A DNA stretch of 44,677 nucleotides, taken from an uncultured Chloroflexota bacterium. GTDB lineage: Bacteria > Chloroflexota > Limnocylindria > Limnocylindrales > Limnocylindraceae. A program made the translations under genes and the position numbers. Positions within the stretch are counted from its first letter, which is position 1, and every line of letters starts with the position of its first letter. This document shows, one piece after another, positions 1 through 44,677 of the stretch. Location: the NCBI GenBank assembly GCA_903864185.1, contig CAIPEX010000016.1, forward strand, positions 1 through 44,677. Direction: 5' to 3'. Below the pieces are notes generated by a model. The model did no database searches. It was not told the DNA's origin and worked only from the letters and a program-made list of their open reading frames with translations.

Positions 1-472
1 CGAAGACGGGGCACCAGACGATGGCCCTGCGCTGCCCCATGCGACGGCCGGCGCAACGGCCGTTGGCGTGCGCGCGGTGATGGCCGCATGGAACATCGAG
101 CTAGCTGAGGGGTCGGAAGATCGACAACGCACTGCAGCGCAGAAGATCGCGTCAGCAATTCGCGGGAGTGCGTCAGGTGGCGTTACTGGGCTGCAAGCGC
201 TCGGATTCTTTTTGCGCTCGCGTGGCCGCGCCCAGGTTTCGATGAACCTTCACGATGCAGCAGCGGCGGCTGCGCGGGGCGACACACTCGCGGCAATCCG
301 TATGCGTATCGCTGCGCTTGCAGTGCAGCATGGAACGAGCATCGGAGCGACAGAGATCGTGGGGCTTCTCCCTGAGGCGGTGCTCTGTGCAGGCGGAAAC
401 CCAGAAGAGCTCGAGATCAGCGGCGGCTGGGAGCGTGCATCACTTGAGCGGCGAGTAGCAGCCGCTCGCTAA
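1..472 (+). CDS. Glutamate formimidoyltransferase-like protein, C-terminal part (5' end outside window)
   Basis: The reading frame is open from base 2 to the TAA at 470-472, giving about 156 C-terminal residues. The segment GATAVGVRAVMAAWNIEL, followed by QVSMNLHD and GATEIVGLLPEA, matches the conserved core of the formiminotransferase domain, in which the ATAVGAR, NxNL, QVSMNL and SEIVGLIPE blocks occur in this order. The family moves the formimino group of N-formimino-glutamate to tetrahydrofolate in histidine degradation; some bacterial relatives are stand-alone proteins linked to folate metabolism. The active-site half lies upstream and cannot be checked, so the exact substrate is inferred. 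The gene is convergent with the small gene ending at 469, and the two stop codons overlap by four bases. Confidence 0.8.
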   Translation, partial: EDGAPDDGPALPHATAGATAVGVRAVMAAWNIELAEGSEDRQRTAAQKIASAIRGSASGGVTGLQALGFFLRSRGRAQVSMNLHDAAAAAARGDTLAAIRMRIAALAVQHGTSIGATEIVGLLPEAVLCAGGNPEELEISGGWERASLERRVAAAR

Positions 473-720
473 CCAGCGATCCCGATAAGGGCAAGCAGGC
501 TCACGGCAAGAAGTGCCGGCATAAGGCAGCCGCACCCACCGCCACTCCCTTTCTTCGCGTTACCGCGCGGCGATGGCTCGCCACGGCCGCCGTCGGTGAG
601 TACGTTCAACATGATTAACTCTTCGACAATACTTCCGTTGTCATTCAGGTCTAATGGGCCGCCATCTCCGCCGCCATCATCACCGCCACCAAAATCTCCG
701 TCGAATGCATCACTTGTCAT
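469..720 (-). CDS. Small Asp/Gly-rich membrane-anchored protein
   Basis: This is an 83-residue hypothetical protein of no family I recognise. Residues 5-25 are almost only Asp and Gly (DAFDGDFGGGDDGGGDGG). A short non-repetitive part (SIVEELIMLNVLTDGG) follows, then a basic and glycine stretch ending in GCGC, and a single C-terminal hydrophobic segment (LMPALLAVSLLALIGIAG). It is probably a tail-anchored protein with its acidic part exposed. I chose the ATG at 720 because GGAGGTGACC lies directly before it. That SD sits inside the last codons of the preceding zinc-ribbon gene, whose stop lies inside this gene (11-base overlap), so translation is probably coupled. The Cys pair next to the membrane could be a lipidation or disulfide site, which is speculation. 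Confidence 0.6.
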   Translation of the reverse strand: MTSDAFDGDFGGGDDGGGDGGPLDLNDNGSIVEELIMLNVLTDGGRGEPSPRGNAKKGSGGGCGCLMPALLAVSLLALIGIAG

Positions 721-925
721 GGTCACCTCCGCTACCGAATGGATTTGCCGGGGAGTTATACCAAAGCATCGCGCGGAGCTTGCTCTGGTTCTCCTTTGAT
801 TCTTTGCAGCGCTCCGAGCAGGCAACACCTCGCGGGGGGAGCGGATCGAGGAAGGTTTCAATCGTGTAGGTTGGCGCGCCTGGCGCAATCTCTTGCCCAC
901 ACGCAATGCATCGCTCGTTGCTCAT
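710..925 (-). CDS. Small zinc-ribbon-like protein
   Basis: This 71-residue hypothetical protein has a CIACG knuckle near the N-terminus and a CSERC knuckle about 30 residues later, the pattern of a small treble-clef or zinc-ribbon metal site. A short basic and polar tail follows. No specific family is recognised. The chosen ATG at 925 gives MSNERCIACG; an in-frame GTG at 943 would add six residues (MWCHSS), and neither start has a good Shine-Dalgarno. A TAGAGT -10-like box lies ten bases before the GTG. Its last codons carry the ribosome-binding site of the overlapping Asp/Gly-rich gene, so the two are probably made together. A protein with a comparable pair of Cys motifs is encoded at 6793-7140. 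Confidence 0.6.
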   Translation of the reverse strand: MSNERCIACGQEIAPGAPTYTIETFLDPLPPRGVACSERCKESKENQSKLRAMLWYNSPANPFGSGGDHDK

Positions 926-984
926 GCTGCTATGGCACCACACCCCCGTGCCAACTCTATGGCGCGTTTCGCCTGGCGCGTCGA

Positions 985-1674
985 CTACCCGCCGAAGCCC
1001 TCAGCGCGCGGCTCAAGCACCACGGTGGTCGTCTCTTCGGGGAGTGCGGAGATCGTCACCACGAGCTTCTGCTGCGGTGCCGGTGGCGTGGTCAGCCCCT
1101 CCTCTTTACAGAAGGCCTTGACGGCAGCCGTTGCCTTTGACGGCTCATCGATGACTGGCATCGGAATAACAATCTTCGGGGCTAGTTGGCTGATGAGCGC
1201 CGCCGCCGCATTCACCGAGAGTCCGCCACCGACGGGAACGAAGACCACATCAATGCCAGGCAGCTCTTTGACCTGCTCGTTGCCGAGGCCCTCAGCGTGG
1301 TCGCCAAGGTGCACGACGTGCACCCCGTCGATCTCGGCATAAAACGCAGTGTTGTAGCGCGCGGCTGCGCCGCGATGTGCATCGCGGTAGCTGCGCACAC
1401 CAGTCATCAGGATGGATTTCACCTCGTACTCGCCTGGCCCCTCAAGGACGACGGCGTTATCGAGGCTCGTGGCGATCGGCGTGCGCTGGTCGCGCGGCGC
1501 AAGGCGGCCCTTGACCCTCGCGAGCGGCGCATCGTCGGGGTGGCTCAACGTGACGATGTCGGCGGTGATGCCGCGCCCGGTTGGTCCAACGATGGAGGTG
1601 TAGGGGTCGTAGGCGATCGTCGCCTCGCGCCCTCGAATCCGGATGCAGGTTCGCCCGTAGTAGGTGATCTCCAT
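985..1674 (-). CDS. MBL-fold metallo-hydrolase-like protein with degenerate metal motif
   Basis: The 229-residue protein resembles the UlaG/COG2220 branch of the metallo-beta-lactamase fold. It begins with the typical MEITYYGRTCIRI strand, has a DPYT turn, an ADIVTLSHPDD segment near residue 45, a GPGEYEV strand, then HLGDHAEGL and the C-terminal PMPVID strand. The canonical HxHxDH zinc signature is not present: only the first His survives in SHPDDAP. It may therefore be catalytically altered or inactive, or bind metal differently. The start is supported by a GAGAAT -10-like box exactly six bases upstream and by the lack of an SD, indicating a leaderless mRNA. It lies downstream of argS on the same strand, separated by 193 bp. 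Confidence 0.8.
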   Translation of the reverse strand: MEITYYGRTCIRIRGREATIAYDPYTSIVGPTGRGITADIVTLSHPDDAPLARVKGRLAPRDQRTPIATSLDNAVVLEGPGEYEVKSILMTGVRSYRDAHRGAAARYNTAFYAEIDGVHVVHLGDHAEGLGNEQVKELPGIDVVFVPVGGGLSVNAAAALISQLAPKIVIPMPVIDEPSKATAAVKAFCKEEGLTTPPAPQQKLVVTISALPEETTTVVLEPRAEGFGG

Positions 1675-1686
1675 GGGGCTATTCTC
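1675..1686 (-). promoter_or_regulatory. Leaderless promoter of the MBL-fold gene (GAGAAT, 6 nt to ATG)
   Basis: On the minus strand GAGAAT is followed by AGCCCC and then the ATG. The spacing places the transcription start at or next to the first base of the start codon. The box has a poor first base compared with TANNNT, but the identical hexamer and spacing recur at the gene starting at 12357. Confidence 0.45.
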
Positions 1687-1732
1687 CCACGCGCTCGCGG
1701 GTGGCGCCGTATCCCGGTGGCGGTGATGGAGA

Positions 1733-1806
1733 GATCGGGTGGAGCCAATGCCCTCGGCCCCACCCGATCGGAGGTTCGGATCAGGGGAGGGAGGTCCGCG
1801 GATCCG
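1733..1806. repeat. Two tandem hairpins in the argS-MBL intergenic gap
   Basis: GATCGGGTGG (1733-1742) pairs perfectly with CCACCCGATC (1760-1769). A second stem, CGGATC (1777-1782) with GATCCG (1801-1806), lies beside it. There is no T-run on either side, so neither is a canonical intrinsic terminator. They lie in the 193-bp gap after argS and may slow transcription or protect the argS 3' end. I see no convincing ORF or RNA family in the rest of the gap. Confidence 0.4.
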
Positions 1807-1867
1807 AGAACTATCATCTCGCCCGCAGGTGAACCCTCAGGAGGGGGGTCGGTAAAGAGTTCGCAAC

Positions 1868-3652
1868 CTACATTTCGTCTGGTGCAGAGATCCCCAAGAG
1901 TCGCAGGGCGGCCGCGAGGCTTGCCGCGGCAGCCGCGACGAGGCGGAGGCGTTGCGCAGAGCGCTCGGGGGCGCTCGGGTCGACCACCTTCGCATCGCGA
2001 TAGAAGGCGGAGAAGGCGCTCGCAAGCTCGCTCGCGTAGGTCGTCACCCCCTGTGTCTCGTGATGCGCCGCCGCGTCCTCAACCACCTCAGGGAGGCGAA
2101 CGATGATCCGCGCAAGTTGCGCCTCTGGCGATGCTGGATCATCGAGCGCTCCTGCGAGCGTTGCGCTTGGTGCGAGCGACTCGGCCGCCGCCTTGCGCAA
2201 GATCGATTGCATGCGCGCATGTGCATATTGGGCGTAATAGACAGGGTTCTCGCTATTGCGCGCGGTTGCCGCAACGATGTCGAAGTCGACCGCTGTCGTT
2301 GCGCTTCGCGAAGCAAAATACCATCGCGCCGAGTCAACACCAATCTCTTCGAGCAGCTCGTCAAGCGTGACAAATGTTCCAGCACGTTTCGACATGCTCA
2401 TCTCAACCCCATCACGTACGAAACGCACCCAGGCGACGAGGAGCATCTCTACCGACTCTTTGGAATATCCGAGCGCCTCAGCGGCGTTGCGCACGCGTGC
2501 GACCGTACCGTGATGGTCGGCCCCCCACACGTAAACAAGATGGTCAAACCCACGACTGAACTTTTCAACAACATAGCCAATGTCTGACGCAAAGTAGGTG
2601 TAGCCGCCATTGGACTTTCGGATCACGCGATCCTTATCGTCGCCAAACGCTGTGCTGCGGAACCAGAGGGCGCCCTCGCTCTCATCGAGCCAGCCACCCT
2701 CATGGAGTGCTGCGATCGCGCGATCCACATACCCCTCTGTGTACAAGGATCCTTCTGATCGCCAGACATCGAAGTCAACGCCGAGATTACGCAGCGATGC
2801 CTCGATGCCGCTGCGAACATGCTCCGATGCCCATCGCCCAATGACTGCAATCTCGTCGCGCGCAGGGTCGCTCTCGCCGGCCGAGCGAGCAGTTGCCGCT
2901 CGCTCCGCAACATCCTGCGGAATCTCCGCTGCAAGTTCTGCGACATAGTCACCCTTGTAGCCGTCGTCTGCAACCACCTGTTTGTCACGCAGTGCAATGA
3001 CACTCTCGCCAAGCCTGCGCACCTGCTCGCCAAAATCGTTGAAGTAGTACTCACGCGTGACCTCTTGTCCTGCAGCCTCAAGGACACGAGCGAGAAGGTC
3101 GCCGACAAATGCACCGCGTGCGTTGCCGACGGTCAGTGGCCCGGTGGGGTTTGCAGAGACAAACTCTACGTTGACGCGTAGTGCAGTTTGTTGTTCAGCA
3201 AGATGGCCCCATGCAGTAGGTTGTGCAACCAGCGCATCAAGGAGATCTGCAAGCTGTCCGGCTCGCAGGTGGAGATTGAGGAAGCCTGGTCCTGCGACAT
3301 CTGCGGCGGCAATGGGGCCGAGTGATCCTGCCGCGCCGTGCATGCGCTCGCCCGCCTCAGCGGTTAACTCGGCGGCGATCGCAGCTGCAATTTCCGCTGG
3401 CGCGCGCTTCAGCACCTTGCTCGACTTCATTGCGATGTTGGATGCGTAGTCACCATGCGCACGATTTGCTGGGATCTCGATCTCGATGCCGGCGATCAGC
3501 GCACCAAGGGCGGCCGCATCTGCAGGGGCGGGAAGCCGCCCATCGGCAATGGCGCGCCGCAGGGCACGCCCAACGGCCTCACGGACGACATGGCGCAGCG
3601 GGGTGCCAAGGAGCGGGTCGCGAGCGAGGCTGGCAGCACGAACATTCTTCAT
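1868..3652 (-). CDS. argS: Arginyl-tRNA synthetase
   Basis: The 594-residue class I synthetase charges tRNA-Arg with arginine. The N-terminal Arg-S domain ends with PANRAHGDYASN around residues 61-72. The nucleotide-binding signature lies at residues 168-180 (ANPTGPLTVGNAR), so the HIGH motif reads TVGN rather than the usual HVGH. The second signature reads MSMSKRAGTFVTL, and the DALR anticodon-binding domain follows PVYYAQYAHAR. Length and domain order are normal. The start has no SD, but TACGAT lies exactly six bases before the ATG, so a leaderless mRNA is predicted. The gene diverges from a small membrane protein across only 38 bp. The double His substitution in HIGH is worth comparing with homologues; I cannot tell whether it is lineage-typical. 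Confidence 0.96.
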   Translation of the reverse strand: MKNVRAASLARDPLLGTPLRHVVREAVGRALRRAIADGRLPAPADAAALGALIAGIEIEIPANRAHGDYASNIAMKSSKVLKRAPAEIAAAIAAELTAEAGERMHGAAGSLGPIAAADVAGPGFLNLHLRAGQLADLLDALVAQPTAWGHLAEQQTALRVNVEFVSANPTGPLTVGNARGAFVGDLLARVLEAAGQEVTREYYFNDFGEQVRRLGESVIALRDKQVVADDGYKGDYVAELAAEIPQDVAERAATARSAGESDPARDEIAVIGRWASEHVRSGIEASLRNLGVDFDVWRSEGSLYTEGYVDRAIAALHEGGWLDESEGALWFRSTAFGDDKDRVIRKSNGGYTYFASDIGYVVEKFSRGFDHLVYVWGADHHGTVARVRNAAEALGYSKESVEMLLVAWVRFVRDGVEMSMSKRAGTFVTLDELLEEIGVDSARWYFASRSATTAVDFDIVAATARNSENPVYYAQYAHARMQSILRKAAAESLAPSATLAGALDDPASPEAQLARIIVRLPEVVEDAAAHHETQGVTTYASELASAFSAFYRDAKVVDPSAPERSAQRLRLVAAAAASLAAALRLLGISAPDEM

Positions 3653-3664
3653 GGGAGGATCGTA
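3653..3664 (-). promoter_or_regulatory. Leaderless promoter of argS (TACGAT, 6 nt to ATG)
   Basis: Minus strand: TACGAT, then CCTCCC, then ATG. It is a good TANNNT match at the fixed six-base spacing seen repeatedly in this window. Confidence 0.6.
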
Positions 3665-3678
3665 GCCGTGAACTCTGG

Positions 3679-3690
3679 CACGATGTCGCT
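3679..3690 (+). promoter_or_regulatory. Possible leaderless promoter (CACGAT, 6 nt to ATG)
   Basis: CACGAT then GTCGCT then ATG at 3691. It is weaker than the argS box facing the other way (first base C instead of T), but the spacing is the same. The two -10 boxes are back to back, 14 bp apart. Confidence 0.4.
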
Positions 3691-4179
3691 ATGACGGTAG
3701 ACCAGGCACCAGGCGGGCCCGAGATCGGCAGCGTGAGCCGCGCGCAACTGGCGCGCGTCGCGTTCCTCCTGATCGCGACCTTCCTTGCTGGGGCGCTCCT
3801 CCTCCGAGCCCAGGCGGATCGGATCCGGCCGCTCGACATCCCACTTCCTGCTGGCTGGTCGGCAGTATCCGCGGACAGCGTCCTTGCCGGCATCTCACCC
3901 CAGAGCGCGGTCCGCGCCGCGCGAACTGCCGAGGCACCGGTTGGCGCCGTCCCCTACGTGCGCTTGATTCGACTTTCGACAGCGGGCAGCGACGCTGCAG
4001 ACCTCACCGGCGTCTACTGGCTCGTGGTGACCGATGATGTTCGACCATCGATGGAGATTCCTGCCGGTGATTCACTCAACATCATTCGCGCCTATGTGCT
4101 GGTCGACCAGCAGGGAGTTGTGCAGCTTGCCGTCGAACGCGGATTTGCTACGAGCGATCCAACGCTTCCTCCCGAATGA
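3691..4179 (+). CDS. Hypothetical single-pass membrane protein
   Basis: The 162-residue protein has a short N-terminal cytoplasmic part, one transmembrane helix (VAFLLIATFLAGALLL, about residues 27-42) and a roughly 120-residue domain probably outside the cell. That domain contains LPAGWSAVSADSV, PYVRLIRLSTAG and GVYWLVVTDDVRP, and looks like a small alpha/beta fold. I do not recognise a family. The ATG at 3691 is preferred over longer frames because these would run through argS on the other strand and because of the -10-like box six bases upstream. It is divergent from argS and convergent with the MBL-fold hydrolase ending at 4201, with only 21 bp between them. Confidence 0.65.
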   Translation: MTVDQAPGGPEIGSVSRAQLARVAFLLIATFLAGALLLRAQADRIRPLDIPLPAGWSAVSADSVLAGISPQSAVRAARTAEAPVGAVPYVRLIRLSTAGSDAADLTGVYWLVVTDDVRPSMEIPAGDSLNIIRAYVLVDQQGVVQLAVERGFATSDPTLPPE

Positions 4180-4200
4180 TCTCGTCGCATCCGTGAGCCG

Positions 4201-5022
4201 CTAGAGGGAGAACGCCTCACCCTCGCGAATGACGCGGATCTCACCCGTGAATGTTGTTGCCGCATCTGCCTGTGCAGATGCTGGATCTGCTTCGGCACCG
4301 AGATGTGTAAGTAGCAGACGCACTGCACCTCCTGCACTCGCCGCGCGACCGGCCGCGGCGCCGCTCAAATGGCCAGCGTCGGGACTCCACACAGCGTCAC
4401 CGAGCGTTGCTTCGCAGAGCAGCGTGTCGCCAGGATGGATCAGCGGCACGAGGTCCTCCCAATATGCGGCATCACCCGAGTAGACAAGACCTGGCGCATC
4501 CTCATGATCGCGTCGCGAGACGCGCATCGCAACAGAATCGCCCGCATGTCGCACCGCACGCGATTCGATTCGCATGGCGCCTACCTCGGTGATCGCTTCA
4601 CCCCATTGCGTGAAGTTGAATGGCGGGTCAATCTCCGCGCCGTGCATCGCGACGTTCCACTGCGGGGTTACGTCTAAGAGCGCAGCGATGCGATCATCGA
4701 GTCCAGCTGGACCGAACAACTTGACCGAGTGGTGCACCGACCCATCGCGCATACCACTCCCGTGATAGAGCGCATGCCGGAGGGCGATCAGGTCGATCCA
4801 GTGATCGGGATGAAGATGCGAGACGCATACGGCATCAATCGTTGGAAGTAGCTCGCGGCCAAGCGTGCGCGCAAGCGGCACGTAGGCGCCGTGACCAAGG
4901 TCGAGAACGATAGAGCTTCCGCCCGCCTGCACGAGGTAGCTCGACGCACGAGCCCCCTCATGCGCACGATAGGCAGACGCAGTTCCAAGCGCCGTGAGGG
5001 CTAGTCCTTCTTGATCGGCCAC
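4201..5022 (-). CDS. MBL-fold metallo-hydrolase (RNase Z / phosphodiesterase-like branch)
   Basis: This 273-residue hydrolase has the intact zinc signature SHLHPDHWIDL (His69, His71, Asp73, His74). Further metal-site elements are RAVRHAGDSVAMRV, LVYSGDAAY, CEATLGDA, AGHLSG and LLTHLGAEAD. The layout resembles the ribonuclease Z and cyclic-nucleotide phosphodiesterase branch of the superfamily. The substrate cannot be read from sequence. The start is a GTG at 5022 with AGGTGAACA just upstream. The first 22 bases overlap the 3' end of the PHP phosphatase gene, so the two are probably translated from one message. It is too short for an RNase J, and no tRNA-specific exosite is obvious. Confidence 0.85.
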   Translation of the reverse strand: MADQEGLALTALGTASAYRAHEGARASSYLVQAGGSSIVLDLGHGAYVPLARTLGRELLPTIDAVCVSHLHPDHWIDLIALRHALYHGSGMRDGSVHHSVKLFGPAGLDDRIAALLDVTPQWNVAMHGAEIDPPFNFTQWGEAITEVGAMRIESRAVRHAGDSVAMRVSRRDHEDAPGLVYSGDAAYWEDLVPLIHPGDTLLCEATLGDAVWSPDAGHLSGAAAGRAASAGGAVRLLLTHLGAEADPASAQADAATTFTGEIRVIREGEAFSL

Positions 5023-5885
5023 TGTTCACCTGCGTCGCGCCAGCGTCGTGTCGCAAGTTCTTCGAAACCCGCCTCGCGCAAGAGGAGCCGAGCTCGGTCA
5101 AAATTCAGCGCGAACCACTCGGGCTGGTGCGAGTCGGAGCCGGTGACGATGAACTCGCCACCTAGTGCGCGATACCGGTGCACGGCTTGCGGCAGCGGGT
5201 AGGGGACGCCGGTGCGCTGTCGCCAGCCCGACGTGTTGATCTCCAGTGCGGTGCCTGTTTCAACGAGTGCCTTCAAGATCGGCTCATAGAGTTCGGGTGC
5301 CGACTCAAAGCTTGCCGTATCGATATATGGGTGGACGTACTTCCGCACGTAATCCATATGGCCCACGATGTCGAAGAGCCCGCTCTCTACGCCAGCGAGC
5401 ACCTCGTCGAAATACGGCTTCGTATCGTGCGCGGTCGAGCCCTCCCACGTTGCAGCGAGTGATCGCTTGAATGGTGAGTCGGCACCCGGGTGGACACTCC
5501 CGATTGTCAGGTCGTAGTGATTATCACGGAGATGTTCACGAATCGCCTCTTCATACTGGCGCTCATACGAGATCTCTACGCCGAGCAAGATCTCAAGTTG
5601 ATCGCCAAACGCTTCTCGCAACTTGTTTGTTGTATCAACGCGCACCTGATGTGGTGCCATCGTTGCGCCCAGCTCCCGTGGGTCAAAGTCGAGATGATCA
5701 GTAATGGCGATGCGCTTCATCCCGAGTGCAATGGCGAGCGCTGGGTACACCTCAAGGGGCACATCGGAGTCGGGCGAAAGAAGGGTGTGGAGATGCACGT
5801 CAAGATCCAGCTCAAGCTTCCCGTTGATTGCAAGGTCGGGGCGTCGATCGCGGTCTCCAATGCGACGGATCGGCGTAGTGCTCAC
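5001..5885 (-). CDS. PHP-domain phosphatase (histidinol-phosphatase-like)
   Basis: The 294-residue protein carries the four PHP metal motifs in order: DVHLHT, ITDHLDFD, the GSVH and GHMDYVRKY region, and VTGSDSHQPE near the C-terminus. This pattern, the spacing and the length match the HisJ/HisK histidinol-phosphate phosphatase group, which performs the penultimate step of histidine synthesis. Other PHP phosphoesterases share the fold, and no other his gene is nearby, so the assignment is likely but not certain. I prefer the GTG at 5885 (SD GAGG six bases upstream) to the GTG at 5897. It follows the small membrane gene stop by one base and overlaps the MBL hydrolase at its 3' end, forming a three-gene unit. 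Confidence 0.82.
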   Translation of the reverse strand: MSTTPIRRIGDRDRRPDLAINGKLELDLDVHLHTLLSPDSDVPLEVYPALAIALGMKRIAITDHLDFDPRELGATMAPHQVRVDTTNKLREAFGDQLEILLGVEISYERQYEEAIREHLRDNHYDLTIGSVHPGADSPFKRSLAATWEGSTAHDTKPYFDEVLAGVESGLFDIVGHMDYVRKYVHPYIDTASFESAPELYEPILKALVETGTALEINTSGWRQRTGVPYPLPQAVHRYRALGGEFIVTGSDSHQPEWFALNFDRARLLLREAGFEELATRRWRDAGEQWPIKKD

Positions 5886-5886
5886 G

Positions 5887-6240
5887 TTAGACCTCACTCA
5901 GCCATGCGCGTGCACGCGATCCGCTCAGGCCGCGCAACAGTGCAAGTGCAAGGATGATGAATGGGAGTCCTGGGAGCCAGTTGCCAAGCGTGAGCGCAAC
6001 ATAGGGACCTGCAGGGAAGAGGATTGTGGTGAGCGCCATTGCGAAGCCGCGCCCCGCCTGCTTGCGCTGCCAAACCATGGTGATGCTGAAGATTGCGAGG
6101 GCGATGAGCGCCATCCAGACAACTCCTTGCAGGGTGACCGGTGCCGCCGTTGCCTGTTCAATGATTGGCCCCAAGGTGAGACCAAGCCCCGCCAAAAGGA
6201 GGAGCGCGTAGGTCAGGAAGGCTGCAACGCTGATCGGCAT
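5887..6240 (-). CDS. Hypothetical small multi-pass membrane protein
   Basis: The 117-residue protein has about four hydrophobic segments (TYALLLLAGLGLTLG, VVWMALIALAIFSITMVW, AMALTTILFPAGPYVALTL, LPFIILALALL) with a basic loop (QRKQAGR) between the second and third. No family is recognised. It is the first gene of a probable three-gene unit with the PHP phosphatase and the MBL hydrolase. The ATG at 6240 has no SD, but CATCCT lies exactly six bases before it, suggesting leaderless transcription. Its upstream neighbour on the same strand is tRNA-Glu, whose 3' end is 19 bp away. Confidence 0.65.
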   Translation of the reverse strand: MPISVAAFLTYALLLLAGLGLTLGPIIEQATAAPVTLQGVVWMALIALAIFSITMVWQRKQAGRGFAMALTTILFPAGPYVALTLGNWLPGLPFIILALALLRGLSGSRARAWLSEV

Positions 6241-6252
6241 AGTGTCAGGATG
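6241..6252 (-). promoter_or_regulatory. Leaderless promoter (CATCCT, 6 nt to ATG)
   Basis: Minus strand: CATCCT, GACACT, ATG at 6240. It is a weak -10 but has the exact six-base spacing. It lies between the tRNA-Glu 3' end and the gene. Confidence 0.4.
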
Positions 6253-6258
6253 CCACGA

Positions 6259-6335
6259 TGGTACCCCCGACGGGATTCGAACCCGTGATCTCCACCTTGA
6301 AAGGGTGGCGTCCTAGGCCTCTAGACGACAGGGGC
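6259..6335 (-). tRNA. tRNA-Glu (anticodon TTC)
   Basis: The minus strand folds as a full cloverleaf. The acceptor pairs GCCCCTG with CGGGGGT (one G-T end pair). The anticodon stem CCACC/GGTGG carries loop CTTTCAA, and the T arm contains GGTTCGAATCCC. The anticodon TTC reads GAA/GAG. The terminal CCA is encoded (6259-6261); the mature body without it is 6262-6335. Confidence 0.97.
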
Positions 6336-6346
6336 GCACGCAGGTG

Positions 6347-6352
6347 AGCCTA
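6347..6352 (-). promoter_or_regulatory. Promoter -10 of tRNA-Glu
   Basis: TAGGCT lies 11 bases before the first tRNA base. tRNA-Thr and its broken copy have TACAAT at the same 11-base distance, which supports this as the stable-RNA promoter. Confidence 0.5.
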
Positions 6353-6382
6353 CCACCCACCCTCGTGGCGTCGATTGTGGGG

Positions 6383-6715
6383 TTACCCGGCGAGCTGAGC
6401 GAAGATAGTTGCCGCGGCGAATGCTGCTGCTGCGGCAATCACAAACCCACCAGCCATGAGGGCTGCAATCAGTGCCCGCCCGTCGCGAGCATTGCGGATC
6501 GCCCGCACCATGCTCCCCGTGAGCATCACGGCGGCGAAGACGCACGAGGCGCCAACCACCGTCGTGCCAACCGCAAGGCTGGCGATCTGGTCTGCGCTCC
6601 GAATCGTGGCGACCCAGGCGAGATAGCCGGTTGAGGCGAAGAGGGCGACGCCAACAGAGACGAGTGCGCCAAGCGAGGCGGTTCGGCGCAGGCGCTTCAT
6701 TAAGAGTCGGAACAT
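6383..6715 (-). CDS. Hypothetical three-helix membrane protein
   Basis: The 110-residue protein starts with a basic segment (MFRLLMKRLRR) followed by three hydrophobic helices (LGALVSVGVALFASTGYLAWV, VGTTVVGASCVFAAVMLTG, AALMAGGFVIAAAAAFAAATIFAQL). A charged RNARDGR loop precedes the third. No family is recognised. I chose the ATG at 6715 over the longer frame from 6742, because TACCCT lies exactly six bases before 6715 and no SD precedes either. It diverges from the small Cys-rich gene at 6793 across 77 bp. It has no obvious partner. Confidence 0.55.
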   Translation of the reverse strand: MFRLLMKRLRRTASLGALVSVGVALFASTGYLAWVATIRSADQIASLAVGTTVVGASCVFAAVMLTGSMVRAIRNARDGRALIAALMAGGFVIAAAAAFAAATIFAQLAG

Positions 6716-6727
6716 GCGCCTAGGGTA
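6716..6727 (-). promoter_or_regulatory. Leaderless promoter (TACCCT, 6 nt to ATG)
   Basis: Minus strand: TACCCT, AGGCGC, ATG at 6715. It matches TANNNT at the recurrent spacing and decides the start of the gene. Confidence 0.55.
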
Positions 6728-6780
6728 CGACCTTGTGCTCAACGGTGCTTGGCGTGGCGCACCCCCTGCGTCGTCTCAGG

Positions 6781-6792
6781 TAGGATCGGAGC
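6781..6792 (+). promoter_or_regulatory. Leaderless promoter (TAGGAT, 6 nt to ATG)
   Basis: TAGGAT, CGGAGC, ATG at 6793. The box is a good TANNNT match and no SD is positioned for this start. Confidence 0.55.
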
Positions 6793-7140
6793 ATGGAAAT
6801 CATGGGCATCAAAATCCCGACAGTCCTAAAAGAGAACAGCGCGGCGGTGTGTGCGGGGTGTGCACGTGAGATCGACGGGACCCCATTCCGCATGAGCATT
6901 CTCGACACGATTGCCATCGAGGCTGCGCCATCATTTGGGCTTGCGTCACCGATCAATCCTGGCCCATTCCAGTTTTGCAGCGATCCCGCATGCCCGCCCG
7001 CGTGGGCCACAGCTCGCGGCTGGCCAGTCTGCCAGCAGTCTTCTGTGCGCGAGATCATGCGACCGATTGCACTTGGCGACAGCAGGCACGGGCTTTGCGA
7101 CGGCATCCATCGCGATGCGCATGAATTTCTCCCGGCGTAA
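6793..7140 (+). CDS. Small Cys-rich (putative zinc-binding) protein
   Basis: The 115-residue hypothetical protein has a CAGC knuckle around residues 20-23 and CSDPAC about 45 residues later, followed by further Cys (PVCQQ, HGLCDG) and several His (SRHGLCDGIHRDAHEF). The arrangement suggests one structural zinc site, possibly two. No catalytic domain is visible and no family is recognised. The start has a -10 box six bases upstream. The next gene, a large membrane protein, begins 12 bp after its stop on the same strand, so co-transcription is likely. Confidence 0.6.
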   Translation: MEIMGIKIPTVLKENSAAVCAGCAREIDGTPFRMSILDTIAIEAAPSFGLASPINPGPFQFCSDPACPPAWATARGWPVCQQSSVREIMRPIALGDSRHGLCDGIHRDAHEFLPA

Positions 7141-7152
7141 GCCGGCTCCGCG

Positions 7153-8196
7153 GTGACCATGCTCTTCCCAGCCCTCACGACTACCGCTGCACTCCTTTTC
7201 GCCGCCCTTCTCTTTGACCAATACAGGCAACGCCGTCATCCGTACCAACTTGCGTGGGCGCTTGGCGCTACCGCGTTTGCACTTGCAGCAGCTGCAGAAA
7301 CACTCGCGTCGGCAGTGGGATGGAGTGAGCCGCTCTATCGACTCTGGTACATCAGTGGCGCTGTATGGACTGCGGGGTGGCTTGGCGCCGGAACGATCCT
7401 GTTACTCACGAAAACCCGCTTCGGGTATTGGTATGCGCTCTGCCTCGCCCTCGCTGGCCTCTTCACGATACTTGTCGCACGCCGGCTCGAAGATCCAAGT
7501 GCAGGGCCCACCGCGCTCCTCTACGCGCTTACTGCGTGGAGCGCCTCGGTCGCAGTTGGGTGGCTTACCTATCTCGGCGACCATCGCTGGTCGCGTGTTG
7601 CCGTTGGGTTCACCGCGCTACTCAGCGTGCTCGCACTCCCGCTCCTCGTGCTCGCCACGCTCCCAGCGCCAGGCTGGGCCGTGAACCCCACAACTGGCGC
7701 GCCAGTCGCGCTGCTCTTACCACCCGCACTCCGACTGCTGACGCCACTCCTCAATATCAGTGGCGCGCTCGCCCTGCTAACTGGTGCGCTCTTCTCGATC
7801 TACGTGTTCATGCCCAAACAGCGCGCCCTTCCGTATTCAAGCGACCCTGGGCAACGTGGTGATGAGCTTCTCTTCAACCTACTGATTGCACCCGTTGCCA
7901 TCACCGTCAACTTTGTGCGCAGCATTCCGCTCGCACTTCAGGCATGGCGCGCTGGGACATTAAACCGCCGCGTTCCCGCAACGGCACTCATTGCACTTGG
8001 CGCCTTTGTACCGAGCTTGACTGACACACTGAATCGCACCGGCTCGACGGAGTTCTATCAACTCGGCAAACTTGCGGGATCGGTGCTGCTCCTCCTCGGA
8101 TTCCTCGCCAGCGTTGACGTGATCGATGAGATTCGCCTCCCGCTGGTTGGTCGCCCCCTTCGCCGCGCTCTCCACTTACTGCGACATACGAGGTGA
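7153..8196 (+). CDS. Hypothetical polytopic membrane protein
   Basis: The 347-residue integral membrane protein has about eight to ten hydrophobic helices, for example LFPALTTTAALLFAALLF, AWALGATAFALAAAAETL, WTAGWLGAGTILLL and VLLLLGFLASVDVI. The N-terminal half (DQYRQRRHPYQLAWALGATAF, LYRLWYISGAVW) resembles uncharacterised seven-helix sensor-like or transporter-like proteins, but I cannot assign a function. A soluble loop with PKQRALPYSSDPGQRGDE separates the two halves. The start is either the GTG at 7153 or the ATG at 7159; neither has an SD. galU follows 37 bp later with its own promoter-like box. Confidence 0.6.
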   Translation: MTMLFPALTTTAALLFAALLFDQYRQRRHPYQLAWALGATAFALAAAAETLASAVGWSEPLYRLWYISGAVWTAGWLGAGTILLLTKTRFGYWYALCLALAGLFTILVARRLEDPSAGPTALLYALTAWSASVAVGWLTYLGDHRWSRVAVGFTALLSVLALPLLVLATLPAPGWAVNPTTGAPVALLLPPALRLLTPLLNISGALALLTGALFSIYVFMPKQRALPYSSDPGQRGDELLFNLLIAPVAITVNFVRSIPLALQAWRAGTLNRRVPATALIALGAFVPSLTDTLNRTGSTEFYQLGKLAGSVLLLLGFLASVDVIDEIRLPLVGRPLRRALHLLRHTR

Positions 8197-8200
8197 CTGG

Positions 8201-8206
8201 TATCCT
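8201..8206 (+). promoter_or_regulatory. Promoter -10 (TATCCT) of galU
   Basis: TATCCT lies just after the stop of the upstream gene and about 27 bases before the galU ATG, leaving room for a leader with the SD CGGAGG. The same hexamer precedes the malic enzyme gene. Confidence 0.45.
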
Positions 8207-8233
8207 GATGCCCACCGTCACTCGGAGGCTCAG

Positions 8234-9115
8234 ATGAAGATTCGTACGGCAATTCTCCCCGCTGCGGGCTGGGGCACGCGCTTCTTGCCCGCCACCAAGG
8301 CGGTGCCGAAAGAGCTTCTGCCGATCGTTGATCGGCCGGCGATTCAATATGCGGTAGAAGAGGCGGTCGCCTCAGGGATTGAACGGGTGATCCTCGTCAC
8401 GAACGAACACAAACGTGCGATCGAGGACCACTTCGATATCGCAACCGATCTTGAACACGCCCTCGAGGCGCGCGGTGACATTGAGCACCTGCGCGCCATC
8501 CGCGCAGTTGCCGACCTTGTGCAGCTGGTGACGGTTCGTCAGAAGGAGCAGCTCGGACTCGGGCACGCCGTCCTCATGGCGCGCGAGGCGGTAGGGCACG
8601 AGCCATTCGCAGTAATCCTCCCCGATGATTTCATCGTCGGCCCACGCCCGGCACTCGCCGAGCTTATGGAGGCGCATGAGCCTGCCTACGCTGGCGTCAT
8701 TGCGATTGAAGAGGTTGCACCGTCGGAGACGGGGCGATATGGCATCGTGATGCCCGACGAGACACTCCCAACGCTCGACGGCGGCCGCACCGTGCCACTG
8801 CGCGGCATGGTGGAGAAGCCGAACCCAGCCGATGCGCCATCGTCGCTCGCAATCATTGGTCGCTACATCTTCAGCCCCAAGATCTTCGAGGTGCTCGAGC
8901 GAACAGCCGGCGGAAAAAATGGCGAAATTCAACTCACCGACGCCATTGCGAAACTGGCACTCGACCAGGCCGTTATCGGCCGACGGTTCAGCGGTAAGCG
9001 CTATGACGTCGGCTCTCCGATTGGATGGCTTGAAGCAAATATTGATATGGCGCTTGCACATCCACTCTATGGGAGCGTAATTCGCGCGCGAATGAAAGCG
9101 ACACGCGATGAGTGA
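8234..9115 (+). CDS. galU: UTP-glucose-1-phosphate uridylyltransferase
   Basis: The 293-residue nucleotidyltransferase makes UDP-glucose from UTP and glucose-1-phosphate for envelope polysaccharides and glycolipids. The nucleotide-binding N-terminus AILPAAGWGTRFLPATKAVPKELLPIVDRP is characteristic. LGHAVLMAR, VILPDDFI, GMVEKPNPADAPSSLAIIGRYIF and GEIQLTDAI follow in the expected order and length. The ATG at 8234 has CGGAGG five bases upstream, so the longer frame from 8126 is not used. The last eight bases overlap the start of the PASTA kinase gene, so the pair is an operon. This suggests that the kinase may control sugar-nucleotide supply or envelope synthesis. Confidence 0.95.
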   Translation: MKIRTAILPAAGWGTRFLPATKAVPKELLPIVDRPAIQYAVEEAVASGIERVILVTNEHKRAIEDHFDIATDLEHALEARGDIEHLRAIRAVADLVQLVTVRQKEQLGLGHAVLMAREAVGHEPFAVILPDDFIVGPRPALAELMEAHEPAYAGVIAIEEVAPSETGRYGIVMPDETLPTLDGGRTVPLRGMVEKPNPADAPSSLAIIGRYIFSPKIFEVLERTAGGKNGEIQLTDAIAKLALDQAVIGRRFSGKRYDVGSPIGWLEANIDMALAHPLYGSVIRARMKATRDE

Positions 9116-10871
9116 GCGCGAGCAGAAGGTTCCAAAGCCCGGAGACTTCATCTCTGGCCGCTATGTGTTGCAAGAGCTGATCGGCGAAGGTTCATCTGCA
9201 CTCGTCTTTCGTGCAACAGATGAGGCGCTCGGTCGTGACGTTGCGGTAAAAGTCTTACGTGATGCATTTGCAACCTCCGAAGAGGCAACAGCACGTTTCC
9301 GCGCTGAAGGTCGTGCCGCTGCAGTAATTGCGCACCCAAACGTGGCAGCCGTGTTCGATGTAACGCCAGAGGGCGAGCCGCCAGCAATTGTCATGGAGTT
9401 CGTCGACGGCGAAGACCTCGCATCGATGGTGCGCCGAGTTGGCCCGCTCGTGCCACGCCGCGCCGCTGCGATCGCTGCACAGGTGGCACGTGGCCTTGCG
9501 GCCGCCCACGTCCGCGGGATCGTTCACCGCGACGTCTCGTCGCGCAACATCCTGATCTCACGCGAGGGGCGAGCGCAGATCGCAGATTTCGGCATTGCCC
9601 GCGTCCTGCATGACGCTGCTGCAACTGCGGCGAGCCAGGCGCACCAGGCGATTGAGGGGACCCCGGAATACATCGCGCCAGAGGTTGCGGCAGGGGGGCA
9701 GGCGGCAGCCGCCTCGGATGTCTATGGCCTCGGTGTTGTCCTCTACGAACTGCTTACAGGGTTGCGCCCAACACCCGCCGCCGCTGCGCCTAGCGCGCTG
9801 CGCCCCGACATTGGGAGAGAGCTCGACCAGATCGTTGCGAAGATGCTCTCGCCTCAACCGACAAGCAGGCCGACGAGCACCGGCGCCGCCGACGCCCTCG
9901 AGGCATTCGTTATTTCAGCGAATCGCACCTCCGTGGTGGCGCGTCCGGTCGGCCCCGCCGCAGGGGCGCCGCGAGCCCTCGCCGGAACACGCGTCTCGCG
10001 TATCGCTGGGCGTGCTGGATCAGGCGAGCCCGAGAGCGTTCTCGCCGACCATGAGCGCCAACAGGAGACGGACGACGACGAACCGCTCTCAACACGAGGG
10101 ATGCTCCTCACCGTTGGCGGGATGGCGCTCGTCGCACTCCTCCTTGTGGGGGGGATGATCCTTGCGCTGCGAGTGATCAACGCAGGGAGCAAGCCCGACA
10201 CCAATGTGAAGATCCCGCCGATCACCTCACTCACATTAAGTGAAGCAATTCCGATCATCGAGTCGGCCGGCCTAAAGATCGATGTTGTCGAACGCGTGAC
10301 ATCCGACACGCAGCCAGTCGACACGATCCTGTCGCAGTCGCCGCAAGCAGGAAATCTGGTGCCTACCGGAACGGTCATCGAGGTTCGCGTTGTGATCGGG
10401 AGTGGACTCTCGGTTGTTCCTGATACGCGCGGCATGAACAAGGTGGATGCGATTGCCGCACTCAGGGCTGCCGGGCTGCGCGTCGGCAGTATTTATTCTG
10501 TCTGGTCCATTGATGTGGCAATCGACCTTGTCGTGCAAGAAAACCCACGGCCGGGGCTACAGGTAGTTGGCGGAACCGCAGTGGATCTAACCATCTCACT
10601 TGGCCCAGAACCATCAATCACGCCGACGCCGAGCGGATCATCCTCACCTACGCTCGTGAGTGTGCCCGCTTTGCGATGCAGCACCGTCACCGCTGCGCAG
10701 GCAACACTCGTTGCGCTTGGGCTCAGCCTGGATACTGCATCACTCACGCTCGGTGGCGATCTGGTCATCGATACCTACACGCCGGGTGCGGGAGAGATGC
10801 TTGCGTCGGGCGGTACCGTGTCGATCCTCACCTGGTCCCCGAGCGGGACCCCGTTGAGCGGCTGCCCCTAG
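9108..10871 (+). CDS. Ser/Thr protein kinase with three PASTA repeats
   Basis: The 587-residue membrane kinase is of the PknB/PrkC type. The kinase domain (about 18-270) has the glycine loop GEGSSALVF, Lys48 in VAVKVL, the catalytic loop HRDVSSRN (Asp142), DFG at 160 and the GTPEYIAPE segment. A disordered linker leads to one transmembrane helix (about 333-357). Three PASTA units follow outside the cell, the last ending in a Pro/Ser-rich spacer and GCP. PASTA domains bind muropeptides, so the family couples cell-wall state to phosphorylation. The catalytic loop lacks the Lys of the usual HRDLKPxN and reads more like the HRDLAARN of tyrosine kinases. The gene overlaps galU by eight bases at its 5' end. 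Confidence 0.92.
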   Translation: MSEREQKVPKPGDFISGRYVLQELIGEGSSALVFRATDEALGRDVAVKVLRDAFATSEEATARFRAEGRAAAVIAHPNVAAVFDVTPEGEPPAIVMEFVDGEDLASMVRRVGPLVPRRAAAIAAQVARGLAAAHVRGIVHRDVSSRNILISREGRAQIADFGIARVLHDAAATAASQAHQAIEGTPEYIAPEVAAGGQAAAASDVYGLGVVLYELLTGLRPTPAAAAPSALRPDIGRELDQIVAKMLSPQPTSRPTSTGAADALEAFVISANRTSVVARPVGPAAGAPRALAGTRVSRIAGRAGSGEPESVLADHERQQETDDDEPLSTRGMLLTVGGMALVALLLVGGMILALRVINAGSKPDTNVKIPPITSLTLSEAIPIIESAGLKIDVVERVTSDTQPVDTILSQSPQAGNLVPTGTVIEVRVVIGSGLSVVPDTRGMNKVDAIAALRAAGLRVGSIYSVWSIDVAIDLVVQENPRPGLQVVGGTAVDLTISLGPEPSITPTPSGSSSPTLVSVPALRCSTVTAAQATLVALGLSLDTASLTLGGDLVIDTYTPGAGEMLASGGTVSILTWSPSGTPLSGCP

Positions 10872-11194
10872 GCCTCTAGCCCCTCCCAGAGGCCGCCACT
10901 CGCCCACGCGAGTCGCGGGCGCGTGTCTTCACCGCCGTCGATGCGGCGCTGAAGCTGGCCAGCCGTTTGCAGCGCGACAGGCGCAACCCAGCACTCGCGC
11001 ACCTCGTTGTCGGTGACGAGGCGGCGCTTGCGGTCAATGCCGCAGTAGCTCAGTCGACCAACGACAGCGCGCCGAATGTGACGGCAGGTGCCGCACCCAG
11101 TTGTAGGCGTTGCGCAGACCCAACAGGCGCGTGACTCTTCTTGGATAGAGCCACACGACGGGCAGGTCCATGCACGTGCGCCGCCCTCGCTCAC
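10868..11194 (-). CDS. Small zinc-ribbon protein
   Basis: The 108-residue hypothetical protein is rich in Cys pairs: TCPSCG, CWVC, CGTC and further single Cys (SYCGIDRKR, VRECWV). The first two pairs form a double zinc-ribbon-like head. The last pairs resemble rubredoxin-like or iron-sulfur knuckles, but no family is certain. The GTG start at 11194 overlaps the stop of the upstream Ig-like gene (GTGA), so it is translationally coupled to it. Its stop overlaps the end of the PASTA kinase gene by four bases in convergent orientation. Confidence 0.65.
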   Translation of the reverse strand: MSEGGARAWTCPSCGSIQEESRACWVCATPTTGCGTCRHIRRAVVGRLSYCGIDRKRRLVTDNEVRECWVAPVALQTAGQLQRRIDGGEDTRPRLAWASGGLWEGLEA

Positions 11195-12357
11195 GGCTGC
11201 TCTTTTACATAGAGACGCGTCGTCTCTTCTAGTGGATCTCCCGCAGGCATGACGTAGCTCACCATGACAAGCCCTTGCCCAACCGTGTCGAAGGTGTCAG
11301 GGATCGTGTACTCCCACGATGCGCGCCCGTTGGTATCAGACACGATGCAGGGGCTGGTTGCCGAGGTTTGCTGGATCGGCAAGCCGGTCAACTGCAAGGT
11401 GAACTGCACGCACACGGAAACTACTGGAGAGCCGTCGGGGCCTGTGGCACGTGCAGTGACGCGGAACGAGCGATTCGGCTTGCTCAAGATGATTGTCCCT
11501 GGGTTCACGTCAATCGTGACAAGTCCAGTGTCGGAACTCGAGATGATCGTGATGCGCTTCTCTCCGCCATTTCCTGCCACATCGCTTGCGCTGATGACCA
11601 GGATGTTGCTTCCATTCCGCACAGAGATTGTCAAATCAAAGGTGCCGTTCTTTGACGAGCGGCCACTCTCAATCGTCCCCGTCGTATCGTTTCGCAACTG
11701 AACGTCGATGTCGGGATCAGTCTTTCCAGAAACGGTGACCTCTGATCCACTAATCATTGCGTTGTCATCAGGAGAAGAGAGGGAGATCTTCGGCGCCACA
11801 TTATCTCGTTCGATAACGATCTGATTTGACGAGGCACCCTCAACGTCGTTCTCCAGCACGATCGCGACGATCTTATTCTCTCCAGGGAGTAGCGGGATAC
11901 CGGTTACCTCAAAGTTTGGCGTCGTCGGCATGGCGATCTCACCGCCAATTGCATTGGATCCATCACCGTAGGTAACGCGAATGCGAAGACGTGCACTCGT
12001 TCGCTCGATGAGATCTGCGGGCAGTGTTCCAGCAATGCTGGTGCTCTCCGCTGCGATAACCGACTGCTGGGGCTGAATGAGGAGCGGGTGGCCAGCCATC
12101 GGCGTGGCGCTTGCAGACGGTGCTGGGCTCGCCTCTGCCTGCATGGAGGTGATCCACGGGATCGCGATCACGGCGACCCCAATAGCGGCCGCCACGAAGA
12201 GGGCGACAAGTCCGACAGCGAGCGCGCGACCGATAAGGACGGCGCACCCATCGAGGCGTTCATTGTTCTGGCCGTTCGGGTCGCCGCCCTGCGGCGCTCG
12301 GGTCGAAGCAACGGAACGGCGAGGCGCCTCACTCCCCGAACGTCGTAGCAACTTCAT
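11191..12357 (-). CDS. Membrane-anchored protein with Ig-like domains
   Basis: The 388-residue protein has an N-terminal cytoplasmic segment (about 38 residues, basic), one transmembrane helix (IGRALAVGLVALFVAAAIGVAV) and a Pro/Ser/Ala spacer. At least three beta-sandwich modules follow: a domain ending at NQIVIERDNVAP, a glucodextranase-B or cadherin-like domain (PKISLSSPDDNAMISGSEVTVSGKTDPD), and a Big_1-like domain (FRVTARATGPDGSPVVSVCVQFTL). This looks like a cell-surface scaffold or adhesion-type protein; no enzyme motif is visible. The ATG at 12357 has GAGAAT six bases upstream, which supports it over the GTG-initiated longer frame. It is divergent from folC, 46 bp apart. Confidence 0.72.
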   Translation of the reverse strand: MKLLRRSGSEAPRRSVASTRAPQGGDPNGQNNERLDGCAVLIGRALAVGLVALFVAAAIGVAVIAIPWITSMQAEASPAPSASATPMAGHPLLIQPQQSVIAAESTSIAGTLPADLIERTSARLRIRVTYGDGSNAIGGEIAMPTTPNFEVTGIPLLPGENKIVAIVLENDVEGASSNQIVIERDNVAPKISLSSPDDNAMISGSEVTVSGKTDPDIDVQLRNDTTGTIESGRSSKNGTFDLTISVRNGSNILVISASDVAGNGGEKRITIISSSDTGLVTIDVNPGTIILSKPNRSFRVTARATGPDGSPVVSVCVQFTLQLTGLPIQQTSATSPCIVSDTNGRASWEYTIPDTFDTVGQGLVMVSYVMPAGDPLEETTRLYVKEQP

Positions 12358-12369
12358 GTGGCGATTCTC
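12358..12369 (-). promoter_or_regulatory. Leaderless promoter (GAGAAT, 6 nt to ATG)
   Basis: Minus strand: GAGAAT, CGCCAC, ATG at 12357. The hexamer and spacing are identical to those of the MBL-fold gene at 1674. Confidence 0.45.
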
Positions 12370-12391
12370 GCACGAGCAGTGCACCGACCGC

Positions 12392-12403
12392 TACGCTCTC
12401 GCC
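12392..12403 (+). promoter_or_regulatory. Leaderless promoter of folC (TACGCT, 6 nt to ATG)
   Basis: TACGCT, CTCGCC, ATG at 12404. It matches TANNNT and there is no SD. TACGCT recurs before the DUF1003 gene at 33050 with the same spacing. Confidence 0.6.
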
Positions 12404-13888
12404 ATGCCTGAAACACCAGTCCCCCCAGCTGTGATGGATGTCGCTCGCCGCGACGTCGCCGATGCCCGCATGCGGCTCTCCGCCGGCGTGCGCAATGGTG
12501 ATGCCGCAGGCGCCTGGCAGGCTGCACTCGAGGCACTCTCCGCACGTGGCCGTTTCGGTGTTCGACTCGGCCTCGAGCGCTCGATCGCGCTCCTCGCCGA
12601 GCTCGGCTCGCCAGAGCGTGACGTTCGCGGTGCGCTTGTTGCTGGAACGAACGGGAAGGGGAGCGTTGTCACGCTTGTCTCCGCAGCACTTCGCGCACAT
12701 GGCCTCCGCCACGCGACGACGCCAAAGCCGCATCTTGTTAGCTATCGAGAGCGCGTCATGCTTGATGGGCGCCCACTCGCCGCACTGCCGTTCGCACGCG
12801 CAGTCGACCGCGCCCTCGGCGCCGCCGACGCAATTGAAGGAGACGTTGGGCCAGCGACCGAGTTTGAGCTCCTTGTCGGAGCAGTCTTTGAAGCCCTGCG
12901 CGCCGAATCGGTGCAGACGGCAATCGTCGAGGTTGGACTTGGCGGCCGCCTTGACGCAACGCACGCATGGGATGGCGGCGTTGCTGTTGTGACCAACATT
13001 GGTCTCGATCACCAGCAATATTTAGGAGAGACGACGACGGCGATTGCGACAGAGAAGGCCGCGATCATCATGCCGGGCGATATTGCCGTTACGGGAATCG
13101 GGAGCGATGAAGCCTCGCTGGCCGTTATCCGATCACGCGCGGAGAGCGTTGGTGCATCACTCGTGATCGCTCAGCCTGGTGCAACGCGCCTTCTTGGTCG
13201 CGCAGGTCTCGAGGTAGAACTCGATGGGTACGGAAGCGTTGCCGTTGCGCTGATTGGTGCACATCAAGCAGAGAATGCCGCCGTTGCTGCGGCAACGATT
13301 GATGCACTGCGCCTCGCCGGCATCGTAGATGTGTCCCCCGCATCGCTTCGCGCCGGCTTTGCGGCTGCGCGATGGCCTGGTCGACTTGAACTGATCGAGC
13401 ACCCGTTTGGTCGGGGCGATGCGCGCGACCTCCTCCTCGATGGTGCGCATAATCCTGCAGGTGCAGCAGCCCTTGCAGCAGCGCTCAAGGATCCTCACTT
13501 GACCTTGCACGGCGAGGGTGGGGCGACGCTGATCCTCGCCGCAATGGCCGACAAGGATGTGGCAGGTGTGTGCGCCGCACTTGCAACGGTGCCGCTACTT
13601 CGCGCAGCACGCGTCCTCTGCACGAGCGTTGGCGATGCGCGCTCGCTCCCCGCTGACGCCCTCCGTACGATCGTTCGCGCAGCAGGTCTCGGCGCGCATG
13701 CGGAGGTGTGCCCCGATCCTGCAGCAGCGATGCAGCGCGCTGCCGAATCGAGCGGGCCCGTGATCGTGGCTGGCTCGCTCTACCTCGTTGGTGCCGTTCG
13801 CGAGGCGCTCCTGCGCGCGGGTGTGGTGCCCGACGACGGCAGCCTCGATCCGCAGGTCGACAGGGGCGTGTCAGGATCAGCGCAATGA
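12404..13888 (+). CDS. folC: Folylpolyglutamate / dihydrofolate synthase
   Basis: The 494-residue Mur-ligase family enzyme adds glutamate to dihydropteroate or folate. The P-loop is VAGTNGKGSVV near residue 80. Family blocks follow in order: TPKPHLVSYRERVMLDG, TEFELLVGAVFEAL, EVGLGGRLDATHAWDG, TNIGLDHQQYLGETTTAIATEKAAI and the C-terminal DGAHNPAGAAAL. The length is slightly above the usual 430 because of about 40 extra N-terminal residues. The start is fixed by the -10 box six bases upstream; longer frames would run into the divergent gene. Its stop overlaps the folP start (ATGA), so folC-folP-folB form a folate operon. Confidence 0.94.
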   Translation: MPETPVPPAVMDVARRDVADARMRLSAGVRNGDAAGAWQAALEALSARGRFGVRLGLERSIALLAELGSPERDVRGALVAGTNGKGSVVTLVSAALRAHGLRHATTPKPHLVSYRERVMLDGRPLAALPFARAVDRALGAADAIEGDVGPATEFELLVGAVFEALRAESVQTAIVEVGLGGRLDATHAWDGGVAVVTNIGLDHQQYLGETTTAIATEKAAIIMPGDIAVTGIGSDEASLAVIRSRAESVGASLVIAQPGATRLLGRAGLEVELDGYGSVAVALIGAHQAENAAVAAATIDALRLAGIVDVSPASLRAGFAAARWPGRLELIEHPFGRGDARDLLLDGAHNPAGAAALAAALKDPHLTLHGEGGATLILAAMADKDVAGVCAALATVPLLRAARVLCTSVGDARSLPADALRTIVRAAGLGAHAEVCPDPAAAMQRAAESSGPVIVAGSLYLVGAVREALLRAGVVPDDGSLDPQVDRGVSGSAQ

Positions 13889-15234
13889 GTAGCCGACAAA
13901 CGTTCTCAATTCGCGGCGCCGGAGATCCGCCCCCAACGACGATCGGGCCACTCACCGCGCATTGGGGGAGCCGCACCTATGTGATGGCGGCAATCAACCT
14001 CACCCCCGACAGTTTTTCGGGCGATGGTCTGTATGGAGAGGCCGATGCAGGTGGCGAGATTGGCGAGGTGATCCTTGCGCGCGTCGAAGTTCATGCGCGT
14101 GCTGCTCGGCGAGACGGAGCCGACATCCTTGATCTCGGTGCAGAGTCCACGCGCCCGGGTCATGCGGTGGTTACCGTGGAAGAAGAGCTGCGTCGACTGA
14201 TTCCAGCGATTACGCGAATCCGTGCAGCATTGCCAGAGGTGGCGCTGAGCGTTGACACGCAAAAGCCCGAAGTTGCAGCCGCCGCGCTCACTGCAGGGGC
14301 ACACCTTCTTAACGATATTTGGGGCACGCGTCCTGGCAATGAGATGCTTCAGCTCGCAGCAGATCGCGGTGTGCCGATCGTTGTCATGCATAACCGCGCA
14401 GCAGTGGCGAGTGGCGCAGCTGGCGCAACATTCGAAGATGAGTTGCTTGCCGAGCTGGCCGCCGTTGCTGCACGCGGCCGAGCGCTCGGGATCCCACAAG
14501 AGAACCTGATCCTTGACCCAGGGTTCGGGTTCGGCAAGTCACCGGCGCAGAATCTCGTGGCACTCCGCGCGATCGGGCGATTGCGCGATCTCGGCCACCC
14601 AGTGCTGCTCGGCACGAGTCGCAAGTCAACCCTCGGCAGGGTGCTCGACGTTCCCCCTGCAGATCGGCTCTACGCAACGGTTGCGACGAGTGCCCTCGGT
14701 GCGCTCGCCGGCGCAGACATCATTCGCGTGCACGATGTACTGCCGAATCGTGATGCTGTTCGTATCATTGATGCAACGCTTCGTGCACGCGGTGCAGATG
14801 CGCCCGAGGTGCTCGGCCTAGATCCCAATCGACCCGACCAACCGCCGCGTCGTGATCGCCGCGATCACATCGCGGTGCGCAACGTGCGCTTTGATGCAGC
14901 ACACGGCGTCTTGCCGCACGAGCACGTGGAGGCCCAGCCGTTCTTTGTCGATGTCGAACTCGACGTAGATCTCAGGCCGGCAGGCACCCATGACGACCTC
15001 ACCGCCTCGGTGAACTACGGAGAGATTGTGGAAGAGGCGGTGAAGGCGGTCGGCAGCGCCGGACACGTGGAGCTCATTGAGACGCTTGCCGAGCGTATTG
15101 CCGATGCTGTCACAGGCGTCGTTACGCGATCCGGCGTGCGCGTCGACGAGATCCGAGTGCGCGTACGGAAGCCGAAGGCTCCTGTCGTTGCGCCGATTGA
15201 CTGGGCTGGAGTCGAGATCGTGCGCCGCCCCTGA
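13885..15234 (+). CDS. folP: Dihydropteroate synthase fused to dihydroneopterin aldolase
   Basis: The 449-residue protein has two domains. The N-terminal part (about 30-305) is dihydropteroate synthase, joining pterin pyrophosphate and p-aminobenzoate: MAAINLTPDSFSGDG, DILDLGAESTRPG, LSVDTQKPEVAAAAL, NDIWG, VVMHNR, ILDPGFGFGKSPAQN and LLGTSRKSTLG are all present. After a polar linker (NRPDQPPRRDRRD) the last 120 residues are a FolB domain: VRNVRFDAAHGVLPHEHVEAQPFFVDVELDVDL, SVNYGEIV and ELIETLAERIADAV. No HPPK domain lies between them. In the yeast enzyme the three domains are ordered FolB-HPPK-FolP, so this order and composition differ. Translation is coupled to folC by an ATGA overlap. Confidence 0.93.
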   Translation: MSSRQTFSIRGAGDPPPTTIGPLTAHWGSRTYVMAAINLTPDSFSGDGLYGEADAGGEIGEVILARVEVHARAARRDGADILDLGAESTRPGHAVVTVEEELRRLIPAITRIRAALPEVALSVDTQKPEVAAAALTAGAHLLNDIWGTRPGNEMLQLAADRGVPIVVMHNRAAVASGAAGATFEDELLAELAAVAARGRALGIPQENLILDPGFGFGKSPAQNLVALRAIGRLRDLGHPVLLGTSRKSTLGRVLDVPPADRLYATVATSALGALAGADIIRVHDVLPNRDAVRIIDATLRARGADAPEVLGLDPNRPDQPPRRDRRDHIAVRNVRFDAAHGVLPHEHVEAQPFFVDVELDVDLRPAGTHDDLTASVNYGEIVEEAVKAVGSAGHVELIETLAERIADAVTGVVTRSGVRVDEIRVRVRKPKAPVVAPIDWAGVEIVRRP

Positions 15235-15239
15235 CGGGG

Positions 15240-16457
15240 TTACTTGTTCGGGCGCGTCCCGAGCGTCAGGGCAACGACAAGCCGCTCGCCATCGCGCAAG
15301 ATCGCGAGGCTAATCTCGGTGCCTGGAGAGAACTGCACGAGCAGATCTTGGAGTGGGTGGGCACCGTCGACGGCGATATCGTTTACCGCAGTGATGATGT
15401 CGCCGCTCTTGAGCCCCGCACGTTCGGCCGGACTCCCCTGGACGATCGCGGGCGATGTGCTATCGCCGTCTAGCCAAGCCCCCTCGTTCACCGGAAGGTT
15501 GTTGGCCTTGGCGGTTCGCAGATCGATTGACGCATAGCGGACACCAATCCATGGGCGTGAAAGCTTTACGCCGAGGAGTGCCTGCTCCATGATCGGCCGA
15601 GCGATGTCGATAGGAATCGCAAAGCCAATCCCGGTCGCAACGGTAGAACCGCCACTCGTCGTATCGGTGGCGATTGCCGTGTTAATACCGATCACGGCAC
15701 CACTCGAATCAACGAGCGCACCGCCGGAGTTACCAAAGTTGATTGCTGCATCAGTTTGGATGAGCGAACTGAGTCGACCAGATTCAGTCGTGATCTCTCG
15801 GCCGAGCGCGGAGACAATCCCCGAGGTGACCGAGTTCGTGTACACACCGAGTGGTGAGCCCATGGCGATGGCGGTCTGGCCCACGCGGATCCCGCTCGAC
15901 TTGCCGAGGGTTGCTGCTGGAAGGCCTGTTGCATCAATCTTGACGATCGCGAGGTCGGTCAAGGTATCAATGCCGTACACGGTGCCGTCGAAGTCGCGCC
16001 CGTCTTGCAGGTGGACCAAGATGGCCTGAGCTCCATTAACGACATGCTTATTCGTGATGATCCAACCGTCGGCGGAGTAGATCACGCCTGAGCCCGTTGC
16101 ACTGCCATCTGCGAGGACAATTTCAATGGTGACGATTGCTGGTGAGACCTTCTCAGCAACGGCCACGATCGCAGACTGCTCAGAGACGAGGGTTTGCCGG
16201 ATCTGCGTGGTGAGATCAGAGCCGTTCGGGCCAAATCCGCCGAGCAGGATGATCGTTGCACCAGCACCACCAACCGCGCCGAAGAGCATGGCGAGTGCGA
16301 GGAAGCCTGCGAGCATGCGGCCGCGCATAAGCGGCTTGACCGCGCGTGCGATGGGTCGGGTCACCTTTGAGCTCAGCCCCTTGCTCTCCCACGGGAGGAG
16401 GCGCGCGGGCTCTGGCTCAAATCGAACGGGTTTTTCCGATGCACCCTTTGGACTCAT
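15240..16457 (-). CDS. htrA: Membrane-anchored HtrA-type serine protease with PDZ domain
   Basis: The 405-residue protein has a cytoplasmic N-terminus, one transmembrane helix (about 47-73), a trypsin-like protease domain and one C-terminal PDZ domain. The catalytic triad is visible as His138 (TNKHVVNG), Asp168 (LTDLAIVK) and Ser244 (NFGNSGGAL). The PDZ part contains GSPAERAGLKSGDIITAVN. Such proteases degrade or refold damaged envelope proteins. It is the last gene of a response regulator-kinase-protease operon. The ATG overlaps the kinase stop (ATGA) and has AAGAAGGAG upstream. The context closely resembles mycobacterial mprA-mprB-pepD, where the protease is a regulon member and feeds back on the kinase. 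Confidence 0.93.
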   Translation of the reverse strand: MSPKGASEKPVRFEPEPARLLPWESKGLSSKVTRPIARAVKPLMRGRMLAGFLALAMLFGAVGGAGATIILLGGFGPNGSDLTTQIRQTLVSEQSAIVAVAEKVSPAIVTIEIVLADGSATGSGVIYSADGWIITNKHVVNGAQAILVHLQDGRDFDGTVYGIDTLTDLAIVKIDATGLPAATLGKSSGIRVGQTAIAMGSPLGVYTNSVTSGIVSALGREITTESGRLSSLIQTDAAINFGNSGGALVDSSGAVIGINTAIATDTTSGGSTVATGIGFAIPIDIARPIMEQALLGVKLSRPWIGVRYASIDLRTAKANNLPVNEGAWLDGDSTSPAIVQGSPAERAGLKSGDIITAVNDIAVDGAHPLQDLLVQFSPGTEISLAILRDGERLVVALTLGTRPNK

Positions 16458-18169
16458 GTTGACTCCTTCTTTCTCGCTCGGCCCTTCGTCGGCGCCAGGG
16501 GCGTTTCACGTTCCTCTGAGGATGCCGTATCTGCCCGAAGCACGCGGCGAAGACGGAGTGAAGTTTTCGCAACCTCACCAAGGAGAGCTGCTGCACGCCT
16601 CCCCACGCTGATGAGGGAGCTGCTCGCGCTCGGAGGCTCTGGTTCTGCCGGCTCGCCCTGGGCAAGCTCTGGGTCTGCAGGGAAGGTGAGGGCGAAACTT
16701 GTCCCCTTACCGGCGAGGCTCTCAACAACGATCCTGCCGGCATGCATGTCAACGATTGACTTCACGATTGCAAGCCCAAGGCCAGAGCCGGTTGCGCGAG
16801 CGCTGCGCCCTGCGGCGGCGAGGCCCTCCGTCCCGCGGTAGAAGCGATCGAAGATCCGCGGCAACTCTTCGGGTGAGATGCCGACCCCGTCATCGCGCAC
16901 GACGATGCGTGCCGCACCAGTTGCAAGCGGCTGCATGACTACCGTCACTGTTCCGCCACGCGGCGTGAACTTGAGTGCATTCGCAACCAAGTTTGCAATC
17001 GCCTGCCCAACAAGCGTTGGATCGTGACGCACGAGCACACTGCGCGACGGCAGCTCCTCGTTCAGTGCAACGCCACGGCGACGAGCACCAGCAGCCGCTT
17101 GATCAATAGCAGCGCGCACGCTTACCCGGAGATCGGCAGATTCGAGTCGCGGCTGCGAAATTCCTGCGTCGAACCGTGAGAGCTCAAGGATGTTTGCGGT
17201 CAGCGCATCCATGCGCTCAAGTTGGCGACCGGCCTCATCGAGAAGGCGCTTGCGCGTTGGAGCATCGGTCGCCTGCTCATCGGCGAGGAGATCAACAAAC
17301 GCTCGGAGGGCCGCCATGGGCGTGCGGAGTTCATGTGAGATGTCGGCAAGATGCGCCTGCCCACCATCACGCTCTTTACGTAGGGCACGCACCGATGTTT
17401 CAAGTCGTTCTGCCATGACATTGAACTGCTCAAGCAACGTACTCATCTCGTCGTTAATCGCTGCATCCGGCCCAGCAGAAACACGAGCGGTAAGGTCGCC
17501 GTTGCCGATCGCCGCAGCCGCGGAAGAGAGCTCGGCGACCGGTCGTGCGAACCGTTGCGACAAGAATGCAGCAAAGAAAACACTCAAGAGCATCGCGAGG
17601 GCACTGGCGAGGCCGATCACCCCGCCAACCTCTCGCAACCGCGCTGCTCGTGTCGAGAGCGGCTCGATCAGTTTGACCTCGATTGCACTCGATTGCGGAC
17701 CCCCGCTGAAGATGACCCGTGTCGGTTCGCTCTGCAGGCTTGCTCGCGCCTCGTCAGAGGCGGGTTCTATCGCTGCCGAACTGATGAGGAACTCGCCATC
17801 AGGGCTTGGATTGAACTTTTGCTTTACCTCATTCCAAACCCCAAATCGAATCTGGACATCGGCACGAGCGATCTCGTTAGCAATCTTCTGCAGGGCCGCA
17901 TCCTGCAGAAGGAAACGATTGCGAACCCTGGAATTGATGCGCCCTGTCCGACTCACCACTAAATCATTTCCGGCAGCCGTTCGGGCAAGATCTTCCACCA
18001 CATAGAGGACGGAACTCTGGCGAACGCTCACAGAGGCAACCTCCTGCAAGCGTAGTGTTTCGTCAATCGAGTTGATGACTAGCACGCCAGAGAGGGCAAG
18101 CGATGCGGCAACAGTTGCGATGAAGGCAACCGTAAGCCGCGCGCGGATACCGCGCGGCGGAGCATTCAA
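16454..18169 (-). CDS. Sensor histidine kinase (MprB/BaeS-like)
   Basis: The 571-residue membrane kinase has two transmembrane helices (about 12-33 and 181-203) flanking a roughly 145-residue extracytoplasmic sensor. A HAMP domain, a HisKA domain with DISHELRTPM (His279) and a HATPase domain (NLVANALKFTPRGG, DDGVGISPEELPRIFDRFYRG, GSGLGLAIVKSIV) follow. About 95 residues extend beyond the ATPase domain, rich in Ala, Ser, Glu and Arg, with no known fold. The start appears to be the TTG at 18169; no SD is seen, and translation may depend on the response regulator gene ending 20 bp upstream. It probably senses envelope stress and phosphorylates the adjacent regulator. The start codon is the least certain part. 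Confidence 0.9.
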   Translation of the reverse strand: MNAPPRGIRARLTVAFIATVAASLALSGVLVINSIDETLRLQEVASVSVRQSSVLYVVEDLARTAAGNDLVVSRTGRINSRVRNRFLLQDAALQKIANEIARADVQIRFGVWNEVKQKFNPSPDGEFLISSAAIEPASDEARASLQSEPTRVIFSGGPQSSAIEVKLIEPLSTRAARLREVGGVIGLASALAMLLSVFFAAFLSQRFARPVAELSSAAAAIGNGDLTARVSAGPDAAINDEMSTLLEQFNVMAERLETSVRALRKERDGGQAHLADISHELRTPMAALRAFVDLLADEQATDAPTRKRLLDEAGRQLERMDALTANILELSRFDAGISQPRLESADLRVSVRAAIDQAAAGARRRGVALNEELPSRSVLVRHDPTLVGQAIANLVANALKFTPRGGTVTVVMQPLATGAARIVVRDDGVGISPEELPRIFDRFYRGTEGLAAAGRSARATGSGLGLAIVKSIVDMHAGRIVVESLAGKGTSFALTFPADPELAQGEPAEPEPPSASSSLISVGRRAAALLGEVAKTSLRLRRVLRADTASSEERETPLAPTKGRARKKEST

Positions 18170-18189
18170 GAACCAGTTAACGAGTCGGG

Positions 18190-18927
18190 TCAGGTGTCGC
18201 TGCGCGCGTCTCGTGCGCCGCGCTCCCCCTTGTCGGCAAATGCATATCCCACCCCACGTACTGTCGTAATGAACTGCGGTGCAGATTCATCAGGCTCAAT
18301 CTTTTCGCGAAGGTGGCTGACGTGAACATTGATCGTCTTCTCGTCACCAGCAAGTGCCGCATCATAGTCGCGCACGCGATCGAGAAGGTCACGTCGGCTA
18401 AAGACTCTCCCCGGCTTCTCGGCGAGGATTCGCAAGATCTCAAACTCAGTGGGCGTGAGGGCAATCTTCTTTCCTGCGCGCGAAACCTTGCGCTTCTCCA
18501 AGTCGATGACGAGATCATCGGCACGAATGACGCGTCCGCCAAGTGCATCGGCAAGGTCACCATACGCGCGCCGAAGTTGTGACTTCACGCGACTGAGGAG
18601 TTCTCGGACGCGGAAGGGTTTCGTCATGTAGTCGTCGGCTCCAAGTTCGAGGCCGAGGATCGTGTCGATCTCTTCGTCGCGCGCGGTGAGGATGATCACC
18701 GGCGCCTTTGAACCGCCTGCGCGGAGTCGTCGCAGGAGCTCGAAGCCGTCGATGCCAGGGAGGCGGACATCCAAGATGAGCAGGTCGGGCGCCTGCGCAA
18801 GGCCGAGCTCCAGCCCCTTCTCGCCGTTGCCCGCAAGGATGGGTAGATACCCCTCGCCCTTCAGGGCGACCTCGAGGGCGAGCGATACGGCTGGATCGTC
18901 TTCTACAACAAGGATCGTGGCTGCCAT
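18190..18927 (-). CDS. OmpR-family response regulator (MprA-like)
   Basis: The 245-residue regulator has a receiver domain with acidic pocket EDD at 10-12, phospho-acceptor Asp53 (LILDVRLPG) and Lys in DYMTKPF. A winged-helix DNA-binding domain follows (LTPTEFEILRILAEKPGRVFSRRDLLDRVRDYD, HVSHLREKIEPD, FITTVRGVGYAF). It heads the operon with the histidine kinase and HtrA and most likely controls it together with envelope genes. TAGCAT lies exactly six bases before the ATG and no SD is visible, so its mRNA is predicted to be leaderless. It is divergent from the malic enzyme gene across 42 bp, so binding here could affect both. Confidence 0.93.
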   Translation of the reverse strand: MAATILVVEDDPAVSLALEVALKGEGYLPILAGNGEKGLELGLAQAPDLLILDVRLPGIDGFELLRRLRAGGSKAPVIILTARDEEIDTILGLELGADDYMTKPFRVRELLSRVKSQLRRAYGDLADALGGRVIRADDLVIDLEKRKVSRAGKKIALTPTEFEILRILAEKPGRVFSRRDLLDRVRDYDAALAGDEKTINVHVSHLREKIEPDESAPQFITTVRGVGYAFADKGERGARDARSDT

Positions 18928-18939
18928 GCGCCGATGCTA
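18928..18939 (-). promoter_or_regulatory. Leaderless promoter of the MprA-like regulator (TAGCAT, 6 nt to ATG)
   Basis: Minus strand: TAGCAT, CGGCGC, ATG at 18927. It is a good TANNNT match at the recurrent spacing. Confidence 0.6.
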
Positions 18940-18954
18940 CACCCGCTGCGGGGC

Positions 18955-18969
18955 TATCCTTGCCATCCA
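18955..18969 (+). promoter_or_regulatory. Near-leaderless promoter of the malic enzyme gene (TATCCT, 9 nt to ATG)
   Basis: TATCCT is followed by nine bases and the ATG at 18970, predicting a leader of about two or three bases. No SD is present. Confidence 0.5.
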
Positions 18970-20664
18970 ATGAGCACACCGAACGTCCCGCAGTCACCGC
19001 ACGGCGCACTTGCCTCAGATACGCCCACACCTGTGAAAGAGCGCGGGAAGGGGCTCCTCTCTCGCGCCACCCTCAATAAGGACACCGCCTTTTCGCACGA
19101 AGAGCGCCGCCTCCTCGGCCTCGACGGGCTCCTCCCTGCATCGGTGCTCACCCTTGAAGAGCAGGTTGAGGTGGAGCTGCGCAAGATTCGACGGAAGCAA
19201 GACCCACTTGAGCGCTATATCGGACTCGCCGCGCTCCAAGATCGTAACGAGACGCTCTTCTACCGTTTGCTTGTCGACAATATTGAAGAGTTCCTTCCCA
19301 TCGTCTACACGCCAACAGTTGGTGAGGCCTGCAAGCGCTGGAGCCAGATCTGGCGCCGGCCGCGCGGCGCTTGGATCACGCCAGATGATCAGCCACGCAT
19401 CGCAGAGCTCCTGCGCAATGCATCCGGGGGCGGCGATGTTCGCCTGATCGTCGTTACCGATAACGAGCGCATCCTTGGCCTTGGAGATCTCGGTGTTGGC
19501 GGCATGGGGATTCCGATCGGCAAGCTTGCGCTCTACACCGCCGCCGCTGGAATTGCGCCAGCGTGGGCGCTCCCCGTATCACTCGATGTTGGAACCGACA
19601 ATCAAGAACTACTTGCCGACCCTGCGTATCTTGGCTGGCGACGACCACGCCTGCGCGGCGCAGAGTACGACGCATTTATCGAGGCGTTCGTCAACGGCGT
19701 GCGCGAGGCCTTTACCGGATGCGTGATTCAGTGGGAAGATTTCAAGCAGCAGAACGCGATCCAGATCCTTGAGCGCTATCGGAACCAAATTCCCTCGTTC
19801 AACGACGACATTCAAGGAACAGGAGCGGTTGCACTGGCCGGCATCATTGCCGCAGTGGCTGCAGGGGGCGGATCGGGGAGCCGCTCGGTCGACGATCAAC
19901 GCATTCTCTTTTACGGTGCCGGTGCCGCAACGCTCGGCATCACCAGGATGGTACGCCGCGTGAGCAGCGCGCCAATTGTGGCCCTCGACTCCAAGGGGGT
20001 CGTGCATGCAGGTCGCACCGATCTCTCTGATGGGAAGGGCGAACTTGCGATCACGTCGGAGCAGGTGGCGCAGTTCGGGCTGACGGGTGCCACATCCGGC
20101 GCACTCACGGAGATCATTGCGGCCTACGAGCCCACCATCCTGATTGGTACGAGCGGCCAAGCGGGCGCCTTCACTGAAGCGGTCGTGCGGGCAGCATCGC
20201 TTGCCGCCCCAACGCCGATGATCTGGCCACTCTCGAATCCAACATCGTGTGCCGAAGCAACGCCCGCCGACATCTTTGCGTGGAGTGAGGGGCGCGCGCT
20301 TATCGCCACAGGCTCGCCATTCGACCCCGTAATCGTTGATGGCGTCCAGCACGCGATCAGTCAGGCGAACAACGTCTACATCTTCCCTGGCGTTGGACTC
20401 GCCGCTGTCGCTGGGCACCTGAAGCAGATTCCCGACGAGGCATTCGTCGCCGCAGCCAAGGCGCTCGCAGCAGTAACACCGGAGGGGGAAGAGCTCTACC
20501 CGGCGCTTGGAAACCTGCGCATGATCAGTCGCGCCATCGCAATCGCCGTTCTCCAGGAGGGCGGTGCGGGAGGCTGGGCGCCCGCGATCGACACGACGAA
20601 GATCGAGGAACTTGTTGATGCGGCGATGTGGCGGCCCACCTACCGCCCATACGTACCAGCCTAG
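18970..20664 (+). CDS. maeA: NAD-dependent malic enzyme, long form
   Basis: The 564-residue protein oxidatively decarboxylates malate to pyruvate. It has the long-form (eukaryotic-like, MaeA/SfcA) architecture. The N-terminal KGxxFS-like part reads LNKDTAFSHEERRLLGLDGLLP. It is followed by FLPIVYTPTVGEACK, RGAWIT, RLIVVTDNERILGLGDLGVGGMGIPIGKL, QWEDFKQQNA, PSFNDDIQGTGAVALAG, the Rossmann motif FYGAGAATLGI, and PTSCAEATPADIF. Cofactor preference is inferred from the family. The ATG at 18970 is chosen because of the promoter spacing and homology start; the longer frame from 18934 overlaps the divergent promoter. The transhydrogenase genes follow 43 bp later, so the two could together turn malate oxidation into NADPH. 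Confidence 0.93.
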   Translation: MSTPNVPQSPHGALASDTPTPVKERGKGLLSRATLNKDTAFSHEERRLLGLDGLLPASVLTLEEQVEVELRKIRRKQDPLERYIGLAALQDRNETLFYRLLVDNIEEFLPIVYTPTVGEACKRWSQIWRRPRGAWITPDDQPRIAELLRNASGGGDVRLIVVTDNERILGLGDLGVGGMGIPIGKLALYTAAAGIAPAWALPVSLDVGTDNQELLADPAYLGWRRPRLRGAEYDAFIEAFVNGVREAFTGCVIQWEDFKQQNAIQILERYRNQIPSFNDDIQGTGAVALAGIIAAVAAGGGSGSRSVDDQRILFYGAGAATLGITRMVRRVSSAPIVALDSKGVVHAGRTDLSDGKGELAITSEQVAQFGLTGATSGALTEIIAAYEPTILIGTSGQAGAFTEAVVRAASLAAPTPMIWPLSNPTSCAEATPADIFAWSEGRALIATGSPFDPVIVDGVQHAISQANNVYIFPGVGLAAVAGHLKQIPDEAFVAAAKALAAVTPEGEELYPALGNLRMISRAIAIAVLQEGGAGGWAPAIDTTKIEELVDAAMWRPTYRPYVPA

Positions 20665-20673
20665 CCCCGCGAT

Positions 20674-20707
20674 AGACTAGGGCAGAGAGCGCAGACAGGG
20701 AGGCGAG
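20674..20707 (+). promoter_or_regulatory. Promoter -10 (TAGACT) and SD of the pnt operon
   Basis: TAGACT lies about 28 bases before the pntAA ATG, and GGGAGG lies four bases before it. The gap after the malic enzyme gene is only 43 bp, so read-through is also possible. Confidence 0.4.
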
Positions 20708-21817
20708 ATGAAGATCGGAGTGCTACGAGAGACGAGTGCTGGCGAGCAGCGCGTTGCTCTCGTTCCCGAAGCCGCCGCAAAGCTCATCGCCGCTGGCCAT
20801 GCCGTTGCGGTTGAACGCAGCGCAGGTGCAGCGGCAGGATTCCCTGATGCACTCTACGAGAAGGCCGGCGCAACGCTCGTCGCAGATGCTGCAGCACTTT
20901 GCGGCGGCTCACACGATGTGATTGTCAAGGTGCGAAAGCCATCTGCGTCAGAGGCCGCGCAACTGCCAGCAAACGCAACGCTCATCGCGCTACTCACACC
21001 AGGATCCAACGACGACCTCATTCCACTCCTTGCCCAACGCGGCATCACCGCCCTTGCACTCGAGCTTGTTCCGCGCATCTCGCGCGCGCAATCCATGGAC
21101 GTGCTCTCATCGCAGAGCGGCGTCGCGGGGTATAAGGCGGCGCTCGTTGGTGCGGCAGCACTCGACAAGTTTCTCCCCATGTTGACGACGGCGGCTGGCA
21201 CAATCGCGCCATCGAAGGCCTTCATCCTCGGTGCAGGAGTCGCCGGGCTCCAAGCCATTGCAACAACACGACGCCTCGGCGCGGTCGTGAGTGGCTTCGA
21301 CGTCCGCTCTGCAGCTGGTGAGCAGGTGCGCTCGCTCGGTGCCCAGTTCGTCGAACCCGCTGCGAAGGCCGAAGGCGCAGGCGGCTACGCGCGCGCACAA
21401 ACCGAGGATGAGGCGGCGCAAAATGCGGCGATCATCGGCGCCCATGTTGCCTCGCAAGACCTCGTCATCACCACGGCGCTCATCCCTGGACGCAAGGCGC
21501 CGATCCTCATTACTGACGCGATGTTGGCGGCGATGCGCCCAGGCTCGGTCGTCGTCGACCTTGCCGCCGAGTCTGGTGGCAACGTTGAGGGATCAGTAGC
21601 CGGCGAGATGGTGGTGTGCCATGGCGTGCATGTGATCGGCGCATCAAATATTCCATCGTCTGTCCCACTTCATGCGTCACAAATGTTCTCAACGAACGTG
21701 CGCACACTCCTGCAACACCTCGCCGCGGACGACGGGGCGTTGAACATCGACTCGAGCGACGAGATCACCGGACCAATGCTGCTCGTCCATAAGGGCGTAG
21801 CAGTCGTGAAGAAGTAG
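20708..21817 (+). CDS. pntAA: Transhydrogenase alpha subunit, NAD(H)-binding part
   Basis: The 369-residue subunit is domain I of proton-translocating NAD(P) transhydrogenase. It starts with MKIGVLRETSAGEQRVALVPE, has VPRISRAQSMDVLSSQSGVAGYKA, the nucleotide-binding FILGAGVAGLQAIATTRRLGA, a Q-rich mobile-loop region (EGAGGYAR) and VDLAAESGGNVEGS. It binds NAD(H) on the cytoplasmic side and passes hydride to NADP+ held by PntB. The alpha subunit is split into two genes, as in Rhodospirillum rubrum and many non-enteric bacteria. It has a good SD (GGGAGG). Eight bases separate it from pntAB. Confidence 0.95.
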   Translation: MKIGVLRETSAGEQRVALVPEAAAKLIAAGHAVAVERSAGAAAGFPDALYEKAGATLVADAAALCGGSHDVIVKVRKPSASEAAQLPANATLIALLTPGSNDDLIPLLAQRGITALALELVPRISRAQSMDVLSSQSGVAGYKAALVGAAALDKFLPMLTTAAGTIAPSKAFILGAGVAGLQAIATTRRLGAVVSGFDVRSAAGEQVRSLGAQFVEPAAKAEGAGGYARAQTEDEAAQNAAIIGAHVASQDLVITTALIPGRKAPILITDAMLAAMRPGSVVVDLAAESGGNVEGSVAGEMVVCHGVHVIGASNIPSSVPLHASQMFSTNVRTLLQHLAADDGALNIDSSDEITGPMLLVHKGVAVVKK

Positions 21818-21825
21818 GAGGCAGC

Positions 21826-22206
21826 ATGGTCACGACGCTCCTCACGATCGTCGGCGCAGCAGCCGCACTGACGGCAGTTGCGACGAGTGGTACCCCTACC
21901 GACTCATCGACCCTGATCGACGCGCAGATCGTAGAGATCTACGTATTCTTGCTCGCCGCGTTCACCGGGTTCCAAATCATCACCAAGGTCCCGCCGCTCT
22001 TGCACACGCCACTCATGGCCGCAACGAACGCCATCTCGGCGATCAGCCTCGTTGCAAGCATCGTCTTAGCAGGCGCCGAGCGACCACTCTTCATCAACAT
22101 CATGGGGATGGTTGCGGTTGCCGCGGCAACGATCAACGTGGTGGGCGGATTTGTGATCACCGACCGCATGTTGAAGATGTTCAAGAAGACTGAGGCGCCA
22201 AAGTGA
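21826..22206 (+). CDS. pntAB: Transhydrogenase alpha subunit, membrane part
   Basis: The 126-residue protein supplies about four transmembrane helices of domain II (for example EIYVFLLAAFTGFQIITKVPPLLHTPLMAATNAIS, the family hallmark). It sits between pntAA and pntB, with SD TAGGAGG upstream and a GTGA overlap with pntB. The three products form one proton-translocating complex. Confidence 0.95.
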   Translation: MVTTLLTIVGAAAALTAVATSGTPTDSSTLIDAQIVEIYVFLLAAFTGFQIITKVPPLLHTPLMAATNAISAISLVASIVLAGAERPLFINIMGMVAVAAATINVVGGFVITDRMLKMFKKTEAPK

Positions 22207-23627
22207 TCGACCAGCAGCTCGGCGCCCTCTTCGTACAGCTTGCCTACATCGGGGCATCGGCGGCGTTTATCCTCGGCCTGCGCGGGCTCACGAAGCCCGA
22301 CACGGCCCGACGCGGCATGCAGCTCGCAGCCGTCGGCATGGTGCTGGCGATCATCGGAACACTGCTCAATCACGAGATCGTGAGCTACCAGTTCATCCTG
22401 ATCGGCCTTGTGGTGGGAACGGCGATCGGCCTCCCGATGGGCCTCCTCGTGCCAATGACCGCAATGCCACAACGCATTGCGGTGAGCCACATGTTCGGTG
22501 CGCTCGCCGTCACCCTCGTCGGCATTGCAGAGTTCATTCATTACCGTGAAGCGGTCGGCGGCCCAGGCGTCGTCAAGATGGTCGCCCTCGGTTTCGAGAC
22601 ACTCTTCGGCGCGCTCACGATCACCGGCTCGTTCATGGCGTTCGGAAAGCTCCAGGGCTTCGTCACCGGTCGGCCGGTCACCTTCCCAGGGCAGAAGCTC
22701 GTCAATGCGGCGGTCTTCCTCGGCGCCGTTGCGCTATATGCCGCACTCGTCCTAACGCAGTCTGGCGGCGCAACGGGTGATGCCGGCCTGGTGATGTTCG
22801 GCCTGATGACCGTGCTCGCCCTCGTGATCGGCGTGACGCTCGTCTTACCGATCGGTGGCGCCGACATGCCGGTCGTTGTCTCACTCCTCAACTCGTACGC
22901 AGGCCTCGCTGCAAGCGCAACAGGGTTTGCGATCGGCAACAACATCTTGATCGTTGCCGGCGCACTCGATGGCGCAAGCGGCTTCATCCTCTCGATCCTC
23001 ATGTCGAAGGCGATGAACCGCTCGTTTGCGAACGTGCTCTTCGGCGCGTTTGGTGGCGAGAAGGCCGCCGCATCGCATAAGAGTGCGGAAGGTCTGACCA
23101 CCCGCAGCGTGACGCCGGAAGACGCGGCGATGCGCATCGGGTATGCGCGAAATGTGATCGTTGTGCCGGGCTACGGCATGGCGGTTGCGCAGGCGCAACA
23201 TGCGGTGCGTGAACTTGCAGAGTTGATCGAGAAGCGCGGCGGACGCATTCGCTTTGCGATCCATCCGGTTGCAGGCCGCATGCCAGGACACATGAACGTG
23301 CTCCTTGCCGAAGCGAACGTCCCCTACGACCACCTCTTCGACCTCGATGAGATCAATGGTGAGTTCGCTGCCTGTGATGTCGCCATCGTGATTGGTGCGA
23401 ACGACGTCACGAACCCAGCGGCGAAAGACGACCCAGGCTCGCCGATCTACGGCATGCCGATCTTGAACGTGCAAGATGCGGAGCAGGTGATCGTCGTCAA
23501 GCGCGGCATGGCAACCGGCTTCGCGGGGATCGAGAACGAGCTCTTCTATCTCGACAAGACCTCGATGCTCTTCGGCGACGCGAAGAGCGTCATCACCCAG
23601 GTGGTCGCCGAAATCAAGGCGCTGTGA
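22203..23627 (+). CDS. pntB: Transhydrogenase beta subunit
   Basis: The 474-residue subunit has about nine transmembrane helices followed by the NADP(H)-binding domain III. The membrane part shows HMFGALAVTLVGIAEFIHY and VSLLNSYAGLAASATGFAIGNNILIVAGALDGASGFILS, and the soluble part IVVPGYGMAVAQAQHAVRELAE, HPVAGRMPGHMNVLLAEANVPYD and VIGANDVTNPAA. It completes the complex that uses proton motive force to reduce NADP+ with NADH. The GTG start overlaps the pntAB stop by four bases. The next two membrane-protein genes follow with four-base overlaps, so transcription probably continues. Confidence 0.96.
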   Translation: MIDQQLGALFVQLAYIGASAAFILGLRGLTKPDTARRGMQLAAVGMVLAIIGTLLNHEIVSYQFILIGLVVGTAIGLPMGLLVPMTAMPQRIAVSHMFGALAVTLVGIAEFIHYREAVGGPGVVKMVALGFETLFGALTITGSFMAFGKLQGFVTGRPVTFPGQKLVNAAVFLGAVALYAALVLTQSGGATGDAGLVMFGLMTVLALVIGVTLVLPIGGADMPVVVSLLNSYAGLAASATGFAIGNNILIVAGALDGASGFILSILMSKAMNRSFANVLFGAFGGEKAAASHKSAEGLTTRSVTPEDAAMRIGYARNVIVVPGYGMAVAQAQHAVRELAELIEKRGGRIRFAIHPVAGRMPGHMNVLLAEANVPYDHLFDLDEINGEFAACDVAIVIGANDVTNPAAKDDPGSPIYGMPILNVQDAEQVIVVKRGMATGFAGIENELFYLDKTSMLFGDAKSVITQVVAEIKAL

Positions 23628-24307
23628 CAATGGTTGGCGCCCTCGCGCGAGCCGTCGGTCTCGTGACCCTTGCAGCCACTGCGCTCCTCACGGGGTACGC
23701 GCTCTTCACCCTTCCGCCCGACGCGGTGCTCACCGTGCACTGGGGGATCGACGGCGTCGCAAACGGATTCGCCGGAAAGGAGGCGCTCCTGATCATGCCA
23801 CTCGTCACCCTGCTTGTCGTCGGAGCCATTGCGCTTGCAATCCGGTTTGATCCAAAGCGAAAGAACATCGTGCGTAGCCGCGATGCGGTGAGCATGGTTC
23901 TTGCCGCCCTCGCGTTGATTCTTGGGGCCGCGCAGCTCGCGATTGTTCGGTCCGGGTTCGGAGCTACCGATCGCCTCGACTCCATCGTGCTCGTCCTGCT
24001 CGGCCTCCTCTTCCTCACGCTTGGTTACGCCATGCCGCAGATTCGCCAGAACTACACCATCGGCATGCGGCTCCCCTGGACCATTGAGAGTGAGAAGGCG
24101 TGGGACGCCTCCCATCGCTTCATTGGGAAGGCGTGGATGCTTCTCGGCGTGCTGGTAACGGTGCTCGGCGCGCTCTCATGGAGCCTTGCTGCGCTGGGCG
24201 TCTTCTTCGTTGGACTTGTGGTGAGCGTGTGCGGCGGCGCGATCGTGGCCTATCAAACCTGGAACAAGAAGGTGAGCAAGAAGCGCCGTAAGGCTCGCCG
24301 CGCATGA
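23624..24307 (+). CDS. SdpI-family membrane protein (DUF1648 plus SdpI)
   Basis: The 227-residue protein has about six transmembrane helices. The N-terminal DUF1648-like part shows LPPDAVLTVHWGIDGVANGFAGKE, and the C-terminal part has the SdpI pattern PQIRQNYTIGMRLPWTIESEKAWDASHRFIGKAW. The namesake gives immunity to the SdpC toxin in Bacillus subtilis, but most homologues have no known toxin and no sdpC-like gene is visible here. It starts with the GTG at 23624, overlapping the pntB stop (GTGA), or with the ATG at 23630. The basic tail KKVSKKRRKARRA is cytoplasmic. It is followed by an ATGA overlap with the YhfC-type gene. Confidence 0.82.
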   Translation: MTMVGALARAVGLVTLAATALLTGYALFTLPPDAVLTVHWGIDGVANGFAGKEALLIMPLVTLLVVGAIALAIRFDPKRKNIVRSRDAVSMVLAALALILGAAQLAIVRSGFGATDRLDSIVLVLLGLLFLTLGYAMPQIRQNYTIGMRLPWTIESEKAWDASHRFIGKAWMLLGVLVTVLGALSWSLAALGVFFVGLVVSVCGGAIVAYQTWNKKVSKKRRKARRA

Positions 24308-25149
24308 TTCCAGACGGACTCCCCACGTCGGAAGAGCTCGCCAGCGCACAGGCCGCATTCACACTCCTCGTCATCAGCGGCCTGCTGATCGTTGGTGTGA
24401 CAGCGATTGCCACGCGCCGGAGTGCGAAGAGCTTCGCTCCGTGGGCATGGGGCGGTGTCGCATTTATCTTGAGCCAGGTCATTCGCCTCCCGATCCTCGC
24501 AATGCTTAGTGCATTGATTATTGGAACCGGTAGCCCCGACTCACTCTCACCTGGCTGGTTCGCCGCAGTGGTGCTTGCATCATTCACCGCCGGCCTGTTT
24601 GAAGAGGGTAGCCGCGCGCTGATCCTTTCGCGCGCAGCGCGGAGTGTGCGAACCGTGTCGACAGGGGTCGCCTTTGGTGTTGGCCATGCGGGCGTCGAGA
24701 TCTTTGCGGTATTGATTGCCCCATCACTCGCCGCACTGTTGATCATGCAGGGAGTTGCAGACCAGAGCATCTTCACTGGACTCGATGCAGCGGGCAGCAC
24801 CATGGTTGCCCAGGCAGCGCAGTTCCTCGCAGCGCAAACCGTAGGGGTATCACTGCTGGCGGTCGCCGAGCGCCTCCTCGCGATCACCCTCCACGTCGTA
24901 CTGGCGCTCATGGTGATGAACGTCGTAGCGGCACGACGCACGCGCATGGATATTGCCCGCGGCCTCGCCCTCCCGGTTGCGCTGCACGCTATGGCCAACC
25001 TGCTTGCCGTTGTTGCCGGGGCGCTCTTCGGCGCCTTCATCGCAGAGATCGCCCTCGCCCTCTTCGTTGGTGGCGCTGTCTGGTACTACCGCCGCAACGC
25101 TGTTAAGGCGCTGGACTCGGTTCCGCCGACTGCACCGGCTCAGAGCTAG
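24304..25149 (+). CDS. YhfC-type membrane protein (putative intramembrane protease)
   Basis: The 281-residue protein has about seven transmembrane helices. The putative active-site motifs of the YhfC/DUF2324 group, distant relatives of CAAX proteases, are visible: FTAGLFEEGSRALIL, GVGHAGVEI and the C-terminal LPVALHAMANLL. The Glu pair and the His residues would sit in the membrane. Proteolytic activity is predicted, not proven, for the group. The start overlaps the SdpI gene stop. Pairing of an SdpI-like protein with a CAAX/YhfC-like protein recalls bacteriocin-immunity loci. The last 47 bases overlap the end of the convergent VanY gene. Confidence 0.72.
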   Translation: MIPDGLPTSEELASAQAAFTLLVISGLLIVGVTAIATRRSAKSFAPWAWGGVAFILSQVIRLPILAMLSALIIGTGSPDSLSPGWFAAVVLASFTAGLFEEGSRALILSRAARSVRTVSTGVAFGVGHAGVEIFAVLIAPSLAALLIMQGVADQSIFTGLDAAGSTMVAQAAQFLAAQTVGVSLLAVAERLLAITLHVVLALMVMNVVAARRTRMDIARGLALPVALHAMANLLAVVAGALFGAFIAEIALALFVGGAVWYYRRNAVKALDSVPPTAPAQS

Positions 25150-26050
25150 GTTCAAGCGACGGGCCCACCTCCGCCGAGGGGTTCGGGTCAGGGCTTGGTT
25201 CTGGCATCGGATAATCGACAGGCGGGGTGAGCTCGCCGCAGTTCGGCCCAATCACTCGGTCGGCCCCGTGCTGGCGCTCCCAGAGGAAGATCCGCAGCAC
25301 CTGCTCACTGCACGCAACCTCGTAGGCAATCGTGGTTCCAACGAAGCGCCAGTGCCACGGCTCGCTTGCGTAGCAGGTTTCGCTCTGCCTCCCTTCGCCG
25401 AGATACGACCGGACAAACCCAAATCGATACGCATTCGCAGCCATCCATGCACCGTTCTTATATCCGCGCAAATCTACGGTCGTCCCAAGCTGGTGCTCAG
25501 AATGACCAGGGATTGCAATGAGTGTCCGTGCCTTGTTAATCCCCTTACGCGCTGCTAGGCGAGCAAGGAGCCTGTTCTGCAGATCGTACGGTCTGTATGC
25601 AGAGATCACGCGAAGGATCAGTCCGGCATCCTCACGCGCCTGAAGAAACATTGCACGCAGCGCAACTGCAGCATCAAGCTTGAGTTGCCAGCCTCGACCC
25701 TCAGATAGTCGGGCGTGCGTGTCGATCCACGTAAGCGACGTACTCGCTGGTGCGTAATTTGACGGGAGCCTGAACTGTGGATCGAGCAGGGTGATGGCCC
25801 AATCACTTCGTCGGGCATGACGCGTGAGCTCGTCGCCACGAATGGTCATGAAGCCCCAGCGATTTAAGGTGAGTGGTCGGGCGGCAAGCACGTCGCAACT
25901 GGTTGGCGTAGGCACATCAAGGAGTGTTGGCCGAGCAACTGCGAGCGCCTCGCCACTTGTCGCAAGCGACACGCCTGCCGACCCAACCAGGAGCAGGGCG
26001 ATAAGTGCCAGCGAGGCAGTGCGATGTAGCGTGTGCCGCGAGGTCTCCAT
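25103..26050 (-). CDS. D-alanyl-D-alanine carboxypeptidase, VanY/M15 type
   Basis: The 315-residue secreted peptidase has a signal peptide (TASLALIALLLVGSAGVSLA) and an M15B zinc peptidase domain. The motifs are SAYRPYDLQNRLL, GHSEHQLGTTVDL (zinc ligands His186 and Asp193) and SEPWHWRF (His233). These enzymes trim the terminal D-Ala from peptidoglycan stems. The C-terminus is a Pro/Ser/Glu-rich low-complexity tail of about 40 residues. I chose the ATG at 26050, where a short n-region precedes the signal peptide and a CAAACT box lies six bases upstream with TTGACA at 26078-26083. It is convergent with and overlaps the YhfC-type gene. Confidence 0.88.
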   Translation of the reverse strand: METSRHTLHRTASLALIALLLVGSAGVSLATSGEALAVARPTLLDVPTPTSCDVLAARPLTLNRWGFMTIRGDELTRHARRSDWAITLLDPQFRLPSNYAPASTSLTWIDTHARLSEGRGWQLKLDAAVALRAMFLQAREDAGLILRVISAYRPYDLQNRLLARLAARKGINKARTLIAIPGHSEHQLGTTVDLRGYKNGAWMAANAYRFGFVRSYLGEGRQSETCYASEPWHWRFVGTTIAYEVACSEQVLRIFLWERQHGADRVIGPNCGELTPPVDYPMPEPSPDPNPSAEVGPSLEPSSEPVQSAEPSPAP

Positions 26051-26083
26051 GCGGGTAGTTTGGCATCTTCTCATCTCTGTCAA
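26051..26083 (-). promoter_or_regulatory. Leaderless promoter of the VanY gene
   Basis: A perfect TTGACA (-35, 26078-26083) and CAAACT (-10, 26057-26062) are separated by 15 bp, and six bases separate the -10 from the ATG. The spacer is short, so an offset -10 is possible. Confidence 0.45.
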
Positions 26084-26157
26084 ATGCCCCTCCAATCTCT
26101 GAGGCGCATACTCCAAGAGAACGGTGCAGATGCACCGAAAGACGGAAGGAGCCAGCA

Positions 26158-26865
26158 ATGGCACGAACACCACGCAGCACGAGCCTCATCCAGCAGGCGC
26201 AGTCGACACTGAGCGGTCGAACCAAGATGGCCCTTGTGGCGGTTGGGCTTCTGCTTGCCGGAACGATGCTCGGCTTCGCCCTCGCACGACATGGCGGCGC
26301 TCCGTTCGGTATGCGCGATGGCATGCACGGCGGCATGGGTGACCACCAGATGGGTGGCGTTCGTCCAGGTGACGCGCCAGATGGCCACCGTGGGCCAGGC
26401 GGATTCACCAACGCTGTGAGCGGTGTCATCGCCTCGAGAGATGGTGATCACTTCGTCTACACCGCAGATAACGGGACGAGCGCCTCCGTTGAGGTGCTCC
26501 CAGCGACCGGCGTCTTCACCCTTTCGACTGTGGATGCTTCGACGATCACCGTCGGAGCAAACGTCTATCTAGTTGGCACACCCGATGCGATCAGCTCGCT
26601 CACGATTGCAGCTGCCGACCTGCTCGTTGGTGCACACCAGCACATTGGAATGCCAGCCGTGGTGAAGTCGGTGAGCGGCACCAGCGTGACGCTGACCGCC
26701 GAAACGCGTTCTGGATCGCGTGAGATCACCGTTTCGCTGGGCGGCACAACCGTTGTGCGCGAGCTCTCTGCAGGAACACTTGCAGACCTCACCGACAACG
26801 CAGCAGTATCGGTTGATTACGCCCCAGATGGCGTAACCGTGGAGTCGGTCACCGTCAACAAGTAG
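26158..26865 (+). CDS. Secreted Met/His-rich, DUF5666-like protein
   Basis: The 235-residue protein has one N-terminal transmembrane or signal segment (MALVAVGLLLAGTMLGFALA, about 24-43) and a Met/His/Gly-rich stretch (MRDGMHGGMGDHQMGG and DGHRGPGG). About 150 residues of beta-rich repeats follow (SGVIASRDGDHFVYTADNGTSASVEVLP, VKSVSGTSVTLTAETRSGSREITVSLGGTTVV), like DUF5666 or OB-type modules. The Met/His stretch could bind copper or another soft metal; this is an inference from composition. It has a good SD (AAGGAG). The strong terminator at 26884-26915 closes the transcript. TerC lies convergently next door. Confidence 0.7.
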   Translation: MARTPRSTSLIQQAQSTLSGRTKMALVAVGLLLAGTMLGFALARHGGAPFGMRDGMHGGMGDHQMGGVRPGDAPDGHRGPGGFTNAVSGVIASRDGDHFVYTADNGTSASVEVLPATGVFTLSTVDASTITVGANVYLVGTPDAISSLTIAAADLLVGAHQHIGMPAVVKSVSGTSVTLTAETRSGSREITVSLGGTTVVRELSAGTLADLTDNAAVSVDYAPDGVTVESVTVNK

Positions 26866-26883
26866 TAGCGCTCACATTCGCGT

Positions 26884-26915
26884 AGTGCCGCCGGTGCCTC
26901 CTTGCCGGCGGCACT
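26884..26915. terminator. Bidirectional intrinsic terminator
   Basis: AGTGCCGCCGG (26884-26894) pairs perfectly with CCGGCGGCACT (26905-26915) around a 10-base loop. On the plus strand a seven-T run (26930-26936) follows after a short gap. The hairpin lies between the convergent Met/His-rich gene and terC and can serve both. Confidence 0.75.
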
Positions 26916-26922
26916 GTCGCGT

Positions 26923-27861
26923 TCAGCGCTTTTTTTGCGGCGGTCGAGCGAGTGAGAGCCCAATAGAGCCGCCGAGAATCCCCACAACGACGACCAGGCT
27001 CACCACCGGGTCAATGTGCACATCGATCGCAGGAACCAGCGCGTGCACAATCGGCACGGCCATCTTTGAGCCGATGAAGATCAACACGATGGCGAGGCCG
27101 GTCGAGAGGTAGTGGAATCGATCTTTTGCATCGGCGAGCAAGAAGTAGAGCGAGCGCAGTCCGAGGATCGCGAACGCATTTGACGTAAAGACAACGAACG
27201 GGTCTTTCGTAATGCCAAAGATTGCCGGAATCGAGTCAACGGCAAACACGAGATCGATGATGCCAATGACAACGATCGCCAGGAAGAGCGGCGTCCACAT
27301 GAGCTTCGAGCCGTGGCGAACGCGCAACTTGTCTGACTCAAAGTCTGTGCTCACGTGCACAAACCTGCGAGCGAACGTTATTGCCCCCGGCTCGCCCTCA
27401 CCCATATGTCCACCACCGCGGAGCATCTGGATGCCGGTGACGAGAAGGAAGACACCAAAGCCGTAGAGGACAACCTCAAACCGCTCAACAAGTGCCGCTC
27501 CGACCAGGATCATGCCGAAGCGCATGAAGAGCGACATGATGATGCCGAAGATCAACGCCTTCTGCTGGAGCCGCTTTGGGGTCTTGAGTGCGGCAAAGAC
27601 CATAGTGAAGACAAAGACATTGTCGATCGACAACGAGTATTCAACGAGGTAGCCGGTAAAGAACTCTGTCGCCGTCTGCGCACTCTTCTCGAAGGCGACG
27701 ATCACGCCGAAGATGATTGCCGAGGCTACCCACATCGCGGTGAAGCCGAGTGCCTCCCTCGGGGGGACCACGTGTGAGCCTTTTCGGCGTAGCCAGAAGA
27801 GGTCGATGAAGAGGGCGAGGCCCACAAACGCAGTAAATCCAACGAGTAGGATCAGGTCCAC
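26923..27861 (-). CDS. terC: TerC/Alx-family membrane protein
   Basis: The 312-residue integral membrane protein has about nine helices and the family hallmarks: EYSLSIDNVFVFTMVF, KALIFGIIMSLFMRFGMI, LAIVVIGIIDLVFAVDSIPAIFGITKDPFVVFTSNAFAILGLRSLYFLL and FIGSKM. Relatives (Alx, MeeF/MeeY) export manganese or load exported metalloenzymes; the tellurite-resistance label is historical. The substrate here is unknown. The GTG start at 27861 has GGAGG four bases upstream. It lies downstream of tRNA-Thr on the same strand. I looked for a yybP-ykoY manganese riboswitch in the 75-base gap and saw none. Confidence 0.92.
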   Translation of the reverse strand: MDLILLVGFTAFVGLALFIDLFWLRRKGSHVVPPREALGFTAMWVASAIIFGVIVAFEKSAQTATEFFTGYLVEYSLSIDNVFVFTMVFAALKTPKRLQQKALIFGIIMSLFMRFGMILVGAALVERFEVVLYGFGVFLLVTGIQMLRGGGHMGEGEPGAITFARRFVHVSTDFESDKLRVRHGSKLMWTPLFLAIVVIGIIDLVFAVDSIPAIFGITKDPFVVFTSNAFAILGLRSLYFLLADAKDRFHYLSTGLAIVLIFIGSKMAVPIVHALVPAIDVHIDPVVSLVVVVGILGGSIGLSLARPPQKKR

Positions 27862-27935
27862 AGTGCCTCCAACTCTGCCCTCAAACGGCTAGATGAATGG
27901 TAGCGGAGGGGGAGTATTGCCCCTAGGGAGCAGGA

Positions 27936-28010
27936 TGGAGCCGATGGTGAGGATTGAACTCACGACCTGCTGTTTACGAAACAGCTGCTCTACCACTGAG
28001 CTACATCGGC
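27936..28010 (-). tRNA. tRNA-Thr (anticodon CGT)
   Basis: A complete cloverleaf is present on the minus strand: acceptor GCCGATG/CATCGGC, D stem GCTC/GAGC, anticodon stem GCTGT/ACAGC with loop TTCGTAA, and T stem GTGAG/CTCAC with loop TTCAATC. CCA is encoded (27936-27938); the body without it is 27939-28010. It reads the codon ACG. Confidence 0.97.
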
Positions 28011-28035
28011 GCCGGAGGAGGATTGTAGCGGAGCG
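27971..28035. repeat. 65-bp direct repeat, copy 1 (tRNA-Thr 5' half plus promoter)
   Basis: These 65 bases recur at 31108-31172 in the same orientation with only two differences (63/65 identical). The repeat covers the tRNA-Thr 5' half to the anticodon stem, the spacer and the TACAAT promoter. The two copies bracket the copper locus. Confidence 0.95.
28022..28027 (-). promoter_or_regulatory. Promoter -10 of tRNA-Thr
   Basis: Consensus-like TACAAT on the minus strand lies 11 bases before the first tRNA base, the same distance as for tRNA-Glu. Confidence 0.6.
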
Positions 28036-28088
28036 TCAAGTGTGCGCGCTTTGCCTGCGAGCCCAGACCCTCTGAGCGGTAAGGGCGC

Positions 28089-28103
28089 TACAATCGCGCA
28101 TAG
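28089..28103 (+). promoter_or_regulatory. Near-leaderless promoter (TACAAT, 9 nt to ATG)
   Basis: TACAAT (28089-28094) is followed by nine bases and the ATG at 28104. The flanking CGCTACAATC resembles the divergent tRNA-Thr promoter. Confidence 0.5.
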
Positions 28104-28676
28104 ATGCGTCACTTCAGAAGTCTCCCAGGGGTAATCTCTTGGTCCATCGTTGGCCTCCTCGTGGGACACCAACTTGCCTACGCGTTCGTCTTCCGCGACC
28201 CCCACGTCCTCGCGCATGCACTCGCAGACACAGGGCACACGTGGCTGGCCCTCCTCCCGATCCTCGGCGGGGTTGCGCTGGCGATCTCGCTGGTGCGGAC
28301 CATCAACACGCGTGACGAATCGTCATCGTTCCGTCATCGAGCGGCGGCACTCATCGTTGTTCAGTTAGTTGCCTATGTGGCGATCGAGATCGTCGAACGG
28401 CTTGCCCACGGAGCACTACCTTCCGATCTGCTCGCCGAGATCACGTCGCTACAAGGAGCGCTTCTCTTCTTCGTCGGATTGCTCCTGCAAGTGGCAACCG
28501 CGCTCGGCGTCGTCCTCCTCTCGCGCGGCATTGCCCGCGCAGCTCGATATCTCCTTCGAGCGGCGCGTCCGACTGAGAGCCATAGAACCGAGCGACTGCT
28601 CCCTGCGAGCGACCCGCGACGCATCGTACGTGCCCTGTCGCTGCAGCCAGTACGAGGGCCGCCGCTTCTCGCTTGA
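28104..28676 (+). CDS. Hypothetical four-helix membrane protein of the copper locus
   Basis: The 190-residue protein has about four hydrophobic helices (ISWSIVGLLVGHQLAYAFVF, WLALLPILGGVALAISLV, AALIVVQLVAYVAIEIVERL, LLFFVGLLLQVATALGVVLLS). Several His lie in the first outer loop (GHQLAYAF, DPHVLAHALADTGHTW), which might bind metal. A basic Arg-rich C-terminus follows. No family is recognised. It lies directly upstream of the YcnI-like and YcnJ-like genes on the same strand, 57 bp before the first, and a copper-related role is inferred from position only. Confidence 0.6.
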   Translation: MRHFRSLPGVISWSIVGLLVGHQLAYAFVFRDPHVLAHALADTGHTWLALLPILGGVALAISLVRTINTRDESSSFRHRAAALIVVQLVAYVAIEIVERLAHGALPSDLLAEITSLQGALLFFVGLLLQVATALGVVLLSRGIARAARYLLRAARPTESHRTERLLPASDPRRIVRALSLQPVRGPPLLA

Positions 28677-28733
28677 CCTGTTGCGCGTCGATCCATGTCG
28701 TCGGCGCTTATCACGTGAAGTAAGGAGAGAAAC

Positions 28734-29423
28734 ATGAATCAGACGATTGCTCGCCGTGCGGCGAGCGCTCTTGCCGTGCTCGCGCTGTTGCTCGTTTCGG
28801 CGATGCCAGTTGCGGCACATGCGACGTTCCCCGACGGCTCAGACATCCCGCAGGGCGGCGACGGTGCCGTGATCCATATCAGGATCCCGCACGGGTGCAA
28901 CGGCGCACCGACCGATGCGGTCTCGGTGCAGCTCCCCGATGGGGTCGTGAATGCCAAGCCAGAGGCGCTCGCGGGATGGAAGGTTGCGACTGAACGCGTT
29001 GCTTCGGCGCCCTACACCCTCTGGGGAACCACCTACACCGATCGAGTTGGCGTGGTGACCTGGAGCGGCGGATCGCTTCCGGCAGATCAATACCTTGATT
29101 TCGGGATCAGCGCCGTCTTCACGATGGAGCCAGGCGAGTACACGGTGCCGGTGACGCAGAAGTGCGGAGCAGACACCGTCGCCTGGATTGAGATCCCAGG
29201 GGCCGGCCAGACGGAGGATGATCTCGAGCACCCTGCTCCGACGATCACTGTCGTCGCCGCCGCTGGCGATGGAAGCATGGGTGGTGACATGAGTGGCAGT
29301 GGTGGTGCGTCAACCAGTTCGTCGACATCGACGGATCTGCTGGCCTACGTCGCCATCGTGGCCGCACTCGTCGCCCTCGGCGTAAGCGTCTCCTCGCGAC
29401 GAAGCAACGCCGCGAAGCGCTGA
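28734..29423 (+). CDS. ycnI: YcnI-like copper-binding protein (DUF1775)
   Basis: The 229-residue protein has a signal peptide ending PVAA, so the mature protein would begin HATFPDG, the N-terminal His used by YcnI proteins to bind copper(II). The DUF1775 domain continues with VIHIRIPHGCNGAPTDAVSVQLPDG, WTTYTDRVGVVTWSGG-like strands and FTVPV-type endings. A Met/Gly/Ser linker and a C-terminal transmembrane helix (LLAYVAIVAALVALGVSVSS) anchor it. In Bacillus subtilis ycnI is next to ycnJ, a copper importer repressed by YcnK; the same pairing is seen here. It has a strong SD (AAGGAG). No YcnK- or CsoR-like regulator is visible in the window. Confidence 0.88.
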   Translation: MNQTIARRAASALAVLALLLVSAMPVAAHATFPDGSDIPQGGDGAVIHIRIPHGCNGAPTDAVSVQLPDGVVNAKPEALAGWKVATERVASAPYTLWGTTYTDRVGVVTWSGGSLPADQYLDFGISAVFTMEPGEYTVPVTQKCGADTVAWIEIPGAGQTEDDLEHPAPTITVVAAAGDGSMGGDMSGSGGASTSSSTSTDLLAYVAIVAALVALGVSVSSRRSNAAKR

Positions 29424-29445
29424 GTCGGCAGCACACTCGAAATCG

Positions 29446-30969
29446 ATGACGGGCGGCCGTCGAGATCGACAGACGGTGAGGAGGCCTTTCGGCCTCCTCA
29501 CCGCGCTGCTCGCAGTTGCCTGTTGGTCGCTCTCGTTCGCCACACCCGTTCTCGCACACGCAGAGGTGATCGACACCAGCCCGGGTGACGGAACGGTGGT
29601 CACGGCCCCGCCCGCCGCATTTTCGATCACCTTCAACGAGGCGGTGGGCGTGGAAAGCGATAGCGTCAAGATCTACAACGCGGCTGGTCGCCAAGTCGAC
29701 TCCACTGCGGAATCTGTCGCCGGCACTACGTTGACGCAGCCGCTCGACCCGCTCCCGTCGGGGTGGTATCTCGCCACCTGGCGCGTGATCTCATCCGACG
29801 GACATGTGGTGGAGTCTGCGGCGTCATTTGGCGTCGGATCTGCGGATGAGGCGTCCAGAAAGGCGGTGCTCGCCCTCCGCAGCTCTGAAGCTCCTCTGTT
29901 TTGGGCAGTGCGATTTGCCGCCGATCTCTCGCTCCTCGTCGCAGTCGGCGCACTCTATGCCTGCGTTGCATTGCGCGCCAAGGGTCGCAATGTGAGGCGG
30001 TTCGCCATCGGCGCGGTCACCCTCGCTGCGTTCGCGTCGCTCCTCTGGGTGGCGATGCAGGTACTGCTCGGAGGGGCGGCATGGCTGACGACGGGGAACG
30101 CGCTTGGCGGCATCGCGCGGGTCCTGCTTCTGAGCGGAGCTTCAGTCGCCTCGAAGCGAATGCCTCGCGTCGCTGTTGGGCTTGCGCTCGCGGCACTTGC
30201 GACGCTCGCCGTTGGCGGCCACCCAGGTGCCGCTGCCACATCCTCTGCGCTCTTGGTTGTTCATCTCGTTTCGGCCGCACTCTGGATCGGCGCTGCTCCG
30301 GCACTCGTCGTTGCGTATTTGGATCGAACCGTGGATGACCCCTCGATGCTCGAGACGATCCTGCGGTTCTCGCGAAGCTCGGCCGTGGCGATTGCGTTCG
30401 TGTTCGGAGGCGGCATCGTGCTCGGGTGGCTCCTCACTGATGGACTTGCGGGCGGCCTCTCCGCGTATGTGTTGCTTCTGTGCGCGAAGTTGCTGCTGGC
30501 GGTCGCAGCACTTCTCGGTGGAGCGTTGATGCGGCGTCGGCTGCGCGCTGGGACCGCGAGCCGCACGTCGGCCGCCCGCCTCTTCGCGCTCGACACGGTT
30601 ACGGTCGTGGCGATCGCCGCGCTCTCGGCCGGCCTGACGCTCGGGTCGCCGCACGCGGGTCATGCGGGCCATTCTGGGCATTGCGTCGCCACGATCGAAG
30701 GTGCGACCGTCAGCATCACGTTGAGTCCCGGAACGATCGGCGCGAACCGCGTCCTCATCTCCGGCGTCGCGCAAGCGGAGCGCGTGCGCCTTGAAACCTC
30801 CTTTCGGCCAAAGAGCGAGCGACTTGTAGCGGAACTGGAGGCTTCATCGGGCGCGTGGCAAGGCGGAACTGTATTCCCTGTCGCAGGCACGTGGGAGGCA
30901 ACGCTTGTGGTCGGGAAAGATCAGTTCACCGAAGTGCGCGGCTCTTGCACGCTGGAGATCGCCCCGTAG
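29446..30969 (+). CDS. ycnJ: YcnJ-like copper transport protein (CopC-CopD fusion)
   Basis: The protein of about 507 residues has a signal peptide ending VLAHA and a CopC domain (AEVIDTSPGDGTVVTAPPAAFSITF to SSDGHVVESAASFGV) with copper-site His in HAEV and DGH. A CopD membrane domain of about eight helices and a C-terminal YtkA-like extracytoplasmic domain (SGVAQAERVRLETSF, FPVAGTWEATLVV) follow. A His-rich loop (SPHAGHAGHSGHC) precedes the last domain. The architecture matches B. subtilis YcnJ, which imports copper. The start may be the ATG at 29446 or the GTG at 29476; neither has an SD. A perfect 12-bp hairpin sits exactly on the GTG and may limit expression. Confidence 0.87.
   Translation: MTGGRRDRQTVRRPFGLLTALLAVACWSLSFATPVLAHAEVIDTSPGDGTVVTAPPAAFSITFNEAVGVESDSVKIYNAAGRQVDSTAESVAGTTLTQPLDPLPSGWYLATWRVISSDGHVVESAASFGVGSADEASRKAVLALRSSEAPLFWAVRFAADLSLLVAVGALYACVALRAKGRNVRRFAIGAVTLAAFASLLWVAMQVLLGGAAWLTTGNALGGIARVLLLSGASVASKRMPRVAVGLALAALATLAVGGHPGAAATSSALLVVHLVSAALWIGAAPALVVAYLDRTVDDPSMLETILRFSRSSAVAIAFVFGGGIVLGWLLTDGLAGGLSAYVLLLCAKLLLAVAALLGGALMRRRLRAGTASRTSAARLFALDTVTVVAIAALSAGLTLGSPHAGHAGHSGHCVATIEGATVSITLSPGTIGANRVLISGVAQAERVRLETSFRPKSERLVAELEASSGAWQGGTVFPVAGTWEATLVVGKDQFTEVRGSCTLEIAP
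29475..29502 (+). promoter_or_regulatory. Perfect 12-bp stem-loop at the start of the YcnJ-like gene
   Basis: GGTGAGGAGGCC (29475-29486) pairs with GGCCTCCTCACC (29491-29502) around a TTTC loop. There is no T-run. The hairpin encloses the alternative GTG start (29476) and lies 51 bp after the YcnI stop, so it could attenuate transcription or block initiation. Confidence 0.6.
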
Positions 30970-31002
30970 TGACTCAACGAGCGACGCACACTGCCATCAA
31001 AG

Positions 31003-31051
31003 TTTCTACCCTCGTCTCGTTGGGCTAAATGTTGGGTACGTTGGGTAGAAA
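31003..31051. repeat. GTTGGG repeats inside a 9-bp inverted repeat
   Basis: TTTCTACCC (31003-31011) is the exact complement of GGGTAGAAA (31043-31051). Between and into them run three direct copies of GTTGGG(C)TA starting at 31019, 31031 and 31040. This lies in the 272-bp gap after the YcnJ-like gene, beside the broken tRNA-Thr copy, and resembles recombinase arm sites. No integrase gene is present. Confidence 0.5.
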
Positions 31052-31061
31052 TAGGTCCCGA

Positions 31062-31147
31062 ACCTGCTGTTTCTGTGCTCAAAACGGCCCCGTAACCCGC
31101 TTGCCGATGTTTACGAAACAGCTGCTCTACCACTGAGCTACATCGGC
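31062..31147 (-). pseudogene. Broken second copy of tRNA-Thr (CGT)
   Basis: On the minus strand the tRNA-Thr sequence runs unchanged from its first base (31147) through the anticodon loop to TAAACA. The cloverleaf then breaks. Foreign bases follow, and 11 bases of the 3' half (AAACAGCAGGT, 31062-31072) reappear about 35 bases later. Directly at the break, CATCGGC (31103-31109) restores a perfect seven-pair acceptor stem, so a 45-base tRNA-like RNA without T arm could form. The promoter is intact. It cannot make a normal tRNA. Confidence 0.75.
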
Positions 31148-31172
31148 GTCGGAGGGGGATTGTAGCGGAGCG
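31108..31172. repeat. 65-bp direct repeat, copy 2
   Basis: 63 of 65 bases are identical to 27971-28035. It includes the TACAAT box (31159-31164) at the same 11-base distance from the tRNA start. The repeats bracket 3.07 kb. Confidence 0.95.
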
Positions 31173-31241
31173 GGCCGCTGGGGCGGAACCTCGGTAGGAT
31201 GCGCAGGCCCTCCAAATGGAGGCCCAACAGGGGGAGAAGTC

Positions 31242-31718
31242 ATGACAAAGCACATCCCAGTCCGCACCATGGCCGACGTCAAGGAGCCACTCGTGCTCTT
31301 CCTGATCGGCATGCGCATCAATACGTTCTGGCGCGTGTGGGAGTGGCTCCCGTCGTTCCTCGCGATGGGGCCAATGATCGTGGAGCTCTACAAGAACCCC
31401 GAGCTCGGCTTCTTGAGCGCACGCACCGAAATGGCTGGCCGAACGATCACCGTGATCCAGTACTGGAAGTCGTTCGAAGCGCTTGAGGCGTACGCCGCAA
31501 ACAGCGAGCGCAAGCACCGCCCAGCGTGGACCGCCTTCTACAAGCGTGCGACGAGCGGCACCGGCGCCGTGGGCATCTTTCACGAGACCTATGTGATTCG
31601 CCCAGGCGAGGTGGAGTCGCTCTATGTTGATATGCCCACCGAATTTGGGCTCGGTGGTGCCATAGGAACGAAGCCGGTGACGTCAAAGAGCGAGACGGCG
31701 CGCGAGCGCAAGGGGTAG
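31242..31718 (+). CDS. DUF4188-domain protein
   Basis: The 158-residue protein matches the DUF4188 family, small ferredoxin-like alpha/beta barrels related to Dabb-type proteins and heme-containing aldoxime dehydratase-like proteins. Visible hallmarks are VLFLIGMRINTFWRVWEWLPSFLAMGPMI, LGFLSARTEMAGRTITVIQYWKSFEALEAYA and WTAFYKRA near the middle, then GIFHETYVIRPGEVESLYVDMP. Its function is unknown. The ATG has GGGGAG upstream. TAGGAT at 31195-31200 is a candidate -10, and CCTCC/GGAGG can pair in the short leader. It is the first gene after the tRNA-Thr repeat. Confidence 0.85.
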   Translation: MTKHIPVRTMADVKEPLVLFLIGMRINTFWRVWEWLPSFLAMGPMIVELYKNPELGFLSARTEMAGRTITVIQYWKSFEALEAYAANSERKHRPAWTAFYKRATSGTGAVGIFHETYVIRPGEVESLYVDMPTEFGLGGAIGTKPVTSKSETARERKG

Positions 31719-31753
31719 GCGCATCCTGTACCGTCGGCACCAGCGTCGGCTTG

Positions 31754-31765
31754 TACAATCACCCA
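31754..31765 (+). promoter_or_regulatory. Leaderless promoter of the MFS gene (TACAAT, 6 nt to ATG)
   Basis: TACAAT, CACCCA, ATG at 31766. It is the strongest leaderless promoter in the window and sets the start of the MFS gene. Confidence 0.65.
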
Positions 31766-33007
31766 ATGGCAACGCGCGTAGCATCACGGTTCTATTACGG
31801 CTGGGTGGTGGTTGCGGCGACCGCCGTGGCAATCCTCTTCGCAGCGGGAATTCGTGTTGCGCCTGGCGCATTCCTCCTTGACATGGCGAACTCCACCGGC
31901 TGGTCGCGTGCGTCGCTCTCACTCGCCGCGGCGATAGGGCTTCTTGTGTACGGATTCACCGGACCAGCAGCGGGCTCACTCATGCTGCGCATTGGATCGC
32001 GCAAGGTTGCAACGGCAGCGCTGCTCATCACCGCGGCGGCCTTGGCCGTTACGAGCGTCGTGCAAGAGGAGTGGCAGCTCACGCTGACCTTCGGTCTCCT
32101 CTCCGGAATCGGAACGGGCTTAATTGCAAGCGTCTTAGGTGCGACGGTCGCGAATCGATGGTTCGTTCGTCACCGCGGTGTGGTGATCGGCATCTTTGGC
32201 GCCGCTTCAAGTGCGGGACAGCTGATCTTTTACCCGCTCCTTACCTCAATGGTTGAAGGCTCTGGCTGGCGCGGATCGGCCCTCACCTTGGCCATCCTTG
32301 CTGCGCTCTTGTCGATTCCGATCGCGCTGCTTTTGCGCGATGACCCGGCAGATCTGGCCGTCAAGCCACTCGGCGAGAGCGCGACGGATCGACCGGTGCA
32401 GCGAACCTCTGAGGAGGGCACGATGCGCCGCGCGCTCCGCACGCCGACCTTCTGGTTGCTCGCCGGCACCTTCTTTGTGTGCGGCTTCTCGTCAAACGGC
32501 GTCGTGGGGCAGCACTTCATTGCGCATGCTGTAGACCACGGATTCACTCCAGGGGTTGCCGCTGAAGCGCTTGCGCTGATGGGCATCTTCAATTTCTTCG
32601 GAACGATCGCCTCAGGATGGCTTACCGACCGCATTGATCCGCGCAAGCTCCTCTTTGTCTACTACCTCTTCCGCGGTGTCAGCCTGCTCACCCTTCCAGT
32701 GATTCACGATTCGCTCGGCATCGTGGCGTTTGCGGTGCTCTTTGGGATCGACTACATCGCGACGGTGCCACCCACGATTGCCCTCACCGCCGATACCTTT
32801 GGCCGAAGAAATGTTGGCGTGGTGTACGGGTGGGTTTTCGCCGCACACATGGTTGGCGCCGCGGTAGCTGCTTGGGGCGCGGGCATCATTCGCGATACCC
32901 AGGGCTCGTACACCATCGCCTTTATCTCTGCGGCGCTGCTCGCTGGCCTGGCAAGCCTGGCGGCGTTGATGATTCGACGCCCTACCGTACCGACCGCCGC
33001 CTCATAA
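31766..33007 (+). CDS. MFS transporter (OFA/monocarboxylate-like)
   Basis: The 413-residue protein has twelve predicted helices. The N-terminus YYGWVVVAATAVAILFAAGIRVAPGAFLLDM and the segment GWSRASLSLAAAIGLLVYGFTGPAAGSLM are typical of the oxalate/formate antiporter and monocarboxylate-porter group. The loop between helices 2 and 3 (RIGSRKV) and the later GWLTDRIDPRKLLFVYY match the usual MFS signature positions. An anionic carboxylate is the likeliest substrate, but it cannot be read from sequence. The longer frame from 31751 is rejected because the -10 box would lie inside it. It is monocistronic in appearance. Confidence 0.88.
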   Translation: MATRVASRFYYGWVVVAATAVAILFAAGIRVAPGAFLLDMANSTGWSRASLSLAAAIGLLVYGFTGPAAGSLMLRIGSRKVATAALLITAAALAVTSVVQEEWQLTLTFGLLSGIGTGLIASVLGATVANRWFVRHRGVVIGIFGAASSAGQLIFYPLLTSMVEGSGWRGSALTLAILAALLSIPIALLLRDDPADLAVKPLGESATDRPVQRTSEEGTMRRALRTPTFWLLAGTFFVCGFSSNGVVGQHFIAHAVDHGFTPGVAAEALALMGIFNFFGTIASGWLTDRIDPRKLLFVYYLFRGVSLLTLPVIHDSLGIVAFAVLFGIDYIATVPPTIALTADTFGRRNVGVVYGWVFAAHMVGAAVAAWGAGIIRDTQGSYTIAFISAALLAGLASLAALMIRRPTVPTAAS

Positions 33008-33037
33008 ATCTCCCCCGCACGCAGAGGTGATGGGGAG

Positions 33038-33049
33038 TACGCTGCAGTC
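33038..33049 (+). promoter_or_regulatory. Leaderless promoter of the DUF1003 gene (TACGCT, 6 nt to GTG)
   Basis: TACGCT, GCAGTC, GTG at 33050. The same hexamer and spacing occur at folC, here with a GTG start codon. Confidence 0.6.
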
Positions 33050-33553
33050 GTGAGCACCCCTCGGCATCGGCACCCAGTGAACCAGGCCCTCATTGATAAC
33101 GCCCCACTTGGCGCGCGCATCGCCGACGCCGTGACGGGCTTTATGGGGAGCTGGCGCTTCCTGATCCTGCAATCCATTCTGGTTGCCTTGTGGATTGGTG
33201 GAAATATTCTCTTGTTCTTTCACTTCGACGCGTTCCCATTTATTTTGTTGAACCTCGCGTTTAGCACCCAGGCCGCCTATGCGGCTCCACTCATTCTGTT
33301 AGCAGGTAACCGGCAAGCGGCGCGAGACCGCGCCACCCTGGAACACACGGCGAAAGAGGCAGACGAGGAGTTTGAACAGAACCTGGAACTGCTTCGCCGA
33401 ACCGAGGCGATTGTTGAGCGCATTGAGCGAATGGAGCGCGTAGTACTGGCGATCAGCGATGCCGTACTTCGTGAGGTGGTTCCCGATGACGCAACCAAGC
33501 GAAACCTTGACGAGGCTGCCAAGCGTGTTGCGCGAGAAGAGAAGCGCCCGTAA
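33050..33553 (+). CDS. DUF1003 membrane protein
   Basis: The 167-residue protein has the DUF1003 pattern: ARIADAVTGFMGSWRFLILQSILVALWIGGNI, a second helix (FPFILLNLAFSTQAAYAAPLILLAGNRQAARDR) and a long charged coiled-coil-like C-terminus (about 100-165). The family is widespread and uncharacterised. The start is a GTG fixed by the -10 box six bases upstream. It diverges in neither direction; the isochorismatase-like gene is convergent, 21 bp away. Confidence 0.88.
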   Translation: MSTPRHRHPVNQALIDNAPLGARIADAVTGFMGSWRFLILQSILVALWIGGNILLFFHFDAFPFILLNLAFSTQAAYAAPLILLAGNRQAARDRATLEHTAKEADEEFEQNLELLRRTEAIVERIERMERVVLAISDAVLREVVPDDATKRNLDEAAKRVAREEKRP

Positions 33554-33574
33554 CTTTCCGCACTGAACCGCTGA

Positions 33575-34132
33575 TTAGCGAGCGCGAAACAAAACCTCTG
33601 CCGCCGGCGTTACCGCTGCAGCTCGCTCCGGCGCCGACTGAAAGCCCCAGTACATGTTGGTGTGCTTGATGATCACGTCGGGAGGCGGCGCACCCCACTC
33701 AGTCATGTCTTCGGTGGTGTGGGCGTCGCTGACGAGCGTCACGTCGTAGCCGCGGGTGAATGCGCCGTGAATCGTTGAGCGAATGCAGGCATCGGTCTGC
33801 GCGCCAACCACCACTAGGTGCGCCACATTGGCGGCGGCAAGGGCCGCCTCTAGGTCAGTCGCCTCGAATGAGTCGCCGTAGCGCTTGTGTACGAGCGGCT
33901 CGCTCTCTCGGCGCACCAGCTCCGGTACGTACTGCCAGGCGTCGCTGCCAATAGGCATCTGCTCGTCGGAGTGCTGCACCCAAACAACGGGCGTGCCAGA
34001 TGCACGCGCCGCGGTGAGGAGCGTTCGGATATTGGCGATCACTGCATCGCGCTGGTGGGCGGCGCCAACAACGCCGACCTGCACGTCGATGACGAGGAGG
34101 GCGGTCGTTGCTCGGTTCGGCAGTGTGCTCAT
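33575..34132 (-). CDS. Isochorismatase-like cysteine hydrolase
   Basis: The 185-residue protein has the cysteine hydrolase triad: Asp16 (LLVIDVQ), Lys83 (VHKRYGDSF) and Cys116 (TDACIRST). The cis-peptide region VVVGAQTDAC and the SDAHTTEDM loop fit the nicotinamidase/isochorismatase superfamily, and the short length matches the stand-alone hydrolases. The substrate is unknown. The ATG at 34132 has TAAACT nine bases upstream and no SD, implying a leader of about two bases. Confidence 0.88.
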   Translation of the reverse strand: MSTLPNRATTALLVIDVQVGVVGAAHQRDAVIANIRTLLTAARASGTPVVWVQHSDEQMPIGSDAWQYVPELVRRESEPLVHKRYGDSFEATDLEAALAAANVAHLVVVGAQTDACIRSTIHGAFTRGYDVTLVSDAHTTEDMTEWGAPPPDVIIKHTNMYWGFQSAPERAAAVTPAAEVLFRAR

Positions 34133-34147
34133 CGTCGCGGGAGTTTA
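34133..34147 (-). promoter_or_regulatory. Near-leaderless promoter (TAAACT, 9 nt to ATG)
   Basis: Minus strand TAAACT (34142-34147), nine bases, then ATG at 34132. Confidence 0.45.
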
Positions 34148-34299
34148 GCAATTTGCGGCGGGCCAGGCCCAGTAGGGGTAGCTCGCGCCATGCAGGCGAT
34201 GATTGGGATGAACAGGCTCGTCGTGGCAGAACTCACGGCCGCCTACGAGGGCGAATAGGGTCAAATTTGCAGCTTCGGGTTTTTCCATCGGCGCTTTGC

Positions 34300-34312
34300 T
34301 ATGGTCTCCCTC
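34300..34312 (+). promoter_or_regulatory. Leaderless promoter of the Pr6Pr gene (TATGGT, 7 nt to ATG)
   Basis: TATGGT, CTCCCTC, ATG at 34313. This rules out the longer frame starting at 34301, whose ATG overlaps the -10 box. Confidence 0.5.
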
Positions 34313-35002
34313 ATGAGTAGTGCACGATCACTGTCCCGCGTCCTCTTTGGCGTCAACGCGATCGCTGCGTGGATCGGCTACGGCGGCCAGCTGCTTGTCA
34401 ACATCTTCTACCTCGTACCCGCAGCCGCCCAGCCAGATCCGAACATCGTTGGCCACAGCGACCCAGGGTGGGCCGGCTCGATCGGTCGCGTGTTCGACTC
34501 GTTCAGCTTCTTTACCAACTGGGCCAACCTGATCGTCTGCATCACGTTGACGGTGCTCTTCCTTAATCCTGAGCGCACCGGTCGCTGGTTCAACACCTTG
34601 CGTCACACGGGCATCCTCATGATCACGATGGCGGGGATCCTCTTCCACATCTTGATCGCGCCCTACTACGCACCGGAGAGCTGGCATGCACTCACGAGCC
34701 TCTTCGAGCACTACATCACACCAATCGTGACCGTGCTCGTCTGGGTCGCCGTTGGGCCGCGCGGCACCTACACATTCAAGGAGACCTTCAAGGTCTTCAT
34801 CATTCCGATCATCTATCTGATCTACACCTTCACGCGCGGTGCGATCGCCAGCGTCTACCCGTACGACTTCTTCAACGTGGTGAAGTGGGGCTACCCGTCG
34901 GTGCTCACCCTCGTGGCCGAGGTCATCATCGCGGGATACGTCGTCGCACTCTTCTACCTTGGCGTCGAGCGCCTCAGGAGTCATGGCCGAACCGTTCGCT
35001 AG
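34313..35002 (+). CDS. Pr6Pr-family six-helix membrane protein
   Basis: The 229-residue protein has six predicted helices and the motifs of the Pr6Pr (FAR-17a/AIG1-like) family: a Ser/Phe-rich FSFFTNWANLIVCITLTVLFLNP after helix 1, ILFHILIAPYY, LFEHYITPIVTVLVWVAVGPRG and IIPIIYLIYTFTRGAIASVYPYDFFNV. Eukaryotic AIG1/ADTRP relatives are threonine hydrolases of fatty-acid esters. The corresponding Thr and His candidates are present in TNW and FEHYITP, but activity is untested for bacterial members. It stands alone before the phosphate cluster. Confidence 0.82.
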   Translation: MSSARSLSRVLFGVNAIAAWIGYGGQLLVNIFYLVPAAAQPDPNIVGHSDPGWAGSIGRVFDSFSFFTNWANLIVCITLTVLFLNPERTGRWFNTLRHTGILMITMAGILFHILIAPYYAPESWHALTSLFEHYITPIVTVLVWVAVGPRGTYTFKETFKVFIIPIIYLIYTFTRGAIASVYPYDFFNVVKWGYPSVLTLVAEVIIAGYVVALFYLGVERLRSHGRTVR

Positions 35003-35061
35003 TTCTCCGCGCGCCTAATCCGCCGCGTTTCAACCAACGATCTGCGCCCGATCCCTGCGCG

Positions 35062-35090
35062 CGGCAGGAGCTGTAACAGTCTGCCGATTT
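35062..35090 (+). terminator. Weak terminator-like hairpin after the Pr6Pr gene
   Basis: CGGCAG (35062-35067) pairs with CTGCCG (35081-35086), with an inner CTGT/ACAG pairing, followed by ATTTA. The short stem and weak T-run make it doubtful. Confidence 0.35.
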
Positions 35091-35145
35091 ACCTCCTGGT
35101 TGCTCAAGATCAGCCAGAACACCCCCTTGCTACATCCGAGAATCC

Positions 35146-35194
35146 GTGTAGTTAACCTGCTGTTAACTACACGGTAGCAACCTGTAAACCAGCA
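35146..35194 (+). promoter_or_regulatory. Pho box array upstream of pstS
   Basis: Four 11-base units run in phase: GTTAACCTGCT, GTTAACTACAC, GGTAGCAACCT and GTAAACCAGCA (35151-35194). The first two also form a perfect 11-bp inverted repeat, GTGTAGTTAAC with GTTAACTACAC, around CTGCT (35146-35172). Direct repeats with an 11-base period are the usual PhoB/PhoP binding pattern. The array ends 67 bases before the pstS start, so it probably activates the pst operon under low phosphate. The rest of the 259-bp gap shows no ORF. Confidence 0.8.
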
Positions 35195-35261
35195 ACGTGC
35201 ATTCTTGCTTTGCGCAGGATTGTGAGCGAGTAGCGCACGCTCGAAAAAGCAGGAGGAAATC

Positions 35262-36794
35262 GTGCGAATCACAAGGATTGCGGTGGGCCTAGCGCTCATC
35301 CTGTTTATGGGGCTTGGTGGAACCAACGTTCGCGCATCGGTTACCCCAATTATTGACGTGGTTCCGGCCACTGGCAAGATTGAGGGATCAGGCGCAACCT
35401 TTCCACTGAACCAGTACCGCGACTGGTTCTCAACCTTCACTGATATCTATCGCGACATTAAGTGCGAGTCCACGTCTGACGTCGATGCCGATGGCGAGCT
35501 CGATACTTGCACTGACCCAGACAACAACATTCGTCAATTTGATCCAGGCGTTTCTTCAAGCGGCCTTGTGCTCGGCTACACTGGGGTTGGATCGGGTACC
35601 GGCAAGTCAAACTTCTATAGCGCGGATTGCCGCAAGGCGACGCAGATGTTCTCCGGAACTGACTCGTTGTTGAGCTCAACGAACTATACGGCAATCACCA
35701 CCTCCTCGGGTGCTTGCAAGAGCGATGCTGACGTGCCGATTGGTGCAAGCGGATATATCATGGTCCCAGCAACCGCTGGCGCAATTTCCATGATCTACAA
35801 CCTCCCAGGCCTGCTGCAGTACACCTCTAGCGCGAAGACGAGGACCACCGCTGCAAGCTTGAATCTTGATGCCGCCACGATCTGCAAGATCTATACGGGC
35901 GAGATTAAGAAGTGGAACGACGAGGCAATCGCAAATCTCAATCCACTTGTGAAGAAGAGTGGCACAGGCTCACTTCCAAATCAGAACATCATTACGGTTG
36001 CTCGCGCGGAAAGCTCGGGCACCACGTTTATCTTCAGCACCTATCTCGCGAAGGCAAATGACGACGCAACGATGCGTCAGTGTGGTTTCAACACCGGGTT
36101 TGGTAAGACGAGCACGGTTGGCGAAACTCTCACCACTGATGCTTACGTCTCTGGCGACCTGATTCCGCAGGAGGAGGTCCTCAGTGCGAAGTTCAACGAA
36201 ATTCGAAAGATCAACAATGGTGGAACTGTAAACCCAATCACTGGTAAGGCTGCCAATGGCGGAATTGCATCGTACGTGAAGGCGACGCCATACGCGTTTG
36301 GCTATGTTGAGCTCTCGTATCAGATTAAGTACAGTCTCAAGGCTGCAAAGCTCCGCACGGCAACCAACGCACAAGGTGGAAAAGCGAACTATCTTGCGCC
36401 ATCCGTCGCCGGTGCCACTTCGGCGTTGAACGTGGCATATGGAACCAACGCGAAGATCAACGCGTCGAAGGTCATCAAGCCACCGACGACGGCGATTAGC
36501 GCGGGAGGCTTCATCCACCCTGTGATGCAGTCCGGATTGACGTCCTACCCAATCGTTGGTGTGACGTGGATCCTCACCTACACACAGTGGGGAAGCGGTG
36601 CAAATAAGAACATCTCGGAAGTTTCCAAGGGTCAGGTCCAAGGGCTCGTTGCCTTCTTGGACTGGGCACTCGACGAAGGTCAGGCCTCGTACAACCTGTA
36701 TCAGGGCTACGCCCCACTTCCAGTAGCTCTTCGTAACAAGGCGCAAGCTGAGTTGCTACGGATCGAGTTTGACGGGTCAAGCGTTCACCCGTAA
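35262..36794 (+). CDS. pstS: Phosphate-binding protein PstS, enlarged
   Basis: The 510-residue secreted protein is the phosphate-binding component of the Pst transporter. It has a signal peptide (IAVGLALILFMGLGGTNVRA) without a lipobox Cys. Phosphate-site blocks include GSGATFPLNQYRDWF, SSGLVLGYTGVGSGTGK, ICKIYTGEIKKWND, VARAESSGTTFIFSTYLA and KATPYAFGYVELSYQ. It is about 140 residues longer than usual. One insertion near residue 65-95 contains a DVDADGELD loop like a calcium-binding site and paired Cys; other extra parts lie in the C-terminal third. The GTG start has AGGAGG upstream. A strong hairpin separates it from pstC, as expected if PstS is made in excess. Confidence 0.94.
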   Translation: MRITRIAVGLALILFMGLGGTNVRASVTPIIDVVPATGKIEGSGATFPLNQYRDWFSTFTDIYRDIKCESTSDVDADGELDTCTDPDNNIRQFDPGVSSSGLVLGYTGVGSGTGKSNFYSADCRKATQMFSGTDSLLSSTNYTAITTSSGACKSDADVPIGASGYIMVPATAGAISMIYNLPGLLQYTSSAKTRTTAASLNLDAATICKIYTGEIKKWNDEAIANLNPLVKKSGTGSLPNQNIITVARAESSGTTFIFSTYLAKANDDATMRQCGFNTGFGKTSTVGETLTTDAYVSGDLIPQEEVLSAKFNEIRKINNGGTVNPITGKAANGGIASYVKATPYAFGYVELSYQIKYSLKAAKLRTATNAQGGKANYLAPSVAGATSALNVAYGTNAKINASKVIKPPTTAISAGGFIHPVMQSGLTSYPIVGVTWILTYTQWGSGANKNISEVSKGQVQGLVAFLDWALDEGQASYNLYQGYAPLPVALRNKAQAELLRIEFDGSSVHP

Positions 36795-36814
36795 CCGATA
36801 CGATTGAGCGTATG

Positions 36815-36851
36815 ATTTCGGGGAGGTGTCCGAGAGGCACCTCCCCGAAAT
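36815..36851 (+). terminator. Leaky terminator / attenuator hairpin between pstS and pstC
   Basis: ATTTCGGGGAGGTG (36815-36828) pairs perfectly over 14 bp with CACCTCCCCGAAAT (36838-36851) around a nine-base loop. Only a weak TGTTACAT follows. It probably stops part of the transcripts and protects the pstS 3' end, allowing reduced pstCAB expression. Confidence 0.7.
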
Positions 36852-36879
36852 TGTTACATAGGGAGAAAGGAGGCGCAGC

Positions 36880-37803
36880 ATGGCGTTCAACATAACTAGA
36901 TCGCGAAGTCTGCTCTCTCCTGATCGCACATTCCGCGCTATCACCCTCATGGCAGCGGTTACCACAGCAACAATTTTGGCAATTATCTTTGTGGTGCTCG
37001 CACTTGGCTCAATCCCAGCGCTCACTGCATCTTCATTTGTTGATTTTATCGGCACCAACGCAGGGCCGATTTTCGGAACAGTAGCCACGGCACTGATCGC
37101 TATTGCCGTAGCCGGGCCAATTGGCATTCTTGCCGCGGTCTACCTCGTTGAATTTGCTCCTAAGCGCTTAGCAGTCGTCCTCACATTTATCGTCGAGCTG
37201 ATCGCCGCAATACCGTCAGTTGTCTTCGGCCTATGGGCCGTCAATGACCTCTCCATTCGCTTGCGTGACTCCGTTGAATGGTGGATTGCAAGCACCTTTG
37301 GCAAGTTCATTCCATTCTTGAGCGAAGACAGCAATAACCCCGCTGCCGACTCCGTATTCCGTGCCGGCTTTCTCGTCGGCATCATGATTATTCCCCTTGT
37401 GGTTGCGTTAAGTCGAGAAATCATTCGCGCTGTCCCAATCTCACTCCGTGAGGGCTATATCGGTATGGGCGCGACGCGCTGGGAAACCATCCGACACGTT
37501 GTTCTACCAACTGCCCGTATCGGCATCACTGGCGCCCTCATGCTGGCTCTCGGCCGTGCACTAGGCGAAACGATCGCCGTAACCATGGTGATTGGTGGGT
37601 CAAACGATGTGCCAGGGAGCCTTTTCCAGCCGGGCTCAACCATCGCAACCCGTATTGCCACCACCCTTCCAGAGGCAAATCCAGATGTGAAGTCTGTGCT
37701 GATTGCCCTCGGGGTCATCCTCTTCTTCGTCTCTTTGGGATTGAGCCTCGCAATGCGCCTCGCCGCACGTCAAACCGCTAAGATTACCGCGAGCGTGAAG
37801 TGA
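36880..37803 (+). CDS. pstC: Phosphate ABC transporter permease PstC
   Basis: The 307-residue permease has six helices. The binding-protein-dependent transport motif reads SLREGYIGMGATRWETIRHVVLPTARIGITGALMLALGRALGETIAVTMVIG, the EAA loop that contacts PstB. IAAIPSVVFGLWA is the other family hallmark. It forms the membrane channel with PstA. The SD AAAGGAGG lies before the ATG, and the stop overlaps the pstA start (GTGA). Confidence 0.95.
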   Translation: MAFNITRSRSLLSPDRTFRAITLMAAVTTATILAIIFVVLALGSIPALTASSFVDFIGTNAGPIFGTVATALIAIAVAGPIGILAAVYLVEFAPKRLAVVLTFIVELIAAIPSVVFGLWAVNDLSIRLRDSVEWWIASTFGKFIPFLSEDSNNPAADSVFRAGFLVGIMIIPLVVALSREIIRAVPISLREGYIGMGATRWETIRHVVLPTARIGITGALMLALGRALGETIAVTMVIGGSNDVPGSLFQPGSTIATRIATTLPEANPDVKSVLIALGVILFFVSLGLSLAMRLAARQTAKITASVK

Positions 37804-38669
37804 CCACGGCGCGAACGCACGAGATGCTCGAGGCAGGAAATAATCGAGATTCCCGGCGTCGCGCGTGGGACCGATTTATGCGACTCAGTGCACTAATAGC
37901 CACAATTGCGGCGATCATTCCGCTCATCGCGCTGATCTACTTTGTAATAGTACGAGCGATTCCATGGCTTGATGCAGAGCTTTTTGTGAATAATCCACTG
38001 GATAAACCGTCGGGAATTAGCAATGCAATTTTTGGATCACTGCAACTAACCACGGCCGCAATACTAGCGGTCAGCCCAATCGGAGTCCTCGCGGCGATCT
38101 ATCTTAATGAATATGCGTCGCCGCGTGTGGCCTCGTGGTCCGAGTTGGTGATAGACGTGATGCTTGGCGTCCCTAGCATTGTTGTCGGCATGTTCGCCTT
38201 CATGGTGGTTGTTCCGCAACTCGGCGTTTCGGCTGGCTCTGGAGTGGTTGCCATCGGCATTCTCATGTTGCCAATCGTGGTCCGCACCACACAAGAAGTG
38301 CTTCGATTAGTGCCTTCCAGTGTGCGTGAGGCGTCGCTGGCACTCGGCGTACCCGTGTGGAAAACCGTGATTTTCGTTGTGTGCCGAACGGCATTCTCAG
38401 GAATTTTGACCGCCGTAATTTTGGCCTATAGCCGGGGCCTCGGCGAAACGGCGCCGCTACTTCTTACCGTGAGAGGGACGTTTGCACAGAACTGGCTTGA
38501 CTTCGGAACCACGATGAATGCTTTACCACTCACGATCTATTCGTACTCCGGGGCGGCAGACTCACGCACACTGGGTCAGGCTTGGGCTGCTGCACTGCTG
38601 TTGATGGTGTTGGCGCTAGCCCTCAACATTGTTGTTCGAGCACGAACCGTGAATAGTCGAGTAGCGTAA
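37800..38669 (+). CDS. pstA: Phosphate ABC transporter permease PstA
   Basis: The 289-residue permease has six helices. The family hallmarks are [48 protein letters not shown] and the EAA loop [48 protein letters not shown]. The GTG start overlaps the pstC stop by four bases. pstB follows after 14 bp. The codon use is slightly more AT-rich at its 5' end than that of the upstream genes. Confidence 0.95.
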
Positions 38670-38683
38670 AGAGGAGGATGAAC

Positions 38684-39562
38684 ATGCCGAGCGATGAAAG
38701 CATCAAAACGTCAACGGGGGTGACAACGAGCCGTCGCACTGAGCCAGTGAGCGCTGAAAAGGCTGCGGACGACGCATACCCAACATCATCTAAGTACGCG
38801 CTCGAACTTAACAATGTAGAAGCGTTCTATGGCACGTTCCGAGCCGTCGCTGGCGTAAGCCTGAAAATTGCACCGAAGTCGGTCACGGCCTTCATTGGGC
38901 CATCGGGCTGCGGTAAGTCAACGCTTCTCCGCGTGTTGAATCGGATGCACGAGACGCTCCCTGGCACTTCCGTAAAGGGTCAGACCCTCCTTGACGGAGT
39001 TGACCTGTATGGCCCGAAGGTAGACCCGGTCCGCGCTCGCCGTTTGGTCGGAATGGTTTTCCAGAAGCCCAACCCGTTCCCAACCATGTCAATCTTCGAA
39101 AATGTGATCTCTGGCCTGCGCCTTGGAGGGGTGCGTTCCAAGAGCGAGTTGGAGAGCGTTGCTGAGACCTCTCTTCGCAAAGCGGCCATCTGGGACGAAG
39201 TGAAAGACAAGCTGCACCAACCTGGGACATCGCTCTCGGGTGGGCAGCAGCAGCGTCTCTGCATTGCCCGCACGATTGCAGTCAAGCCTGAAATTGTTCT
39301 CATGGACGAGCCATGCTCAGCGCTTGACCCGCTCGCAACCTTGAAAGTTGAAGAGTTGGTGCGAGAGCTTGCAGTGGATTATACGATCGTGATTGTGACC
39401 CATAATATGCAGCAGGCTTCACGCGTATCCGACACCACCGCCTTCTTCTCGATGGACGAACAGCGCGCTGGATATCTAGTCGAGATGGACGCGACGAGCA
39501 AGATCTTCACAAATCCAAAAGAGTCCCTCACAGAGGGCTACATCGCAGGACGCTTCGGTTGA
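38684..39562 (+). CDS. pstB: Phosphate ABC transporter ATPase PstB
   Basis: The 292-residue ATPase drives phosphate import. It has Walker [10 protein letters not shown], the Q-loop [16 protein letters not shown], the signature [18 protein letters not shown] and Walker [14 protein letters not shown], with the switch His in [13 protein letters not shown]. The N-terminal extension of about 35 residues is Ser/Thr-rich. I chose the ATG at 38684, six bases after GAGGAGG; the in-frame ATG at 38678 touches the SD itself. The stop overlaps the lipoprotein start (TGATG). Confidence 0.95.
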
Positions 39563-40734
39563 TGCGCGGTGGCGGGACGCTCTCGGCGCTCATGACGAGC
39601 GCTATTCTCGTTGTTGCGGCGTGCCGCCCTTCGATTGGAGAGCCGACGCCGTCGGCATCTTCAATTGCTGGCGATCTCGTACCGTCGCACGAGGTGAGCG
39701 TGTCAATCTCTCTTCCAGAAGGGAGCTCCACGCTCGCTGCGGCCATCGCCGTAGCGGCGGGTTCTGAATCGCTCGGCGGGTCTCAGATCAGCGTCTCCAC
39801 CTTCACGCCATTTGCCGGCGAAGATCAGTTCCAGTCCGGTCATCGCGAGGACCAGATTGATCTCTATCTGGCGACTGCTGGAGCGGTGCTGAGCGCGCAG
39901 GAGTCGGGCGAGACCGCAGATGATTTGGTGCAAATCGCCGGTTACCAAACACGCGACTTTCGCTCTTTGATCTCGTACACCAGCAGTAAGCTCTCCTCAA
40001 TTACGAGAGGCCCGATTCTAGTGCAAGGGCGCCCAGGTGATGAATTGGGCCTTCTCGCCGTCCTTGCCAGCCAAGAGATGGCCAACCCCGGGAGCACCCC
40101 TGACACAAAGGATTTGACCTTCCTCTACTCTTCTGATCCCTCGGCGCCGTTTGACATCACACCGCTCGTTGACGGTACAGCGACAACCGCCTGGGTCACT
40201 GATTTTGACGGACTGGCACGGGCCTATGAAGCGTATCGCGCCAAAAATGGAATCCAATATGGCCTCAATGGAGTCAAGCGCATCCTTACGACAAGTGCCG
40301 AAAGCTCAATCGCTGGTGCTGGGCTGTGGGCGCACAAAATCGATCTGGAAAACCAAGACTTACTGATCTCAACGGCGGCATTTCTCATCGCTCTTGGTGA
40401 TGGTGCGGCTTCGTGCCGCGATAGCGCACTCGATTGCGCTGGCGTAGTTGAAGGCAACGGGCTCTCCGATCGGTTTGGTGACTCACTCATCTGGTCCATC
40501 AACGAAGTAAATCGCACAATGTGGCCAGCATCAAATGGCCTCTTCTTTGTGAATACTTCTGCGATCGACGTTGCGATTTCTGCGGCAACCGCAAGTGGAT
40601 GGACCGTGTCAGTCGAGAGCACCGACCTCGTTGATCTACAGGCGTACCAACTAGCCATTGATCATCTGCCCGCGGCGCTTGATCTCACGGGCGCAGCTTG
40701 GTCGCCGATTGAGGTGATCCTCCCGCTTGACTAG
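39562..40734 (+). CDS. Pst-operon lipoprotein with solute-binding-like domain
   Basis: The 390-residue protein begins with a lipoprotein signal (SALMTSAILVVAAC, lipobox VAAC). A Pro/Ser spacer (RPSIGEPTPSASS) precedes an alpha/beta domain resembling type II solute-binding proteins of the NMT1/SsuA kind. Examples are VSVSISLPEGSSTLAAAIAVAAG, QIDLYLATAGAVLSAQESG, GPILVQGRPGDELGLLAVLASQEM and TPLVDGTATTAWVTDFDGLARAYEAYR. It is not a PstS paralogue that I can recognise, since the phosphate-site motifs are absent. The TGATG overlap with pstB makes translational coupling and a role in phosphate uptake or sensing likely. The ligand is unknown. Confidence 0.75.
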   Translation: MRGGGTLSALMTSAILVVAACRPSIGEPTPSASSIAGDLVPSHEVSVSISLPEGSSTLAAAIAVAAGSESLGGSQISVSTFTPFAGEDQFQSGHREDQIDLYLATAGAVLSAQESGETADDLVQIAGYQTRDFRSLISYTSSKLSSITRGPILVQGRPGDELGLLAVLASQEMANPGSTPDTKDLTFLYSSDPSAPFDITPLVDGTATTAWVTDFDGLARAYEAYRAKNGIQYGLNGVKRILTTSAESSIAGAGLWAHKIDLENQDLLISTAAFLIALGDGAASCRDSALDCAGVVEGNGLSDRFGDSLIWSINEVNRTMWPASNGLFFVNTSAIDVAISAATASGWTVSVESTDLVDLQAYQLAIDHLPAALDLTGAAWSPIEVILPLD

Positions 40735-40871
40735 CGAGCGAGTTCTGTAGGATTTGAGGCACGCGGTCCTGATAAAAGGCGCCACAGTTCCCTTTGCAGG
40801 TTTCATGCGCAACATATCGCTAAGACGATGATCTTGGCTTTGACCTCTACTATCGAGTGAGGGTCCACTCC

Positions 40872-41570
40872 TTAAGGGTTAAGGTCCTCCACCTCTCCTG
40901 AGGAGAGGAAGACGATATCCTCGGCGATATTCGTCACCCGGTCACCAATGCGTTCGAGGTAGTGACCAGCGAAGAGGGCACCAGTCCCCGTCTCAATTTT
41001 TTCAGGATCGTCGCGCATCGCCTTGAGCACCTGCTCAAAGATGCGTCGGTAGATCGCATCAACCTCGTCATCCCGGCGTGCCACGTCACGTGCAGCGTCA
41101 ACATTGCTATCAACGAGAGCGCGAATGATCTCTTTTACCTGGTCGGCGACGAGTCGACCCAGCTCGGGGATCTCGCCATCGTCCTTCAGGTGGGGGAACG
41201 GCGCCATGCGCTGGGCCTGCTTTGCCACCGAGGCTGCATGGTCGCCCATGCGCTCCAGCTCATAGGAGACATGATCGAGCGTCAAGAGGTACCGCAGGTC
41301 ACGCGCGACCGGACTCTGCAGTGCGATCACGTCGGCGATCGCAGATGTTGCGTGGCGCTGCAACTCATTGATTTGGGTATCGGTCTTAATAACCTTGAGG
41401 GCAGCTTCAGCGTCATGGTTCGCGAAGGCGGCAATTGCAGCGTGGATCTGCCCCTCTACGAGCATTCCCATGCGAAGAACATCGTCTTTGATCTCTGCAA
41501 GCGCAGAGTCGAACCCTGGTCGACTGGCGTGCGTGAGGTCTTTTGGATCAATATTTGCCATATCGGACAT
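40872..41570 (-). CDS. phoU: Phosphate uptake regulator PhoU
   Basis: The 232-residue protein consists of two similar three-helix bundles, each with a PhoU metal motif: DHVSYELERMGDHAASVAKQA and GHYLERIGDRVTNIAEDIVFL. PhoU mediates between Pst and the PhoR kinase and turns the regulon off when phosphate is plentiful. It has a strong SD (AAGGAGG) and a Pho box of its own upstream. It is convergent with the pst operon rather than the last gene of it, as in Escherichia coli. The 137-bp gap to the lipoprotein gene contains no clear terminator or ORF. Confidence 0.95.
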   Translation of the reverse strand: MSDMANIDPKDLTHASRPGFDSALAEIKDDVLRMGMLVEGQIHAAIAAFANHDAEAALKVIKTDTQINELQRHATSAIADVIALQSPVARDLRYLLTLDHVSYELERMGDHAASVAKQAQRMAPFPHLKDDGEIPELGRLVADQVKEIIRALVDSNVDAARDVARRDDEVDAIYRRIFEQVLKAMRDDPEKIETGTGALFAGHYLERIGDRVTNIAEDIVFLSSGEVEDLNP

Positions 41571-41593
41571 TCTGCCTCCTTGCGTTGGTCTCC

Positions 41594-41657
41594 ATCATAG
41601 CCTGTTGGCAGACCAAAATCTAGAAGCGCCGCCGCAGTTCGTTACCAGAATGTTAAT
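41594..41657 (-). promoter_or_regulatory. Pho box and -10 of phoU
   Basis: On the minus strand two 11-base units, ATTAACATTCT and GGTAACGAACT (41657 to 41636), match the pstS box units, and TATGAT (41599-41594) lies 36 bases further on as a -10. The gap to PhoU holds only these and the SD. Confidence 0.6.
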
Positions 41658-41670
41658 GCTGCCGACGTTG

Positions 41671-42366
41671 CTACGCGTCGTTGCGGGCGATATATCCGAC
41701 GCCTCGAACCGTTTGGAGCAGGGTTGGATTTGCCGAATCCACTTCGATGAGTTCGCGCAGCGCATGCATATGTACGTCAACGGTGCGGGTCTCGCCGGGA
41801 TAGTCCGTACCCCACACGCGGGCGAGCAGCTGTTCGCGCGTGAAGACCTGCCCCCGGTGCTCAAGGAGGAATGCGAGCAACTGGAAGGCTCGGGGTTTTA
41901 GCGGTAGCACCTCTCCCGCACGGGTGACACGGTGGCCAGCAAGGTCAATCTGCACCGCGCCGAAGTCAATGATGTTCTTCTCCGACGAGGCCGATGCAGG
42001 GTCGATCCTGCGCAGTACTGCGCGGACGCGTGCACTCAACTCGCGCAAGCTGAAGGGCTTCGTCACGTAGTCATCGGCGCCAACTTCAAGGCCGAGAACC
42101 TTGTCGAGCTCCGCGTCGCGGGCGGTCAAGAGGATGATCGGCGTCTTCGACTCTGCGCGGATCAGCCTGCATACCTCCACGCCAGAGAGCCCCGGCATCA
42201 TGATGTCGAGAATGACCAGGTCGGGCCTCCCCTCGCGAAAGGCTGCAAGCCCGGATGCCCCGTCGCTCGCTTCGAGGACCTTGTAACCCTCGCTCACAAG
42301 CGCCTCCGCGACAGATGTGCGGATAACGGGCTCGTCGTCAACCACGAGGATAGATTGGCGCAACAT
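41671..42366 (-). CDS. phoB: OmpR-family response regulator (PhoB/RegX3-like)
   Basis: The 231-residue regulator has the receiver pocket VVDDEP, phospho-acceptor Asp54 (LVILDIMMPG) and Lys in DYVTKPFSLREL. A winged-helix domain follows (LPLKPRAFQLLAFLLEHRGQVFTREQLLARVWGTDYPGETRTVDVHMHALRELI). Its position between phoU and phoR makes it the phosphate regulator that should bind the 11-base boxes. The ATG at 42366 is eight bases after TATACT and has no SD. phoR is divergent, sharing the -10 region. Confidence 0.93.
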   Translation of the reverse strand: MLRQSILVVDDEPVIRTSVAEALVSEGYKVLEASDGASGLAAFREGRPDLVILDIMMPGLSGVEVCRLIRAESKTPIILLTARDAELDKVLGLEVGADDYVTKPFSLRELSARVRAVLRRIDPASASSEKNIIDFGAVQIDLAGHRVTRAGEVLPLKPRAFQLLAFLLEHRGQVFTREQLLARVWGTDYPGETRTVDVHMHALRELIEVDSANPTLLQTVRGVGYIARNDA

Positions 42367-42373
42367 GCATGGT

Positions 42374-42380
42374 TAGTATA
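42374..42380. promoter_or_regulatory. Symmetric -10 shared by divergent phoB and phoR
   Basis: TAGTATA reads TAGTAT on the plus strand (phoR) and TATACT on the minus strand (phoB). The whole intergenic space is 37 bp. Only one polymerase can occupy it at a time, so expression of the two genes may be mutually limiting. Confidence 0.5.
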
Positions 42381-42403
42381 GGCAGAGAAGAAGAAGGGGT
42401 TGT

Positions 42404-43591
42404 ATGGAACCACTTGTCGTCGTCTCTGCTGCGCTGATCGCCATCGTGCTGGCTGCTCTGGTGTGGCGCGCCGGCCTGCGTCGCGGGCGAAGCATTGCGC
42501 ACGAAGCCGCGAGCTATAACGCACGCGGCGTGGCTGCCGACCTCGGCGGCGCCGTAGCGCGTGCGACTGACGCACGCGATGACACCTCTGCGTTGGCGGC
42601 TGGCATCGGCAGCGGACTCATCAAGCTCGACGGCGATCTTCGTGTTACTGCGGCCAACGAGCTCGCACACACGATCCTCGGTCGACCAGCCGGATCGCTG
42701 CTCGGCAAGAGCACACTCGAAGCATTCGTTGACATCCATATCGAAGAGTTCATTCAGCAGGCTGTCGCGCTCATTGCGCCAACAAGCAGAGAAGATTTCA
42801 GCATTGGCCGCGGGAGAACCTGCATGGTGACGGTCATCCCGATTCCAGCAAAGGGGTACTGGGTGTTCATCCGCGAGACATCAGAGCTCACGCGCTTGCG
42901 CCGAATTCGCACGGAGTTTGTCGAGAACCTCTCCCATGAGTTGCGCACGCCCGTCACTGCGATCGGGCTCCTCTCAGAGCTGCTGGCCAGCGACACTGCC
43001 ACTCCAGGTTCAACATCTGAAAAAACTCGTGAGCGCATTCTCCAGATTGAATCTGAGGCAATCCACCTCGGCCAGATGATCAACGAGCTCTTAGACCTCG
43101 CCCGCATCGAGAGCGGCGAGGGGATGTCGATGAACGACACGATCGATCTCGATGCTGTTGTGCGCTCGTCTGTTGATCGGCTTCAGCCGTTTGCCAATCA
43201 GGCACGCGTGAAGATCGCTTCTCACTCTATCGGTGCGGTGCCGCTTGGTAGAGAGGGGAACGCAACCCGACTCGCTCAGGCAATCGTCAACCTACTCCAC
43301 AACGCGATCAAGTTCTCGCCCCCTGAAAGCACCGTAGAGGTGCAGACGTCACAGTCACCCGACGAGGTGCGGATCACCGTTACAGACCACGGCGTCGGGA
43401 TTTCGCGGGCCGACCTCGATCGCATCTTCGAGCGCTTCTATGTTGCGGACCGGGCGCGCTCAAAGGGGGGTGGCACCGGCCTCGGCCTCTCGATCGCACG
43501 CCACATCGTTGAGGCACATGGCGGCACGATTCAGGCCAGCTCGAATCTCGGTGAAGGCTCTACGTTTACGGTTGCGTTGCCGCGGCGCTAA
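42404..43591 (+). CDS. phoR: Sensor histidine kinase (PhoR/SenX3-like)
   Basis: The 395-residue kinase has one N-terminal helix (VVVSAALIAIVLAALVW), a PAS-like domain (about 62-160, including GLIKLDGDLRVTAANELAHTILGRPAG), HisKA with FVENLSHELRTPVTA (His178) and a HATPase domain (NLLHNAIKFSPPEST, DHGVGISRADLDRIFERFYVADRARSKGGGTGLGLSIARHIVEAHGG). Without a real periplasmic sensor it fits the PhoR/SenX3 type, which reads phosphate through the Pst-PhoU complex. AAGGGG precedes the ATG. It is divergent from phoB, whereas the two normally share an operon. Confidence 0.92.
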   Translation: MEPLVVVSAALIAIVLAALVWRAGLRRGRSIAHEAASYNARGVAADLGGAVARATDARDDTSALAAGIGSGLIKLDGDLRVTAANELAHTILGRPAGSLLGKSTLEAFVDIHIEEFIQQAVALIAPTSREDFSIGRGRTCMVTVIPIPAKGYWVFIRETSELTRLRRIRTEFVENLSHELRTPVTAIGLLSELLASDTATPGSTSEKTRERILQIESEAIHLGQMINELLDLARIESGEGMSMNDTIDLDAVVRSSVDRLQPFANQARVKIASHSIGAVPLGREGNATRLAQAIVNLLHNAIKFSPPESTVEVQTSQSPDEVRITVTDHGVGISRADLDRIFERFYVADRARSKGGGTGLGLSIARHIVEAHGGTIQASSNLGEGSTFTVALPRR

Positions 43592-44092
43592 TCAGCGCTC
43601 GTCGTTGTACGTCCACACATCGATTGCATCAAGGTCAACGGTTGTGATGCCATGTGCTGCGAGCGCACCGGCAATCTGCGCGCGGTGCTCGGTTGCATGG
43701 TGCACCGCCTGGTTGATGAGGACCCAACGCGGCACCGAGAGCGACTCGCCGCTGAATGAGATCCACTGAAGGACCTCGGCACCTGGAAGATGCGCGGCCG
43801 CCCGGAGGCGCGTATCGGCAGCGGCAAGTGCCGCGCCGAGCGCTGCGAGGTCTGCTCCGCTCACCGGCAGTTCGCGCTTCTCTGCACGCGGTTCGCCATA
43901 GAGCCGCTGTGCGTAGTTTTCTGCTGCCGTTGTGACGTGGTGCGCGATCGCCCCAACGCTCCACTCAGATCCAGGCGCAGTGTGCGCGAGCGCCTCGGGG
44001 GTCAACGCAGCCAACTTGCCGAAAAGGTCGGCATTCGCCCACGCCATGTGGCCGAGCATCTGGTCGAGCGTTGTTTCAGGCATCTGATCCAT
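43592..44092 (-). CDS. DinB-family four-helix protein
   Basis: The 166-residue protein matches DinB/YfiT-like putative metal-dependent enzymes: the first helix with MLGHMAWANADLF, SEWSVGAIAHHVTTAAENY (first His) and PRWVLINQAVHHATEHRAQIAGAL (second and third His). These three His residues form the family metal site. Some relatives are thiol-dependent S-transferases, but the substrate here is unknown. The ATG at 44092 is exactly six bases after TAATCT, with no SD. It abuts phoR in convergent orientation. Confidence 0.88.
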   Translation of the reverse strand: MDQMPETTLDQMLGHMAWANADLFGKLAALTPEALAHTAPGSEWSVGAIAHHVTTAAENYAQRLYGEPRAEKRELPVSGADLAALGAALAAADTRLRAAAHLPGAEVLQWISFSGESLSVPRWVLINQAVHHATEHRAQIAGALAAHGITTVDLDAIDVWTYNDER

Positions 44093-44104
44093 TCGCAGAG
44101 ATTA
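44093..44104 (-). promoter_or_regulatory. Leaderless promoter overlapping the nhaA stop (TAATCT, 6 nt to ATG)
   Basis: Minus strand: TAATCT, CTGCGA, ATG at 44092. The TAA of the -10 box is the nhaA stop codon (44104-44102). Confidence 0.6.
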
Positions 44105-44677
44105 GCGCCTTCGACGTGGCACCGCTCTCCGTGAACGCGTTCGTACCCGGAGCACGATCGCAGAGAGTGCAGCTGCCATGAACGACGCCGCGAGTACGCC
44201 AACCTTTGCTGCACCAAGTGACGCGGGATCAGTAAACGCGAGTTCACCAATGAGTAGCGCAACGGTGAAGCCGATCCCTCCGAGGGTGCCAACGATCGCG
44301 ATGTCGATCCACTCCACGCCGTTGGGGAGCCGAGCACCGGCGAGTGCCGCCATCAGGCGCGCGGTGATGAAGATGCCGAGCGGCTTGCCAACAAATAGCC
44401 CAACGACGATGCCGAGGAAGATTGGAGAGTCGATCTGGGCCGCGCCACTCAGTGTGCGGAGATCAACTCCGGCCGCAAAGAGGGCAAACGATGGGACCGC
44501 GACCCCCGCGCTGAACGGGTGGAGGCGTCGAGATACTCGCGCAGCAGGCGCACGCTCTTCGCGCGGATCTCTTCGTACCCGCGTCAAGAGGCCGAGCACA
44601 ACGCCAGCGACCGTTGGATGGATACCAGCGTTATGAACGGCAAGCCAGGCGCAGAGCGCCAGCGGGAGGTAGATGAG
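44102..44677 (-). CDS. nhaA: Na+/H+ antiporter NhaA, C-terminal part (5' end outside window)
   Basis: The frame is open to the window edge, giving about 191 C-terminal residues. The blocks WLAVHNAGIHPTVAGVVLGLL, FSAGVAVPSFALFAAGVDL, IVVGLFVGKPLGIFITARL and VGTLGGIGFTVALLIGELAF are those of helices VIII-XII of NhaA. NhaA exchanges two protons for one sodium to keep pH and salt balance. The ion-binding Asp pair lies in the missing part. The C-terminus is a short Arg-rich tail. The stop codon is part of the DinB promoter. Confidence 0.93.
   Translation of the reverse strand, partial: LIYLPLALCAWLAVHNAGIHPTVAGVVLGLLTRVRRDPREERAPAARVSRRLHPFSAGVAVPSFALFAAGVDLRTLSGAAQIDSPIFLGIVVGLFVGKPLGIFITARLMAALAGARLPNGVEWIDIAIVGTLGGIGFTVALLIGELAFTDPASLGAAKVGVLAASFMAAALSAIVLRVRTRSRRAVPRRRR

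Follow-up and report, generated by a model that had tools for sequence, protein, structure and literature searches.

A 3,137-bp segment of the DNA stretch analysed here, 44,677 nucleotides from an uncultured Chloroflexota bacterium (the window), is very probably a non-autonomous gene cassette that was integrated site-specifically at a tRNA-Thr(CGT) gene. Cassettes with the same kind of end, carrying unrelated genes, adjoin the same tRNA gene in related genomes.

Results

The direct repeat and the tRNA gene

A repeat search of the window found two direct copies of a 65-nt sequence, at 27971-28035 and 31108-31172, that are identical at 63/65 positions (97%) and lie 3,137 bp apart from start to start, in agreement with the first-pass annotation. 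The inner copy overlaps a complete tRNA-Thr(CGT) gene on the minus strand (27936-28010), called by ARAGORN and scoring 73.1 bits against Rfam. Each copy consists of 25 bp from upstream of the tRNA, tRNA nucleotides 1-37, through the last base of the anticodon loop, plus three extra nucleotides, ACA, that are absent from some related ends. In the complete gene the upstream segment (28011-28035, minus strand) has a -10 box, TACAAT, at 28022-28027 and is of a variant marked by CCTCC. The outer copy, on the same strand, contains a tRNA 5' half with the three matching nucleotides (31108-31147) and a second promoter segment (31148-31172) with TACAAT at 31159-31164. Because of the length of the repeat alone, together with the same arrangement in other genomes, a chance origin is excluded. 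A scan of the region with sigma-70 and terminator consensus sequences gave nothing above chance.

The segment between the repeats has three genes on the plus strand, as the first-pass annotation had described. The first encodes a 190-amino-acid membrane protein of unknown family without a Pfam match (28104-28676) and has its own TACAAT-like box upstream (28089-28094). It is followed by a YcnI-type DUF1775 protein (28734-29423; PF07987, E = 1.7e-29) and a YcnJ-type CopC-CopD copper protein (29446-30969; PF04234 (CopC), E = 2.8e-19; PF05425 (CopD), 6.3e-5, below the cut-off). No recombinase was found among the cassette genes by open reading frames and Pfam.

The far end of the cassette (31018-31110, minus strand) is conserved and resembles an attP arm: an N34 spacer, ACAGAAACAGCAG (31064-31076) and the direct repeats TACCCAACGTACCCAACA and GCCCAACG. 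It is common to the genomes G010, G012 and G001, the last with two such ends. Read from the partial tRNA copy into the cassette, the Aquidulcis consensus is TTTCGTAA-N34-[AG]CA[AG]A[AT]ACAGCAG-N15/16-[TG]ACCCAACG[TC]ACCCAACA, then GCCCAACG. Four distinct cassettes with unrelated cargo have this arm, and their similarity ends about 100 bp in. One 22-nt stretch of the motif has a single occurrence in the window and none in 100 shuffles. The direct NCCCAAC repeats resemble arm-type sites of integrases, and from their sequence we suggest that they may act as such.

A family of cassettes in two families of bacteria

The window comes from a 1.12-Mb genome (G000; 92% complete, 72 contigs). Its genus, 'Candidatus Aquidulcis', is placed by NCBI in 'Ca. 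Limnocylindria', Chloroflexota, and was searched in 19 genomes; in a sister family of the same order, genome size is about 3 Mb. All genomes studied are incomplete bins. Three relatives match public records: G001 'Candidatus Aquidulcis frankliniae' RFPZ01000049, G010 the uncultured Chloroflexi bin CAIJIA010000155, and G012 UBA10416 DMUR01000070. Across the two families we found 20 partial 5'-half copies in 15 genomes, 19 of them distinct, as the window and G010 carry the same cassette. In all 20, the tRNA sequence breaks off at the 3' edge of the anticodon loop (TTTCGTAA), at nucleotide 37 in the gene's own count, or position 38 in standard numbering; in one sister-family copy (G103:C5) the last loop base is changed too. 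This common break delimits a putative 7-bp crossover region, TTCGTAA, at 27974-27980 on the tRNA side and at 31111-31117 at the distal junction, both on the minus strand. The first-pass annotation was right that the usual att polarity is reversed here, the duplicated part being the 5' half with its promoter; the duplication is nevertheless best read as att-type, with its crossover in the anticodon loop.

The cargo differs from cassette to cassette. In G012 the partial copy lies 0.96 kb from the complete tRNA and the cargo is a 201-amino-acid protein. G001 has two partial copies, 1.6 and 4.6 kb from the complete tRNA, with a 284-amino-acid unknown protein in the first interval and, beyond it, a hypothetical protein, a YHYH protein and an af470 monooxygenase. 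Eleven genomes of the sister family have copies with this break, and most cassettes there have a second arm type, ...TGCGCAGTG...ACAAACGGGCACACTTATCAGCTATTCG, the search for which matched 14 of the 126 genomes of the order. Sister-family cassettes bounded on both sides include one of 2.9 kb (G111:C139), one of 1.9 kb with a Fic protein (G052:C15) and one of 2.0 kb with a PALP enzyme and a small protein (G036:C50); G028 and G053 each have two partial copies in tandem.

Outside the order, a search for the arm pattern in 84,980 species genomes returned three known Aquidulcis contigs and two Bacteroidota matches (L103 and L104), which we took as chance. Neither arm type was found in IMG/VR. A lone 18-mer match in the viral collection is about the number expected by chance for its size and stands in an unrelated context, and phage records match over the tRNA part only.

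Mobility and proposed order of insertion

The window and G010 differ by three SNPs across 27936-31148, the 3.2 kb of tRNA and cassette, and are only about 73% identical in the terC flank, with the step falling exactly at the tRNA 3' end; the G010 contig is possibly chimeric at the tRNA, and our conclusions do not rest on it alone. Among the genomes examined, the CCTCC promoter variant occurs only in the complete copies of these two, and their outer partial copies differ. Since the variant is common to the complete tRNAs while the outer copies differ, the cassette brought the 5' half and promoter and displaced those of the host. By this comparison we read the tRNA 3' half (27936-27973) as host-derived, the 5' half of the complete gene (27974-28010) as cassette-derived, the complete gene as a rebuilt target, and the outer 5' half as the original one of the host.

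Occupancy of the site varies. The copper cassette with the Aquidulcis arm is in the window and G010 only, 2 of the 19 genus genomes, so it is not the case that all close relatives carry these genes with both repeats. At the G012 site, the tetR flank begins at the partial copy, and in G006 and G011 a complete tRNA is directly followed by this flank, which is the pre-insertion arrangement, in a comparison made between species at about 75% flank identity. The genes just upstream of the tRNA vary within the genus: tetR, a membrane protein with an HTH gene, nhaA, rhodanese or DUF305. Such presence and absence between related genomes is as expected of a tRNA-targeting integrative element. Together with the other cassettes of G001 and G012 and the near-identity to G010, this variation bears out the proposal of the first-pass annotation that the segment is mobile. 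Complete copies keep their promoter intact. In the G001 array, the complete copy has the -10 box TACAAT, the nearer partial copy has TACGAT, and the outer one has lost the box; by sequence, this one array fits an order in which new cassettes enter beside the tRNA 3' half and older promoters decay outward.

Recombinases

No integrase was found among the genes of the 1-7 kb cassettes of either family, and six cassette genomes (G000, G010, G012, G028, G036 and G022) have only two PF00589 proteins each, all with the XerC/D motif; we counted both observations against the cassette model. The best NCBIfam matches of the four such proteins of G000 and G028 are XerC, XerD and a related tyrosine-recombinase model.

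One relative has an integrase of its own. In G031, the complete and partial tRNAs are 22 kb apart and enclose UvrD and SNF2-type helicases, a GmrSD-type nuclease domain and a 416-amino-acid tyrosine integrase (Pfam, 1.1e-11; PHROG integrase, 5e-54), the last codons of which (ADIAQR-stop) are the tRNA 5' half. This integrase is of the bacterial phage type (PHROG 1) and non-Xer. It has no relatives in the 19 Aquidulcis genomes at E 1e-10. Its relatives in the sister family are about 30% identical, and most of those checked adjoin tRNA genes other than tRNA-Thr(CGT). In the stretches examined around the non-Xer integrases G002:C80, G014:C77, G001:C68 and G001:C119, there was neither a 5'-half copy nor an arm.

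Discussion

The common break, the shared arms and the travel of the promoter with the cassette lead us to conclude that the anticodon loop is where these elements enter and that they bring a fresh 5' half with them. We suggest that a tyrosine recombinase, acting in trans, would join a circular cassette to the chromosome at tRNA-Thr(CGT), with the crossover falling in TTCGTAA, the 7 bp of the anticodon loop. The anticodon stem would provide the core-type inverted repeat, and the TACCCAAC repeats would be the arm-type sites. The cassette would bring tRNA nucleotides 1-37 and about 25 bp of promoter, so that integration would give a complete tRNA of host 3' half and cassette 5' half, presumably driven from the cassette-borne promoter segment, and would leave the earlier 5' half and promoter as a remnant farther out. 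Cassettes could stack because the whole target would always be rebuilt at the same spot, and the newest would adjoin the tRNA 3' half. The circular junction would be expected to read from the arm (31018-31110) across TTTACGAA to 28011-28100, and an empty site to join the tRNA 3' half (27936-27973) to the outer 5' half and promoter (31111-31240). The resupply of about 25 bp of promoter is proposed for the Aquidulcis cassettes, where the sequences point to it.

Since the cassettes contain no recombinase, that of the window was most likely moved by an enzyme in trans, which could come from a helper element; the host Xer pair is a less likely source. More tentatively, the whole order may practise an integron-like stacking, in which recombinase-less cassettes enter the anticodon loop through a resident or transient enzyme and the tRNA serves as an always-regenerated landing site. 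On this broader and distinctly less certain reading, each cassette of these streamlined freshwater Chloroflexota would resupply the 5' half, and in Aquidulcis the promoter segment too.

It is also conceivable, though in our judgement unlikely, that the cassettes move as ordinary DNA, by uptake or transduction, and are swapped by homologous crossovers in the tRNA and its flanks. The cassettes' want of an integrase would suit such exchange, as would G012 and G016, which share 465 bp at 99.8% identity, from the 5' half to inside tetR, and are about 79% identical beyond, a pattern that short-tract exchange would give. The end motif would then be an inherited fossil of an older integrase-driven element. 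Ordinary exchange leaves unexplained why the same end and break occur in at least four independent cassettes of the genus and about 14 of the sister family, and also why 5' halves are stacked.

The host XerC/XerD pair would make a resident system with no need of a helper element, and the six genomes in which two XerC/D-like proteins are the only PF00589 members speak for it. Mobile elements that use Xer exist, and the known ones use dif-like sites, which argues against Xer at this tRNA. The anticodon loop is a typical site of phage-type integrases (PMC8371274). Moreover, the related G031 element has a non-Xer integrase of its own, and the bins are incomplete. We therefore regard the Xer pair as a doubtful candidate.

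It is very improbable that the partial copy functions as a small RNA in the form of a truncated tRNA. In the window, it is followed by ...ACATCGGC, complementary to the acceptor 5' strand (GCCGATGT), and it gives a full-length Rfam tRNA match of 27.3 bits, below the gathering score of 29. The corresponding place in three other distinct Aquidulcis ends reads GACACAGC, TCACCAGC and ACACCGGC; there the pairing is not conserved and the folds are unlike that of the window copy and no better than those of shuffled sequences, and in the outer copies of G001 the promoter has decayed. Because the complementary stretch is not conserved and related ends fold differently, we take the partial copy for a fragment, and rejected an internally deleted or truncated tRNA. 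A chance or simple tandem-type duplication that merely caught the genes between its copies is refuted, although unequal exchange can yield direct repeats around a segment, by the same break and conserved arm in unrelated cassettes and the sharp identity step against G010.

If the cassette model is correct, adaptive genes, for example those for metal handling, are exchanged by streamlined and abundant lake bacteria that are commonly regarded as having few mobile elements; the genes would travel in small packets with unrelated contents, swapped between species while the tRNA stays whole. We found no report of such cassettes for Limnocylindria in the openly readable literature. With the 5' half and promoter duplicated, they run opposite to the common layout of tRNA islands and are therefore easily missed. 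Their readable ends, an arm of 85-100 bp and a tRNA half, should allow cassettes, cargo and order to be listed in existing metagenomes.

Tyrosine recombinases that target tRNA genes use a 7-bp overlap that lies within an inverted repeat formed by the anticodon stem (PMC8371274). The window cassette resembles their elements in that the repeat overlaps the tRNA with a complete tRNA rebuilt at one end, and the 20 of 20 breaks place the probable crossover in just such a 7-bp loop between inverted core sites; it differs from them in having no integrase gene, which only the G031 relative possesses. Archaeal pTN3-like elements are known to integrate into the 5' half of a tRNA gene, which is then expressed from the element side (PMC8371274); in bacteria this half is used 'seldomly' (Williams 2002, cited in PMC8371274). 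As in those elements, the att site here is the 5' half and, by analogy, the rebuilt tRNA would be transcribed from the element side; the travel of the promoter in the window and G010 suggests that here, too, the element supplies the 5' half with its upstream signal. The G031 integrase gene runs into the tRNA as in pTN3-type elements, yet it is of the bacterial phage type and the cassette has no integrase, so that neither has the archaeal suicidal integrase of pTN3. The window cassette further differs in being only about 3 kb long, in carrying a promoter segment of 25 bp where those elements have an integrase promoter, and in belonging to a stackable set with a common arm.

Tycheposons, described for Prochlorococcus and with cases in Methylophilaceae (PMC10872708), are likewise cargo-carrying integrative elements at tRNA genes of streamlined plankton; they are described as measuring 4-200 kb and having a tyrosine recombinase, whereas the window element measures 3.1 kb and has none. 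Integrons share with our cassettes the absence of a recombinase from each cassette, one fixed insertion point and, as we infer here, a last-in-first order. In contrast to integrons, the target is a tRNA gene rebuilt at each insertion, and the cassettes can hold several genes and their own promoters. The cassette ends consist of tRNA halves with a direct-repeat arm. No integron integrase was found in the window genome, its two PF00589 proteins scoring 142 and 126 bits against a cut-off of 265. In the streamlined aquatic bacteria 'Ca. Actinomarinales' (PMC7771536) and 'Ca. Methylopumilus' (fGI-2; PMC10872708), additive flexible genomic islands consist of small cassettes placed at tRNA repeats, and their cargo includes metal and transport genes, as here. 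In our reading, those reports define no arm, crossover base or replacement of 5' half and promoter; these are resolved here and recur in two families from a different phylum. Use of the 5' half for integration is known but rare, and stackable cassettes without an integrase appear to be new in this polarity; the window case joins both, with small integrase-less stackable cassettes, a defined arm and replacement of the tRNA 5' half, in Aquidulcis together with its promoter.

An integrase-bearing island at tRNA-Thr

In the sister-family genome G031, an island of 22 kb is bounded by the same tRNA-Thr 5'-half duplication as the cassettes (contig C5, 195849-197153 and 217871-217917; 2850-4154 of the stretch L107 and 9372-9418 of L108). 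The island encodes a tyrosine integrase, and the gene for it runs into the 5' half of tRNA-Thr, where its stop codon falls. The rebuilt tRNA of this island has no promoter-like box ahead of it and may therefore be co-transcribed with the integrase gene.

Other elements and an apparent exchange around the site

In genome G034 a related site is occupied by another, distinct element (contig C14; L111 6914-8350), in which a tRNA-Thr-like 5' part with the entire anticodon stem is followed by a gene for a 401-aa integrase and then by tRNA-Thr(CGT) on the opposite strand. Remnants of the tRNA-Thr 3' half were found in two sister-family genomes, at L112 18771-18815 (G036, contig C50) and L116 2982-3017 (G030, contig C39). 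The G036 remnant begins at TTCGTAA, and it seems from these sequences that elements of ordinary polarity also use the same anticodon loop. The 3' side of tRNA-Thr is likewise variable, with several genomes carrying genes, some of which we take to be glycosyltransferase-like, in the interval that separates terC from the 3' end of the tRNA (L024 5970-7153; L027, L028, L029 and L031).

The sister-family arm, the attP-like cassette end, follows GTTTCGTAA in G111 (contig C87; L142, around 10000-10070), where the left side lacks a tRNA and the arm adjoins chemotaxis and ABC-transporter genes. This arm is possibly a secondary-site insertion or a leftover end.

Two species, G012 and G016, are 99.8% identical over 465 bp from the tRNA 5' half into tetR (L022 1633-2097 and L033 2-466), whereas their neighbouring genes are about 79% identical. 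The match stops abruptly within tetR and looks like a short recent exchange.

Comparison with known islands

The tRNA-Lys repeat of the Methylopumilus additive islands, ACCAGCTGAGCTAATCCCCC, reads, in our own interpretation, like a canonical tRNA 5' end once it is reverse-complemented, so that those islands may also use the tRNA 5' side. The published account assigns the repeat to the final 20 bp of tRNA-Lys (PMC10872708, Figure 4F).
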